Of a stretch of 64,000 nt of DNA, positions 1-64,000 are shown piece after piece. Numbering within the stretch: the stretch's first letter is position 1; each line of letters opens with the position of its first letter. A program made the position numbers and the translations under genes. Origin of the DNA: Hydractinia symbiolongicarpus. Taxonomy: Eukaryota; Cnidaria; Hydrozoa; Anthoathecata; Hydractiniidae. The notes under the pieces were generated by a model. It did not search any database. It saw only the letters and a program-made list of their open reading frames with translations, and was not told the DNA's origin. Location of the stretch: assembly GCF_029227915.1 (NCBI RefSeq), contig NC_079887.1, forward strand, positions 24,487,650 to 24,551,649, read 5' to 3'.

Positions 1-693
1 TCATTTGTCTACTACACAACATTTCATAAGGAATTTATTAACAGTACAAATCATGATCAATTTGCTGGATATACCGATGATGCGCTAAAAAGATTGTCGA
101 AGTCTGTGCAAGATGTATGGCTTGAATGCTGCGATTACATAATCACGCAAATTGATTTCTCATCAATGCCAAAGTATGCAAAGTATGGTATACAATCAAA
201 AGCTATCACAATTAAGGAGAGTAAAACAACAGTGGAGGAGAACTGGTACAATGCGTATAAAACACTGGTTGAAGAAGCACCACTTACTATTGCTCACTGT
301 GATTTTCGTTATGATAACGTATTGATTCACAATAACCAAATGAAGTTGGTCGATTGGCAATGTGCTTCTCTTGGGTGTGGTATGATCGATGTTATGTCAC
401 TTCTCAGTAACTCCTTAGATGTAGTTGATGTTGTTGAGAACGAAGAGAAAATATTAGAGACATATGCGGATGTGCTGCATCAAAATGGTGTGTCCTGGTT
501 GACTCTGACAGCGCTGAAGAAATATTATGCTTGTGCTCTGTGGTATGAGTTTAAAAATAGTCTAGCGTTTGTAAAGTTTATGAAAGGACAACATGAAAAA
601 ATTTCTGGTGTGAGCAATGAAGCGCTTGAAGTAATGATGCTTCGAAAGGTGGCGGTTAGTATTTTGAGTATACACAAATATTTTTATGCATAG
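1..693 (+). CDS. APH/CHK-like phosphotransferase, C-terminal part (last exon, 5' end outside window)
   Basis: The frame is open from base 1 with no start codon or splice acceptor in view, so the gene begins left of the window; the stop is TAG at 691-693. The visible 230 residues carry the catalytic loop of the aminoglycoside/choline-type phosphotransferase fold, HCDFRYDNVLIH, followed by the metal-binding LVDWQ segment and a helical C-terminal region. These match the Brenner-type loop (H-x-D-x4-N) and the DFG-equivalent D. The family uses ATP to phosphorylate small molecules such as choline-like compounds, aminoglycosides or ecdysteroids. The true substrate cannot be told from the sequence. 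The ATP-binding N-lobe is missing because of the window edge. ACAD10-like and CHK-domain proteins are the nearest relatives I can think of. The family call is firm, the subfamily is not. Confidence 0.8.
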   Translation, partial: SFVYYTTFHKEFINSTNHDQFAGYTDDALKRLSKSVQDVWLECCDYIITQIDFSSMPKYAKYGIQSKAITIKESKTTVEENWYNAYKTLVEEAPLTIAHCDFRYDNVLIHNNQMKLVDWQCASLGCGMIDVMSLLSNSLDVVDVVENEEKILETYADVLHQNGVSWLTLTALKKYYACALWYEFKNSLAFVKFMKGQHEKISGVSNEALEVMMLRKVAVSILSIHKYFYA

Positions 694-1907
694 GTTTTTT
701 ATATCTTTTATAATTTTATCCTATGTGTCATTTTTATTTTTATTTCTACATATAAATGTTTAATGCTTTTGTTGCCAGCTGGTTTTCATATTATATTGTA
801 AAAATTTGCTTTTATTTTTTGAAATGAATGAAATGAAACCACACATTTTCAAGCTTGTTAACATTTATGTTATCAGTTTTCTCCTTCTCTTACTGTTGTA
901 CATGTAATTTTAAATTTTTTTAAATATTTTCATAGATTTAAAAATATATTGTCATTTTTGTGTTTATAACATAAACATATATTAAACATTGTATAACACT
1001 CATGCTTTATATGAGAAGTGTTTTTTACAACTTTTGTTTTGTTTCCGTGAAGTATTAAACACTATTCTGGATTGGAGTCGATTTGTGTTGTTTCACAACT
1101 TATAATGTCGTAGTAAGTTTTTTTTCCAAAACTTGTTGTTACATTTTTGTTGTTTTTGTTTTTGAAGCAAGCGTTTTATTGATTATTGATACTTAGTTAT
1201 GGCTGAAGACTTACACAAATTTTTGCTCTCTTTTTCTTCTTATTAACGCAATTATGAAAAAAATGCTGATATATATATATATATATATATAATAGTTTTA
1301 TTAATAGTTTTTCCCAATAAGTTTACGCAAGGTAGACAGTTTTTATTGTTTCCTTATGTTAACATAATGTGATTTTTAAACAAGTCTTTCAATTCCCTTA
1401 ATTCTTTGGTGTTGTTTAGCTTGGTAAACTGAATAAAATGTTTTTACATGTGGTTAATAAACTAGAGGCTTTGTGGTTAAAAGAGAGAGAGATTTTATAT
1501 ATTATATTTAGTTTAGGAGTTTAAGAGTTGATTCTTGATCGGTTTGTTTGCAGATGTTTTATGTCAAGTTCTTTGTTATTTCTTTTTATGTAGCTACTTC
1601 AGTTTGGTTGTAGAACACGAGATGGATTTTCACTTGACCTTTTTAATCACGTGACACACACGGGAAAATTATCACGTGAGCATGCGCATTTTATTTTATT
1701 CTGCCTTCCGAGGGATAATTTTCTTTCCTGTCGTCTGGGAAAACAATGAGCAGATACATAATAGGAATCTTTGATGAAATTTGACGAAAATTATGGCCAA
1801 ATTTGGGAAGATTTCAAAAATTGGCTGTTTTAATGTAATGCATAACTTGTTTCTGTTGTTTTAGTAAAATTTGAAAATTCTTTTGTTCCAGTTTTAATTT
1901 ATAAAAA
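694..1907. other. AT-rich intergenic stretch
   Basis: This holds the 3' flank of the phosphotransferase gene and the presumptive 5' region of the first arrestin-like gene. No coding exon was recognised. It contains an (AT)n microsatellite at 1269-1291. Confidence 0.6.
1269..1291. repeat. (AT)n microsatellite
   Basis: An uninterrupted AT dinucleotide run of about 23 bp in the spacer between two genes. Confidence 0.95.
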
Positions 1908-4900
1908 ATGGGTAAAATATCAGAGTTCACTATTCTTTTGAGTGGCCACAGACAGGTGTTTTATCCTGGTGAGAAGTTGGCAGGGTCAGTGATATTAAAC
2001 TTGTGGCATCCAATGGATATGAGGGGATTACGCATTGAACTCCAAGGTGAGTGTCTCTTTCTATATTCAACACCTAAGTTATTTTTTAAGTGGCTATTAC
2101 TGTTCATATCTATTTGTTGACATACCCATGGTTAAGTAATTCGGTTTAAATCTTATTATTTTTTGTGGGCATTTAGTATTACAAATTTAGCAAAATATCC
2201 ACAACAAGTTTTGGCGAAAATTTTTTTGGATTTTTTTGTATCATATTGGGTTTGCAAATTTCTGTGGAACCAATTTGCAAAAGTAGATTCGGCGAAGAAA
2301 GTGTGTTCCCAGATAAACGGAGAAAATAAATCCAGCAAAAATTTCACCAAAAGTTGATTCTCTTACGATTAACCTCTTCACTTCTCACTTGAGAGTCTAA
2401 TCTTACGTATTCGACTATAGTTTAGTGGTTGTTACAAGTTTTGTGCACTGAGACATGTTACAAAATAGTGAGATTACGCGAAAGTATTCTATGCAGTAAT
2501 AACGAACTTGGGATAATAATATTACCTGCAATTATAGGTAAAAGCCATTGTCATTGGACTGAAGAGCATGGAACTGGTGACAACAAAAAGACCGAACATT
2601 ACAGCGGCAGTGAAAAGATATTTGAGTATGTGACCTGCTTATATGGGAACCTGCCGACAGCTACGACGATGAAGCTGAGTCATCCACCTGGAAGATATGA
2701 ATACCAATTCATGTTCACACTACCACAGACACTGCCCAGCTCGTTTGAAGGAAGCCATGGTCATATTCGATATGAATTAAAAGGTGTGGTACCATAATCC
2801 GTTTCTCCTAACTTAATACCTAGTGCTGATGCAAATGTTTTGTTGCAATTTCAGCACAGATTGACAAGCCGTGGAAATTCGACCATAAAGTTAAGCGACC
2901 TATAATTATTAACGAAATCATCGACCCGAATTTACCACATTTCGGTAAAGGACCAGGTGGCGACGCTCACAAAGAAGTTGGACTCTTGTGCTGTGCAGCA
3001 GGACCACTTGATTTGATAGGTCAGTTCATGTTTATTCTCCTTTTTTGATAAAAACTCAGAATTTTCGCTACATAGTTTTTTTTCTAATAATACAGGGAAA
3101 GGGGTGTATAAAGTTATTTTAAATTTTAAATCAGGTAGCTTTAACGAACATAGACCTAATTTTACATTTGAGGATCATTTATATGAATCAAAAGTCAAGC
3201 ATTTTGATTTTTCCACAGAAGTGTTATTTTTGTGTTGCTGTATAAACTTTAGGCCGTGTTTCATACTTACGGAAGGTTGAGCATCTGCTGAGCACCTTCT
3301 TTGTACTTGGCTACCTGACATCGCCTAGTTTTGAACCGGGCTTTTTTTCAAAGGGTATTCATTTTCTAGCAAGCATTGACCGAGCTGCATACTGTCCTGG
3401 CGAGATTGCGTTGATTAACGCAGAAGTTCAGAATCATACGTCAAGAAATATGAAAGCGTTGAAAGCTAAACTGGTGCAGGAAATACAGTACCACGCGACG
3501 AGAAAGGTGAAGCAAGAGTACAAAACCATCTCAAAGGTCGTGGGTATGTATATTGCGAGTGTTTCAGTTTGATCTACTTTGCTTGCTTTACCTTTCTGTT
3601 ACCTTTTTCGTTTGTCTTCAATCTCGGCTATGTAATTTGTTTTATAATCTTGTTCAAAGAGTTTGATTAAACCCAGATATTTAAACATTGGCAAACGTCT
3701 GTTTTGAGGCTGCAAAATGGTTATCTTGTTGACTTTTGATATAAAATAATTTAAATGTTAAAGAAATTTATTTAAAAAAACACTAAACAAGAACTCTTCA
3801 GATACGGATGAGGTTAACACATGTACTTTCAGGACCCCCCATCCCTAAAGGAGAATTTGCGAATTGGACGAACGAACCGTTTGGTATTCCCGCTACTCCA
3901 CCCACCATCACAACTTCCAAGATCATCACGTTGGTGTATTATCTAGTTGTAGAGGTGGATGTGCCATGGGGTGTTGATCTCAGTGTGAAGATGCCCATCA
4001 CGATGGGAACCGTGCCGTTTCGACACTCGTATGGTAATCCGCTACCTGGAAACGTGCAGGTTCCTAGTAAGTTTTTAGTATTTAAGCCGCCGCAGTTCAT
4101 TGCCCATGAGTTGTCTGTTATGTTAATTTTTACGCACACTTTTATTTTTGATTTCTTACTCAATCTTCTTCTGTCAAATATTATCTGACCTGACCCCTAA
4201 GGATTAATGCTGAAATAAGTCTCGCCAATTTACTTTTTGCAGGATTTAAGTTTGCGAACTAGACCAATGTTGGCAAATGTAAGTGCCGCAACAGATTTTT
4301 TGGGTCTACAAAAATAAGCCAAATAAAATGTTTCTCCTGATAACAGCCCGTTCGCAAAAACATACGTTCGTTAAAAAAAACTCGAAATATAAATACAATT
4401 GAAGGTTAAGAATTATTCGAGAGAGTTAATTTATCTTTTTTTTTTATAGGTTTTACACCTTCTTCGTTTGTCCCTCCTCCCTCCAGTGTGTTCGGATATC
4501 CTGACATGGCCCCGCCTTCATACGCTGCTGCCGTTGGTATAAGTGAATCAAGCATTGCAGACGACGATGATGTGCATACGATGGGAAATCTTCGATATAT
4601 GCCTGTGTACACATTCGCTCAGCCATTTAAGGTTGGTTTATGAATAAGTAACTATGACTAGCGTTCATAAGTTGTCTTTATCTTATTTAAAACGTATTTT
4701 TAGTTTGACGCATCAAACAATCCTGCCGTGCAACCACCAGCACAACCACCGTACGTTTCAAGTCAACCGCCTTATCCACCTAATCCGTCTGGTGCGCCGT
4801 CATATGCACCCAACCAGCCAGGTGCGCCGCCATATGCACCCAACCAGCCAGGTGCGCCGCCATATGCACCCAACCAGCCAGGTGCGCCACCATACCCAAC

Positions 4901-4958
4901 GGGCCATCCTCCATATCCAATGAACCAACCGCCTACAGCACCTTATCCGATGACATGA
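1908..4958 (+). CDS. Alpha-arrestin (arrestin domain-containing protein), tandem copy 1, seven exons
   Basis: Exons by GT-AG signals and frame: 1908-2046, 2538-2783, 2855-3019, 3370-3543, 3833-4066, 4450-4631, 4704-4958. They total 1,395 bp, or 464 aa. Introns 1-5 are phase 1 and intron 6 is phase 0. The start (MGKISEF) is the usual ARRDC beginning: the arrestin-N strand pair includes VFYPGEKLAGSV, followed by CHWTEE, YQFMFTLP, SFEGSHGHIRYELK and PWKFDHK. The arrestin-C half includes the conserved DRAAYCPGE, VQNHTSRN and IPATPPTI. The tail has PPSY in exon 6 and many PPY motifs in exon 7. In ARRDC proteins PPxY motifs recruit NEDD4-family WW-domain ubiquitin ligases to membrane cargo, so an adaptor role in endosomal sorting is likely by family. 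Exon 7 carries a 30-bp tandem repeat. An ATTAAA at 4987 could be the polyadenylation signal. A paralogue lies 6.8 kb downstream. Confidence 0.93.
4791..4880 (+). repeat. 30-bp coding tandem repeat, three units, in the arrestin-like tail
   Basis: Three near-identical 30-bp units (plus a diverged fourth to about 4910) each encode GAPPYAPNQP-type decapeptides. The period is a multiple of three, so the frame is kept and each unit adds a PPY motif to the cytoplasmic tail. Confidence 0.95.
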
Positions 4959-5919
4959 ACAAGCACAGCTGACGCTCCTTTATAGCATTAAAGTATTGAG
5001 AACTTGCTTGAAATCGTATAATTTTTTTTCGTATAAACTGATTTTAGTGTTTGTTTTAACGAAGTAGTAAGAGCAACCAGAGTGTCGGATATTCGACACT
5101 CTCTCATTTAGTTTTCTTGGGTTCGGTCAAATATGATCAATCGCGATTTTTAAATAGACTATAATTTAAGAGAAAAAATATCTTTTATTAATTTTTGAAA
5201 TCGAATACATATAAAGAATATATATAAAGAATTAATTTTGTATCATATATTTTTGTTTTGTATAAAAGAAAATTTGCGTTATACAATGTTTGGGATTATA
5301 TAAAAGTATTCTCCAACGATTGCGTCATTATTTTTATTTTGATCGGCGAAAACTCCCACCAACCAATCACAAGGCTCAAAACAATTCTGCTCGAAGTTTT
5401 TATCCTAGTGGAGATAAACCTTTATTAAAGCTAAATTTTTGCTCAAGAATAAAAAGGATCGAAATAGAAAAAGAAGAATACTATAATTCTGCTAGTTATT
5501 TTTTTTGTTTTCATATTTTTCTGTTTGTGTCGCAAAAAGCAAAATGATTTCAAGTTACGGTTTGGAGCGAAACGGAATATAACAGAACATTTTATCAGCC
5601 AATCAGTTTCCAGACATCACAATAGTTTGTTGCGTAAATCGGCGTAAAAATCCGGCGTAAAAAAATACTAACTGGTAGCCTTATGGTAGAGCGTCTTTTT
5701 TATATCGTGATGGCGACACAGCCAGCACGAAATAAATAATAAGTCTAACCTGCATCAATCTATTATTTCTTGAATTTTTTAGAACAGTTTTGGAAGTTTG
5801 AAAGACGTGTCGTTGTCGTTGACTTATTTAAAGTATGATGGGTATATAAAATTTTATCAATTCGTTTTATAGTATGCTCAAAAGCAGTACTTTAACTTTG
5901 GTTTGACAGGCCGAAAAGC

Positions 5920-5981
5920 AACCTCGTCCCCAGGGCATCTTATATCTCTTCTGACCTCGGGACGGCGGTACGAACATGTTG
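5920..5981. mobile_element. Candidate 62-bp MITE with 9-bp target duplication
   Basis: This short segment begins CAACCTCGTCCCCAGG, the same terminus as the 6.1-kb transposon at 52457, and ends GTTG. It is flanked on both sides by the 9-bp direct repeat GCCGAAAAG (5911-5919 and 5982-5990). The right copy is itself followed by CAACCTCCG, so the direct repeat could also be read as a 17-bp tandem duplication. That makes the call ambiguous. Confidence 0.5.
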
Positions 5982-6305
5982 GCCGAAAAGCAACCTCCGC
6001 CGGGCCTGTACGTGCGTTTCAAGATCCTAAAAATTTCCTATTTAATAAAATTTGCGAGAAAATTTCACAAGACAACATAAAATTACAACCATCAATGCGG
6101 TAGTAGGGTCTCCTTAGTTCCCAATCTCACCCTCCCATTAAAAAATCTGATCACTCCTTCGAGTTTTCCATTTGTAAAGTTTTCCCTAAAGACACGTGAG
6201 TATGCTGATCATTTTCGTTCCACATCTGCAAACTTTGGATTTTTTTCTCACTATAACTTTTGCTGCCGACGCAATAAGAACAATCAAGTAAAAACAATGA
6301 TTTAG

Positions 6306-6329
6306 CGTCTTCTGTCATGACAGAAGACG
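6306..6329. repeat. Perfect 24-bp palindrome
   Basis: CGTCTTCTGTCA is followed directly by its exact reverse complement, with no loop. There is no gene next to it. It could be a hairpin or a dimeric protein site; no function is assigned. Confidence 0.9.
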
Positions 6330-7809
6330 GCGAAAAATATCGTCAAAAGCATAAGGGGAAGAAGGGGCGCGGGGTAATAATTAAGCAAACTTACTTTACG
6401 GGGTCTGAGGGTTGCGCGGGATTAACCTAAAAGCATGGGTAAATACTGGGAAGTGTAAAGAAAGTGTGAATCATTGTTAGCTAGATGCATTAAGTTGACC
6501 TGAAACATATATGAAGCTGATCTAGCTTGAACTGTAAGTTTACTTATTTGCTTTATGAAAACTGAAGTTTAAAGGAACTTTAATTTAAAAAAGTACTAGC
6601 TAGCTAATAAGTTACCTAGCTTGTCCTTAGTCAGTTCTTCCAGACCTCCTGTTATGCTCTGTTACAACTCTCTTATAGCTAAGGCCATTGTCTAGTTTGT
6701 AAAAATTTTAGTGATTTATGTAGTTCAAATCGGATCATTAAACATCCAGAACTGCCTTTGTGTATTAGAGTGTATTTTAAAATTTGTATGGCGCCTTATT
6801 AGCTAGCTAACTTTCCTGTTTGGGGCGATTTAATATTGACGAGTGAAATGTTACCATAACCCCAGGTTTACCCAAGCCATTTTAGAAATATTGAGGAGAT
6901 AGCACACTGTGTGTGCCACTGGATGTAGCAGTGAGTTTTGTGGTAAAGTGCAGACCCTAATTGGGTCTGCATAGCTCAAAATGAGCATTAAATACTCAGG
7001 ATAATAGACAGGTATATCAATATTTGTGGGGTTAGCCATGTAAAATATAGCTACACCTCTATTTATTATGCTAACCACATAAATTTTAAATCAACTTTTA
7101 AACCAACTTTTCGTCCAATCATTGTCCTATATAATGTGTAAACCCCGTAAACACAAAAAAAACTTGAAATGTCACCTGGAGAAACCCGAATCAGCCTAAA
7201 ACAATATTTTTAAACATTTATTACCATGTATAATTTATTCTTTAATGTCAAGCAGTGGTAGTGGAAGACTTCTGAAAAAAACTGTTTTTTATATCATTTA
7301 TTCCATAAATAGCTGTAATAAAATCCCACAAATAATAAACTGAGAGTACAACGACAAAATAGCACCTTCCTTCTTCTTGACAAAATTTAAATACAAACAA
7401 TGAGCTCTCGCGCATCCCAATTCAGGCAGTTTCAGACAGGCCCAGGCTTTTTCAGGCGATTCCAGACGAAAACCTTAAAAATACGCCTGCGGCCACCCTC
7501 ACATATACGTTGCTTTTTGCAAGTCGGCACCCTCGTAAAATACTTTTTTCGTTCTCAAAATATTCACATAAGAATTTTAGATTTAATTATGCTGTAAATA
7601 TTATGATGTCATATTAAGTAACACCCAATTTTGACATTTCCTGTCATTAGTGATTTTAGACATGTTAAAGGATGTTCATTCTAACGTTATTAATGCATGA
7701 CACTTGTGTGCTCGTGCCAGGCTTCTTAATTTTTTGGCTGATGAACACATAATTTTGCATGTTGGTTTGCAATAAAATTTTATAAGTATATAAATATATA
7801 TGGGGTCTA

Positions 7810-9166
7810 ACCGTATTTTCCGGTATATAACCCATGGGTTATAAGTTGATTTTTATGACTTCCACTGTTGGTGCGGGTTATAATGTTGTGCGGGTTATGT
7901 GATAAGTTTTAAATTTTCTCGTCATTTATTGTGAAATTTAAAGTGTATACATTCAATGAAGAAAGTATTACCAACGGGATAAAATGCGTACATTAATATA
8001 ACTGCATGCGCGATCCTATACCTACTTAATCTTAACTCAACTATGTTATTTAATTTTTTTCACACAGTGAAATTCCTTTAAATTTCTATTGCTTGCCAGT
8101 GCTAATATTATCAGCTCTCCCTGAAACACAATTCTTGAGATCATTTTTCTTTTGTGTTGAATGTAATTCCAATCTACTTATATCTTTGCAATCACATTGA
8201 GCACATTGAAATGATTTGCTTCTGGTAATAGAGAAGTATAGCAGATATCATTTTTAGGTTTAATTGACATGTATAGTGCCCAGGACTTAATTATTAATTC
8301 CTGTTAAAAATATTGAAGAATGTTAAAATTAAATGTATAGATAATAATTTTCTTTTTTTATCTTCGCTACTTTCGAGCAAAAGGTGGTCGCTGTAAATAT
8401 CAAAAATAAATATAAAATACAATTAATAAGAGACACGCAACTCTCCTCCACATTGCCGCCATTCATTTTATCATGCACACTGTGATTGCTGAGATATAAA
8501 TGAATAATAAATTATATAAACATTAGAAAAGAATGTTCCAGACATCGCTGTTACAGACAATCCGTGATAATTGTTATGTTGTTTATTTTTATGGCAAAAA
8601 GACTAAATATATATAAAAAACAGAGATTTTACTTTAGGTTTATAACCTGATGGCATGGGTAATTTTATTTGTTTGTTTAATCGCAGGAAGCAAGAGTTAT
8701 TATTGGTTGAAACTAATGTCTACAAATAAAAAGAAAACAGCATTGTCTGATTCAGTACTGTCTGCATTAGCCGAAGATCGCCTTTTTAAATTAATTTTAA
8801 TTCATTATTATTTCCGCAATTGGATACAAGGAAATTAAGACTGAGAGAGTCGCTAGTTCAAACACTCAGTTCTCGTGTTTGGGGTTCACGAGCTTAAACT
8901 TCCCCCACTTGTCTCCGGCATGAGAAAAAATAATGACACAAAACACACGCACATGTTTATAAAATGATTAGGGTAAGTAAAAATACGCTGAATTTTTTTC
9001 TTAACACGATGCGGGTTAAAGGTGCGGATAAGTAAAACACATTGATTGAAATTTTATGGGGGTTATACGGAGGTGCGGGCTATCTGATAGCATCTAGTTT
9101 ATAAGTCCCTAAAAAAGCTGAGCTGCGGGTTGTACGATGTGCAGGGTTTATACCGGAAAATACGGT
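7810..9166. mobile_element. Non-autonomous inverted-repeat element, about 1.36 kb
   Basis: Both ends carry ACCGTATTTTCCGGTATA as terminal inverted repeats, and subterminal copies of a GCGGGTTAT-like motif lie at each side. No transposase frame is present, so it would depend on an element elsewhere. No clear target duplication was found. It contains one copy of a dispersed hairpin-bearing repeat at 8829-8935. Confidence 0.8.
8829..8935 (+). repeat. Dispersed hairpin-bearing repeat, copy A
   Basis: This copy shares with 60719-60824 the block TTAAGAYTGAGAGAGTCGCT, then an unrelated spacer of 17-20 bp, then TCGTGTTTGGGGTTCACGA and CCCCCACTT. The second block folds as a 5-bp stem (TCGTG/CACGA) with a G-rich loop. 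Identity unknown. Confidence 0.7.
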
Positions 9167-11038
9167 ACAAGCTTACCCAGAAATTTTATTGCAAACCAAG
9201 TTGCAGATTCCGAGTTATTGGGTCATTTATATAAGTATATTGAAATGTCATGCGGTACAACATTCGGTTGAGGGAAAACACAGACGTTTTATGATCTAAC
9301 TCAAACTTATTTAAATTGAACTAAATCTAAACTAGCAAAAACTCTCCTAAACTACACAATATTTAATATCACAATATATAAGTTTTAAGTTAAAACAAAG
9401 ATTCTACATAAAAATATAACCCCTATTTATAAACACGTTACTGCGTAAACTGCATGTTTCCCTTAAATTATAATGACTACCCTGAAAAATTTGGACCTGT
9501 AATTTGGTTCAAAAGATGTGGGAGATTAAATGTTGTACTTAGCTCCTCGACATAAAACTTGTATATATACGTTTTAAAAACATGATTATCCTAAGGTTTG
9601 GAAATATTTCTATCAAACTATACATTTTTGAAAGGGTTAATTTGTATACATGTCAAAAATTTTAGGCAATATTTTAGAACTTTAACAATATTATTCCTAA
9701 TTTAAGTTAAGCTTAAAACGTGGGGAAAAATAAGAAAACCAACTAAATTTCACAGCCCACAATGATTAGGTCAATATATATGCCTGGAAACAGGAGTCCA
9801 GTTTGGAAATGTGAGAACTGTATTATTGGTCACGGAAAGTGATAAAGAATGCAATGTTTCTCTGATGAAAAATTTTTTGTGTGAGAAAGCGTACTACAAC
9901 CACAATATTTTACAGACTATATAATATACATATATATATACATAAGAAATTGTCTTTTTCTACAATATTCTAAACTTAAGTCAAGATGAATGTGAAGGTG
10001 AATAGATACAAATACAGGGCATGCTATAAGCTTACTTGATACTTTCTAACAGTTCTTGTATTTCTAAACCTGCTGTCATGGATTTTGGCATCAGTGATCA
10101 CAATTTAGTTTATGTGATCAGAAAATTCAAAAGGTCAAAATTTGAACCTAAAACTACAGTACTGTGAAAAGGTTTGTTAACATTGTGGTTCGTGTTTATT
10201 TCATGTTACGCACGAACCACGATAGCCCACGATACGTATTTTTTTAAAAACGTGGACCTCACGATTATGTTTCATGGACTACACAAACGAAAATTAAATA
10301 TTACATCGTGGCTTCCACGATGATAAGTTCTATTGTAAAACAACAAAGACTGTATTAGTTTATCAATTAAATTAAAAACCGACGGCAAAAAAATAAATTA
10401 GCATTTTTTTGTTTTAATTTGTTGTTATAAGGCTAGCTATATAAAAGATTTTAATCCTTTGTGAATTAAGCGCTGTTAAAAGGGTATTGAGTAAAACTGT
10501 AAAATTTTAAATATTTCTTTCACAAATTTATCTCTATTTTTTTTATAAACGCATCTCTGTTCTAAATAAATGTTATAAAAATTGTTTCATTTTAGTGTTA
10601 CTCATCGTCACAAGCATGGTATATACAATCAAGCGACTTTATTTCATGAATTTAAATTTTAAGGTCGAATAAAAAGTTTTTGTACGACTATACGTTCTTA
10701 TAACAATACGGAAGTTTTTACGCAGAATATTCACTTCTTTTCCCATGGTTGCGCTTCAAAAAATATGAAAGTCAAGATACTTGTTCTCGCAGTTTTCAAA
10801 CATATATACCTTATTGTCGCTAACGCTTTATTACTTGGTGAAACATGTCTAATATTATCTGGCGATTTCAGTTTATTATACATTTTTTTTAAAAGAGTGA
10901 GGTTAGTATTTTTTTTACACTTTCTTTTTCCACGGTGGGGCTTCAACCCTGGGGGCGAGTTGATTTTTTTAAAGTTTTTTATAAGAGTTTTTTGTAACCC
11001 TTTCTCAGCCTTAAATTTTCTTCTTTGTTTCAAAAAAC

Positions 11039-11410
11039 ATGTTCACACTTCCCTTTGTCAACACGGAATTTGGCAAAAAAGTCTTCCCATTTAGAGCTGC
11101 AAAAGTGTGGAATAATCTTCCAGACCGAGTGACCTGTGATGGAAGTCTGCTTTTGTTTAAGACTTCTATCTCTAATGTATTTGGCAAATTCTAATGGAGA
11201 TCACTTTTTAACTTTTGTTTTTTATTCTTTTTCTTTTCAATCTTCACAGATTATAAATGTTACTATGTTTGATTGAACTGAAGCAGTCTAAGGTTTATCA
11301 TTTTTGTTTCCTTTTTGTTCTAGTGGCCCCCAGTGGAATCAATCCAATAACTATAGGTTTTTGTGATTTTCTGGGCTAGCCACTTTAAATATTTATTATT
11401 ATTATTATTT
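11039..11410 (+). mobile_element. LINE 3' end (5'-truncated)
   Basis: The frame 11039-11194 encodes the end of a reverse-transcriptase protein, with PFRAAKVWNNLPDRVTCDGS as in CR1/Jockey-type LINE C-termini. A non-coding 3' tail with a hairpin-like GTGGCCCCCAG...CTGGGCTAGCCAC segment follows, ending in (ATT)n at about 11392-11410. All upstream parts are missing or shifted, so this is a dead-on-arrival insertion. Confidence 0.75.
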
Positions 11411-11723
11411 ACGTTAGTGCACTATAAAAATAAACGGCTCGCAAATCTGTAAAAAACTTAGATTAAGTAGTTTTGATAATGCAATTTTGTGATTAAATGT
11501 GATTTTTAATATATTTTATTAAGCCCTTTAAAAACCATAGCATAATTGTAATTGTGTGAAAAGCAGTAACAGTTGTAACAGTTTACACATGTTCGCATCA
11601 AAAAATTCAGTCAACTAATTATGTTAAGAGCAAAGTATAGGTATTTAGGTGATCATACAGCATTTGATTGTGTACACCTAGTGTAACTGTAAGATATCAT
11701 TTATTCTGCTTTTAGTTTAAAAT

Positions 11724-14327
11724 ATGGGTAAAATAACTGAGTTTAATATCTTACTTGCCAGCAACAGACAAGTGTTTTATCCTGGTGAACGAATGGCAGG
11801 CTCTGTGGTGCTAAATCTTCATGAACCAATGGACATGAAAGGACTGTGCATTGAGTGTTATGGTAACAATTTGACTTAATACTATAAATTCTGCTTTTTT
11901 AATGAATGTTTCAGTTATCATTTGAAGGCAAGAAGTAATTGAAGAGCTGCTTTTATAAGAGAGTGACGTGGACAAAAGGACGCATAATTTTATTGTATTT
12001 CACAAAACAAAGATTAAAATTCACTTTGCTACAAATCCAATAGGTATTTTAGTGCCACTGTTTTTTTGTTAGGCAGTGGCTATTGTCATTGGAGTGAAGA
12101 AACAGGCTCTGGTGAGAACAGACATAGAGTGGACTACCATGGCAATGAATCTCTGTTTACTTATAGTTCTTATTTATTTGGAAATGGATTTACAAAAATA
12201 AAACATCCATGTGGAAGATTTGAGTATCAGTTTATGTTTACCTTACCAGCCATCTTACCAACTTCATTTGAAGGTTCTTTTGGCGGTATCAGATATGGAT
12301 TAAAAGGTATGGGTGTGGGCAAACATGAGTGCTAAACCTTTTATTATAACTATTTCCAAAAGGGGCAATTTGTTGTATTAAATTGAAATATAAAAAAAGG
12401 AAACTGAATTAAAACAGTTGTCCAATTGTCCAAAAAGTAACTCTGACCCATTACACAGCTTAATTTAGATGTATTATCGTTTTGTGCTCTAGCGCAAATT
12501 ATCAGACCATGGAAATTTAATGAAAAAATCATGCGGCCGATTATCATCAATGAACTTATCGATACAAACCAGCCAAATTATGCAACTGGACCAGGTGGAG
12601 AAGTACATAAAGAAGTTGGTTGTTTGTGTTGTGCATCAGGTCCACTGAACCTTAGTGGTATGTTTTTATAGGAGAAGGTTTGTGATTTTTATAGCAATGC
12701 CAGTTTAAAAAAAACATATAAAATGAGGAACTTGTTTTTATATTACTGGAAATTGTTTCTTTTGTAAACCATAACACTATCTATGTCATATAAAATTTGA
12801 TTGTGTAAAAGCTTTAGACAGTTTATTCTTTCACTAGGTGGCTGCTGAAATAACCTTTATTATTTACCTGTTTCCAATATACTATATTACTTTTACCCCT
12901 CCCATATTAACATTATAGACTTTAATCAATAACAATATAGCGGTTTTATCACCACTGATTAAAAACTCGTTTCCATTTAACTGCATTTTTTGTTATTGTG
13001 TAAAAAGATCACAAGCTTTTTGTTAGCAGTTGCACACTTAGGCAAAATCCCTAGTATTCTAAAGGTGCGCATTCGCTAACAAAAAAAGAGTTTGAACATT
13101 TTGTGCTATAGCTGGAAATGCTGTGAAATAAAAACAAGCCTTTATGATCTGCTTACTTTAACCTGTTTAAAAATATTATTGTATGTATATTTATTTTAGC
13201 AAGCTTAGACCGAGCTGCATATTGTCCTGGTGAACACATATTGATCAATGCACAAGTTCAAAATCATACTAGTAGAAACATGACAGCGTTGAAAGCAAAG
13301 TTAGTTCAAAATGTACAATATAATTCCACCACAAATACAAGATTCGATGTTCGAACCATTACTAAGCTTGCCGGTACGTTTGTCTGTAAAAGAAAAATGC
13401 TCACCCTTATGTTTATATCCATTGCTTTAGTGTATCTAGCCTGGCGATGGAATTATTTGCAAGGCTGGCACGCATCTTAAAAACTTATTGACCTTCCTAT
13501 AGTTATAAAAAGTCACCCAAATGATCTTTTAATGTTGCGTAAAATTGGTTTAATGTTCTCTAATTTTCTCAATTGTGATGCGAAAAAAGACACAATAAAC
13601 ACTGTTCCTGGAAAGGGATATACTCTTGGAATTAGGATATTCTTGAAAATGGGATATATATACTCCTGGGAATGGGATATAATCTTGGAATGAGGATATT
13701 CTTGCAAAATGGCATGTACTCTTGAAAATGAAATATACTCCTGAAAAAATCTCTTTGAATGTTACTGAGGAAAAAAAAACACTTTGATTTCTGAAATCTT
13801 TGATCTCTTTTATTTTGAAACTTTTTCTTGTTTATTTTCAGGTATTTTGACTTTTTCTTACATAAGATTGTGAGGTCTGTATACGTTTCTTTTTTAATGG
13901 AATTTCTGTTTTGTCGAGTCAATGCTAGAAAAATCCTGGAGAACTTCTGAAAATCTCCAGGAATTCACATTGGGTTCCCTGTCATCTGTCTTGACTATTG
14001 CGCATTGGCTTTACCTGTTCTGCTCTAAAGGTCCAAAGAATAGTTGCAATATGCAATCACTAATTATACTGCTGCATTATACTGTGGCGCGTGGCCTTGT
14101 GGTTATGGAGTTCGCTTCGTAATCACAAAGACCGTGGTTCGGTCCACAGCGTGGGCATGTTTAGCAAGTGTCTTTACCACAGCTACGAGTCAACCCATGC
14201 CATGTGAGGGAAAATGGGTAGGTAGTGCCGGTATATACTTAATGTGAACATTCCGAACACAGGACCCACATTGATAACAGTGTTTCCAACACTGAAGTGG
14301 CTATATCCTGTATGAATATTCGGAATA

Positions 14328-14361
<34 letters not shown>

Positions 14362-17294
14362 GCACCTCCAAGATTAACCTTGTTGAATTACCACAACTAA
14401 ACATATTTTCAATTTAACATAGGCCCTTCTATACCGAAGAGGGAGTTTGCAAATTGGTCCAACGAGCCTTTCCCAATTCCAGCAACTTGTCCAACTATCT
14501 TGACTTCCAGAGTCATTAGGGTTTCGTATGATGTTGTTATTGAAGTTGAGGTGCCATTGGGGACCAATCTTAAGTTAACAGTACCTGTTACTTTGGGTAC
14601 TGTTCCATTTCGAAGGACGTATGGACAGCCACCAGTGCGGCAACCAGTGGAAGCAGCAAGTAAGTTTTATTGATCTAGACAAATGCTTCGCACAGTGGCC
14701 ATGCCTAAAGTTTTCTGAATTACCTAAAAAAAGAGACCCTGTTCAAATCTGTATGCTTTTAAAATACCGAGACTCCGTAAATGTCCTAAATAACCTACAA
14801 TTTGCTCCTAAAACAGTAATTTTCCTACAATTTCTTATTATCTGTTTATTTCAAAAAATTGTGTATGTTAGGGAAGTCTTGATTATCAGTAACTCTTCAT
14901 TCTCTGCAAAAAGTTTGTTTAAATCGTGTTTTCTCGTGATTTTTTGACACCTAAAGCTCCTAAATTCTAAAGAACTAAAAGTGTAAGATTGTAAACCTGT
15001 AGCCACCGTTTTTAGGGGAATGACTCTACGTAAGTATTTTAGTTAGGCAGACATAAAGAAACGGCACTGTTCAAAATTTAAAGGAATAATCAAAAATTAT
15101 CTTTCAACATTTCGCGCGTGTTAATTTCTACGAGAAATGTAGTGATGAGGTTGAGTGTCAAATTTTGTGAGATTGATGTAAGTTTTAAAGATAGAGTAAT
15201 CCTAAAACAAAACGATAATGCTCTCTTTGAACAGTGTCGTCATGTATGCCAACGCAAAAAGAAGTCGTGTCAAGGACACGCGAAATATTTATGCATAAAT
15301 AAAAAATGTGAATTTGAATTTGATATTTACATGGGCTAACGACTTGTCTTTATATTAGTAATACCCGTATTCTATCTGTGCACAAGAAAAACGTTACGAA
15401 GATACGAAATACTAATGGATTTTTCCACAGGCTAAACGACTAGTCTATAATACCCGTACTCTGTGCCAAAAAAGAAACGTTACGCAGATACAAAATATTA
15501 ATAGGTTTTCCACAGGCTTGACGACTAGTCTATAATAATAACCGTATTCTGTCTGTGTACGAGAGAAAAAAACGTTGAGGATATGCGAAGTATATTAATG
15601 GATTCTTCCACGGGCTTAACGACTAGTTTATAATAACAACCGTATTTTTGTCAATTGAACATAGTTGCGCCGCACCTGTATTTCGACCCCTGGCAGAATA
15701 ATTTTATTACTTCGTGTTTACAGACGAACAAGAATGCACAAAACACCGATGCGGTAAATATGTACGCAGGCGTATTCCCTCCTCTGAATATTTCAGGGGC
15801 TAACAGATAATAATATACTCTTGTGAACAAGCCTGGTTAAAACTTGTGACACGAAGAAAACACATCTTTAATCACACATTTCCTATTGGAATAATATAAT
15901 ATGAATTATCAAGTTTTGATAAGTGACTAGGAAAAGAAATTTCGTTTGACTTCGGAAATACATTAATGTTGATATAAAAGAATGCGTCGTAAATATTTGC
16001 GAATTAAGCTCCAAATCGTCAAATTTATAGCGCAAAAGATGACAGCAAAACATTTTATATAATTCACTTTGTTTTTAACGCTTAGTTGCCTAGAATTGTC
16101 ACTTTGTTTGCAATGTTTTAAAAAAGTGCTCTCAAATGCAGATGACGGATAGAGTTTCTATGAAACATATTGTCGCTTTTAAAAGTATTTAATGAAGCAA
16201 CGCTACCGAAGTTCCACCTTTAGTCTAAAGCGCCTTTATAGCATATTTCTGAAAAAATCTCTTAGTCTTCAGTGTTTATTCACCGTAAACTTTTTTGGTT
16301 TTTTGTATCAATACAATTCAAAATCATTTTTTTAACAAACCTTAATTTTCTTCTTCCGTAAGGCCATTGCATGTTCTTTGTTTGAGTAAGTGGTATAAAA
16401 ATTTACCTGTTGTTAACAATATTGTGAGAACTGTATTACCGCTTCTTTCATTTACTTTAAGGTTTCGTCCCATCCAACTTCGCACCTCCGCCTGCCAATA
16501 TACTTGGTTATCCAGACATGGCACCACCTTCCTATGCACCAGTTGCAGGCGAAGCAGCAGTTAATATCGCTGATGCCCAACATACTGGTGACCAACATAC
16601 TGGTGGCCAACTAACCTATACACCGGTGTATACGTTTGCTCAACCTTATCAGGTATGTGAACTCGTTTATTTCATGTGTTCAATTATTAAATACCCAATT
16701 ATTAAATTCAGATGTTTATATTTCCAATAATTTTAGGTAACCAACTGTTCCTAACGATATCATTTGCACCATAACTTTTAACTTAATTTTTTGCTTTGGT
16801 TAATATATTACAAAATCTATCTGCGAACCTCGACTGACAGGGTAACACGCCAAAAATGTTTTACAAAAACTTCTTAATAATACTCACTTCAAAACGGCCA
16901 CTATAAACTGTCCATGTCTTGTTTTTACGTTGATCAAGAACTCCAATTATTGTCATATGTTATTTTTAAGGAACTCCTGTTTAATCATGCAAATAAAATG
17001 GTGCCGCAGCTACATTTATGCTTAGTGTTAAGTCTTTCCCGCATGTGTAACTATTCTTTTACATTTTAGTTTCCTGCTGGAACGGGTGTTCCAAACCCGC
17101 CCCCGTCGTCATCACAAGGTCCTCCACCGCAGATTGGCTTCTCACACTATCCTGCAAGTTCGCAGCCTAATACTTATCCAGAACAACCTTATCCGGAGAA
17201 GCCTCATGTCGCGCCTCCATATCCGCAAAGTTTAAGTACCAGACCTCCGTATCCGGAGAATTTACCGAACGAACCTCCGTATCCGGCGAACTAA
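11724..17294 (+). CDS. Alpha-arrestin (arrestin domain-containing protein), tandem copy 2, seven exons
   Basis: Exons: 11724-11862, 12073-12306, 12493-12657, 13200-13373, 14423-14659, 16462-16652, 17070-17294. They total 1,365 bp, or 454 aa. Intron phases (1,1,1,1,1,0) equal those of copy 1, and exons 1, 3 and 4 have the same lengths (139, 165, 174 bp), which shows tandem duplication. The N-arrestin half has VFYPGERMAGSV, YCHWSEE, YQFMFTLP and RPWKF; the C-arrestin half has DRAAYCPGE and VQNHTSRN. The APPSYAP motif in exon 6 is a WW-ligand PPxY, and exon 7 adds PPYPQ/PPYPE/PPYPA. The role is inferred as in other ARRDC adaptors. Introns are longer than in copy 1 and hold a SINE (intron 4) and a repeat array (intron 5). 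The stop falls in the third unit of a 30-bp repeat array that continues for about 660 bp, so the tail may have been cut short. Confidence 0.92.
13605..13748 (+). repeat. Degenerate tandem repeat, about 18-21 bp units
   Basis: About eight imperfect units of the type CTTGGAATGAGGATATT lie within intron 4 of the second arrestin-like gene. Confidence 0.75.
14083..14361 (+). mobile_element. tRNA-derived SINE, copy 1
   Basis: A tRNA-like head has GTGGCCTTGTGGTTATGG near the A-box position and a clear B-box GGTTCGGTCC at about 14129-14142. A unique body follows and an (AAT)n tail closes it at 14329-14361. A second copy with the same layout lies at 41292-41532 on the other strand. This copy is in intron 4 of the second arrestin-like gene. 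Confidence 0.82.
15333..15655 (+). repeat. Tandem array of about 90-bp units, 3-4 copies
   Basis: Units share CGACTAGTCTATAATA, CCCGTATTCTGTCTGTG, AAACGTTACG and TTTCCACAGGC. They lie in intron 5 of the second arrestin-like gene. The unit belongs to a dispersed family with CTAGT-ended copies elsewhere in the window (for example 31831-31991). Confidence 0.85.
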
Positions 17295-17960
17295 CCGGAC
17301 GCACCTCCATATCAGGAGAATTAACCTGACGCACCTTCGTATCCAGAGAATTTCACAAACGCACCTCTGTAGCCGGAGAATTTATGAAACGCACCTCCGT
17401 ATCCTGTGAATTTACCGAATGCACCTTCGTATCCAGACAGTTTACCAAATGCACCTCCGTATCCGGAGATTTTTGAACGCATTTCCGTATCCGCAGAATT
17501 AACCTGACGCACCTTGGTATCTGGAGAATTAACGAAACGCTCCTTCGTATCGGAAGAATTTCCCAAACGCACCTCTGTATCCGGAGAATTTACCAAATGC
17601 GCCTTCGTATCCAGAGAGTTTAATAGATGCACCTCCGTATTCGGAGAATTTACCAAACGTACCTCCGTATCCGGAGAATTTATTGAACGCACTTCCGTAT
17701 CCGCAAAATTAACCTGACGCACCTTGGTATCTGGAGAATTCACGAAACGCACCTTCGTATCCGAAGAATTTCCAAACGCACCTCTGTAGCCTGAGAATTT
17801 ATAAAACGCACCACTGTAGCCGGAGAATTTTAAAACGCACCTCCGTATCCGGAGAATTTACCAAATGCACCTCCACATCCGGAGAGTTTCCCAAATGCAC
17901 CTTCGCATCCGGAGAATTTACTGAACGTACCTCCGTATTCGGAGAGTTTACCAAACGCAA
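17206..17960 (+). repeat. 30-bp minisatellite of about 25 units, coding at its start and decayed beyond
   Basis: The consensus CCTCCGTATCCGGAGAATTT plus TACCAAACGCA encodes a PPYPENLPNA-type decapeptide. Only the first three units are inside the arrestin-like frame; TAA in the third ends it. The others keep the 30-bp spacing, apart from a few 28-29-bp units, but contain TAA/TAG. The order of variant units repeats about every 210 bp (compare 17508-17580 with 17718-17790), showing higher-order duplication. The minus strand reads open for 143 codons through part of this by chance. Confidence 0.9.
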
Positions 17961-19653
17961 GAATTAGCACAATGCACAGCCTCACAAAAAAGTATTAATG
18001 CAATGCACTAATATATTTATGTGAAGTGAGCAACTAGCTCATCTTGCACATCTATGTCGAATGGTTTATTTTAAGTCTATTCTTTTTAACCTGAAATCCC
18101 AGCTTGATATTCTCATGAAGCATATTCGTAAAAACGCGTGTGTTGTACGGCTCCAAAATATCACGAAAAGGAAAAAGATAAAACCGGCGACAAATTGTAG
18201 CATGCTAGTCGGCCCTAAGTGAAAAAAAATTTGAGTGCACCCTCTTTTTGAAGCAAAATTGCATAAGCAAGAAGAAGTTTAAATCCTTCAAAAAAAAGAA
18301 CTGATAAGAAACCACTCAGCTTGTAGTGGGAAAAAAACTTGAAGAAAGGGCGTAAAAAGCAGTAATAGACATGTTATAGGAGTTATGGACGTCTCAAACA
18401 TCAAATTTGATGAAAACTAATTTTAATTCTGATTGGACAAGCAAGCGACAGTTGGGACTGAAAAACACAATCTATACGCAACACGTGTGTTGCGTATATG
18501 TAAAAAGCGTGAACCTGAGAAACAGTTGGACCGTTGATATTTTGGTTTATTCTGCACAGTTTTTTTTATTTTAATGCACGCAGTGTTTTGGTTACGTACT
18601 TTTTACATTTTTTATCAAACAAATTAATTTGCTTTATAGGTGTTATTATTTTTAAGGAAAAGTAATTGTGTTCAAATATACCTGTTGGGAGATAAGAGTC
18701 TATTTTTATTTCTTGTATATTGTTGGACAAAAGTAACAAAATCTGACCGATATGATTTATTAATTATGAAGCACACAGGTGTCAGTTTTAGCTGGAAGCT
18801 CAATCCGGATGATTTAAGAATTAATTAAAAGTGTGCTTGTGTTTGAATGAATAAATTGACTGTGTCAGTCTGTAATTTTAAAAGCTGCAATGCTGTTGTT
18901 AAGTTCTCTTTTTGTCTGCTAAAAATATTATCTTTTAAGGATGATATTACATTTTTAAACCACGTAACAATTCACTTTTATTATTTTAGCTATGTAATTA
19001 GCAGGCTAGCTAGTGAATAGCTAGTTAACTAGCTACTATTATTGTTCGCGACACTACACTATTCCTACACACGGTAATTTATCAATGCATTTATGTATCA
19101 CTCGCAGAGCTACGTCCAATTTTCTTACACTGACACAAAAAAGAAACTTTAAATAAGTTACCTGTTTGTTGATTTTATTTCTTCTTAAAGCATGATTTGA
19201 AGTGAATATTCCAGAAAAGACAGATTATTCTATTTTTTTACTTGTTTTACAGCTGTGTTTTACGGATAACGTGATGCAGTTACGTTATAGATGATACGTT
19301 TGTAATAATCTAAATGAAACATTTCTCATCAGCGAATTACAAATATATCAAATGTGAACTTAAACGCTTGAGGAGTTCTGCGCGTGAATAGCTTCTGCTT
19401 TGGGACGCTTTTTTTTTAAGTTTACACTTTTGCACACGTACATCTAAACATATATACTTGCAAAGATATTTATCTTCTAACAACATATGTCGTTGTCAAC
19501 CTTTTTATCTCACATTTATATCATACGCGAATACTAAAGAAAGAAATACCAAATAAATACTTAGAATACGCTACCTGTCTTTCGATGCGTTATTTCTTCT
19601 TTAAGTGCAGTATTAAAAAAGTATTCCAAGATGCTTCATATTTTTTAACTTAT
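17961..19653. other. Intergenic stretch, no gene recognised
   Basis: AT-rich sequence. The only structure noted is an inverted repeat with 10-bp arms and a 4-bp centre at 18474-18497. The open frame at 18640-18828 has no recognisable domain. Confidence 0.5.
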
Positions 19654-19929
19654 TACCTTAAGTGGGTAAATTTTCGCGTGGATTAATTTTCGCAGTTTTC
19701 GCGAATTTTGGCCATTTTCGCGAAATTTAGTCCACGCAAAAAATTTTGAAGGCCCTTGATTCGCGAAAATTAATCCACGCGAAATTATTTGAAATTTTAC
19801 AATCGCGAAAATAAAAGTTCGCGAAATAAAAGAAAAAAATCAAATTTTTGTACTTGATAATATTTTTACGTTTATCTTTCTCAGCAGAACATCAAAAATA
19901 CTAACAAGTAGATTATAAATAAATCAAAC

Positions 19930-20586
19930 TCAATCTATAATAATTGTATTATTCCTGTTCTTATTTTTGGCTGGACCTCCGTTCCTGTTAAAGAAGGACC
20001 GAATATTCTTTGATTTCGGTACGTTTGTTTGGTCAGTCGCTTTTCTCTTCTTCTTCTTCTTATTTCTCTGTTGATTGATATGTTGATTTGGATCGGCAAT
20101 AACAACTGGTACTTGTTCAATAAATGATCCCATAATAATTTCTTCCTTCGGCTCACAATAAAGTTTGAGTACGAGTTCCTCATATCTTTTCAAAAGAAGA
20201 TGTCCCAGGACACTAGCTGGCATTGTTACTTTGATCATGCATGGAATTTCCAAACCTCCCTGGAATAACGGGGATCGTCGATAGTGTGTAGCTGTCAGTT
20301 CTGCTTCCACATTGGCACCTCTGTCCAACAGAAACTTTGTTAGCCGAGATATCTCCCCCGGCAAATGGCCAACGGTAGTTTGGACACCACCTTGTTAACC
20401 AAGATCTTGGGATCATCGTGCTCCAGGAACGTTGGATCTCCGTTCCGACTATCCTTTGGACACCAGCTTGTAATGTTTTGATTGCGAACATGTCAAAGAC
20501 ATTATTTTCTTCGAATAAACACGTTAACTTTTCTTCCTCAGATGGGCCCCAAACATCACGATACACGTGAAAACCACGAATAGCAG
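19930..20586 (-). pseudogene. HIRAN-like domain protein, broken
   Basis: On the minus strand an exon opens after a TTTTTTCAG acceptor (exon from 20586) and encodes GFHVYRDVWGPSEEEKLTC, then NNVFDMFAIKT. After a disrupted stretch of about 70 bp a different frame continues with VGHLPGEISRLTKFLL and GGLEIPC. These are the strand and turn motifs of the HIRAN-like proteins that are numerous in cnidarians. The C-terminus has a lysine/arginine-rich patch and a short tail ending at 19930. HIRAN domains of helicases such as HLTF and Rad5 bind 3' DNA ends, so a role in handling transposon or target ends is conceivable but unproven. The first exon was not located. The duplicated-looking GGTGTCCAAA near the break suggests a local duplication as the lesion. 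Confidence 0.7.
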
Positions 20587-21054
20587 CTGAAAAAACGAAA
20601 CTCTTGTTTGCACGAGCCCTTGTGTCTTTGTTTTTGCAAGTGAAGTTTTTGCAAGTTATTATATTATTCTTGGATAAAAAGTAAACATTCGAAACTTGAG
20701 AGCGAACGTTCTATGGCTAGATGTGAACAGCGCCTAATAGAAAGAAGCACTTGTCTATTTTTATAAAAGGAGCTTAAAGATTCGATTTAGAAATAAGGTG
20801 TTCCATTTCCAGATATGGATAGGACTTTAGGGAGAAATCTTAAGTGTGTATGTACCCCTAAAATTGGAATTTGAAATAAAACGTTCTATTTGTAGATGTG
20901 GGGGGATGTGAGCAGCGCTTTAAAGAGAAAAAGACACAGGGTAGATAAAGCTTTACAAAGTAAAAACATTCACATTTTCTACACAATAAACATTGATTGT
21001 GTTTCGCTGTGAAAAGTGGAAATAAGGTGTCTCGTTTTGGTTCCAGCTTGAATC

Positions 21055-23038
21055 ATGTCTATCCTTCAAAGCCTTGGTAAGATTAAAGAAATGAGAAACA
21101 GTGCTGTGGCTAAAGAAAAGCAAGCTAACTCGGATTTTACTGTTGGAAAATCAAATAAATCTTCAAAGAGGTTGCCATTAACAACCTAACAACAGCCATG
21201 TCACTCAGAGACAGGTCTTGGTGTTTTGGATTTCGATGCAGTTTCAACGGCAGTAAGTGAAAACAACGTAAAGACTAAAAGAGAACGATATTACAAGTAC
21301 ACAGACGAAGAGAGATTCAATATAGGAAAACATACAGCAGAATTCGGTGCAAAGAGCGCATTAAGAAAGTTCAAGGGACGATTCCCAAATTTAAACAAGA
21401 GTACCACACGTTCAATGAGGGAGAAGTATGAGAAAGAGATAAGATTGGCAAATCTTCAAGGACGTGATCCAGAGATGAAGTTAAAATCCGAGCGGCGTGG
21501 ACGACCTCTTCTACTTGGACCAATCGATATGTTAGTGCAGAATTATTTACGAGTGAGTACTTATTTGAATTTACATGGTATTTTTCTCAACGTGGACGAT
21601 TTTTAGGCCATTTTTTTCAAGTGGGAGGAGGTCTGTGAAACTTTTTTTATAAGAATAACTTTTTTCTATATTAATATCAGGGCGAGATTTCGGAGTTAGA
21701 ACAAAATCAAATTGACTAATAAACCTGATATTTTGTTCTATCTATTACTTTTCTATTGAAGCAAAAATTAACTATTTTACAGGCTGTTCGAGCACGTGGT
21801 GGTGTAGTTTCGTTTACCATTGCAGAATCAGTTGCGATCGCTTTGATCAGAAAGCAATATAACTTGGATCACATTAAAGTAACTGGCTCATCTTTTGCAG
21901 AAAGCATCCTACGTAGAATGAAGTTCGTGAGGCGGTTTGGAACCACTGGCAAAGTACAAAACTCAGAAGATCTTCGTCAGGAGCTCTCAAAGAATTTTTG
22001 TATGGTATCGTAAGCAAAATCGAAAAGCATAAAATACCACACTCAATGGTGCTGAACCTAGATCAAACTCCTTCAAAGTATGTTCCAACCTCGAATAAGA
22101 CCATGGCTAAACAGGGATCGAAAACCGTACCAATTAAAGGGTCAACAGATAAACTATCTATAACGGCAACATCTACAATCACACTGGAAGGACATTTCCT
22201 TCCTATTCAGCTGATTTACGCTGGCAAAACAAAGAAAAGCCTGCCTAGAGTTGATTTCCCAAAAAGCTTTAGTCTGAATGCGAACCCCAAGCATTACAGC
22301 AATGAAACAGAATCAATTAAGATCTTGGAGGATATCATGATACCTTACGTCAAAAAAGAAAAGAAGAAATTAGGTTTAAAGGAAGATCATTTCGCCCTTC
22401 TTATCATGGATGTATTCAAAAGGCCAAATGACACCCAAAGTGTTGAATGTTTTAAAAAACAATCACATCTTACTTCAAAGTGTGCCTGCGAATTTCACTT
22501 ACCTCTTTCAACCCCTTGACGTCCAAGGTGGTCCTAACGGGTACGTCAAAAGAATGATGAAACAAAAATTTTCAAAATGGTACACTGCCAAGATCATGCA
22601 AGCTTTAGATGCGGGTAAGCCTCTTGCCGAAATAGAAGTGGATTTGAAGTTGTCGATCGTAAAGCCCATACATGCTAAATTGATTATAGAGGTCTACAAT
22701 CAAATGACCTCGGAAGAAGGTAAAAAAAGGTCTGTTTGAAAGGGTGGTAGGTGTCAGGTATTAAAGATGCAGTCGACCAAGGGTTATCTGAATTACCATC
22801 CCTGGATCCATTCGCAGATATAGATCCCATGCTCGAGACTGGAATTGACGAAAGTGAAGCTCAAATCCAGTCAAATTCTCTCTTGAAAGGCTCAAAGTAC
22901 ATAAGTGAATCTGGAAGAGATAGAGAGGAGGAAAGCGATTGTGAGTATGTTGATGGAGATGAAGTTGATGATGACGAAGGAGACGATCCTTTCGATGACG
23001 AGTCGGAGTCGGATGATGATGATGAGAATGAGGAATGA
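21055..23038 (+). pseudogene. pogo/Tigger-like DDE transposase, broken by one nonsense codon and frameshifts
   Basis: ATG at 21055 gives MSILQSLGKIKEM. TAA at 21187 interrupts, then the same frame continues with a helix-turn-helix-like segment (YTDEERFNIGKHTAEFGAKS). An intron with GTGAGT at 21553 and AG before 21783 joins NYLR to AVRARGG. The catalytic core shows LNLDQTP (first D), LLIMDVFK (second D) and LFQPLDVQGG (third D), as in the DDE_1 family that cuts and pastes DNA at TA. Frame changes are needed near 21995 (T run), 22420 (A run) and 22725 (A run), followed by a TAG. The acidic tail (about 22925-23038) ends at TGA. All three indels lie in homopolymers, so either decay or assembly error could be responsible. 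Confidence 0.85.
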
Positions 23039-23405
23039 AGATCATAAGATTTTTTTTCATTTACTGTATTTAGGTAGACTTTCTAGAAAACATGTTACAA
23101 TCAAAAAATATTACGAGTTCAACTCTTCATTTTAATTATAAACTCTAGTAAGCTCCTAAAAGTACTTTCTTTGAAGTTTTTTGAAAGCTTTTGAGTGACT
23201 TTGTCTACCTTTGTTCGATTAAAAAACACACATCTCTTTTCTAGTTAAACTTATATAGTCGCGAAATTAAATAAAGAAGGCCTAATTCGCGAAATTTAAT
23301 CCACGCGAAAATTTTAAAGACCCTTGATTCGCGAAATTTAATCGCGAAATCTTTAAATTCTCGTCTCGCGAAAATTAGTACACGCGAAAATTTATCCACT
23401 TAAGG

Positions 23406-26393
23406 TACAAAATACAGCCATGTACTATTCTTAATAAGGAAACAAGTACATAACAAGTATATAAACTATATAAATTCATACAAGTAAATACAAGTATATA
23501 AATTCATAAAATATATATTTTATGAATTTATTTAACTTGTTTTACAGAGTTAATAAACACTTTCTATAAAGTTCTATTAAGTTACTTGTAAAACCTTTGT
23601 CACTTCAGCAATACTGAATACTAAAGTGTTGGATATCGCGAAATGTTTGCTTGTGAGGCACTTAAAAAGTTCTGCGTAAAAATAGAAGCTTCATCGTTGG
23701 TTTTGCTATGCATTCCATTTTTTTATTGATAAAAAACGCTATTAGCTTTCAATGTTTTCATGCAACTCGTGTCATTTAGGAGAAAGAAAAGTCTTTTTTA
23801 AAACGCAATGCCTAAAGTATTCATTCATTACCGCTTATTGCTCGTACCGTTGCGCTATATATATAATATATATATAAAATACTTTATGAGAGAATATTGT
23901 CCTAGAAAAAACTTTCCCCATGGAGAAACCCACGTAATTCGTATGCCTCCTATATACTGCATGTTGATTTTTCTTTATAATGTACAGTTTTTGACATTAC
24001 AATTTTCATATTCTTATTTCATCACATTTTGACAAAATCAAAAACTTTTTCTACAATTGTCAATACCCAAATCAGTTTTACCTCTACACTTTACAGTAAC
24101 ATATAGCAAATTACTACTTGCCAGAATACCATTAAACTTAACCAAAATCACAAGCCAAGTCAATGGAGCTATCTAGAAAGGAGGTTTTTTATCTATGCCA
24201 CACATCTGTATGATTACCACTTTATTGCAATAAATTTAGACCTTGACCCGGTAGTCAATTGCTTACCTGACTACCTTACAAAACTGCTAGAAAATTGTAA
24301 CTGCTAAGAACTATTAAAAATACCCAGATTATTCTTCATTTCAATTATTGTTTTATTTTCTGACCCTGCAAGTCCTAGCTACTTAGTCTAGCTTATACAT
24401 AGTTAAAAAAACCCTAACAACAGTTGCAGACAATCTAGCTAGTATCTTACTGCAGCTTTCTAACAAACATAAAAAATAATTAATAGACACAGTCATAAAC
24501 ATACCTCAAATTAAATTTCTTACAAAGACTTATTTTCAGACATGCTGCTTGTGAGAACTTGCTGTGTACTCTTTCCGTTTGTCTCATGTTAAACCAGGTG
24601 GAAATGTAAAAACAAGGTTAGTTTAGTTACCTTTGAAAATAGGGACAAAAGTCTGATCATGTGACCAGTAATAACGGGACCACAAACAAGTAATACATTT
24701 AACCATAATTTCCTCGTAAAAGTGATTTTGGATGTAAATTATAGAACCGGCCTTCTTAAACATAAGACAAAATTTTTATCAATGTTCGCCCATTGTTGAG
24801 AAATGGATCGGTAAATTACATGATTTATTTTTGTTAAAGCAAAAATTTCATTGTTTTGCATACTGAGTCCCCCTTTTTTAATTACGCGCAATTTCGTGTG
24901 CCCGTTGCATGACCTGTTTCTTGCGGACAGAAAGTCAGAATATGTCTATTATTATGGAGATATTCTTATAATATCATAGTCGTTGCAGGAAAGTCAAATT
25001 TTCCATAAAAATCATGTTCCTTTTAAGTATTTCCTTTCTTGGTGGCCCTTTTACTACCCGAGGCAATTACCACCTTCATCCTTCATCAAGATCATGGTAT
25101 TGATACCCAAAATGTTCCAATTCAAATTCGGACGCCTTATTCATTGGGCCACGCGATCCTATCAAGATATGCGCTAAGTTTCTTAAGGCGAAAGTTCACT
25201 TTATTCTTTTAGCGCGTCGGTTTCAGCCGCACGCATTAAAGTACTCGATATTGTGCAATATTTAAGAGCGCTTTTTTACGCGCTGATCGTTTTAAAAGTC
25301 AAAATCAATTTGACTTTTTCAAGAGCGCTATGAGAGCTTCAGTGATTAATGACGTGATTTCATAATTTCGTTCAATTAATTTGCTTGAAGTGCCGCCATT
25401 TTTCATTCGTGCGCGCATTTCTGTTTCCAGTAGACATTGCGCTATTTGAACCGACAACCGTGCAGCGCTTAGTACGTCGTGCTTAGCGATTAAAGTGGAA
25501 TTTCGCCTTATTTAGGTTGGTAAAAAAACAGAAGCCGTGTCTATATTAATAATACCCGCGATTTGTTGTCTCTGTTCAAAATGGTACCTCAGTGGCAATA
25601 GCTGTCTCTGTGTAGTTTTACAGCTGTGTTACTGACACATAAAATGTAGTATATAAAGGGCGGGCGAATGCGTTGATTCAGCCACGGGGAACAGTCCAAA
25701 AAAATTAATATTAAGATATATATTTTTAAAGTGAACGCGCAAATTTAGGCCCCTAATTAAAAGTATGTTACTTCCTGTTGCAAAGTTCGTGTAACGGACA
25801 ACTAACCCTTTTCACGCAGGACTTTTTGGTTGCACTGAGAAGCTAGGGGAGGGTGGAGCTAAAAACTCTTCCCTCCAAAAGTAATGAAAAAGACATCGTA
25901 TTGGCTAAAAACTTGGAACAAATATTTGCTAGCACATTGGACAATTAGGATAAAAAGTTTGTATGACGTCATCCAGATTCATGATTATTGTTCAACGCTA
26001 CAGTATTGTCTCTAGACAATTTTATTTTGAAGTTATTTTGTTGTTTTGATATAAAATCTTATTATTGGATTTTAAAATTCAAAAATTGCGATTAGTTTCA
26101 TTTGATCCCTTTTGTTAGTATTTACTTGCAAAAGAACATCTTGTTGTTCAAAGAATGCATCAAACTAGTGCAAATAATTCATTATGTGACACAATTACGT
26201 GTGCGACTCTCCAACGCTTCTTATTCCCTTTAACCCAGCAATAAAAAAAGTCACTTAAAACACATAGTATGTCAGCGTAAAAAGTATCTGGTATTTATAG
26301 AAAAAATAAAATGGCAAAGAATAAAATTTATACAATGAGTGCCTTCTCGGTGTTTTGATTGACCATGGTCTTCGTGTTGTCCTATCGAATGTA
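23406..26393. other. Intergenic stretch with small repeats
   Basis: No host gene was recognised. It contains a 328-bp inverted-repeat element (25183-25510) and two degraded copies of the CTAGT-family repeat (about 24895-24965 and 25530-25590). The open frames at 23808-24032 and 24983-25177 carry no domain signal. Confidence 0.55.
25183..25510. mobile_element. Short inverted-repeat element (MITE-like), 328 bp
   Basis: The ends read TAAGGCGAAAGTTCACTTTA and, on the other strand, TAAGGCGAAATTCCACTTTA. The interior has GCGC-rich motifs and no coding potential. No certain target duplication was seen. Confidence 0.75.
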
Positions 26394-29300
26394 TTAATTG
26401 ACCGTCAGTTTTCCTTTTGTGTTCCACACTGGCTTTAAATATACTGTAGGTTCATCACTTTCGCTGTTAGGATCTTCTTCAACTTCTTCTTCAATGGTGT
26501 ACTCACCATGAAGAACACAACCAGCATCGAATTTATATTTGCCATACCCTTTGGTCATATCATCTTCGAAAAAACCTAAAAATGAGAACATTTGGAACAC
26601 ATGGTGTTAGAAGCAAGAATTGTGAGGTTTTGTTCCATGATTTTTTATGCAGGAATTTTAGCAACCTCTTATCCTCTTGCACATATCAATTATATTTTCA
26701 TTGAAAAATGAACAAAAAGATATTTCTAAAATTATTTCTAAAATTATTATTCTAAATTGTGGTCAAAGCGTATGTATAACTGCAGAAAACATTCGCATTT
26801 AAACGTCTCTTTTATATTAATGATTCTTTGGTATATAAAAGAGTCAAAAAGCGTGCGAAGCTAGGTTTCTCAACTGAGAGTTTTGAATAAATAATCCATA
26901 TGCTTTCTCTATCCGGCAGAGAATTAGGCAGCTGACACTTACACAAAAAGGGGCAACAATAATCAAAGTTTGGATAGGAACTATTACCATGGGACCTTAT
27001 ATATCTATTAAATTCTAATTAAAAACCCCTAAACTCAGTGAAGCTTGAACTAACCTATATATCTGTGATCTGTATGTATAATCTCTCCTGAACCTTTCCT
27101 TTTCCCTTCTTCCCATGTCCCCGCGTATTTGCTACCAGTGGAAGCATAGGTATACGTTCCTTGCCCGTGCCTTTGATGCTGATACCATTCCCCTTGAAAG
27201 CAGTCTCCATTTACATAATAATATGTACCAAATCCATTTCGCTGATCCTCCGTCCAGTTACCTTCATAATGGGAGCCGTCTGGATACCAAAGTGTACCTG
27301 AATAATATGCCATTAAATAATTGTATTGGGTGCTTTTCTTTTTAATTTTGTAAGGTCGTAAAAATTTCGCTCTGTTCAAAAATATATTATTGGGATATCA
27401 AAAAGCAAATGGCGCAAATATTATTTGGCAAGAGAAGGAATAGACATAGGGAAATTATTTTATATGATTCCTAGCTCCCTTGATAAGCCACGTGGTTATT
27501 TTTCTGGCGTTGAAGCTTTTATCGGTTTGTTCAATTTCTTCTCTAGACATTTATTTTTAACAAATAATGTTGATTTAGAAGAGTATATTAAAACTTGCGT
27601 TGCCACATGCTGAAATTGGCATTTTATATTTTTATTCTGAAATCACCTGTTTCTTTCTACTGTGTATATAAAAACAAAACGAATTTTTTGATAATTAATG
27701 TGAACAAAAAAATGCAAATTTCATGCATCGACGTTCCGCGGTCACAAGCAACAACAATTTCAGTATGACTTTAGCTTTTGGTTACGCAAAAATGTTTAAA
27801 AAGACTTGATAGATTAGACAGATGTCGAACAAGGACATTCGTTAACGTTATTTCCCTTGATTTAAGCAAAGTTAAAATTAGAAACAAATTTTCAGCACAA
27901 TATAAAGACGAATCTATAGTCTAAGTTTGAAATACTGAAAATCTACCTAGCAAAGTTTATGCAAACAGTATCAAAAATAATAAATGGTATTCTCTAATTC
28001 AATGATGTAATCACAATCTCGGTTTCGAAATGAGGCCCGTATGGACAGAACTATAAACAAGATGGCGGCAAGCGAGGTGGGTTTGCAAACTCTGCAAGTT
28101 ATCATGACGCCTGACAAAATTAGAAATATTTCTGGAACGTCTATGAATCAAAATTTCATAAATTGTTGTTACAAAACATAGATGTTGATGTTGAAGAATT
28201 ATATAAATCCCTGGATATAAATAATTAAACAATTTCTTTCTTTCTTCAGTCCAGTGAATGATTTGAAATGATTGCTGTTGTCTTTGATGTTATCACAAGT
28301 AAGAAAGTGTAGAGACTTGATAGTTCCTGGGGCAAAGCCCAGAGGCAGACCGAGAAAGACTTGGCAGGAGGTTATAAGGACAGACTTGATACAGAGGAAG
28401 TTGAGTTTAGATCTAACACAGTCTAGATCAGATTGGAAGAGGGTCATTAATATACCCCGTCCAACCCATGCTAGCATGGAAAACGGACGTTAAGCCGAGA
28501 ATGATGATGATGATAAGTAAACAATCGACTTTTTAAATTTTTGTTTATTAATTTCAACTCTTCATTTTCCAATGTCAGTTGCTTGAGTTAAATTTAATTT
28601 TTGTTCCATTAATAATTTTTTGAACTCAGTGTGTCGCAATTTGTACATTTTTCCACTGCCTCTATTACTAAAATATCTTGGCCATCATGATCATCATCCA
28701 AATCTTCATTTTCATTGTCAGTGGCTGAGAATAATCTCAAACGCTTATATGGAGATTATGTCTTTTTTCATTTGTGGTGTTTTAAATGATAATACAACTG
28801 TTCCTGGTTTTAATGTCTTTATTCCCCTTCAAGACTCATTTGAATTTCCTCTGGTTTGGAATGAAATTCACAGACTTTGGTGTACTTATCAATTTGAAAA
28901 TTATCAGCACCACCTCTTCCTCTATACTTGTAAATTTCTTTGCACCAAGCTCTGTGTAGTTCGTGCTTGGAAATAAAAACAGTCCAATATTTGTCTTTTG
29001 TTTCTTTTTATCGTAGAAAGAACTCTCGCATTCTGGAACACAGCAATACATAGAACGTCCTCCTGATATCACTGTTTCAGGAACAGCTGTTTGTGAAGTG
29101 GAACAAGACATTTTTTTTCCTGTTGTAGTTTGTAAACAAGTTCAACTGCAAAAAATACAGCTACACGCACTGTCGCTGCGCTGTTGTTTTTGTTGTGCCC
29201 ATACGGGCCTCGTTTTAAATTCGACGTAAAAATTACATCATCGAATTGGGGAAAGCCGTATTAGTTTTTTTGCCGCAGTGTTAATGAATGTTGTTAAGCA

Positions 29301-31268
29301 AAATTTACGCTGAAAACACAGTTTCTTGCGGCGCGACACGTTGCAACACGACTTTCACTTTTCTTTGTTGGAATTTAATTTTTAAAATATTTTGTTTTAT
29401 TTTTGTAAACAATAGTAAGAAACAGGTGAAAACCAGAATAACAATAAAAAATACTTATGTTGCAGCAGTTTGGATTATATCCCAACTTGCTGCGTCATGT
29501 ATATGGTGAAAATGCGCTGCGACGCATAACTTTTTTTCAGTGTAGATTTGGCATTAGGAATGATTAATGCCAATCCATAAGATAACTACCAAATAACTAT
29601 CTAAAATATTCAATACCGTGACCATGTTTTTTCCCATCAACATATTCGCCGATATATTTAGCATTGCTTTTAAACCTGTAGGTTCCTACTCCATGTCTCT
29701 TGCCATGTGAGTAATGGCCTTCATAGGTATCACCGTTGGGTAAAGTAGTTGTCCCATAACCATGACGCTCTCCTTCTTCATTGCGATCTCCTTCATAGTT
29801 CTAAAATAAAAATTATAATCACTTTAATATTGGTGCGCCTTGGAAAACTTTTTTATCAGGAAAAGTTCTGTGTTTGTTCTTGTTTTTGTTAATTATTTGT
29901 TTGGTGTCCGCCACCTATCTTAACGTTTGCTCGGAACTTTGTATAAACATACGTGGCGAGGAATAGATAGATACACAGATAGATAGATATCTTTTTTAGT
30001 GAACAAGCTTAGTAAAAGTGTTTAAAGGTAAGAAAAAAGATTGTTACAATAGAAAAATAGGAAATAACACTATGTAGAAGACAGAAAACTCGCCCTATCG
30101 TTCAGGACCTGTTTAGAAGGCGCTCGCGAAGTTTATGTTAAAAAAGTGCTTATGTTAAAAATATATACGCAAGTTTTGCATATGTACTTTACAAATAAAA
30201 ACAAACATCTTAAAAAAAGAGATCTCAATTTTTTGGTTCTTTAAAACATTTGAAGGATTCTTTATAGTACTAGTATTACTAGGACAATCAGAATATAATT
30301 AACAAATAAAAGAAACATTTTTACAAAAAAAAAATCATTCATTTGTTAGATTGGATGCCATTTTGAAAGAATTGTAATTGATCTGTTATAAAAAAGTACA
30401 CGTAAAGAATTTTAACGCATGCGCATTGCGGATCGATTTGCACTTTAAAGCGTTGCTATAAGTATAAATTGTGTAAAATAATTTTGTTGTGGTAAATATC
30501 TTCGTGGAATAAAGAGACCAAGTATCAAGCGATTATTAATATTACCAAATATTCTACAACCAACCATTACGCCATGAAAACATCAACGGGAATTCGTTTG
30601 CTGCACATATTTTTAAGGTATATTTTGCGGGGGATCTGAAAAAAGCTGCAGTGCAACCATTTTAAGCGCACAAAATACGGCATTTTTATGGGTGGCAGTT
30701 GTTAGCACGTGAAAGAAACCACGGGTTTGCTTGTTCTCTAAATTGCATTTCGTGTTTCCATACTACTTTTCTTGCGGACGGACAGAATACGACTAACATT
30801 ATTAGAACTAGTTGTTACCCGTGGAAAATCCATAGGGTCTCCGTCTTTAAATTACACGCTATCTCGTGAGCCTGTTTTTCGAAACATTTTTTACGGACCG
30901 ACAGACAAAATACGGGTATTATTATAGAGACTAGCCGGTAACCCGTCCTTTATAAATCGCATATTTCATGTCTCCGTAGCATAACGTGTTTCTCGCGCAC
31001 ACACAGACAGACGGAATGCAGCTATTATTATAAAGAAGAAGAGATGCGCCTAATAGCTTGAGAATCTATGCAGATCAACCTTAAGAGATAAGTAATTTCC
31101 AGAAAGCTATTCTTTTGTCAATTCAGAACGTAACTTTTTTTTCGGTTAACATTTTTATTTATGCTTAATTTTTTAATTGAACAAGTGTTAGAATTGTAAA
31201 ACGTAATTACTTACACCAAGTTGCACCTCTACGTCTTCTTCGTCAAATTCTTCCGATGTGTCAGACAT
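26394..31268 (-). CDS. RSPH1: Radial spoke head protein 1 (MORN-repeat axonemal protein), four exons
   Basis: Exons on minus: 31268-31215, 29800-29617, 27297-27055, 26575-26394. They total 663 bp, or 220 aa, all with GT-AG borders. The protein starts [18 protein letters not shown] and then runs through about six MORN repeats (for example [74 protein letters not shown]). It closes with [19 protein letters not shown], an acidic run and a basic tail. Order and wording match RSPH1, a scaffold of the radial spoke head in motile cilia and sperm flagella. The vertebrate protein is longer (about 300 aa) because of its C-terminal extension, which is absent here. Intron 2 is long and holds a THAP element and a LINE end; intron 1 holds copies of the CTAGT-family repeat. 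Confidence 0.95.
28272..28520 (+). mobile_element. LINE 3' fragment with (ATG)n tail
   Basis: The frame 28272-28493 includes [20 protein letters not shown] and [12 protein letters not shown], the conserved end of LINE reverse-transcriptase proteins (the 'GRPRK-W ... RW/WK' tail). It is followed by a short ATGATGATGATGATAA tail at about 28501-28516. It is 5'-truncated and nested in the THAP element. Confidence 0.75.
28836..29111 (-). pseudogene. THAP zinc-finger fragment
   Basis: The 91-codon frame begins [18 protein letters not shown] and contains [16 protein letters not shown] and IGLFLFPS. This is the N-terminal half of a C2CH THAP finger (C-x2-4-C, basic stretch, hydrophobic strand). The second Cys-His pair and the AVPTIF box are missing. 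THAP fingers bind P-element-type transposon ends. No catalytic domain remains. Confidence 0.6.
30740..31035. repeat. Degraded copies of the CTAGT-family dispersed repeat
   Basis: Two or three partial copies contain ACTAGTTGTTACCCGTGG-, GACAAAATACGGGTATTATT- and CAGACAGACGGAATGCAG-like segments. They lie in intron 1 of RSPH1. Confidence 0.65.
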
Positions 31269-31830
31269 TTTATAAAAAGAATGATTTTAAGATCAGTTTG
31301 CAGTGAAAACACACACAACAAAAACAAAAACACTCGTAAATTTGCTGTTGCTGTTGGAAACTAATAATCACAATAATTTTTTTTATATTTTACTTATAAT
31401 CACTTTAAATTTTTGAATAAACTATGATCCCTAAAGAGATTTTAATAACACTCAATACGCTAGCAATTTTGAGAAAAAAATCATCTAAGATGGAGAGCAA
31501 AAATTGATCAAATTGGTATTTTATTGACTGTAATGTGTAAACGCCAAAGTACAAAAAAAATGAAAATAATTTTTTTTTAACCATTGCCTTTTATTCTGTA
31601 AAACGCTTCAAGCACTGGCCACAGTTTTCGTATTATTATATAAAATGTTTACCAGAATTTACAAAAACTTTCACTTGCAGCAGGCTGGTTGGTAAACAAG
31701 AAAAAACAAGGATACACTTTAGTGTAGAGATATAACTCTAAAAATGTGGTTTAATTTATTTTCCCTGAAGAAGGATGTATTTAAAATTGAGAATAACATG
31801 TAATTCAATGTGTATAATAATTATATAAAA

Positions 31831-31991
31831 CTAGTCGTTAGCCCGTGGAAAAATCCACGGGTTCGCCCGTCCTTTTTATACCGCATTGTGTGCGTCTCAC
31901 TACCTGCGCAGCTAAGCTACCATTTTGCGTGACAGGCAGACGGACGAAAGGACGGACGGACAGACGTATACGGGTATTATAAAATAGATTT
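31831..31991. mobile_element. CTAGT-family short dispersed element, best-preserved copy
   Basis: It begins CTAGTCGTTAGCCCGTGGAA, where CCCGTGG and CCACGGG pair as a hairpin. It continues with a CCGTCC segment and an ACGGACGG-rich segment and ends ACGGGTATTATAAAATAG. The same order, often on the other strand, appears at about 15333, 24895, 25530, 30765, 32156, 58722 and 62690. Confidence 0.75.
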
Positions 31992-32155
31992 TAGTTTAGC
32001 GGAAATCCTGTTCCTTTTTTCAGTGGGGTAAAATACGACGCAATCCACAACATACTCTTCTTTTAATTTTTATATGGCTTAGGTCTGTTGCAATCAGGAG
32101 CTTTGTTAAAAATCAAAGCTTCGTTTTTTCTTTACTTTTCAGTTTTTTCTTTCGT

Positions 32156-32283
32156 GACTAGTCGATGGCCCGTGGATAAATGCATGGGGTCGCTCGTTCT
32201 TTATTTACTGCATTTCGTTTGTTTCGCTACTTGTGGTACCATTTTACGCAAACACAGACAGATGACGGCTATTTAATATAGAG
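32156..32283. mobile_element. CTAGT-family short dispersed element, second copy
   Basis: It begins GACTAGTCGATGGCCCGTGG and ends GACGGCTATTTAATATAGAG, following the same plan as the copy at 31831. Confidence 0.65.
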
Positions 32284-32832
32284 ATTAACTTTATCATTAA
32301 GATAAAACATGTTTAATCTCTTTATTAATGGTCGTATTTTGTCTGCGTCTTCCAAAAGGGTTGCATCGCAGCTTTATTTTAAACTTCACGACGTTCTTTT
32401 TACCTCGATTTGAACGATCTTAAGGTATGCGACAAATTGTATCGTGTAAACACCTAATATCGCACAAAAAGAAATTTCGTATGCGAAGGAACAGCATGTT
32501 TAAATTGTATGAACTTCTAACCAATAAGTGCGTAATTTTGTTACTCTTAAACTGTTGCCATTTTTTTCCTTTTCGTTTTTTTCTTTTTTTGTGTTTTTTT
32601 TACATAAAATCATAAGTTGTTTGTCTCGGCAAGAAACTGTTTAGCCAGTCTTTTATTTCATTTTTGTTGTTGGTTCGTTTATGCTTGAAGGAAGAAAGGG
32701 ACTGCCCAAACAAGTAATTGACGATTTGAGGAAAACTTTTAGACTGAAATTCAATTTTTGACAAGAAATAATAATAAAAACAAGTAAAAAATAAACAAAA
32801 TTTTAGATATTGTTAGTCAACGTTTAGAATTA

Positions 32833-33428
32833 CAGTAGACTCCCGGTTATTCGAACCTGCACTTATTCGAATAATTTGGTTATTCGAAGTGAGATGGCGT
32901 TCCCCTTGGATCTGCTTACCCAACTCAGACAAAAACACTCTCGGTTATTCGAACTTCAGTTATTCGAATAATTCGGTTATTCGAAGTGATTTTTATTCCC
33001 CTTGGGGCCAATTATAGGCTAAGTCACCCTCAGTTATTCGAATTTTTCTTATTGGGAGATCGTCGAGTGAGAACATTGATTTTCTGCGATTAAAACACTT
33101 TTTTTCTTCAAAAAATCAGGTTTCAATATTCGTGGCTATTTACACTCTTCAACTCCTTGTATTTACTAGATACATTTTCTTTATAACTTTCATATTTTAA
33201 AACCTGTTAACAATTTGTTCAAATTTATTCTTTCTTCAAAAAGTAAAAATTCTTTGTGTTTACACGCTCAACTGAACCACAATGCCTCAATGACTTAAGA
33301 AAAGTCCATCCCATTAAGGTTAAGTTGAAAATCTGGCGGGAAAACGAATTTTTCAGTTATTCGAACTCCCGGTTATTCGAAGTAAACTCTTATCCCCCTT
33401 GAGGCTTCGAATAACCGGGAGTCTACTG
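32833..33428. mobile_element. Tigger/pogo-type MITE, 596 bp
   Basis: Perfect terminal inverted repeats beginning CAGTAGACTCCCGGTTATTC are flanked by TA on both sides (32831-32832 and 33429-33430). The interior has repeated GGTTATTCGAA motifs and no transposase. Both ends and target site fit a non-autonomous Tc1/mariner-pogo element. Confidence 0.92.
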
Positions 33429-35043
33429 TACTATCAATCGAAAAGTTCAATTATGCTATATTGGCCTATGATTATTATTTAATCCATATTAATGGGTATA
33501 TTCAACATTTTATTTGAACTCAGTAATTTGAAAATAATTACGTTTGCTCACATGAAAAACAATAATTTTAAACCCATTTTTCTCTATGAAATTATCAAAT
33601 ACAATACAATTTGGTGGCTCGCAGGAAATAAATGAATAATTATGTACTTTAAGTGCAAAACTTATTCGGGCAAAAACTTTCACCAATTGACAAATTAAAC
33701 TACATTTTAGCTAGATGTTCGCGAATGAGCTGTGGTAAGACATTTTGCCAACATAAACCAAAATATACCATTCTTGAGTAGAATATTACTTGTACAAACT
33801 TTAAACTTTGCAAATTAAAGAAAAAATGTATTTACAAGTTCATAAATTTCTCCAATTGATGCTGTTCGACTTTCGCAGACCACCAAAAAGGTAAGCTTAA
33901 ATATTTCAACCATTAAAGCTTAAAACATATTTTTTTTTATTACCAACGCATAGAATTAAAACAAACAAAAATAATAACAAGCTGAATAGACCATTCTTAT
34001 CGGTTTACAGAGATTACCTTCTTAAAGTTAAGGGCATGTTTTGTGTTTACAATAAGATTACATAACACTTTGACACAACATCTAGATGCCAAGGAATTAA
34101 TAAAATGTCAACAGAGAAGAAAAAAATGGTATAGATTATGTCAAACTTAACCAAGGTCAAGAATACAGCGAACCCTATTTCCTATGGCAATGAAAGGTAA
34201 TTATATATTATATGTTAACGATAATAAAAACAATAACATAGTAATAAGAACTACGAATATACTGTTCAAGGTTAAGTTCTAATTATTCGTGTAGTGGTAA
34301 GGCAGAAGCATCCATATTCTAAAATAAAGATGAATGAAAACGTATGTCTTTCCTTATTATATTACTACATGCTTTTTTGAAATGTGACATCAAATTGAGG
34401 CTTAATGTTTTTTTTGATGTTTCTATTGGTTACATTCTCAGCTATCTGCTTGAAAAGATTGAAATCACGTGTTTGCTTGCCAAGTTAAATTAGTCCACCA
34501 ATAGAAGTTAGGCTTTAATTTTATAAATGTGATCTTAGGTATTATTGAAATGTTGGGAATATAATTGGCTCCTCTAATAAATTAGGAAATTCGGGATAAA
34601 TTTCAATTGGGAAATAGCCGTTAACCGGCTACTTGGATTACACCATGAAGATTTTCACAAGCAGGGAAGTCTCGGAAGCTATTTGTACTTTTATAATTCC
34701 TGGTTTTTTTGTCCTGTTCATTTATTTATATTGACTTAAATCAGGCCGGCTGTACTTCGCTTTTTGCGGAGAGTAGCGGAGTGCGCGCCAGCGCACGGAG
34801 CGTAGCGGAGCCTATTTCCTCATTATTTAAGCCAAATATAAGGGAAAAGAAGTACGATGGAGAGTATGTAGCATTTCTATGCGATTTCGTCCTTATACAT
34901 CCGAATTATAAAAATTCAAACAAAAAATCACAGTAATCCAGCAATTTAATGTGGTCATTCTTTAGTACAGTTTATAGTAAGCGAGACAACGTGTTTATCA
35001 AGGAGCAAAGCGATGGAGTGTTTGTTGTTTTTTAAAGATGGTG

Positions 35044-35759
35044 CTGTTCTGCCCGGATAATGAACATTGGCCTGATTAAGTACGGCAGCTTGCCCCGGTT
35101 AAGAACAGGGCAGAAAATACATAATCAGGGCAACATGATCGGGACATTCCGGCTTATTACTCAAAAAATATTATTTGGCACTTATAAAAGGAACATAATC
35201 AGGGCAGTTTATATACGACAGTGTAATATTATTTCTCACTTATTATAGAACGAACATAATCGGGGCAGGCCGACTTATGTATGACAGTCAAATATTATTC
35301 GACAATTATAGGACTTAAATAACACAAATATAATTGGGGCTGACTGCTTTTATATCATTCGTGGCAAATACTAAATTTTGGGATTCGCAAGTTTAATAAC
35401 TTTTCACCAAAATTAATTCCCGCAAAAACAATAATTTAGGTTCCGTGAAATTTAGTTGCTTCAAAGTATATTATGTTGAAATGTATTTACTACAAGGGTA
35501 GTTTGTACTAAGAATTACGTCGACACTTTTTTGTTTCGCCATGTCTAGTTTTTAGGGGTGTTCTATCTTCCAGAGAATGTTTAATTTACAAAAGCTTGAA
35601 GAAAATGCCAATCACAGCCTGTCTCCCAGCTATTTATATCAGCGTTCATAATCCGGTCACCACGACATAACAGTGCAAAAAAAACATAATCGGACCGTGC
35701 GTACATAATCCGGCTGTCCCGGTTGTAAACAGGTCGTTTTCGTAATCCGGGCAGAACAG
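35044..35759. mobile_element. Non-autonomous inverted-repeat element, about 716 bp
   Basis: The left end CTGTTCTGCCCGGATAATGA and the right end, reverse complement of CTGTTCTGCCCGGATTACGA, match. The interior repeats ATAATCGGGGCA-like words many times. No coding frame belongs to it and no clear target duplication was found. Confidence 0.8.
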
Positions 35760-36481
35760 TGCTAAGCGGAAAATGGGGACGAACTGATATTTTCAAGAAA
35801 ACGAAAGAGGGAAGTATGAATAGCTAGCTAGTATATCACTATTTTTTACATGTAATGAACCTCTTCTCACCCACACCTAACTAGCAAATAACTACCAACA
35901 TATGTGGCAAAATAAGCTGGTATAACACTACCAAATTGGCTAGCTAGCAGCATAAACTAGGTAGTTAACCAGCACAAAACTGTTTTTCTCACTAGCTACT
36001 TATCTGACATAAAACTGGCTACTTGGCCGGCATAAAATTAGCTATGTAGCTAGATTTAAATGATCCTAAAGACATATTTTCTAGTCATACACATACTGCA
36101 CAATGAGTTAATTATGCTCTGATTAGGAAAATACCATCAAATATCTACAATTATCCACAAAATATGTTGGTTCTAACAATTTTAGACAAAAAACTAAGAA
36201 CCAAAAGTTTAGCCAAATCAGCAAAAGAACATTGGTATAGACATATATTCTTTTTAGCAGAAGAGCCTGGACTTTTTTTATAAATAAAAGAATAAATGCA
36301 ACCTCCATAATGTGTTTTTTGCAACCTTGTCCATAGTATTTATTTTGAAAAATATAGTGAAAATGGAAGGTTATGTAGAGCTATCACTATTTTTCACTTT
36401 TAGGTCATTCACACCCCTAAAAAGCTCCCTAACTAAAGCATAAAACATAATTTAGTGGCTCAGATTTTCTAGCTAAATAAA

Positions 36482-36966
36482 GAGGGTGCCGATAAGCCGC
36501 AAACGCCCGCATATATACGGGCGAGTTCTGGCGACTTTTCGAATTAAATTGACGGTTGTCGGCCGAAACCGCCCGCACTTTCCCGAACACGCCCGAACTC
36601 GCCCGGAACATTCCCGAAATGCAACACCTTGTAACATAAACATGGCGGACGACAGTTAAAAGAATGCGTTTGAAGAGAAAGGAGTTAATAAAGTTTATAT
36701 ATAAGTTATTTATCAAGTAAATCTTATCACAAATCATAAAAAACAGTTCTTTTAAGAACTTCGCTATCACATAGTTAGTTCATTTTAATTTTTATACTTT
36801 TTTAAATAATTCTTCGAGAGTCATTTGTGGTGAATCTTTTTTTTTTCGGGCATTGTTCGGGACTATGCGGGTTTTTTAGGGCAAATACCTGATTTTTTTT
36901 CAAAACGCCGAACTCGCCCGAAAACGCCCGCACTTTTTACGGCGTATGCGGCTTATCGGCACCCTC
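36482..36966. mobile_element. Non-autonomous inverted-repeat element, 485 bp
   Basis: The terminal 20 bp, GAGGGTGCCGATAAGCCGCA, recur exactly inverted at 36947-36966. The inside is rich in CGCCCG(A/C) words (for example AACGCCCGCA, GAACTCGCCCG) on both halves. A related end (AAGTCGGCACCCTC) occurs at about 7525. Confidence 0.88.
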
Positions 36967-37601
36967 GTGCTAAATATACCAAACTAGGTGCCATATTTTT
37001 ACGGATTCTAATTCGTCAGATTATAAACAGAATGTAATATCATTGGCTCGTGAAAATATTGTGCCCGGAACGAACTGTGGATTAGCTAATACAGACACTG
37101 GTAGCTAGTTTTTCCAAAAACAAACATTTTTCTGTTCATTTATAAGATATTTTCTGCCTGTGCATATGCATGCACATGTCCATTGGTGTGGATGCAAATC
37201 AAAATATTAAGTCGTGCTGCAACTCATCTAAATCCAGACAAGCGCTTCTTGTACAATCATCTATATCACATTCATTTTTGCAGTCAGAACACCTTTCAGA
37301 AATCAAAAATAATTTGCAATTGGGAAATCTCATAATTTCTACACCGGGAAATAATTTCCCTTTCTGTAACTTGACCTTAACTGTATATACAACATTGACA
37401 GATACCATTCTAGCATCATTGTCCAAATAAAATGTGTCACCGGCCCATGGAATATTAATAATATATAGAAGGGACATATGTCCTCAAATCAAATCTTTTT
37501 TTTGCTTTGGTTTTGTTTATATATATATTTTCAAATTTTGATCTTATTATCTGTTGTGGCCAATATTGGAGTACATGTTTTAAGAATTGGAGAAGTCTTA
37601 A

Positions 37602-38145
37602 AACTTATATTCTTTTTAGCAGAACTTTGTTATAATGATATTTAGTATATTTTACAGACCATACCTTATTTTACCGCCAAAAAGAATATTGAAGGAAAAT
37701 TTTCTTTTTTAGAAAATAAAAATTACCCAATTTATCATAAAAATTATTTATTTATAACAAGTTATTTGTTGAAATGTGCACCTGTGAAGTTTTGTATATA
37801 TATTTATTCATGCCCTGTTGGTCTAACGGCATGTAATAATGATCTATTACATCACGCCCCTTGACTGTCTGCGAGTAGCGATGTGCAAATTCCCGAAATT
37901 TTTTCGACCGGTAATAAATGACGGGTTTACAACTAGTGAATAAATATATATACAAAACTTCACAGGTGCACATTTTAACAAATAACTTGTTATAAATAAA
38001 TAATTTTTATGATAAATTGGGTAATTTTTATTTCCTAAAAAAGAAAATTTTCCTTCAATATTCTTTTTGGCGGTAAAATAAGTTATGGTCTGTAAAATAT
38101 ACTAAATATCATTATAACAAAGTTCTGCTAAAAAGAATATAAGTT
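37602..38145. repeat. Near-perfect inverted repeat, 209-bp arms, 126-bp centre
   Basis: The left arm 37602-37810 and right arm 37937-38145 are reverse complements with only three mismatches that I can count. The centre (37811-37936) begins GCCCTGTTGGTCTAACGG, similar to the 5' half of tRNA-Glu, and then has an 8-bp stem ATGTAATA/TATTACAT. A foldback or MITE-type element is likely. The very high arm identity means it is recent or maintained by conversion. Confidence 0.92.
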
Positions 38146-38210
38146 CCTTGTCTGCCTTTGCCGTGCCCTGTTTCCTTGCCTGCCTTTGCCGTGCCCTTTC
38201 CTTGCCGTGC
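38142..38210 (+). repeat. Short tandem duplication, 26-30 bp units
   Basis: The words TTCCTTGCCTGCCTTTGCC and GTGCCCT occur two to three times in a row, just outside the right arm of the inverted repeat. Confidence 0.8.
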
Positions 38211-39042
38211 TTAATGCCTTTGCCTTGGCAACCTCTCCGCAACACTTTCTATACTAGTTACAGAATTCCATTCTCGATGAAAAAAACGTGTAAAAAATGT
38301 TTAAAAAAACGCACAACTAGGATTTAATTTTTAATTTCAAAGTTGTTCCAATATTTACTTACAATATATAGGTCCGTTTTAAGCTTATTGTGTAATAAAA
38401 CAATCGAAAAAGGGGTCCGTTTATTTTATAATCCTTGAGCTAAAACCATTGCCCTAACAGCTACAAAGTCATTAGTAAGAAGTGGTCAACAATGAATAAT
38501 TTTTTGTATATCGGAATATAATAAAATAAAATGCTCATTGCTGGTCACTACTCACTAATATTCATTTCATAGTCATTTATCTAAACATTTACAAAAGTGT
38601 ATTGTTCTATTGCCAGAGATTTGCATTCCTTATTTTCTTTCCGCTTTTAATTAAAGGGAAAAATATAAAAATTTTTAGGTTCAAAGATCAAATACCTCAA
38701 CTCTGATGTCCTTTCTAAATTTTCTTAGAGTAGCTACAATGCTAGTTATATGTGGCAAAATCTATTACATTAATTTCTTGAAGTCCTTAATTACTTTTAA
38801 AAATGAAACACATATTTTGAATTGCTTGACATGTTTCAACAATTCTAATTGCCATGCCAGTTTACAAGGTTTAAAAGTTTGTTGAAAAGATTTACAAGTT
38901 TAAAAGTTATATCGAAGAAGAATAGCGTTAATTACAAAAATTAGAGATCGTTACATAACATGCTAATTACACTAGACAGGTAAAGTTTTGTTAACATACT
39001 TTACCTGTTTAGGTTAGTGTTTTCCCATCCTATATACAAAAC

Positions 39043-39787
39043 TTTAACCTTTACGGTCCGGAGGAGAGAGGGGGGGGGTTGGGGCGCCTCCTCCCTTGAG
39101 GGTTTTTTTTTAATAACTCTTTATTGCTATGTTATATGGATATGAAACTTACTGAGTTCCAATATTTATCTATTAGACACCTGCAAGCCAAATTTTTAGG
39201 TCCCATACCTTTCAAAGGATTTGTTATTTGGTCATTAATCGAAACTACCCCTAAAAATTTCTATGAAATCCTTATAATGGGGAAAATTTAATAACTCCTG
39301 TTAAGATTATCTTTAGAATTTAAAACTTGCAACACACCTTTGCTTTATTAAGAAGAATCATTTTGCACAATTTGAACACGTGATTAATTTTGTCGGATTT
39401 TACCCGAAAATTGGAAAAAACCGAATTTGCGGGTAATTTTTGGCACCTTTTTATGCGATCCACGTAAAAACAGGAAATTATGTTAAGTAACTTTTGTTGA
39501 GCTTTCAGAAACTTCAAACAGAATGCAAAAATTCGCTTTGGAACAAAAGTAATTAAATTATAAGCAGATAGTGTCATTTCTAACAAATTTCAAGATTCTG
39601 ATTACGTCACAGAAAATGTGCTGACGCAAGCAAAAATTTATTGCTGCCATTTTGTTTCTTTTATGACGTAATATAAGTGTGCCAAGTTTGATTCAATTTG
39701 AACAACCCTATAAAAAGTTATTGAGGGGGGCATTCCGCCCCCCGGTCATATTATGTTCGAAAAACCCCGGACCGAATAGGGTTAAAA
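39043..39787. mobile_element. Non-autonomous inverted-repeat element, about 745 bp
   Basis: The ends are TTTAACCTTTACGGTCCGG and the inverse of TTTAACCCTATTCGGTCCGG. Close inside each end lies a G/C block (GAGGGGGGGGG on the left, GAGGGGGGCATTCCGCCCCC on the right). The frame at 39320-39586 on minus has no domain. Confidence 0.75.
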
Positions 39788-39956
39788 CATTGTAACCTGA
39801 TGATGAAAATCAGAATTTTTAAAACATGTTGTTCAAATTAGAAAAATGTGTTTTATTTTTAAAAGTAGTTTTACAATTCGTGCTGCTTAGATCATGCTGC
39901 TGCTTAGATATGGTCCTTATTTATGTTTACGATTTTCTGAAGGACCTAAAATCGTT

Positions 39957-41128
39957 TTTTTTTTTTTTTTTTTATTTCACATTATTTATTGTCGAAAATA
40001 CAATAAAAATAGTCATATTTAAAAAAACTGACTAATTAAAATCGACTTCATGTAACTAACAAATATAAATTAAAAATAATAAATAAACTAAAAAGAATTT
40101 AACCTCAAAAGGTGATCTTATTTCTATATGTATCCTAAATTGTGAATATACAATCTACAAAGACGACACTGACAAGTTAAGCCTTTCCATTTTTTTAAAC
40201 AACTTACAAACGTTGAAATGCATGGCGCTTCTTGAATAGATTTTGGTAGAGTTGCCCATAGCTGCGGTCCTCTGAAGGTTACAGTTTCCAAGCCATATTT
40301 TACAGTTTGTGCTCTACCTCGAAAAAACTCTGAATTAATACGATTCGAGTACCTATTTTTGTTAAGAATAAATACTTCGGACATAATATCAGGATTGGTA
40401 TTATTTTTGACTTTATATAATTCCTTTAATAAAATAATCAAATTACGGTGATGTACACTAACAGTTCCAGTTTTATCCAATAGGTCTTGAAATGAAGAGC
40501 TATAATCATTAGTTATTACACGAAGGGCTCTACTATGGATTCTATTGATGGAATTGTTAGTAGTACGGTTACAAAACATCCAAAGTAAAGGACAGTAACC
40601 AAACTGAGATAAAATAAAAGAATTTAATATGAGATATAATTTTTGTTGATCCATATACGGTGATAATCTAACAAGAGCATTTAATTTATTGCTTGCTTTC
40701 TTGCACAAATCTTTAACGTGTTTGCTAAAAGTCAACATATTATCTATTGTAATACCAAGAAGTTTTTCCTCCGAAGAGCATTGCACAGCTGTTCCATTGA
40801 TATAAACTTGTAGAAAACATTGTCTGTTGCTACCGAAAAACATAAAATGACACTTCCTTTCATTCAGTTGTAAGCAGTTTAACCTAAACCATGTTGAGAC
40901 AGTTCTCATCTCATTTTCAAGCTCGTACAAAATATTTTCCTCAGAGTTTCCTATAACATAAATCGTGTTATCGTCAGCATAATTGCATATATCGCTGGTG
41001 ACAAAAGATAAAAAATCATTCAAAAAGATGTTGAAAAGGAGAGGTCCTAGCACAGATCCTTGAGGGACACCGAAAGTCATTTCAAGCCATTCGCTAAAAG
41101 AGTTTGCCAGTCTGATACGTTGCTTTCG
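39957..41128 (-). mobile_element. 5'-truncated LINE (non-LTR retrotransposon) with poly(A)
   Basis: On minus, an open frame runs from about 41128 to the stop at 40124. It is followed by about 150 bp of 3' sequence with AATAAA-like signals and a poly(A) run (poly-T on plus, 39957-39973). The upstream LINE parts (endonuclease, N-terminal reverse transcriptase) are absent, as is usual for truncated insertions. Confidence 0.9.
40124..41128 (-). pseudogene. Reverse transcriptase C-terminal half of a LINE
   Basis: About 334 codons are open. Near the start FSEWLEMTFGVPQGSVLGPL is the RT motif 3-4 region. YADDNT carries the catalytic YADD aspartates. LLGITIDNML and RALRVITNDYSS mark the thumb, and WATLPKSI and CRLCRLYIHNLGYI mark the typical C-terminus of CR1/Rex-like LINEs. 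TAA lies just upstream in frame, so no start exists. The protein would copy LINE RNA at nicked target DNA. Without the endonuclease and the first half of the polymerase it cannot act alone. Confidence 0.9.
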
Positions 41129-41291
41129 TTATCGTTCGATATGTTGAAAAAACCTTCGTATTTATAAGAGTTCTCATCCAATGCACAGCAGAAATTTTTA
41201 GAAGCACGTAATACATGAAATATGTGAATAATATTTTTGTTTGAATTCGTGAATAAATAAAAACATGTTAACTATCTAACATTAAGACTTA

Positions 41292-41532
41292 ATTATTATT
41301 ATTATTATTCCAAATATTTATACAGGATATAATCACTCACTGTTATCAACGTGAGTCCTGTATTCTGATTATATACATTAGGTATACACCAACATTGCCT
41401 ACCCAATTTCCCTCATATGGCATGTGTTGACCCGTAGCTGTTGTAAAGACACTTGCTAAACATGCTCGCGCTGTGAACCGAACCACGGTCCTTGTGATTA
41501 CGAAGCGAAGCCCATAACTACAAGACCACAGT
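41292..41532 (-). mobile_element. tRNA-derived SINE, copy 2
   Basis: Read on minus it has GTGGTCTTGTAGTTATGGGC, a B-box GGTTCGGTTC and a body matching copy 1 (14083-14361) over nearly its full length, including GTTTAGCAAGTGTCTTTAC and CATATGAGGGAAA. It ends in an (AAT)n tail (41292-41311 on plus). It sits just upstream of the ricin-like gene. Confidence 0.85.
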
Positions 41533-41566
41533 TCATTTAGCTAACATGCTTGCCTTATTCGTTTAG

Positions 41567-42406
41567 ATGATGCCAGATGTAAACCAGACATATTTTATAT
41601 TCAACAAACGCTTCAATGGAAGAATTAACATCTCTGACAATGTAGAAAGATTGTATTTGACGCAACGCAGGGTGTGGGAAGCAACAGATCTGTGGTTTTT
41701 AGAAGCGGAACCAAAACATCCGGGATTCTTTTATTTGAAAAGTTTACACGAAGGATATCGAATAACAAAAGGCGGGAGAGGAGATGATGTGCTCTCTTCA
41801 TTTCGCGGTAATTACTTCGATGATCAACTTTGGAGATTCCAAAAAGAGGGTGAATACTATAGACTCTTCAACTTCTATTATCCCGACGCTCAGCTAGCAC
41901 AACCCGACGATGATACCACACATGTACATGCCTTCAGCCATGGAAGTGACGAAAATCGACTGTGGAAATTTGTACCACGCTATGTTGCTTCCATTGAGAC
42001 GCGAGTACTTTGGAGCTGTGATAACCGAAAAGGCTCAGAGGCATTCCAGCAAACGATTGAAATTACAAAAGGTATTAAAATGCTCAACTGTTCCTCCATC
42101 CGTGCGCCAGAAAACGTTCGGAAATCATTGAAAATAGCGCTTATGAAGGAGTTAGGAAAGTTGGGTAAATCCGGAAGTGAAATGGAAAAGGAATTTACTT
42201 CCGAAATAAATAATTCAACTTTAAAATCTGAAGAACAAGATCGTCAAAGGAATAGCGTTACCTTATCTGCCCCCGCTGGTAAAAAGTACCAAGTAATTCA
42301 AAATGTATGCACCTTTAAAAGTGTTAATACTTTTGAAGATTGCGAAATTTCAACTGGGTTGCTCATTGAAGAGAGTGACAATGACTTGGAATACCGGTTT
42401 TCATAA
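41567..42406 (+). CDS. Ricin-B-like N-terminal domain protein, possibly pore-forming (279 aa)
   Basis: A single open frame. The first ATG directly follows TTCGTTTAG, so it may be a 3' exon whose 5' exon is untranslated or unseen. Residues 1 to about 140 resemble a beta-trefoil lectin, with repeated W/F-rich turns such as DQLWRFQKEGEYYRLFNF and DENRLWKF. Residues 140-279 contain ETRVLWSCDNRKGSEAFQQT and a polar, amphipathic strand region, then SVTLSAPAGKKYQVIQNV. This resembles, weakly, the pore-forming half of aerolysin-like proteins, which in cnidarians occur in venom and digestion. I see no signal peptide at the start. The lectin part is moderately sure, the pore-forming part is a guess. 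Confidence 0.6.
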   Translation: MMPDVNQTYFIFNKRFNGRINISDNVERLYLTQRRVWEATDLWFLEAEPKHPGFFYLKSLHEGYRITKGGRGDDVLSSFRGNYFDDQLWRFQKEGEYYRLFNFYYPDAQLAQPDDDTTHVHAFSHGSDENRLWKFVPRYVASIETRVLWSCDNRKGSEAFQQTIEITKGIKMLNCSSIRAPENVRKSLKIALMKELGKLGKSGSEMEKEFTSEINNSTLKSEEQDRQRNSVTLSAPAGKKYQVIQNVCTFKSVNTFEDCEISTGLLIEESDNDLEYRFS

Positions 42407-43864
42407 TGGCAATCACAGTCATTGTTAAAAAAATTAAACGTTGTGTAATACATGCTTTTATAGAATAACATCGGCAGTTCTGTTTAAAATGATTTTTTAT
42501 TGATGTGCTGAAAATGACATTTGTAAACTTTAAAAAAAAGTTGAAACTCTTGCTTGTGATTTCATTTTAATTTTTATTATTTCTCTTCTCTATTTTTAAT
42601 ATAAAAAAGTCATGCAAACAAAAGAACAAAATATTTTTGCGGTTTTGTCATCGACTGCCTGAAAGCGGCCCATCAGCGGTGAAGGGACTGAAATGTCGAC
42701 TCGCTGCAAACATCTACCATTTTTAAAATGAGTGGCGAAGAATGACGAAGTTAATTAATTCCATAAAAAGAAGCATTATCTCTATTTACTCACGCGTACG
42801 CTTGGTCAGATGGAAAAGCGTGTGCAGTCACTCCTTTGGTCCTTTTATTTTGAGATACAGGTTTTGGTTATCCAAGTTCAACAAAAAGTAAGTTCTTTCC
42901 TTTCCAATGTTTCTATTTCGTTTTTATTTAAGCACGGTATAATTGTTGAGCATGAAGGCTTGGATTAGCGGAAAACTTAGCAACAGTTACACCTCGTATT
43001 TCATGATAAAAGGAAAGAAAAAGTTGAAAATGACACTTGTTCCGAATACCGTGTTAGAAATACCCGGTGTATTTTTGTTGCGTAATTGACAGTTTTATTG
43101 AGATTATTGTTTCTCTATGCTGTATACCTAAAATTAAGAACTGTTGCAGAAAAAAATCTTTCTCCATTTATTAGAATTGTATATGCTGCACGTCAGAGCT
43201 ATAGAATGCATTCGTCTGCTTGTATTTCATCCATAAATTTTATTTAATGCATTTGTCTGCTTGTATTTCATCCATAAATTTTATTTATGAGATAATGGCA
43301 TACCATGTTAGATTGCCTGTTTGGAATTATTCTCTAAATAAGTACTCTTCCTTTGTTTTCCGGGACAGTAATGCTCAATTCTCAGAAATTTTCCAGAAAA
43401 AAGTGTGTTAAAGTTCTCTAATGAACTGGAAAAGGCTATGTTTTTGCCTGTCTGTTCTTTCGAAGTTATCTGTGAAGCATGTGGAGATCACTGTAAAGGT
43501 TCTGTAAATTCGTTTATTCAATATGCGCTCAGCAGGACAAGCACCAGAAAACTTAATCGAAAATTGGCCAGCACATTTAGTATCACAGAATAATGATGAG
43601 AAAGTAATGAGATTACATGTAATGTATGCGAACAAAGGTTGAATGTTGCAGCTGTTCTGTTTGTAGAATTTTCTCTTTCATTGATGAATTTGGTTACTAT
43701 ACCAGAAGAAATTACAGTAAGCTGTATAGTGTATGAGTTGAAAAGTGTTATTAGGAATAAGAGTTACCAATTTACTTTGCTGTTGAATTGAATCTATATT
43801 GATGATTTAAGGCGTAATCCAAATAGTTTTGCAACGTTCGCTGACGTGTGTTGCCTGGGTGTTT

Positions 43865-43865
<1 letters not shown>
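42407..43865. other. AT-rich intergenic stretch
   Basis: No exon was recognised. A direct duplication of about 39 bp occurs at 43210-43288 (words ATTCGTCTGCTTGTATTTCA and ATTTGTCTGCTTGTATTTCA). The frames at 43405-43593 (plus) and 43408-43635 (minus) have no domain. Confidence 0.5.

Positions 43866-43914
<49 letters not shown>
43866..43914 (+). repeat. (GTT)n microsatellite
   Basis: An uninterrupted run of about 16 GTT trinucleotides. Confidence 0.95.
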
Positions 43915-43915
<1 letters not shown>

Positions 43916-44261
43916 TACCATGAGCAGCAGTTCAAATAACAGTTATGTCTTGAAGCTCATGTAGAAGCTTGTGTGAGTGGCCATCACAATAATGTGAAAG
44001 CTAGTTTTGTATCTCAGAGTACATCATGTAAAAATGGTCTAGATAGTCCAATAATGAACAAAAATAATTATTTATTCAGTTTCAAAAAATGTGAAACAAC
44101 TGAGAAGAGCAAAGCGAAAAAACGTAGTTCAAAATACTTGATTTTTTTGAAATCATGGCCAGGACTATGCTTGCTGTGGGCCTGAAGATTTATCTGGATC
44201 TCAAAATAGCAAATAAAACAAAAATCATGTCAAAAAAAATCACTTCGTTTCTTTTCAAATA

Positions 44262-44934
44262 TTGATGATTTTAAAAGTTTTGAATATTTTACCATCAACC
44301 AAGATTCCATCCGAGGCTTTGGACTTGATAGAAAAGTTTCATAGAAATATAAAAAAAATTAAAAATGGACAATGTTGTATTTGTAAGGAGGCGTGGGCAG
44401 ATAATAAAGGGAATTGTTGTACAAGGTGCAAATTTAACAAAGTAAACCCAAAAAAAATCAGGGTTAAAAGCAATATGATACCTTCACCTGTGCCAGAACA
44501 GTTGACTGGTTTAACTCAGATGGAAGAAATGTTAATATCCAGGGCGTTTCCAGTGATGAATGTTTACTGCAAGCCTTTTTTTACTTTTGCTAATAATATA
44601 TCCTGGATCAGGCCTTCAATTTCATCAAAAAAATGTTCTAGGCTCTTTTCACCAAGCTTATTTTAGACTTGGTGAAAGTAGTAGTATACGATGTGCCTGT
44701 AATGCACTCTATTCAATATGTTTTTCTTCAGTTAAAAAGGTTTTAGTTTGGATATCGTTTGATTTCGATTATGTATTAGAAAAAGGAGCGGAATATTTTA
44801 AAAGATTAGGTAAATCCTGTGCATTACTTGATGCCTTCTAGTGTACTAATTGAAAGAAGAAATATTGAGATTGAAAATTTATCACGTCTTTACGGATTGA
44901 TGGGGCAAAAAGATATTTACGATGTCATCTTGTA
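44262..44934 (+). pseudogene. Helitron-like protein fragment plus cysteine-protease-like fragment
   Basis: The frame 44262-44666 encodes [20 protein letters not shown] and [20 protein letters not shown], then FPVMNVYC. This order (CxxC pairs, then the LT-x-EE-LI-x-R-x-P motif) is the DUF6570-like N-terminal part of Helitron-type proteins. After YCKP the similarity stops. A shifted frame (44560-44841) has SIRCACNALYSICFSSVKK, resembling the Cys box of viral-type C76 protease-like modules known in large mobile elements. A third frame (44819 on) has SVLIERRNIEIENLSRLYG and runs into the satellite. At least two frame changes make it a pseudogene. Confidence 0.6.
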
Positions 44935-47163
44935 TCCACTAAATTTTCATTTCTACTCATTAATTTTTCATTATTGCTCACTAAATTTTCATTTCTACTC
45001 ACTAAAGTTTCATTTCTACTCACTAAATTTTCATTTCTACTCACTAAATTTTCATTTTTACTCACTAAATTTTCATTTCTACCCACTAAACTTTCATTTC
45101 TACTTACTAAATTTTCATTTCCACTCACTAAATTTTCATTTCTACTCACTAAATTTTCATTTCTACGCACTAAACTTTCATTTCTACTTACTAAATTTTC
45201 ATTTCTACTCACTAAATTTTCATTTCCACTCACTAAATTTTCATTTCTACTCACTAAATTTTCATTTTTACTCACTAAATTTTCATTTCTACCCAATAAA
45301 CTTTCATTTCTACTTACTAAATTTTCATTTCCACTCACTAAATTTTCATTTCTACTCACTAAATATTCATTTCTACGCACTAAACTTTCATTTCTACTTA
45401 CTAAATTTTCATTTCTACTCACTAAATTTTCATTTCCACTCACTAAATTTTCATTTCTACTCACTAAATTTTCATTTCTACGCACTAAACTTTCATTTCT
45501 ACTCACTAAATATTCATTTCTACTCACTAAATTTTCATTTCTACGCACTAAATTTTCATTTCTACTCACTAAATATTCATTTCTACTCACTAAATTTTCA
45601 TTTCTACTCACTAAATATTCATTCTACTCACTAAATATTCATTTCTACTCACTAAATTTTCATTTCTACGCACTAAGTTTTCATTTCTACTCACTAAATT
45701 GTCATTTCTACTCACTAAATTTTCATTTCTACTCACTGAATATTCATTTCTACTCACTAAATATTCATTTGTACTCACTAAATTTTCATTTCTACTCACT
45801 AAATATTCATTTCTACTCACTAAATATTCATTTCTACACTAAATTTTCATTTTTACTCACTAAATATTCATTTCTACTCACTAAATATTCATTTCTACTC
45901 ACTAAATATTCATTTCTACTCACTAAATATTCATTTCTACTCACTAAATTTTCATTTCTACTCACTAAATATTCATTTCTACTCACTAAATTTTCATTTC
46001 TACTCACTAAATTTTCATTTTTACTCACTAAATATTCATTTCTACTCACTAAATTTTCAATTCTACTCACAAAATTTTTTTTTCTACTCACTAAATTTTT
46101 ATTTCTACTCACTAAATTTTTATTTCGACTCCCTAAATTTTCATTTCTACTCACTAAATATTCATTTCTATTCACTAAATATTCATTTCTACTCACTAAA
46201 TATTGATTTCTATTCACTAAATTTTCATTTCTACTCACTAAATTTTCATTTCTACTCATTAATTTTTCATTTTTGCTCACTAAATTTTCATTTCTACTCA
46301 CTGAATATTCATTTCTACTCACTAAATTTTCATTTCTACTCACTAAATTTTCATTTCTACTCACTAAATTTTGATTTCTACTCACTAAATATTCATTTCT
46401 ACTCACTAAATTTTCATTTCTACTCACTAAATATTCATTTCTACTCACTAAATTTTCATTTCTACTCACTAAATATTCATTTCTACTCACTAAATATTCA
46501 TTTCTACTCACTAAATTTTCATTTCTACTCACTAAATATTCATTTCTACTCACTAAATATTCATTTCTACTCACTAAATTTTCATTTCTACTCACTAAAT
46601 ATTCATTTCTACTCACTAAATATTCATTTCTACTCACTAAATTTTCATTTCTACTCACTAAATATTCATTTCTACTCACTAAATTTTCATTTCTACTCAC
46701 TAAATATTCATTTCTACTCACTAAATTTTCATTTCTACTCACTAAATATTCATTTCTACTCACCAAATTTTCATTTCTACTCACTAAATATTCATTTCTA
46801 CTCACTAAATATTCATTTCTACTCACTAAATATTCATTTCTACTCACTAAATATTCATTTCTACGCACTAAATTTTCATTTCTACTCACTAAATATTCAT
46901 TTCTACTCACTAAATTTTCATTTCTACTCACTAAATATTCATTTGTACTCACTAAATTTTCATTTCTACTCACTAAATATTCATTTCTACTCACTAAATA
47001 TTCATTTCTACTCACTAAATTTTCATTTTTACTCACTAAATATTCATTTCTACTCACTAAATATTCATTTCTACTCACTAAATATTCATTTCTACTCACT
47101 AAATATTCATTTCTACTCACTAAATTTTCATTTCTACTCACTAAATATTCATTTCTACTCACT
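44935..47163. repeat. Satellite of about 106 units of 21 bp
   Basis: The unit is TTCATTTCTACTCACTAAAT plus one A or T. Because 21 is a multiple of three and the unit has no stop in several frames, long open frames arise on both strands (plus: 271 and 410 codons; minus: 228, 69 and 442 codons, reading VSRNENL/VSRNEYL). The left third (to about 45600) has more variants (CCCACT, CGCACT, AAACTTT), whose order repeats about every 210 bp. The right part is nearly a two-letter string of AAATTTT and AAATATT units. It joins a Helitron-like fragment to a transposase remnant. Confidence 0.95.
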
Positions 47164-47165
47164 AT

Positions 47166-48130
47166 ATGTTAAGAGAAGAGCTTTCTGGAAGTGGAGCATC
47201 GTTGGGATATCACAGAGTGCATAAGAGTTTATTGTCCAAAGGTATAATTTGTCGAAGAAAAGATGTTCGGAAAACTTTGAAAACTTTGGATTCCGTAGGC
47301 GTTGAGAACCGTAAGCATAAACGATTGCACCGTCGTAGATATCGTACACTTGGGCCTAACTGTGTGGCACATAGATGGACATGATAAGTTGAAGCCTTTT
47401 GGCTTCAGTACACATGGATGCATCGAGGGATTTTCGAGGAGGTTAATTTGGTTAAAAGTTGGGTCTGGTAGCAAGCTTCCCGAAGTTATTGCTGCCCATT
47501 ATTTCGAGTCTGTAGCTAATTTAGGGGGCATTCCTTGCCTAATCAAGGCTGATGACGGACCGAACATGCTTTAATCCAAACAATTCATGTTTTCTTACGT
47601 TCTAATGCTCTTTCTAATGAGGATGACAGGACCATAACGAAATCTTTTAGTATTACAAAATCTCCCAGAAATCAAGGAATTGAATCGTATTGGGTAATGT
47701 TACACTGTGACAGAATTGGATGTTGGAGACATTTTTTACAAGACATGAGCGACTTGGACATTCTTAATATATCCAATCCTGTGATTTTAGGTTGTGTGAG
47801 ATATTGTTTTATGGCATTAATTCGAAAAGACTTGGATTCTATTGTTAACAATGGAATGCGCGTATTTTTTCTAGATGGTGGTGGTCCACGCGGGAGAACA
47901 AAACTGCATGTCTTTTCTTCCTCATTTATGTAAACCACATAGTTACTTACAAGCGGTTGACAAAGAGGACATTGACTAGTTTTCCAATTTAGTTGAAAAT
48001 GAAGCATGCGATTTCTCTGTCGAATTTTAAGAATTTGCGGAGTTTTTTATGAGACAAGATGCACCGAGTGAACCAACAACACCCGAAGAGGCTCTTAATC
48101 TTTACGTTTACATATTGGAAAAAATTAAAT
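47166..48130 (+). pseudogene. Integrase-like (DDE) transposase remnant
   Basis: Frame pieces in order: LREELSGSGASLGYHRVHKS (N-terminal HTH region) to HRRRYRTLGPN at about 47355. After a frame change comes TVWHIDGHDKLKPFGFSTHG with GFSRRLIWL (first catalytic D in HIDGHDK). Then LGGIPCLIKADDGPNM (second D). The frame then changes to NQGIESYWVMLHCDRIGCWR (E of DDE in IESYW) and DLDSIVNNGMR. The PEEALNLYVYILEKI end is at about 48120. The WHIDG-x-DKL ... NQRIE-x-W order is that of the integrase-like transposases common in cnidarian and fish genomes. The 5' end abuts the satellite. Confidence 0.8.
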
Positions 48131-48496
48131 CCTGAAAATCCTGAAAATGCCAGCTCATGTGAGTATTACGAAGGATATGCACAAGTTGTGTTAGATGTAT
48201 TAGACTACCATACCATACAAAAAATACTACTCCAGGGACTTCAAGCAATAAGGAAACCCATATATGCAGTAGAAAAGATTTTAAAAGAAAGAAAGGCCAG
48301 CTTTCAAACAAAAAAATACCCTTGGGGTAAAAAAGAATGAGCAAAATTACCACAAATATATGGACTAACGCAGTCTGTTCAGACTAAAGAAAATATAAAG
48401 CAAAAAAGTTTTTCTTTTGCTTAAAAACTTAAAAAAAGTGCAACAAAATGTAACAGTCAAAAAGAAAGTTTCTTAAAATAAATTGTCAATCAGTTC

Positions 48497-49108
48497 TCAA
48501 ATAATGTTCATCTCCCATGTACTGTCATTTAAAATGTCTGTGAAATCTTCTCGCAATTGACAAAAGTTGTTATAGGAAGAAGGTAATTCCAGCACAGGAG
48601 TGCGCGTATGAGCTATGGGGCGTCTCTCAAAATCAGATAAATTCGAGTTGAAAGCTACTTCTATATTTTTAACAACGATTAAATCTGCACCGGTCAAGAA
48701 CTTCAATAATCTCTTCAATAGAAACATTGGAAGCCCTTTCACGTACCGTTTAAAATATTGAAATGACTCTTTCTCGCCTTCATTAATAGGATTAGCTTGA
48801 AACAAACTAATGCTTCTTTTTGTCGTTAGTTCGATTTTTTCATACAATTGTTCAACTGCCTTTGAGTTAGGAAATTTATCTTTTAGGACAATGAAAACTT
48901 CCTTCGAGCAGGAGGCCATAATATGAGGCTTTTGGATGAGCTCCTGCCTTGAAATTTCAGACAACACAGTGTCACCATTTTCTTTCTTTACTAATTTGCG
49001 ACATTTGAAAACATCAATGCAGTCTTTCAAATCCTCATTATCGTCAAGATCTTTATCGGAATCTGGTGCTAATATGTTGCTAATTAAAGAACATTCGTCT
49101 GATGACAC
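48497..49108 (-). CDS. HECT-like C-terminal domain protein, catalytic Cys replaced
   Basis: The 203-codon frame starts MSSDECSLIS on minus. It contains QELIQKPHIMASC, ISLFQANPINEGEKESFQYF (the hinge/N-lobe end of the HECT-like proteins attached to cnidarian mobile elements), LLKFLTGADLIVV and IEVAFNSNLSDFERRPIAHT. It ends with LELPSSYNNF and STWEMNII, close to the HECT C-lobe end. In active HECT ligases the sequence after PxxHT is the catalytic Cys; here it is Arg (PIAHTRTP). The N-lobe and any upstream domains are absent, so this may be the last exon or a fragment. It converges tail-to-tail with the integrase-like transposase remnant, suggesting both belonged to one mobile element. Confidence 0.65.
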   Translation of the reverse strand: MSSDECSLISNILAPDSDKDLDDNEDLKDCIDVFKCRKLVKKENGDTVLSEISRQELIQKPHIMASCSKEVFIVLKDKFPNSKAVEQLYEKIELTTKRSISLFQANPINEGEKESFQYFKRYVKGLPMFLLKRLLKFLTGADLIVVKNIEVAFNSNLSDFERRPIAHTRTPVLELPSSYNNFCQLREDFTDILNDSTWEMNII

Positions 49109-49916
49109 ATACTTCTTAAATGACTGAATTAGTTCTTACTCTGTTACACTGCCAAACATGCAGTAATTTACAAAACAACGGCTGAGAATGGTAGAAAAAT
49201 ACCCAACATCTACATATCCTTGTACTATAATCATTCAAATCGCAATCCACTCGGCTTTGTACATATCGTGTCTAACGAATGGAAAACGTTCCATTTCACT
49301 AATTAATAAACTATTGGATTTTTCCTCCCACAACTGACACCACTCCCAACTCCAAGTTCTTCTTTTTCTCTTGGATCAATAAACACATACGGGATATCAT
49401 CATTAACGTTGACCTAAAAATAAACAACTATACACATGAATGATACACTTCAAACATTGATAATGTTTCTAAAGTAAAGTAGGAATTATTTTCTTAATAC
49501 AAGTTTTCTTTCCTTTGGAGGGTGTGCTACGTATCTCCATAGAAAATAGAACAGTTTCTTAACAATCTCAAAGTCCATGTTGTCTCCGCTGATGCTTGAA
49601 ACATGAGAATATGTTGTAAAAAATTGTTGTTTTTCCTATCCAGATATTTACAAGATATTCACAAACATTAAAAAATGCTGTTAACAAACTATACCATATC
49701 TTGTTATTCATGAAATGATCAATCAAATCAGTGGCAAGTTTCATACAATGAAGTTTAAATGTATGTTTTTTTCCTTAAAAATGTCCTACTCGTAATTCCC
49801 CATTCCGGGACTGATGATAGAATGCTGTACTTCACTAGCGCAGGAATTGTGTGCAGTGGATTGGTCAATCGATGCACATAAACTTTCTTGATTTCCAGCT
49901 ATATCTATAACTGCAT

Positions 49917-49988
49917 TGTCAGGAATTGTACTGACATTGTTGTCAGGAATTGTACTGACATTGTTGTCAGGAACTGTACTGACATTGT
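49917..49988. repeat. 24-bp tandem repeat, three units
   Basis: The unit TTGTCAGGAATTGTACTGAC plus ATTG occurs three times with one difference in the last. On minus it reads as an eight-residue repeat, NNVSTIPD, inside a 79-codon frame of unknown meaning (49786-50025). Confidence 0.9.
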
Positions 49989-50059
49989 TCAAACATTCAT
50001 CTACATTTGCACTATCATTTTCCAAACTCTTAAAGAATTAGTCATTTTGAATGCATGTC

Positions 50060-52105
50060 AGACATTTTTCCCCATCGTAGCCGCAATTACTTCTAACGGG
50101 CACAAGCTGTTTGGAAAAAACTTTGTATGTTCAATTTCCCTAATGATTTAGCAAATTTGAGCAGACTTGAAAAAGTTTTAATGTGCAGAAGAATTCTATT
50201 TAAAAAGATCATAATAATGCCTAAAGACCAAATGCCAAAACTCAAAGACAGTATTTGCAATGTTCCAAAAGACACGGCAGATTTAGCAAGGACGCTACCT
50301 TAAGGAGCTGATAGTAAAGGCATTGTAATGTTACAATTAAAGCGCAAGATAACTTATAGAAGCCATGTCTACTTTGAAGCTATTTCCCCAGAAAAAGTTC
50401 AGGAGTACTTTAATACATGAGAATGAATAACCCTTTGTACCAAGATATAACAATTAATATAGGTCCGATACCGGCTGATATGCTATCTTTGGCTGAACCT
50501 ATTAAAATACTAATTGAAATACAGTCAGAAAAAGATATTCCTAAATTGTTAGAAATATTATCAAAGACTCTGATAATCCACTGGGTCTGTGTAGAGTAGG
50601 AACGTTGGAAACTGTGCTTCTATCTAATAATCCTCAACCTGAAAAGGCAGTAATTGCAACAGGGTAAACAATGACACCTTTAACAGTTTTAAGAGAAAAA
50701 AAATGTGAGGAATTGGCTCACCCTTTTCTTTTTCCTACTGGAAAATTTGGTTACAAGGCTAACCGCAGTATTAAGTTAAGTCCAGTGAAGTATTTTAATC
50801 AACGCTTTTTAAACTATGAACAAAAAGTTGCTTCAGACTCTGAATACATTTTTTATACAGTTTCAGTCATGTTACACTTGAAATTAAACAGCCAAATAAA
50901 TATAGCAATGAAAAATCATTTAACAGATGGCAAGCTATCCAGTAACTTTTCCGATACGGTAAAATTATTAATTGCAAAGGATGAAGGTGTCAATTTTATG
51001 AATACATTTAAAGGGACTCCAGCTTACTGGGAAAAATTTCTCTCTGAAGTTTTGGCTATGGTTAAGCAGCTTGGTTTGCCCACTTTCTTTACGACGTAAA
51101 GTTGTGCAGATCTAAGGTGGAATGAACTTATTTTAATAATTTCTAAACTTTAAAGCGAAAATCTTTCAGAGGGATATATCGATAAAATGATCTATTTTAA
51201 ACGATGTAATTATTTGAATTTTAAACCAGTGTTGCCTGCTAGACATTTTTAATACAGAGTTGAAACATTCTTTGAAGAAATAGTGGTTAGTGGATCTCTT
51301 GACTATGATGCTATTCGTGTTGAATTCTAAGTTCGTGGAAGTCTTCATATTCATTCTTTTTATGAATTTTAAATTCCCCTACATTAAGTGAAACAAATGT
51401 TGGCGAATATGTTGCGTTTGTTAATTCTGTCATTAGGGCATATGTTCCAGATAATGATACAGATCCAGAGCTCTATGAACCGGTAAATACGTATCAACTT
51501 CATTCTCATTCTGAAGCCTGCATAATGTATAAAAATCAAAGTTGTAGATACCATGTCGCTCGTTTTTTCATGGATCCTTCTGCAAAATTCTAGAAAAGCG
51601 CAAGTTGCTACATGCCGTGGTTGAGGAATATATTGCTAAAAATTTGGATCCTCGAAAAAGAGACATCTTAAATCCATCAGATGATTATTTTTAACAAATC
51701 CCAACAATAAAAGAGATTCTTCGAGAATTAGAGATTTGTGAGCATGATTATTATGAGACACTTTCTAACTCTGACAACAGCGACTTTCAAATTCACCTAA
51801 ATCGTCCACCAAATTCTTGTTTTGTTAACAATTACTTTGAATAAGGTTTGGCTTGGACAGCCAATATTGATTTGCAGCCTGTTCTTAATAATTACAAGGC
51901 TGTTACATACATGTGTGCTTATTTTTTAAAATCTGAAGATGAGACTTCTGAGGCTATGAAGCAGGTAGGAAAAGAAGCTTTCTGTTTAAATGCAGACATA
52001 AGAGATAGAGAAATGTATGTTCTAGCACAGCCCCTAAAACGCACACGCGCACGCCCACAACAAGTCCCTAACATGCGACGCTTAGCCATGGTTATTCCCT
52101 ATTAG
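50060..52105 (+). pseudogene. Helitron replication/helicase polyprotein remnant
   Basis: Pieces in several frames follow the Helitron order. NGHKLFGKNFVCSI at about 50090, LARTLP with SKGIVMLQLKRKITYRSHVY at about 50285-50380, and HPFLFPTGKFGY at 50730 lead to GTPAYWEKFLSEVLAMVKQL (Helitron_like_N core) at about 51015. CADLRWNELI follows at 51105. VRGSLHIHSF (the HxH rolling-circle motif) lies at about 51335 in a shifted frame. ACIMYKNQSCRYHVARFF is near 51520 and AVTYMCAYFLKSEDETSEAM at about 51900. It ends near 52105 before any Pif1-helicase domain. Multiple stops and frameshifts show long decay. Confidence 0.85.
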
Positions 52106-52376
52106 ACACCAATGAGTAGGGACACATGCCTAATAATCAGCGCAATGTAGTGAGGTCATATGTAGAATAAAAGATCCAAAAATTTCTAACACAATTCCCT
52201 AATAGTCAACGTGCATACAGGGGAAATTTCCTAGTGATACTAATATTCATCATATATCAACGCATGCGCAGTAAAGGGGGGAATTCCCTGATCGCAATAA
52301 AAAGGGGAATAACTGTGTTAGTTTTGACCGTTATGAAATTTTCCGACAGTGTTAAAATTCTATATAATAAAGAGAA

Positions 52377-52456
52377 ATGGATTCATACAATGTCAAACAA
52401 TTACGAGATATCGCAAAAGGTTGTGGACTTACGGGGTATTACAAGCTACGTAAGGC
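52377..52456 (+). pseudogene. 5' half of a SAP-like reading frame, interrupted by the 6.1-kb transposon
   Basis: ATG at 52377 opens a frame (MDSYNVKQLRDIAKGC) that resembles the SAP/Rho-N-like helix-extended motif found in mobile-element proteins of aquatic animals. It breaks exactly at the transposon insertion. The same frame resumes after the second target duplication at 58605 and runs through a proline/arginine-rich stretch to about 58710. Confidence 0.65.
52448..52456 (+). repeat. Left 9-bp target-site duplication
   Basis: ACGTAAGGC abuts the left terminal repeat exactly; the same 9 bp abut the right terminal repeat at 58596-58604. Confidence 0.93.
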
Positions 52457-52528
52457 CAACCTCGTCCCCAGGACCTCTTTTCGCTTTTTTGATATCGGGG
52501 ATGGCGCGAAGAAGAAGGCCCTGGTCCC
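52457..52528 (+). repeat. Left terminal inverted repeat
   Basis: 72 bp that match the reverse complement of 58524-58595 with two mismatches. Internally its two ends are imperfect complements, so each repeat alone could fold back. Confidence 0.93.
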
Positions 52529-53054
52529 CGCCGGTCGGATTTGCAATATGATTGGTAGCCTCACTTTCACTAATTATGCTTAAAATTTATAAACATTCCG
52601 CGAGTGAGACGAGTCGCCCGTATCATCAAGTTATAAACAAAAATGGTAGCCCCTCTGTCTGGTTGAGTGTCTGGTGCGCACATGGGAAAAGAAACTTGGA
52701 TGGAAAATAAAATAAAAAGAAGACGCAATTTTTTCATTCTGAAAATATAAAATAAAATGTTATAATTGGTTTTTCTACAGAAATGAATAGAGATATTTAT
52801 GTAGCTAGCTATTTGCAAGAAAAATAATGGTTTGTTGTTGATATGTAGTTTTGCAAATATATACATCATATATATTCACTATGTGGCAAGCTCAGTACTA
52901 GCTAGCAGTAAAAATATTTTGCCAATGTAGGTGTTGTGATTAGCTAGATGATAGTATATCTATAAAATAATTAAGAGTAATATAGCGAGAAATAGTAGGT
53001 TTGTGTACTCTACAAGGTATTTTCAAATTGGTAATCCCAAAAACTTAATTCAGA

Positions 53055-56000
53055 ATGAACAAAGAAAATAACAAGGTAAAGTATATATACTTTTTCCCTA
53101 TAACTAGCTTACATTTTTTTAAAATTGAGGAAAAATTTTTTATTATATTTTTAGGTACAAACTACACCAAAGAAGTTATATGTACGAAAAGAATACGATG
53201 AATGTCATTGCAGGGTATGTGCCAAAGCCTTCCAAAAAAAGCATATGGTGAATATATTTTCAAATAAAGCAAAAGAAAAACAATTGCAACAAAAAATTAT
53301 TAGAACATGTGGACTTAATATTACACAAGAGGATCTTTTAACAAAGTTAATATGTAGAAACTGTCACACGTTTATAAATAAAATGTGGGAATTTCGAAGG
53401 TCATGTCAAACTAATCAAATCGAGCTCCGACAAAAAGTTTCAATTAAGCGGCTGAACACTTTTTCACCCAGGAAAGACCAGGACAAAAAAAAGGTGTTAT
53501 TGGACACTACACAATGTTTAAATCAACCAAGAAAAAGGTTACAAATGTCTGTTTCTGACAATAAATCTGAAGAAAAATCAAACAACAATATAGCAACACA
53601 GGATATTTACAACAACACATCAACAATAAATATTAAATCTGTATATAATAAAGACAGTGACAAACTTTCATCTGAACCTTTTAATATATATCAACAAAAT
53701 GCCATTGAGAGAGCAATCCATACCAATCAGCCATCTGCTTTATCACATGTTATCACACAAGTACCACAAATGGATATATTACTCAAAAAGGACATAACAA
53801 CTAAAATCAATAATGCTGGCAAGAAACTGTGTAAAAGGAAAGGCAACTCATCTGTATTACTTAGTAAGGATTATACGCAGTTGTCAAGCCATACAACAGA
53901 TGAATTGTGGAAGGAATTAAGTGGTAATTTTCCTTTTGTTGTTGACATTTTCAATACTTTGTCAGGTAAATCATGTGATATTGCTGACTCTCCGAATGAG
54001 CTAAAAATACAGTATTGTTTTTTATATGCAATCTTGATGAAAAACAGATGGCATGAACTCAGTTCAATTCAGAGAATCAATAGTGTTTTGCTGATTGAAG
54101 GTGGATGCAGCAAACAGGTAAGGTTTAACATATATATACTTTCATACTTATCTAAAAAAAATTATAGCACATAAAATTTTCCTAAAAGTTTACAGAACAA
54201 TTAAAAAAATAAAAAGGAACAAAATATCAAGAACACCAATGTCTCTTTCCAAACCAAAATAGATTTGGTGTGTCAAAAATATAAGCATCATAAGCATATA
54301 TAAGAAAAAGTAAGCATATGTTAAGGCTGTGCTCAAAATACACTAGGCTTATATATAAAAAAGGTGTAATTTATCTCATGCATACATTTTGCATTTAGCT
54401 GCAAATCCGACTAAACAAGCTTGGCATTTGTTTGTCTCCTTCAAAAAAGACCAATTTGTTGGAATTAATTGGTGGGCATTTTCTTGACTCGACAATTGCA
54501 AAAATAAAAGCAGGTTGTACATTTCGGGGAACAGGCGATAACTTTGATTTAAGAATTTTGAAAGGACATATGAGAAGTGATAACGATAATGAAGATCTAC
54601 ACCTATTTGCCACCAATTTTCTGGAAAATCGTATCAACTTCACTAATTTTCCAAATGTTACACCAAGGGCAGATATCACAACAGTTCTTAGAAGTAAATT
54701 TACCTTAAATCAAGCAGAATGGAAAGCCTACATTAGCACAACAAAAATTCTCATCGCTCGAGTGCTTCTGCAATTCTTTCCAAAGTTCAGTATCTTTAAG
54801 CAAATTGTTCCTAGCCACATAGAACACAAGTACACAAATAAATTGAGCAAAAAACCATTCATTGTTTCAATGCCAATAATGGATGCAAATGAGAACAAAT
54901 ATGGTGACTGTGTGAAAATACTAAGGACATATGAGGACTGGATTGCAGAACTATATAGTAAAGCTGGCTTGTTGCAAAATTTACCCAAACGGGAACATCC
55001 ACCACTGCCTGAAGAACCTGCTTCGGTTGGTCAGACACAATCACATACGTTGTTTACAGAAGGTGATGTAATGAAGGAAATGAAAATTCCATTTTCCGGA
55101 GACCAGTTAACACGTGTGCGTTTTGCAGGTGCCAAAGACTTACTGGCTGGATCACACACTCCTACAGATCGTTTTGAACATTGCTCGCCTTTTAAGCCTG
55201 TAATGTGGCATTGCAAGGCTTCTCTTCTTCAATATTCCTACCACTTATTATATCAAGGTGATTCTGTCAATCAACAAGGAACTTTGAAATGTTTTAGAGA
55301 AAAATTTAATCGAAAAAATGCAACACCCTTCAAAGTTCTTGACTCATATGATGGCAGTGAAGAATTATTTTTAAGCATGGGAAAGGCATATATTGTAACT
55401 GCTGCAATAAAATTCTTTGGTATGACTAATCTAGATGATAAACCGACTATCCATTGTTATCCCCCTAATCTGGCACATAAGTCTACAGAAGAAAAACATC
55501 AGTATTTTGATCACGTTTTAACTGAGTTTGTCGACACATACGTTCTTCAAAAATTTGTCACTAATGAAGATGACTATGTACAGAACTATGGCCTATGCAC
55601 AATTTTTTTAACTCTCTTACTGATGCAGTTAAAAGACACAGCAAAAGAGGGAGATGGAGACAGAAATCTTATTAACCAAAAATTACTTTTGGTTGTCTTC
55701 AAATCATTAGGAGCTTACAGCAAATATGCTATTGAGATGTTTCTCAGCATAGCTCAGATGGAATGCTTATTAACTCCCAGACTTTCTGAGGAGTTTAAGT
55801 GGGGTTTTTTTAGCAACTGGAAAGGTGGGAAAGGAAATAATGTAGAGGACGATTTGGTACAAGAAATAATGAATAGAGTGACAAAGGGAATTGTTCAGAG
55901 AATGGGGGCAAATAAGTCAGTGAAATCTATCAGCAAAATCAGCAAGGCAGCAAATGGAATTAAAGAGATTGTAGAAAATTTTGATCAAAATGCTAAAATA

Positions 56001-56213
56001 CATGCATCATCGACACATCATACAACGACTGACAGTATGAAGGATGAAAAAGAAATGATAAAAGATTTAATACTGCTTGATCCATTTAACTACATAAACG
56101 GACGAAAACATCACAGTTTTCCTAACATTAAAAGATCGCCCTTGCGTTATTTAAATATAGCTGATTTTCATTTATGGGTAGAAAAGCACAAACAACTAAT
56201 TTCCTTTGTTTAA
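53055..56213 (+). CDS. Presumptive transposase: ZAD-like zinc finger plus DUF6589-like domain (932 aa, three exons)
   Basis: Exons 53055-53075, 53155-54117 and 54399-56213; both introns are phase 0 with GTAAAG/TAG and GTAAGG/TAG borders. They total 2,799 bp with no stop. Residues 24-90 form a ZAD-like treble-clef finger: C26-x2-C29, then L-x3-IC74-RN-C77-HTF. Residues 90-300 are polar and disordered-looking. From about 330 on, the sequence resembles DUF6589. It has FRGTGDNFDLR near residue 375, a middle region with AYIVTAAIKFFG, then FSNWKGGKGNNVEDDLVQEI near 800. I take D375 or D378 and a late E as possible DDE residues, but cannot prove it. By position in the element it is the likely transposase. 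It is convergent with the helicase gene. ATG 53055 was chosen as the only upstream in-frame start with a matching splice. Confidence 0.85.
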
Positions 56214-56339
56214 CATATATATATATATACCCATAAGCTGACAAAATTTGGCATTTTGGCTGATTGAATTTTTTTTGTGGATGAAATTGCAGATTTCACC
56301 AACTTTGTCATGCAATGGTATATATATATTATGTTTTTA

Positions 56340-58345
56340 CTAAACTATTTTAGGTGCATATTTGTCTATTAAAGCATATAATTCCTTAGAACACCTTTCA
56401 TTCCAAATACCAAACATAGAAAGTAAGTCTGATTCACAAGAAATAAATGCTAATTCTCTCAGGATTTCATTTACAATGTTAGTGTTAATTTTACTGTGGA
56501 AAGGAAACATCACGTTTTCATCAGAATTGATATCTTCAACCGTTTTTAACAATTCTACTTTAAGCATCTCCATATCAGCCCCAACTATGTTGCGTGCTAT
56601 CTTCTTATTGTCGTCAAGTGCGTTTAATTTGATATCAATTGCAGAATCAGCACCAACATTACAGTTCTTGCAACAGTTAATCTGAGTTTTACTCTTAAAT
56701 CCAAAATAGTTTAGCAAAAATACTCTGAGACATCTATCCCATACACAGTATTTTTTCATTGAATCACTTATATACTTAGATGCCAAATCAGAATTGTTGA
56801 CATATAAAAGTGAATCACAAGCTACACCATTTCTTCCTCCTCTTCCAATTTCTTGCACAAATGACTCTAATGTTGATGGAGGACTTATGTGAATAATATT
56901 AGATATATTTGGAGCATCAACACCCATACCTAGAGCAGTTGTAGCAAATACTACTCTAATTCGTGAATCTGACTTCTTTAACTCCTTCAATATATCCTCT
57001 TTCATTTGTGTAGTACAAGAAGCATGAAACTGTGCAAACAATCTTGCTCTAGGACAAATATTGTCACCAACATAATGATTTCTTATAACATTTTCAAATA
57101 ATTTGTACCCATACCCACAATATCTTAAATGCATGTAAATTATTGTCATGGGATAGTGTTCTCTTTGCACGTTTAATTTTTTAGCCAACGGTTTGAGAAT
57201 AACTTCAAATCCTTTCAAACCCAAGTTAGAGTTTGGGCGTCTTTGTATGTTTAAATACACATTTTTTCGATTTGGCGATACAGCAATGACTTTATACGTA
57301 ATAAGGGCGAGCGATTTAATCAAATATTCTACAGTGTCTGGTGTAGCAGTAGCGGTTAGAGCCAATGTAACAGCATCTGGGAAAAGTGCCTTTAACGTAG
57401 ACAACTCGCTAAAAATTTTTCGGAAATCCTCACCCCTATAAATCAAATAAAGCACATTAAAAGATACACATTATATATAATATATGTTATTTTATGTAGC
57501 AATATACAAAGTTTTAAATTTATGAATTTACTTGAACGGCATAGTTTTATTTATAATATATAGTATGTATGTATGTAGTTTTAAGTAGAGAGAGAAAAAA
57601 TATTTTGTTTATAATAATTAAAAATACACACTGGAAGCTTGAGTTCACCATTGACAAATTCAGGGTAGGCGAATTGATTCGTGAAGTGGAGACAACATCC
57701 AAAATAAAGTTTTACATTGTCGCATAACAAACATTTTAAAATTCGTTTCTAGCATAAAAGTGTTCGCCAGCCCTGTCTTTTTTTAAAAAAAAAACACAAA
57801 AAAAAATGATTCACTGGAGTTTTTACTTACCACATGCTTACACAATGTGCTTCATCTATAACACAACTGACAACATTTTCTTGGTAAACAGAACTTTTTA
57901 GCAATTCTCGTCCTCTGACACTAAGCAGAGATTCTGGGTGAGCAAATACTAGTTTTAATTCGCCATTTTTAATTGAAATTGGTATTTCAGGCTCACCATT
58001 CTCACCACACGAAAACAATTTTTCAGGCACAACTGTTTGCTCCAAATGAAGCACCCCAGCACCAATACCTCTCACTTCTAAAACTTTCAACTGGTCCTCT
58101 ATGATAGAATTAAGAGGGCACACCACCAATACTATATTTTGGACACTCTTTCTTGGCAAAAAGTCTGCCAACAAATGAAACAACAAGGATTTCCCAAATC
58201 CAGTAGGTAAAACACCAATAACATCATATCCATTTAAAAGATGCTCGAAACATTTAACTTGCTGTGGCTTTAAGATAATATTATTTATGTTATTAATTAA
58301 AAAAGTTTGTTGCAATCTACAAAATAATTGCAATATCTTGTCCAT
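56340..58345 (-). CDS. RecQ-like DNA helicase of the transposon (536 aa, two exons)
   Basis: Exons on minus are 58345-57831 and 57435-56340, joined within the Trp codon of the DEAH-box continuation (GTAAGT donor, TATAG acceptor). The frame is intact. The motifs are LKPQQ (Q28, motif 0), GVLPTGFGKS (Walker A, 47-53), VIDEAHCVSMW (DEAH 164-167), ALTATAT (motif III, about 199), ATTALGMGVDAPN (motif V, about 336-348) and QEIGRGGRNG (motif VI, 366). A Cys cluster follows, C402, C407, C426/427 and C430, as in the RecQ zinc-binding subdomain. This is a superfamily-2 3'-5' helicase that would unwind DNA, perhaps during excision or end processing. It lacks an obvious winged-helix RQC and HRDC domain, making it shorter than cellular RecQ proteins. 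It is encoded opposite to the transposase, tail-to-tail. Confidence 0.93.
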
Positions 58346-58523
58346 TTTGAAAAACGGAACCCTTTTAACACTTTAACTCGCCGTTCACTTTTTGAAATAA
58401 TTTTAAATTCTTAGTTTTACTCCATATATGGATGTCACATATCCATATAAAGAACTGTCGACATTTAGCAAAAGTGCTGACGCTGCAGTCTACACCCAAG
58501 ATTTCTGGGTGTAGAAAGCGGCC

Positions 58524-58595
58524 GGGTCCAGGGCCTTCTTCTTCACGCCATCCCCGATATCAAAAAAGCGAAAAGAGGTCCTGGGGACGAGGTTG
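58524..58595 (-). repeat. Right terminal inverted repeat
   Basis: Mirror of 52457-52528 with two differences, ending GAGGTTG directly before the right target duplication. Confidence 0.93.
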
Positions 58596-58604
58596 ACGTA
58601 AGGC
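58596..58604 (+). repeat. Right 9-bp target-site duplication
   Basis: ACGTAAGGC, identical to 52448-52456. Confidence 0.93.
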
Positions 58605-58726
58605 TGAATTGGCTGCCCTATTGGAGGACGTACCACACAGGCCACCCAGAAGGGCTGGACACCGAAAGCCGGTCAAGCCAGTAACTATACTACCAACGCT
58701 GGAGGCCATGGATATCTCTTTAATAA
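58605..58726 (+). pseudogene. 3' half of the SAP-like reading frame
   Basis: It continues the frame broken at 52456 with a stretch rich in Pro and basic residues (PHRPPRRAGHRKPVKPV). At about 58722 it runs into a CTAGT-family repeat copy (CCGTATTTTGTCTGTCTGTC), so the original end is lost. Confidence 0.6.
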
Positions 58727-59508
58727 TAGCCGTATTTTGTCTGTCTGTCCGCGAAAGCTGCGTCCTGTTACGGAAGCACGAAATTTTGTAAATTACGCGC
58801 CGATACCAAATGCGATATATTTTTACCGACTTTGTTTTGACCGCTCGCGCGTGGAATACCATTCACAACGCCTGATTCTTTAAAGGTACTGTCCGATTAA
58901 AAATCAACTAAAATTTTGACAAAAAATTCTTATTTGGAACTAACTTTTATAAAATAATTAAATAATTATTTGTTTTCTTTCCCAACACCAACTGAACAAT
59001 ATCTCATTCTTGTTTACAAAAAAAGCATGCGGTCTCTCGCTTCGAGTGTTTATATGGATGGCGGATGATAGCACTAAAGCGAGGCTGAAATAATATGTCG
59101 CGTGTGACGTATTTACCTGGAGCGCGCCGAACTGACCAAAATAGATAAAACGTGGGCCAGGGCTGATATTTTATTATATGTTTAAAAATTTTGGTAATTT
59201 TACCCCCTGAATTGGGAAAGACCGCTTTTTATGAATTATTCATATGGAATTAAAAAATCGAAGGCGAGAGATGTGTCTAGACCTTAAGGTAAACACACAC
59301 TGTGCTAATTCTGTACGAACCTAAGTAAGAAGCTTTCGCTAATAAAACTTGAAGTTCAATATGACTTTAGCCTTAGGGTTGCATAGTTGTTTCAGCTACT
59401 CTAAAGACAACCAATCAATAATTAAAAATTAGTTTCCTCTTCACTAGATGTCCCGCCACAGAGAGATTATACTCAGATCGCACATTCAGTAAGGTTGAGA
59501 GGCAGAAT

Positions 59509-59682
59509 AATGTCGTGGTGCGCTGTTGTGAATTGCACTAACAACAGTCGAAAAAAACAGGATAAAATTTTTTTTCGCTGCTCAAGGATCCAAAAAAAAA
59601 TCTTCCGTATAAGGAAAAACCAAAAGTCAGAGAAATATCTAAACGGAGGAAAGAAAAGGATGTTAAGGAGGTGAGTGGGGGC
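59509..59682 (+). pseudogene. THAP zinc-finger fragment, frameshifted
   Basis: ATG 59509 gives MSWCAVVNCTNNSRKKQDKI then FFRCSRIQKK, the start of a THAP finger (CAVVNC, basic run, FF strand). A run of nine A at about 59591-59599 shifts the frame. In the next frame KEKPKVREISKRRKEK continues as expected for the finger's second half. The finger would bind the transposon ends; in this copy it is broken. Confidence 0.75.
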
Positions 59683-59904
59683 TGGTAACTAGGTGGTCGT
59701 TCGAAACTCTCCGTCATGGAGTGCCACCAAAGATGTTCACAGCGTACTCTTCAATAAAACCACCGCTCGGAATTCTTCGTGTTCCGTAATACATTTTTTA
59801 TCTGAAAAATATTACAATATTACTCAATCACACTCGCATCTAAGAATTACTCATGAAGGAGTAGAAACTTTTATACCATGTAATTGAAAATATTTAATAG
59901 AGTC

Positions 59905-60956
59905 CAGTCTTTTTCCGGAGAGGCGTGCGATCGCACGCGCACACCTTGGCACACGCCTAAATCGTTTCAGGCGTGTGATTAATCGCACGCCTGAAAAATA
60001 AATATTGAGTTTTCAAAATCAACCTATAAAATCCATTTTGTAGCGTGCGATGGCAGCCCTCGAAATAATTTTTGGACAGTCGTCAGACAAAACGTCCGAT
60101 AGATTTCCGTATTGGTCGGACACTTTTAGATCTCAGAAATTATTAAATAGTCCTGGTCCTTTTAATCCACGAGCAAGCCTATTCATAGCCAACCTGACCA
60201 TCCTAGCTAATTCACCGACTCCTGACTTAGTTAAAAGAACTACGTAGACATAAATCTCTTTTGCCTGGCCCCTTCGTCGTTGGTAACCAGGTCTTACACA
60301 AGAAATCCAGCCATGCGGTTCTTAACTAATGCGGAGGTGAACGCCGACGGAGCACGGATGAAGCAAGTCTGCAAAACTGCACTTACAGGCGGAATAGACA
60401 TTTTATCATGGATTTAATTGTAGATAATTTCTTCATTTGACAAAATAATTGGAAACCATAGCAGGTCCGAATTTAATGGATTTTTTCTTTATGCCTGTAA
60501 AACCGAAACCCACGGGCGGTATAAATTTTTTTCTGTAAAAATTTTGTTAAAGTGTAGCTGAACTTTTTGAATGAATTTTGAAGTTTTATTTAAGCCACGT
60601 GGATAAAGATTTTTTTTAATTTGAAAACAAAGCATATTTTTGCCTATTTGCTTGTGAAAAATAAACAATAAATATAAAAATGACAGTATAGTCATGCATA
60701 CTATTTCGGACATGTAGAAAAGGAAGTTAAGATTGAGAGAGTCGCTATACCAGTAGACGCTCGATCATCGTGTTTGGGGTTCACGATTGAAAACGTCCCC
60801 CACTTTTCTACCGCAAAATGAATGCGCAACAAAAATAACCTCGGAGCCCGTATCGCAGGCTAACATTCTTTGCACGTGCGTTTTACATCGCACGAGTTAC
60901 TTGATTTACACGTGCGAATCATCGCACACCTACTCAAGTATTCCTGAAAAAGACTG
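59905..60956. mobile_element. Nested non-autonomous inverted-repeat element, about 1.05 kb
   Basis: The ends are CAGTCTTTTTCCGGA and, inverted, CAGTCTTTTTCAGGA. The flanks AGAGTC and AGAGCC may be a 6-bp target duplication with one change. Subterminal GTGCGATCGCACGC and CACGTGCGAATCATCGCAC motifs recur at both sides. There is no transposase. Confidence 0.7.
60719..60824 (+). repeat. Dispersed hairpin-bearing repeat, copy B
   Basis: Partner of 8829-8935: GTTAAGATTGAGAGAGTCGC, a different 20-bp spacer, then TCGTGTTTGGGGTTCACGA and CCCCCACTT. Same strand and same order. Confidence 0.7.
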
Positions 60957-62039
60957 AGAGCCTGTCTCGTGACAGCAAAAACGTTCTACACTTCAGAGGG
61001 CATCCTCTCACATTTAGGAGTAGGAGCAACAAGGTTTCCAATGTTATGTTCGTCTACGTCTTGAAAAGTCGGAACTAGCTCATCATTCGCTGTTCTTTCC
61101 GGCTCGAATTGAAATCCTAGAACCTGCGAATTATTTTCATTCATTGCTATCTTCATGAAGAACTTTTTTAAACAAAGGAAAAAAATTATAAATAAACATT
61201 TAGTCGTTCGATGCGCAAGTCGGGGGGGTTCGCCTAATAAGAAGCCAGGTAACTACGTCACAAGCAAAAATGTGCTGAATAATGAATTGACCCAGTCCTT
61301 TTGCCGCGTTCGAAAGTTCGTGAAGATGGTAGGCTAGTGCAGCAAGATCAAAACAAACAAACGATAGTGCTAAGTATTGGATAAATCTTTGTTGTTTAAG
61401 AGTGCAATCTTCGTTATTTTTGATACTTAATAAAACAAAAGAAAAGATATTGTTTTTTAAACGGACAGTACCTTTAAAAAAAACCCAAGATTTTCGCGAC
61501 CAGAAGTTTGTGGTCAGTGTGTGAGGTTTGTAGGCCTGTTTGACTTTTTTATCTTCTAAAAGCCTTATATATTTGTAATATTTGTTTTCTGTTTGTTTTC
61601 AATGTTGGGGTAAATATATTGTCACGTTTTTTAGCCACGTACAGATCTTAAACGCACCAGTTTTAGGATGTTTGGCTAGAAACGAAGATTAGCTAGCTAT
61701 AGCTACTAGCTAGCTAGAGCCTCACTTATTGCTATTCTGTATGGTATAAGAGCTTTTTATCCTAGCCAACATTTATTTTTATGTTGAGGCTGTGGCTATT
61801 TAGCTAGCTCCTTAAAAAGTGAAAGTATAAAAATGCAGTTTGGCTACAACAATATTCTTAAGCAATATATAATTTTTATGCTAAATGCAGTTAGCTAGCT
61901 AGGTATAGCTACATATTTTATTATTTTTCTGCAAACTTTTTCTGCAAATGAAATGGCTGAGCGATTGTTTTGGCTGGACGAGTAACGACAGGCTGTTCCC
62001 TGTGTTTTTATTTAAACCGAAGTTGCAATGAACATTTTT

Positions 62040-62640
62040 GGAAAAGGGTAATACGCCTTATGCGCCTGTTCAACTGTGTTTAACTGTACTAAGCGGTTAG
62101 CCCAGTGTTAAAAACAGACTGTTTTTTGTAAAAGGCTGTTACGCCTATGGGCATGTGCAACACCGTTTACCTGTATATACTAAGGTCAGCCCACCACTGT
62201 GACAATTAATTTTTAAACTTTCTTGGGAATCACGCCTGGACTAACCGCTCAGCCCTGTGTCTGCGAGAAAGTTTTTTTCAAAAGGGTATTATTACTATAC
62301 GCTGTACAACACGGTTTAACTGTACTAAGCGCTCAGCCCAGTGTCACGATTAATTTTTTAACTTTTAAAAAGACTTTTCCACAAAATAAAATAATATTGA
62401 CCGATTGTTTTTGCTATGATAAAGTAACAACACTTTGTAAACTCTGTTTTTATATCAGTTATCGTTGCGGGAAAGTTATTTTTTGAAAAATATGTTACAG
62501 TCGCACACTATAATGTTGTATGCGCTTCAAATGATTAACGACATACTGTATACCTGTACTAAAGCGCTCCACCTGATCGTGTGGGACAGTTTACAGCTCT
62601 TATTAAGCGCTCCACAGAGTGTTCAATGCCGGATCACACC
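62040..62640 (+). repeat. Degenerate long-period tandem repeat, about 120 bp period
   Basis: The words AACTGTACTAAGCG, TCAGCCCAGTGT and CAATTAATTTTTAAACTTT recur at about 62085, 62180, 62230, 62320 and 62560. The units are strongly diverged. Confidence 0.65.
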
Positions 62641-62654
62641 TTTACTTGTGGCTT

Positions 62655-62679
62655 AACCCGGCGTTTCGACGCCGGGTTT
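62655..62679. repeat. Short GC-rich hairpin
   Basis: AACCCGGCG and CGCCGGGTT enclose TTTCGA, a 9-bp perfect stem in otherwise AT-rich DNA, just before a CTAGT-family copy. Confidence 0.85.
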
Positions 62680-64000
62680 CCTGGCTAGTCTATATAATAA
62701 TACGCTAAGTGTGTCCGTGTGTCTGTGACAGGCAAAGTTAATATCGTTATTTTCCTTTGATGTTGCCGAAAAAAATCTTTGATGTTGCCGAAAAAAATAT
62801 GTCTTCTTTGTCGTGAAAAGCCGCGAGTTTTGTGTGGTTTGTTAAATGAAGTTCTAGCACAAAGTAACGGAAATTGTGTTTGCAAAAATGATGGCTGTCC
62901 TTTTTAAGCATTTGTCTTCTCTTGCCTTCAAAATAAATCTTTACAAAAGCATTTAAAAAGGGGCATGGTATATAAATGAAGTATAGAAAGGTTTCTGTAA
63001 GGTTTGTTTATGTTTTTTAAAGTTTTGATGATATTATTGATGCGAGACATGTTTGTTAGCTAGCATCAACCACACCAACAACAACTAGCTATGTAGCTAG
63101 GAATTTATAAATATGTAGCCATGTTCTTTATACCTAGCTAAGTCTCCAGTTTATATTTAAGTGACCAGCTATTAGCTGCTGTAGCTACCTTATGTTAGCT
63201 TCAGTTTTATGTTGCTTTTTACTGTAAGCTAATCTTAGTGGTCTTTGCTAAGAATGTGACTGTAACTTATTTTAATTGACATTTTAAGCTTAAATTAACA
63301 AGCCACAACAACTTTTAAAAAAGTATTACATAATATTTAAGAAGAGTTTAAGAACTGTTTTTAAGCAAATAATGTATTTTTCACAATTTGTGTATGCAAA
63401 TAATGTAAATGTAAACATTTTGTGTAACTAAACTTATATACATCGGTTACATGCAATATGACGAAACGATTTTTATTTAACATGTAGTAATTCTGGTACC
63501 TTAAGTGTAGTGATTTTTGTTGTTCTAGATGTTCTGACTAAAATGTTTTTGTTTATGGCATTTTGTCTCAATTAAGAAAAGTCTCAACTTTTTTGAGGGA
63601 GTACAACACCGAAAAAACTTGTGTTTTTTTATATTTTGTATAAATTCTTACCGGGCAGGACTCTGTACAACATACCGAAATGACTGATCCCTCTCTATTT
63701 ATAAATTTGATGCGTTCCAAATCACAGTTTTTTGAAATTTTGGGTAATATTTAATGAGTACAAGATGCAAATACTGATTTTTGTTGAATCAGAAGTATTT
63801 CCTACAACTATTCTTTTTTTACACTTTTGTGGAGAAAAAGTGTATGCAATGTCATCAGAATAACTGATTTTGTTGCAAACTGTTTTTCTTTTTCACATTT
63901 TGGATTGAAATATTGTTATAAAGGGCATATATCAATAGACATATATATACCAAAATAATTAAATTCTGCAAACTTTGATTTTGTCGTTCACCTCTCATCT

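Follow-up and report, generated by a model that had tools for sequence, protein, structure and literature searches.

A 6.1-kb Hydractinia transposon pairs a putative ZAD/DUF6589 transposase with a RecQ helicase and probably represents a new AcademH-type family

Results and Discussion

The window (the whole 64,000-nucleotide stretch of Hydractinia symbiolongicarpus DNA that was analyzed) carries, at positions 52457-58595, a DNA transposon of 6139 bp, which is a single, complete-looking unit with one gene for a protein with ZAD and DUF6589 domains and another for a RecQ helicase. We consider it very probable that this is an AcademH-type transposon, in which the ZAD+DUF6589 protein would be the DDE transposase and the RecQ helicase an element-encoded co-factor. 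The less expected part of this reading, suggested by the predicted fold and the pattern of target-site duplications (TSDs), is that DUF6589 may correspond to the Academ DDE transposase, with a ZAD at its N-terminus.

Structure of the element

The 9-bp TSD ACGTAAGGC is found in exact form on either side of the element, at positions 52448-52456 and 58596-58604, as an earlier note on this DNA had described. The left terminal inverted repeat (52457-52533, plus strand), which starts with CAACCTCGTCCCCAGG, and the right one (58519-58595, minus strand) are 77 nt long and 96% complementary to each other, and the same ends are present in other copies. Re-alignment of both arms recovered the reported two mismatches in the first 72 positions, with similarity ending after approximately 77. 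Moreover, the terminal 21-mer occurs in exact form only at the two element ends, with a third match, containing two mismatches, at position 5919; shuffled sequences yielded a mean of 0.00 matches.

Two convergent, spliced genes without stops had been reported, and both were recovered. The transposase gene, on the plus strand, encodes 932 aa in an open frame, with three predicted exons separated by GT..AG introns. The spliced frame is open from the ATG of exon 1 (53055-53075, MNKENNK); exon 2 (53155-54117) includes the ZAD at about 53206-53433 (zf-AD, PF07776, 4.4e-13, residues 18-93 of the exon 2 frame), and exon 3 (54399-56213) includes DUF6589 at 54699-56021 (PF20231, 5.1e-37) and the stop codon, so that both proposed domains were matched in Pfam. 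At E<=1, the Pfam scan of the two long transposase exons returned, apart from zf-AD and DUF6589, only Swi3, below threshold; MuDR/MULE membership was rejected, as no MULE-type transposase domain was detected in that scan. The DUF6589 domain is present in several cnidarian genera, and the Hydractinia genome holds, besides the intact-looking copy, another 20 long DUF6589 frames that no stop interrupts. In the literature searched, the term DUF6589 was found neither alone nor together with "transposase".

The helicase gene, on the minus strand, encodes 536 aa in an open frame, with two predicted exons. Exon 1 (57831-58345) covers motifs 0 to II (DEAD, 2.5e-14), including the Walker A sequence GVLPTGFGKS at 58187-58216, and exon 2 (56340-57435) covers the end of motif II to motif VI, the Zn-binding Cys cluster and the stop codon; the intron interrupts motif II between DEAHCVSMW and GEDFR. 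Pfam, PDB and NCBIfam all agree on the RecQ identity put forward previously: DEAD, Helicase_C and RecQ_Zn_bind score above their cut-offs, recQ_fam reaches 222.5 bits (cut-off 219.8), and the whole protein matches RECQ1 in PDB at 6.5e-39. No nuclease domain was detected in the Pfam scan of the two genes.

Predicted fold of DUF6589

An AlphaFold model of DUF6589, built on a 99-sequence alignment, was confident (AF2, pLDDT of 91.5, as compared with 34.9 in a single-sequence run), and its best structural alignments were to the P-element, Hermes, RAG1 and Transib recombinases, with an aligned identity of 6-13%. DUF6589 is thus predicted to have a DDE-type recombinase fold, and its alignment with these DDE recombinases yields D375-D563-E817 as candidate catalytic triad (codons at 54537-54539, 55101-55103 and 55863-55865, plus strand), all three being conserved acids in alignment A2. 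The likeness to P element, hAT (Hermes), RAG1 and Transib extends to a large helical stretch ahead of the last acid. However, P and hAT elements have TSDs of 8 bp, and Transib of 5 bp, as compared with 9-10 bp here; P element or hAT membership was rejected on the 8-bp length, in spite of the similar fold. A Foldseek search of the model against the pdb and viral libraries gave no match at E<=0.001, the DUF6589 profile had 0 matches at E<=1 among PDB sequences, and a scan of viral contigs with A2 gave 25 pattern matches, of which 0 were relatives. The proposal that the DUF6589 protein is the transposase is supported by the predicted DDE-type fold.

Other copies in the genome

Seventeen copies with both ends were available, including that of the window. 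Exact TSDs flank 11 of them, of 9 bp in 10 copies and of 10 bp in one; in another copy the 9-bp TSD contains a single mismatch, and the remaining five (one tandemly duplicated insertion) lack a TSD. Copies ending elsewhere had been named beforehand as evidence against a single transposon; all 16 other copies end at identical boundaries, and 11 of them have a duplication of their own (one with the mismatch). The view of one 6.1-kb transposon is upheld by the shared TSD and by the repeated copies with the same boundaries. That the inverted ends stem from two small, independent insertions flanking two genes by chance is a reading of practically negligible probability: short non-autonomous relatives that carry these ends do exist (L025-L027 among them), but a single TSD spans the two ends of the window element and of other long copies, and this reading was rejected because copies elsewhere have the same boundaries.

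The window element is 98.0-99.3% identical to eight other copies, and one internally deleted form is present at two places with differing TSDs. Because of these two findings, recent mobility of the element is plausible from the sequences, and it is the "recent" part of the recent or current activity suggested earlier that is retained. Both genes were open in none of the 10 long copies checked. No empty site of the window insertion turned up in the remainder of the window or in the loci already retrieved.

Sister families and relation to Academ

A convergent RecQ gene lies beside nine of the 10 DUF6589 loci examined in the Hydractinia genome, and in the deepest of these loci the helicase pieces are 27-32% identical. 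Among six sister families, four have exact 9-bp TSDs, one has TSDs with 3 of 9 positions mismatched, and in one the right end was not found. The tenth DUF6589 locus displays 3-bp duplications, one of them proven by an empty paralogous site, and gave no RecQ match. An XPG-type nuclease in this lineage had no Pfam, PDB or NCBIfam match, and is suggested by letters recognized by eye only.

AcademH elements reportedly occur in animals and fungi, judging by the title of Kojima 2020 (Mob DNA 11:15). In their passages on Academ, PMC10045372 and PMC10799480 separate AcademH (helicase, TSDs of 9-10 bp) from AcademX (nuclease, TSDs of 3-4 bp), and the domain assignments given in PMC10799480 place DEAD and Helicase_C in AcademH, KolobokH or Helitron. 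Compared by description rather than by sequence, the window element agrees with AcademH in its helicase, which has both domains, and in its 9-bp TSD, copies having 9 or 10 bp; as to a DDD/E core, the predicted fold matches DDE recombinases and the conserved acids are present, catalysis being a prediction. A new AcademH-type family, AcademH being known by description, is thus favoured because of TSD length and helicase, together with the 3-bp, RecQ-free lineage in the same genome; the earlier note had left AcademH membership open. That DUF6589-related lineage resembles AcademX, whereas the window element has a helicase, no Pfam nuclease domain and a TSD of 9 bp instead of 3 or 4, on which AcademX membership was rejected. 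Kolobok elements have TTAA as TSD, and KolobokH was rejected, as none of the 17 copies is flanked by a TTAA duplication and 12 of them have 9 or 10 bp (one mismatched); the convergent helicase gene is a further difference. KolobokH is nevertheless similar in combining a RecQ helicase with a DDE transposase, as it is characterized in the relevant passage of PMC9587614.

Proposed mechanism and alternative explanations

In the mechanism that we propose, the ZAD+DUF6589 transposase, presumably with a contribution of the ZAD, would recognize the CAACCTCGTCCCCAGG ends, excise the element and insert it into a target whose strands are staggered by 9, or at times 10, bp, and gap filling there would generate the duplication. 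The RecQ helicase would act as a co-factor, most likely unwinding or remodeling DNA where transposon and target meet or while the donor-site gap is repaired. A more tentative extension, to which we give somewhat less than even chances, is that DUF6589 is the Academ transposase (of the P-element/hAT/RAG-like DDE type, often ZAD-fused in cnidarians) and that, within this one clade, its partner sets the stagger: 9-10 bp with an ancient RecQ inherited together with it, and 3 bp where RecQ is missing and a putative nuclease-like tail is present. If so, the helicase would be indispensable to strand transfer or its processing rather than a passenger. Tying DUF6589 to Academ DDE transposases would give a name to many uncharacterized proteins, and helicase-bearing and apparently helicase-free members with different staggers in one genome would make the role of a helicase in DNA transposition testable.

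It is distinctly improbable that the element belongs to a separate, non-Academ superfamily that gained its RecQ helicase independently, the long TSD and helicase being convergent. Such a gain has a parallel in KolobokH, another superfamily with a RecQ helicase according to the same passage of PMC9587614, and the element has no direct link by sequence to any named Academ protein; nevertheless, a 9 or 10 bp TSD with a helicase is the AcademH pair as published in those descriptions, and the DUF6589-related lineage without RecQ has the AcademX TSD length. We also regard as unlikely that the helicase is a passenger or captured host gene and the DUF6589 protein transposes alone. The conserved convergent position of RecQ at nine of 10 loci, down to the 27-32% identity of the deepest, argues against it, as does motif retention in the sister families, where Walker A, DEAHC and motif V (ATxAxGMGVN) are kept in 6/6 and motif VI in 5/6, along with the Cys pairs. 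It would, however, agree with the 3-bp lineage, with the movement of a deletion derivative that is without part of both genes (help in trans accounts for this move), and with changes in two helicases, the first exon being split across two frames in L037 and motif VI altered in L040, although these may be single decayed copies.

Equally unlikely, in our judgement, is a copy-out route, in which the helicase would peel off a strand to form an intermediate, circular or linear, and the donor copy would remain in place. Strand-peeling routes are expected to use a helicase, and nothing in the window or copies demonstrates excision. However, the nearest predicted folds are those of P element, hAT, RAG1 and Transib, recombinases that make double-strand breaks, and internal deletions, as expected after failed gap repair, are common among the copies, although not diagnostic. 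In 10 simple deletions (two replacements were excluded, and the 6-bp filler of L013 is the same junction as that of L016), the two sides of a junction overlapped by 0-4 bp or were separated by a filler of 1-6 bp; the random expectation is a mean of 0.79, with P(>=3) of 0.07, and these junctions were discarded as evidence of gap repair, not being diagnostic.

Among the older left-end matches L029-L033 (L034 was left out), gene fragments are found only in L031 and L032, and none in the other three. In the sister-family alignment, motif V of the helicases ends in N, not D, and motif II is intron-split. Finally, a frame across the rejoined flanks of the window insertion has a weak Rho_N match, of 29.4 bits when joined and 26.2 bits when unjoined.

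Structure of the element and of its insertion site

The transposon occupies 52457-58595 (6139 bp), and its terminal organization was examined together with that of its two genes. The inverted ends extend over 77 nt with a 96% match; the earlier note's description of 72-bp ends with two mismatches holds over the first 72 bases, and the exact 9-bp duplication it described at both ends was confirmed as ACGTAAGGC. Both convergent genes were recovered as predicted spliced genes: the 932-aa product (three predicted exons) matched both the zf-AD domain and DUF6589, as had been proposed, while the 536-aa product (two exons, with the predicted intron within motif II) is indeed a RecQ-family helicase. 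When the flanks were rejoined with a single copy of the duplication retained, a frame with a Rho_N-type N-terminus ran continuously over the join (52374-52456 plus 58605 onward); because the left frame is also open without joining, as far as 52583, and the gain in Pfam score is small, the support that this lends is weak.

Copies in the same genome

The left 244 bp of the element were used to search the 481-Mb assembly, where they gave at least 44 matches; 40 of 208 candidates were scored, and 20 stretches containing 19 copies were taken. Target-site duplications (TSDs) were counted in 17 elements, namely the one in the window and 16 copies with both ends recovered, excluding L023, L024 and L028, for which the recovered pair of ends was incomplete. 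The duplication was exact and 9 bp long in ten of the 17, 9 bp with one mismatch in another, and exact and 10 bp long in one, with no duplication in the remaining five. Those five (L014, L018, L020, L021 and L022) lie within C5:19132400-19269500 at a spacing of approximately 30-37 kb, and their flanks are nearly identical; they are therefore a single insertion multiplied by tandem duplication. The copy in the window is 98.0-99.3% identical to eight other copies over ungapped columns. Among the 17, the three copies L025, L026 and L027 are short (573-725 bp), and L027 shows similarity only piecewise, at about 90-96%.

A gene-by-gene check of ten copies, half of them members of the C5 array, found none with both frames open; L020 and L022 have a broken transposase frame and a helicase frame open up to residue 515 of 536. 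L013 and L016 have the same internal-deletion junction and different TSDs, which fits a deletion derivative mobilized in trans. The window also holds, at 5919-5981, a 63-bp mini-element (CAACCTCGTCCCCAGG...CATGTTG) between exact 9-bp repeats, GCCGAAAAG; it is a very short non-autonomous relative, with a 16-nt end in common.

DUF6589 and RecQ genes are paired at nine of ten loci examined

The Pfam profile for DUF6589 (PF20231) had at least 101 matches in the genome, of which at least 21, the window's included, cover the greater part of the profile within stop-free frames at least 545 aa long. Ten loci, mostly high scorers, were examined: the window, six sister loci (L035-L040), C5:26.53 Mb, a C7 locus (L045) and C2:27.29 Mb. 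In nine of them the DUF6589 gene faces a convergent RecQ gene. Relative to the window, the sister loci are 53-63% identical in their DUF6589 parts and 34-61% in their helicase pieces, and one further paired locus is 56% and 49-57% identical, respectively. The deeply diverged L045 (C7:32374500-32381500), at 25-39% identity for DUF6589, still carries a convergent RecQ-like gene (27-32%), suggesting from sequence divergence that the pairing is old.

All six sister loci keep the helicase Walker A, DEAHC and motif V region, and motif VI is kept in five. All six also keep a CR[LI]C of the ZAD type and, in the transposase, each of the three candidate acids (D375, D563 and E817). The copies at L037 and L040 look decayed: the first helicase exon of L037 is split between two reading frames, and in L040 a stop interrupts the alignment to DUF6589 and motif VI is altered. 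Left ends like CAACCTCGTCCCCAGG occur at all six loci and right ends were found at five; compared over their first 50 positions, the inverted ends match at 26 to 50 of them. TSDs were judged at five loci (L040 left out), being exact 9-bp repeats at four and mismatched at 3 of 9 positions at L037.

A DUF6589 relative with a 3-bp duplication

The tenth locus holds an AcademX-like element at C2:27294153-27300139 (5987 bp), with 358-bp inverted ends and a DUF6589-related frame of 1063 aa, a 1016-aa piece of which matched profile positions 191-409 of PF20231 (4.2e-10). No RecQ match was obtained at E<=1e-3 within 13 kb. Its TSD is ATA. The proof is an empty paralogous site, which lies about 2.4 kb past the right end within this 13-kb stretch and matches the left flank at 96.9% over 64 bp and the right flank at 98.5% over 400 bp. 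Among four other copies examined, two have 3-bp TSDs (CTA and TAA), one has an ambiguous TSD of 3 or 5 bp in a TA-rich site, and one yielded no right end. The C-terminal part of the protein carries EADTRL, DTDVL and GCDTT, XPG-type nuclease-like by eye, for which Pfam, PDB and NCBIfam gave no match. Between the two lineages the hhalign match is weak and the second candidate acid fails to line up in the alignment; the surroundings of the third are similar (DLVQEIMNRVTKG versus DLVTEYFNRETKG).

Comparison with described elements

PMC10045372 gives TSDs of 9 or 10 bp for AcademH and 3 or 4 bp for AcademX, and ties this difference to helicase versus nuclease. Helicase domains that include DEAD and Helicase_C are assigned to AcademH, KolobokH or Helitron in PMC10799480, and PMC9587614 describes KolobokH with RecQ. 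On the published descriptions of AcademH, assignment of the window element to that family is likely but indirect; it is a new member of a kind already described. The literature searched held no paper on DUF6589, alone or with transposase, and for PF20231 nothing relevant, only optics; thus, the DUF6589-Academ link is absent from that literature, and it may well be known already elsewhere, e.g., in Repbase. This link, and the contrast in stagger and partner inside one genome, are the points for specialists.

Most likely, transposition involves a ZAD-bearing DDE transposase that would cut and join DNA with a 9-10 bp stagger, helped by the RecQ protein, which may assist DNA remodelling or repair in the course of the reaction; by analogy, the N-terminal ZAD could serve in protein pairing or DNA contact. 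Among the matches listed, related DUF6589 proteins are given together with ZAD for Hydractinia, Clytia, Montipora and Dendronephthya; the entries from Desmophyllum and Paramuricea have DUF6589 with no ZAD given.
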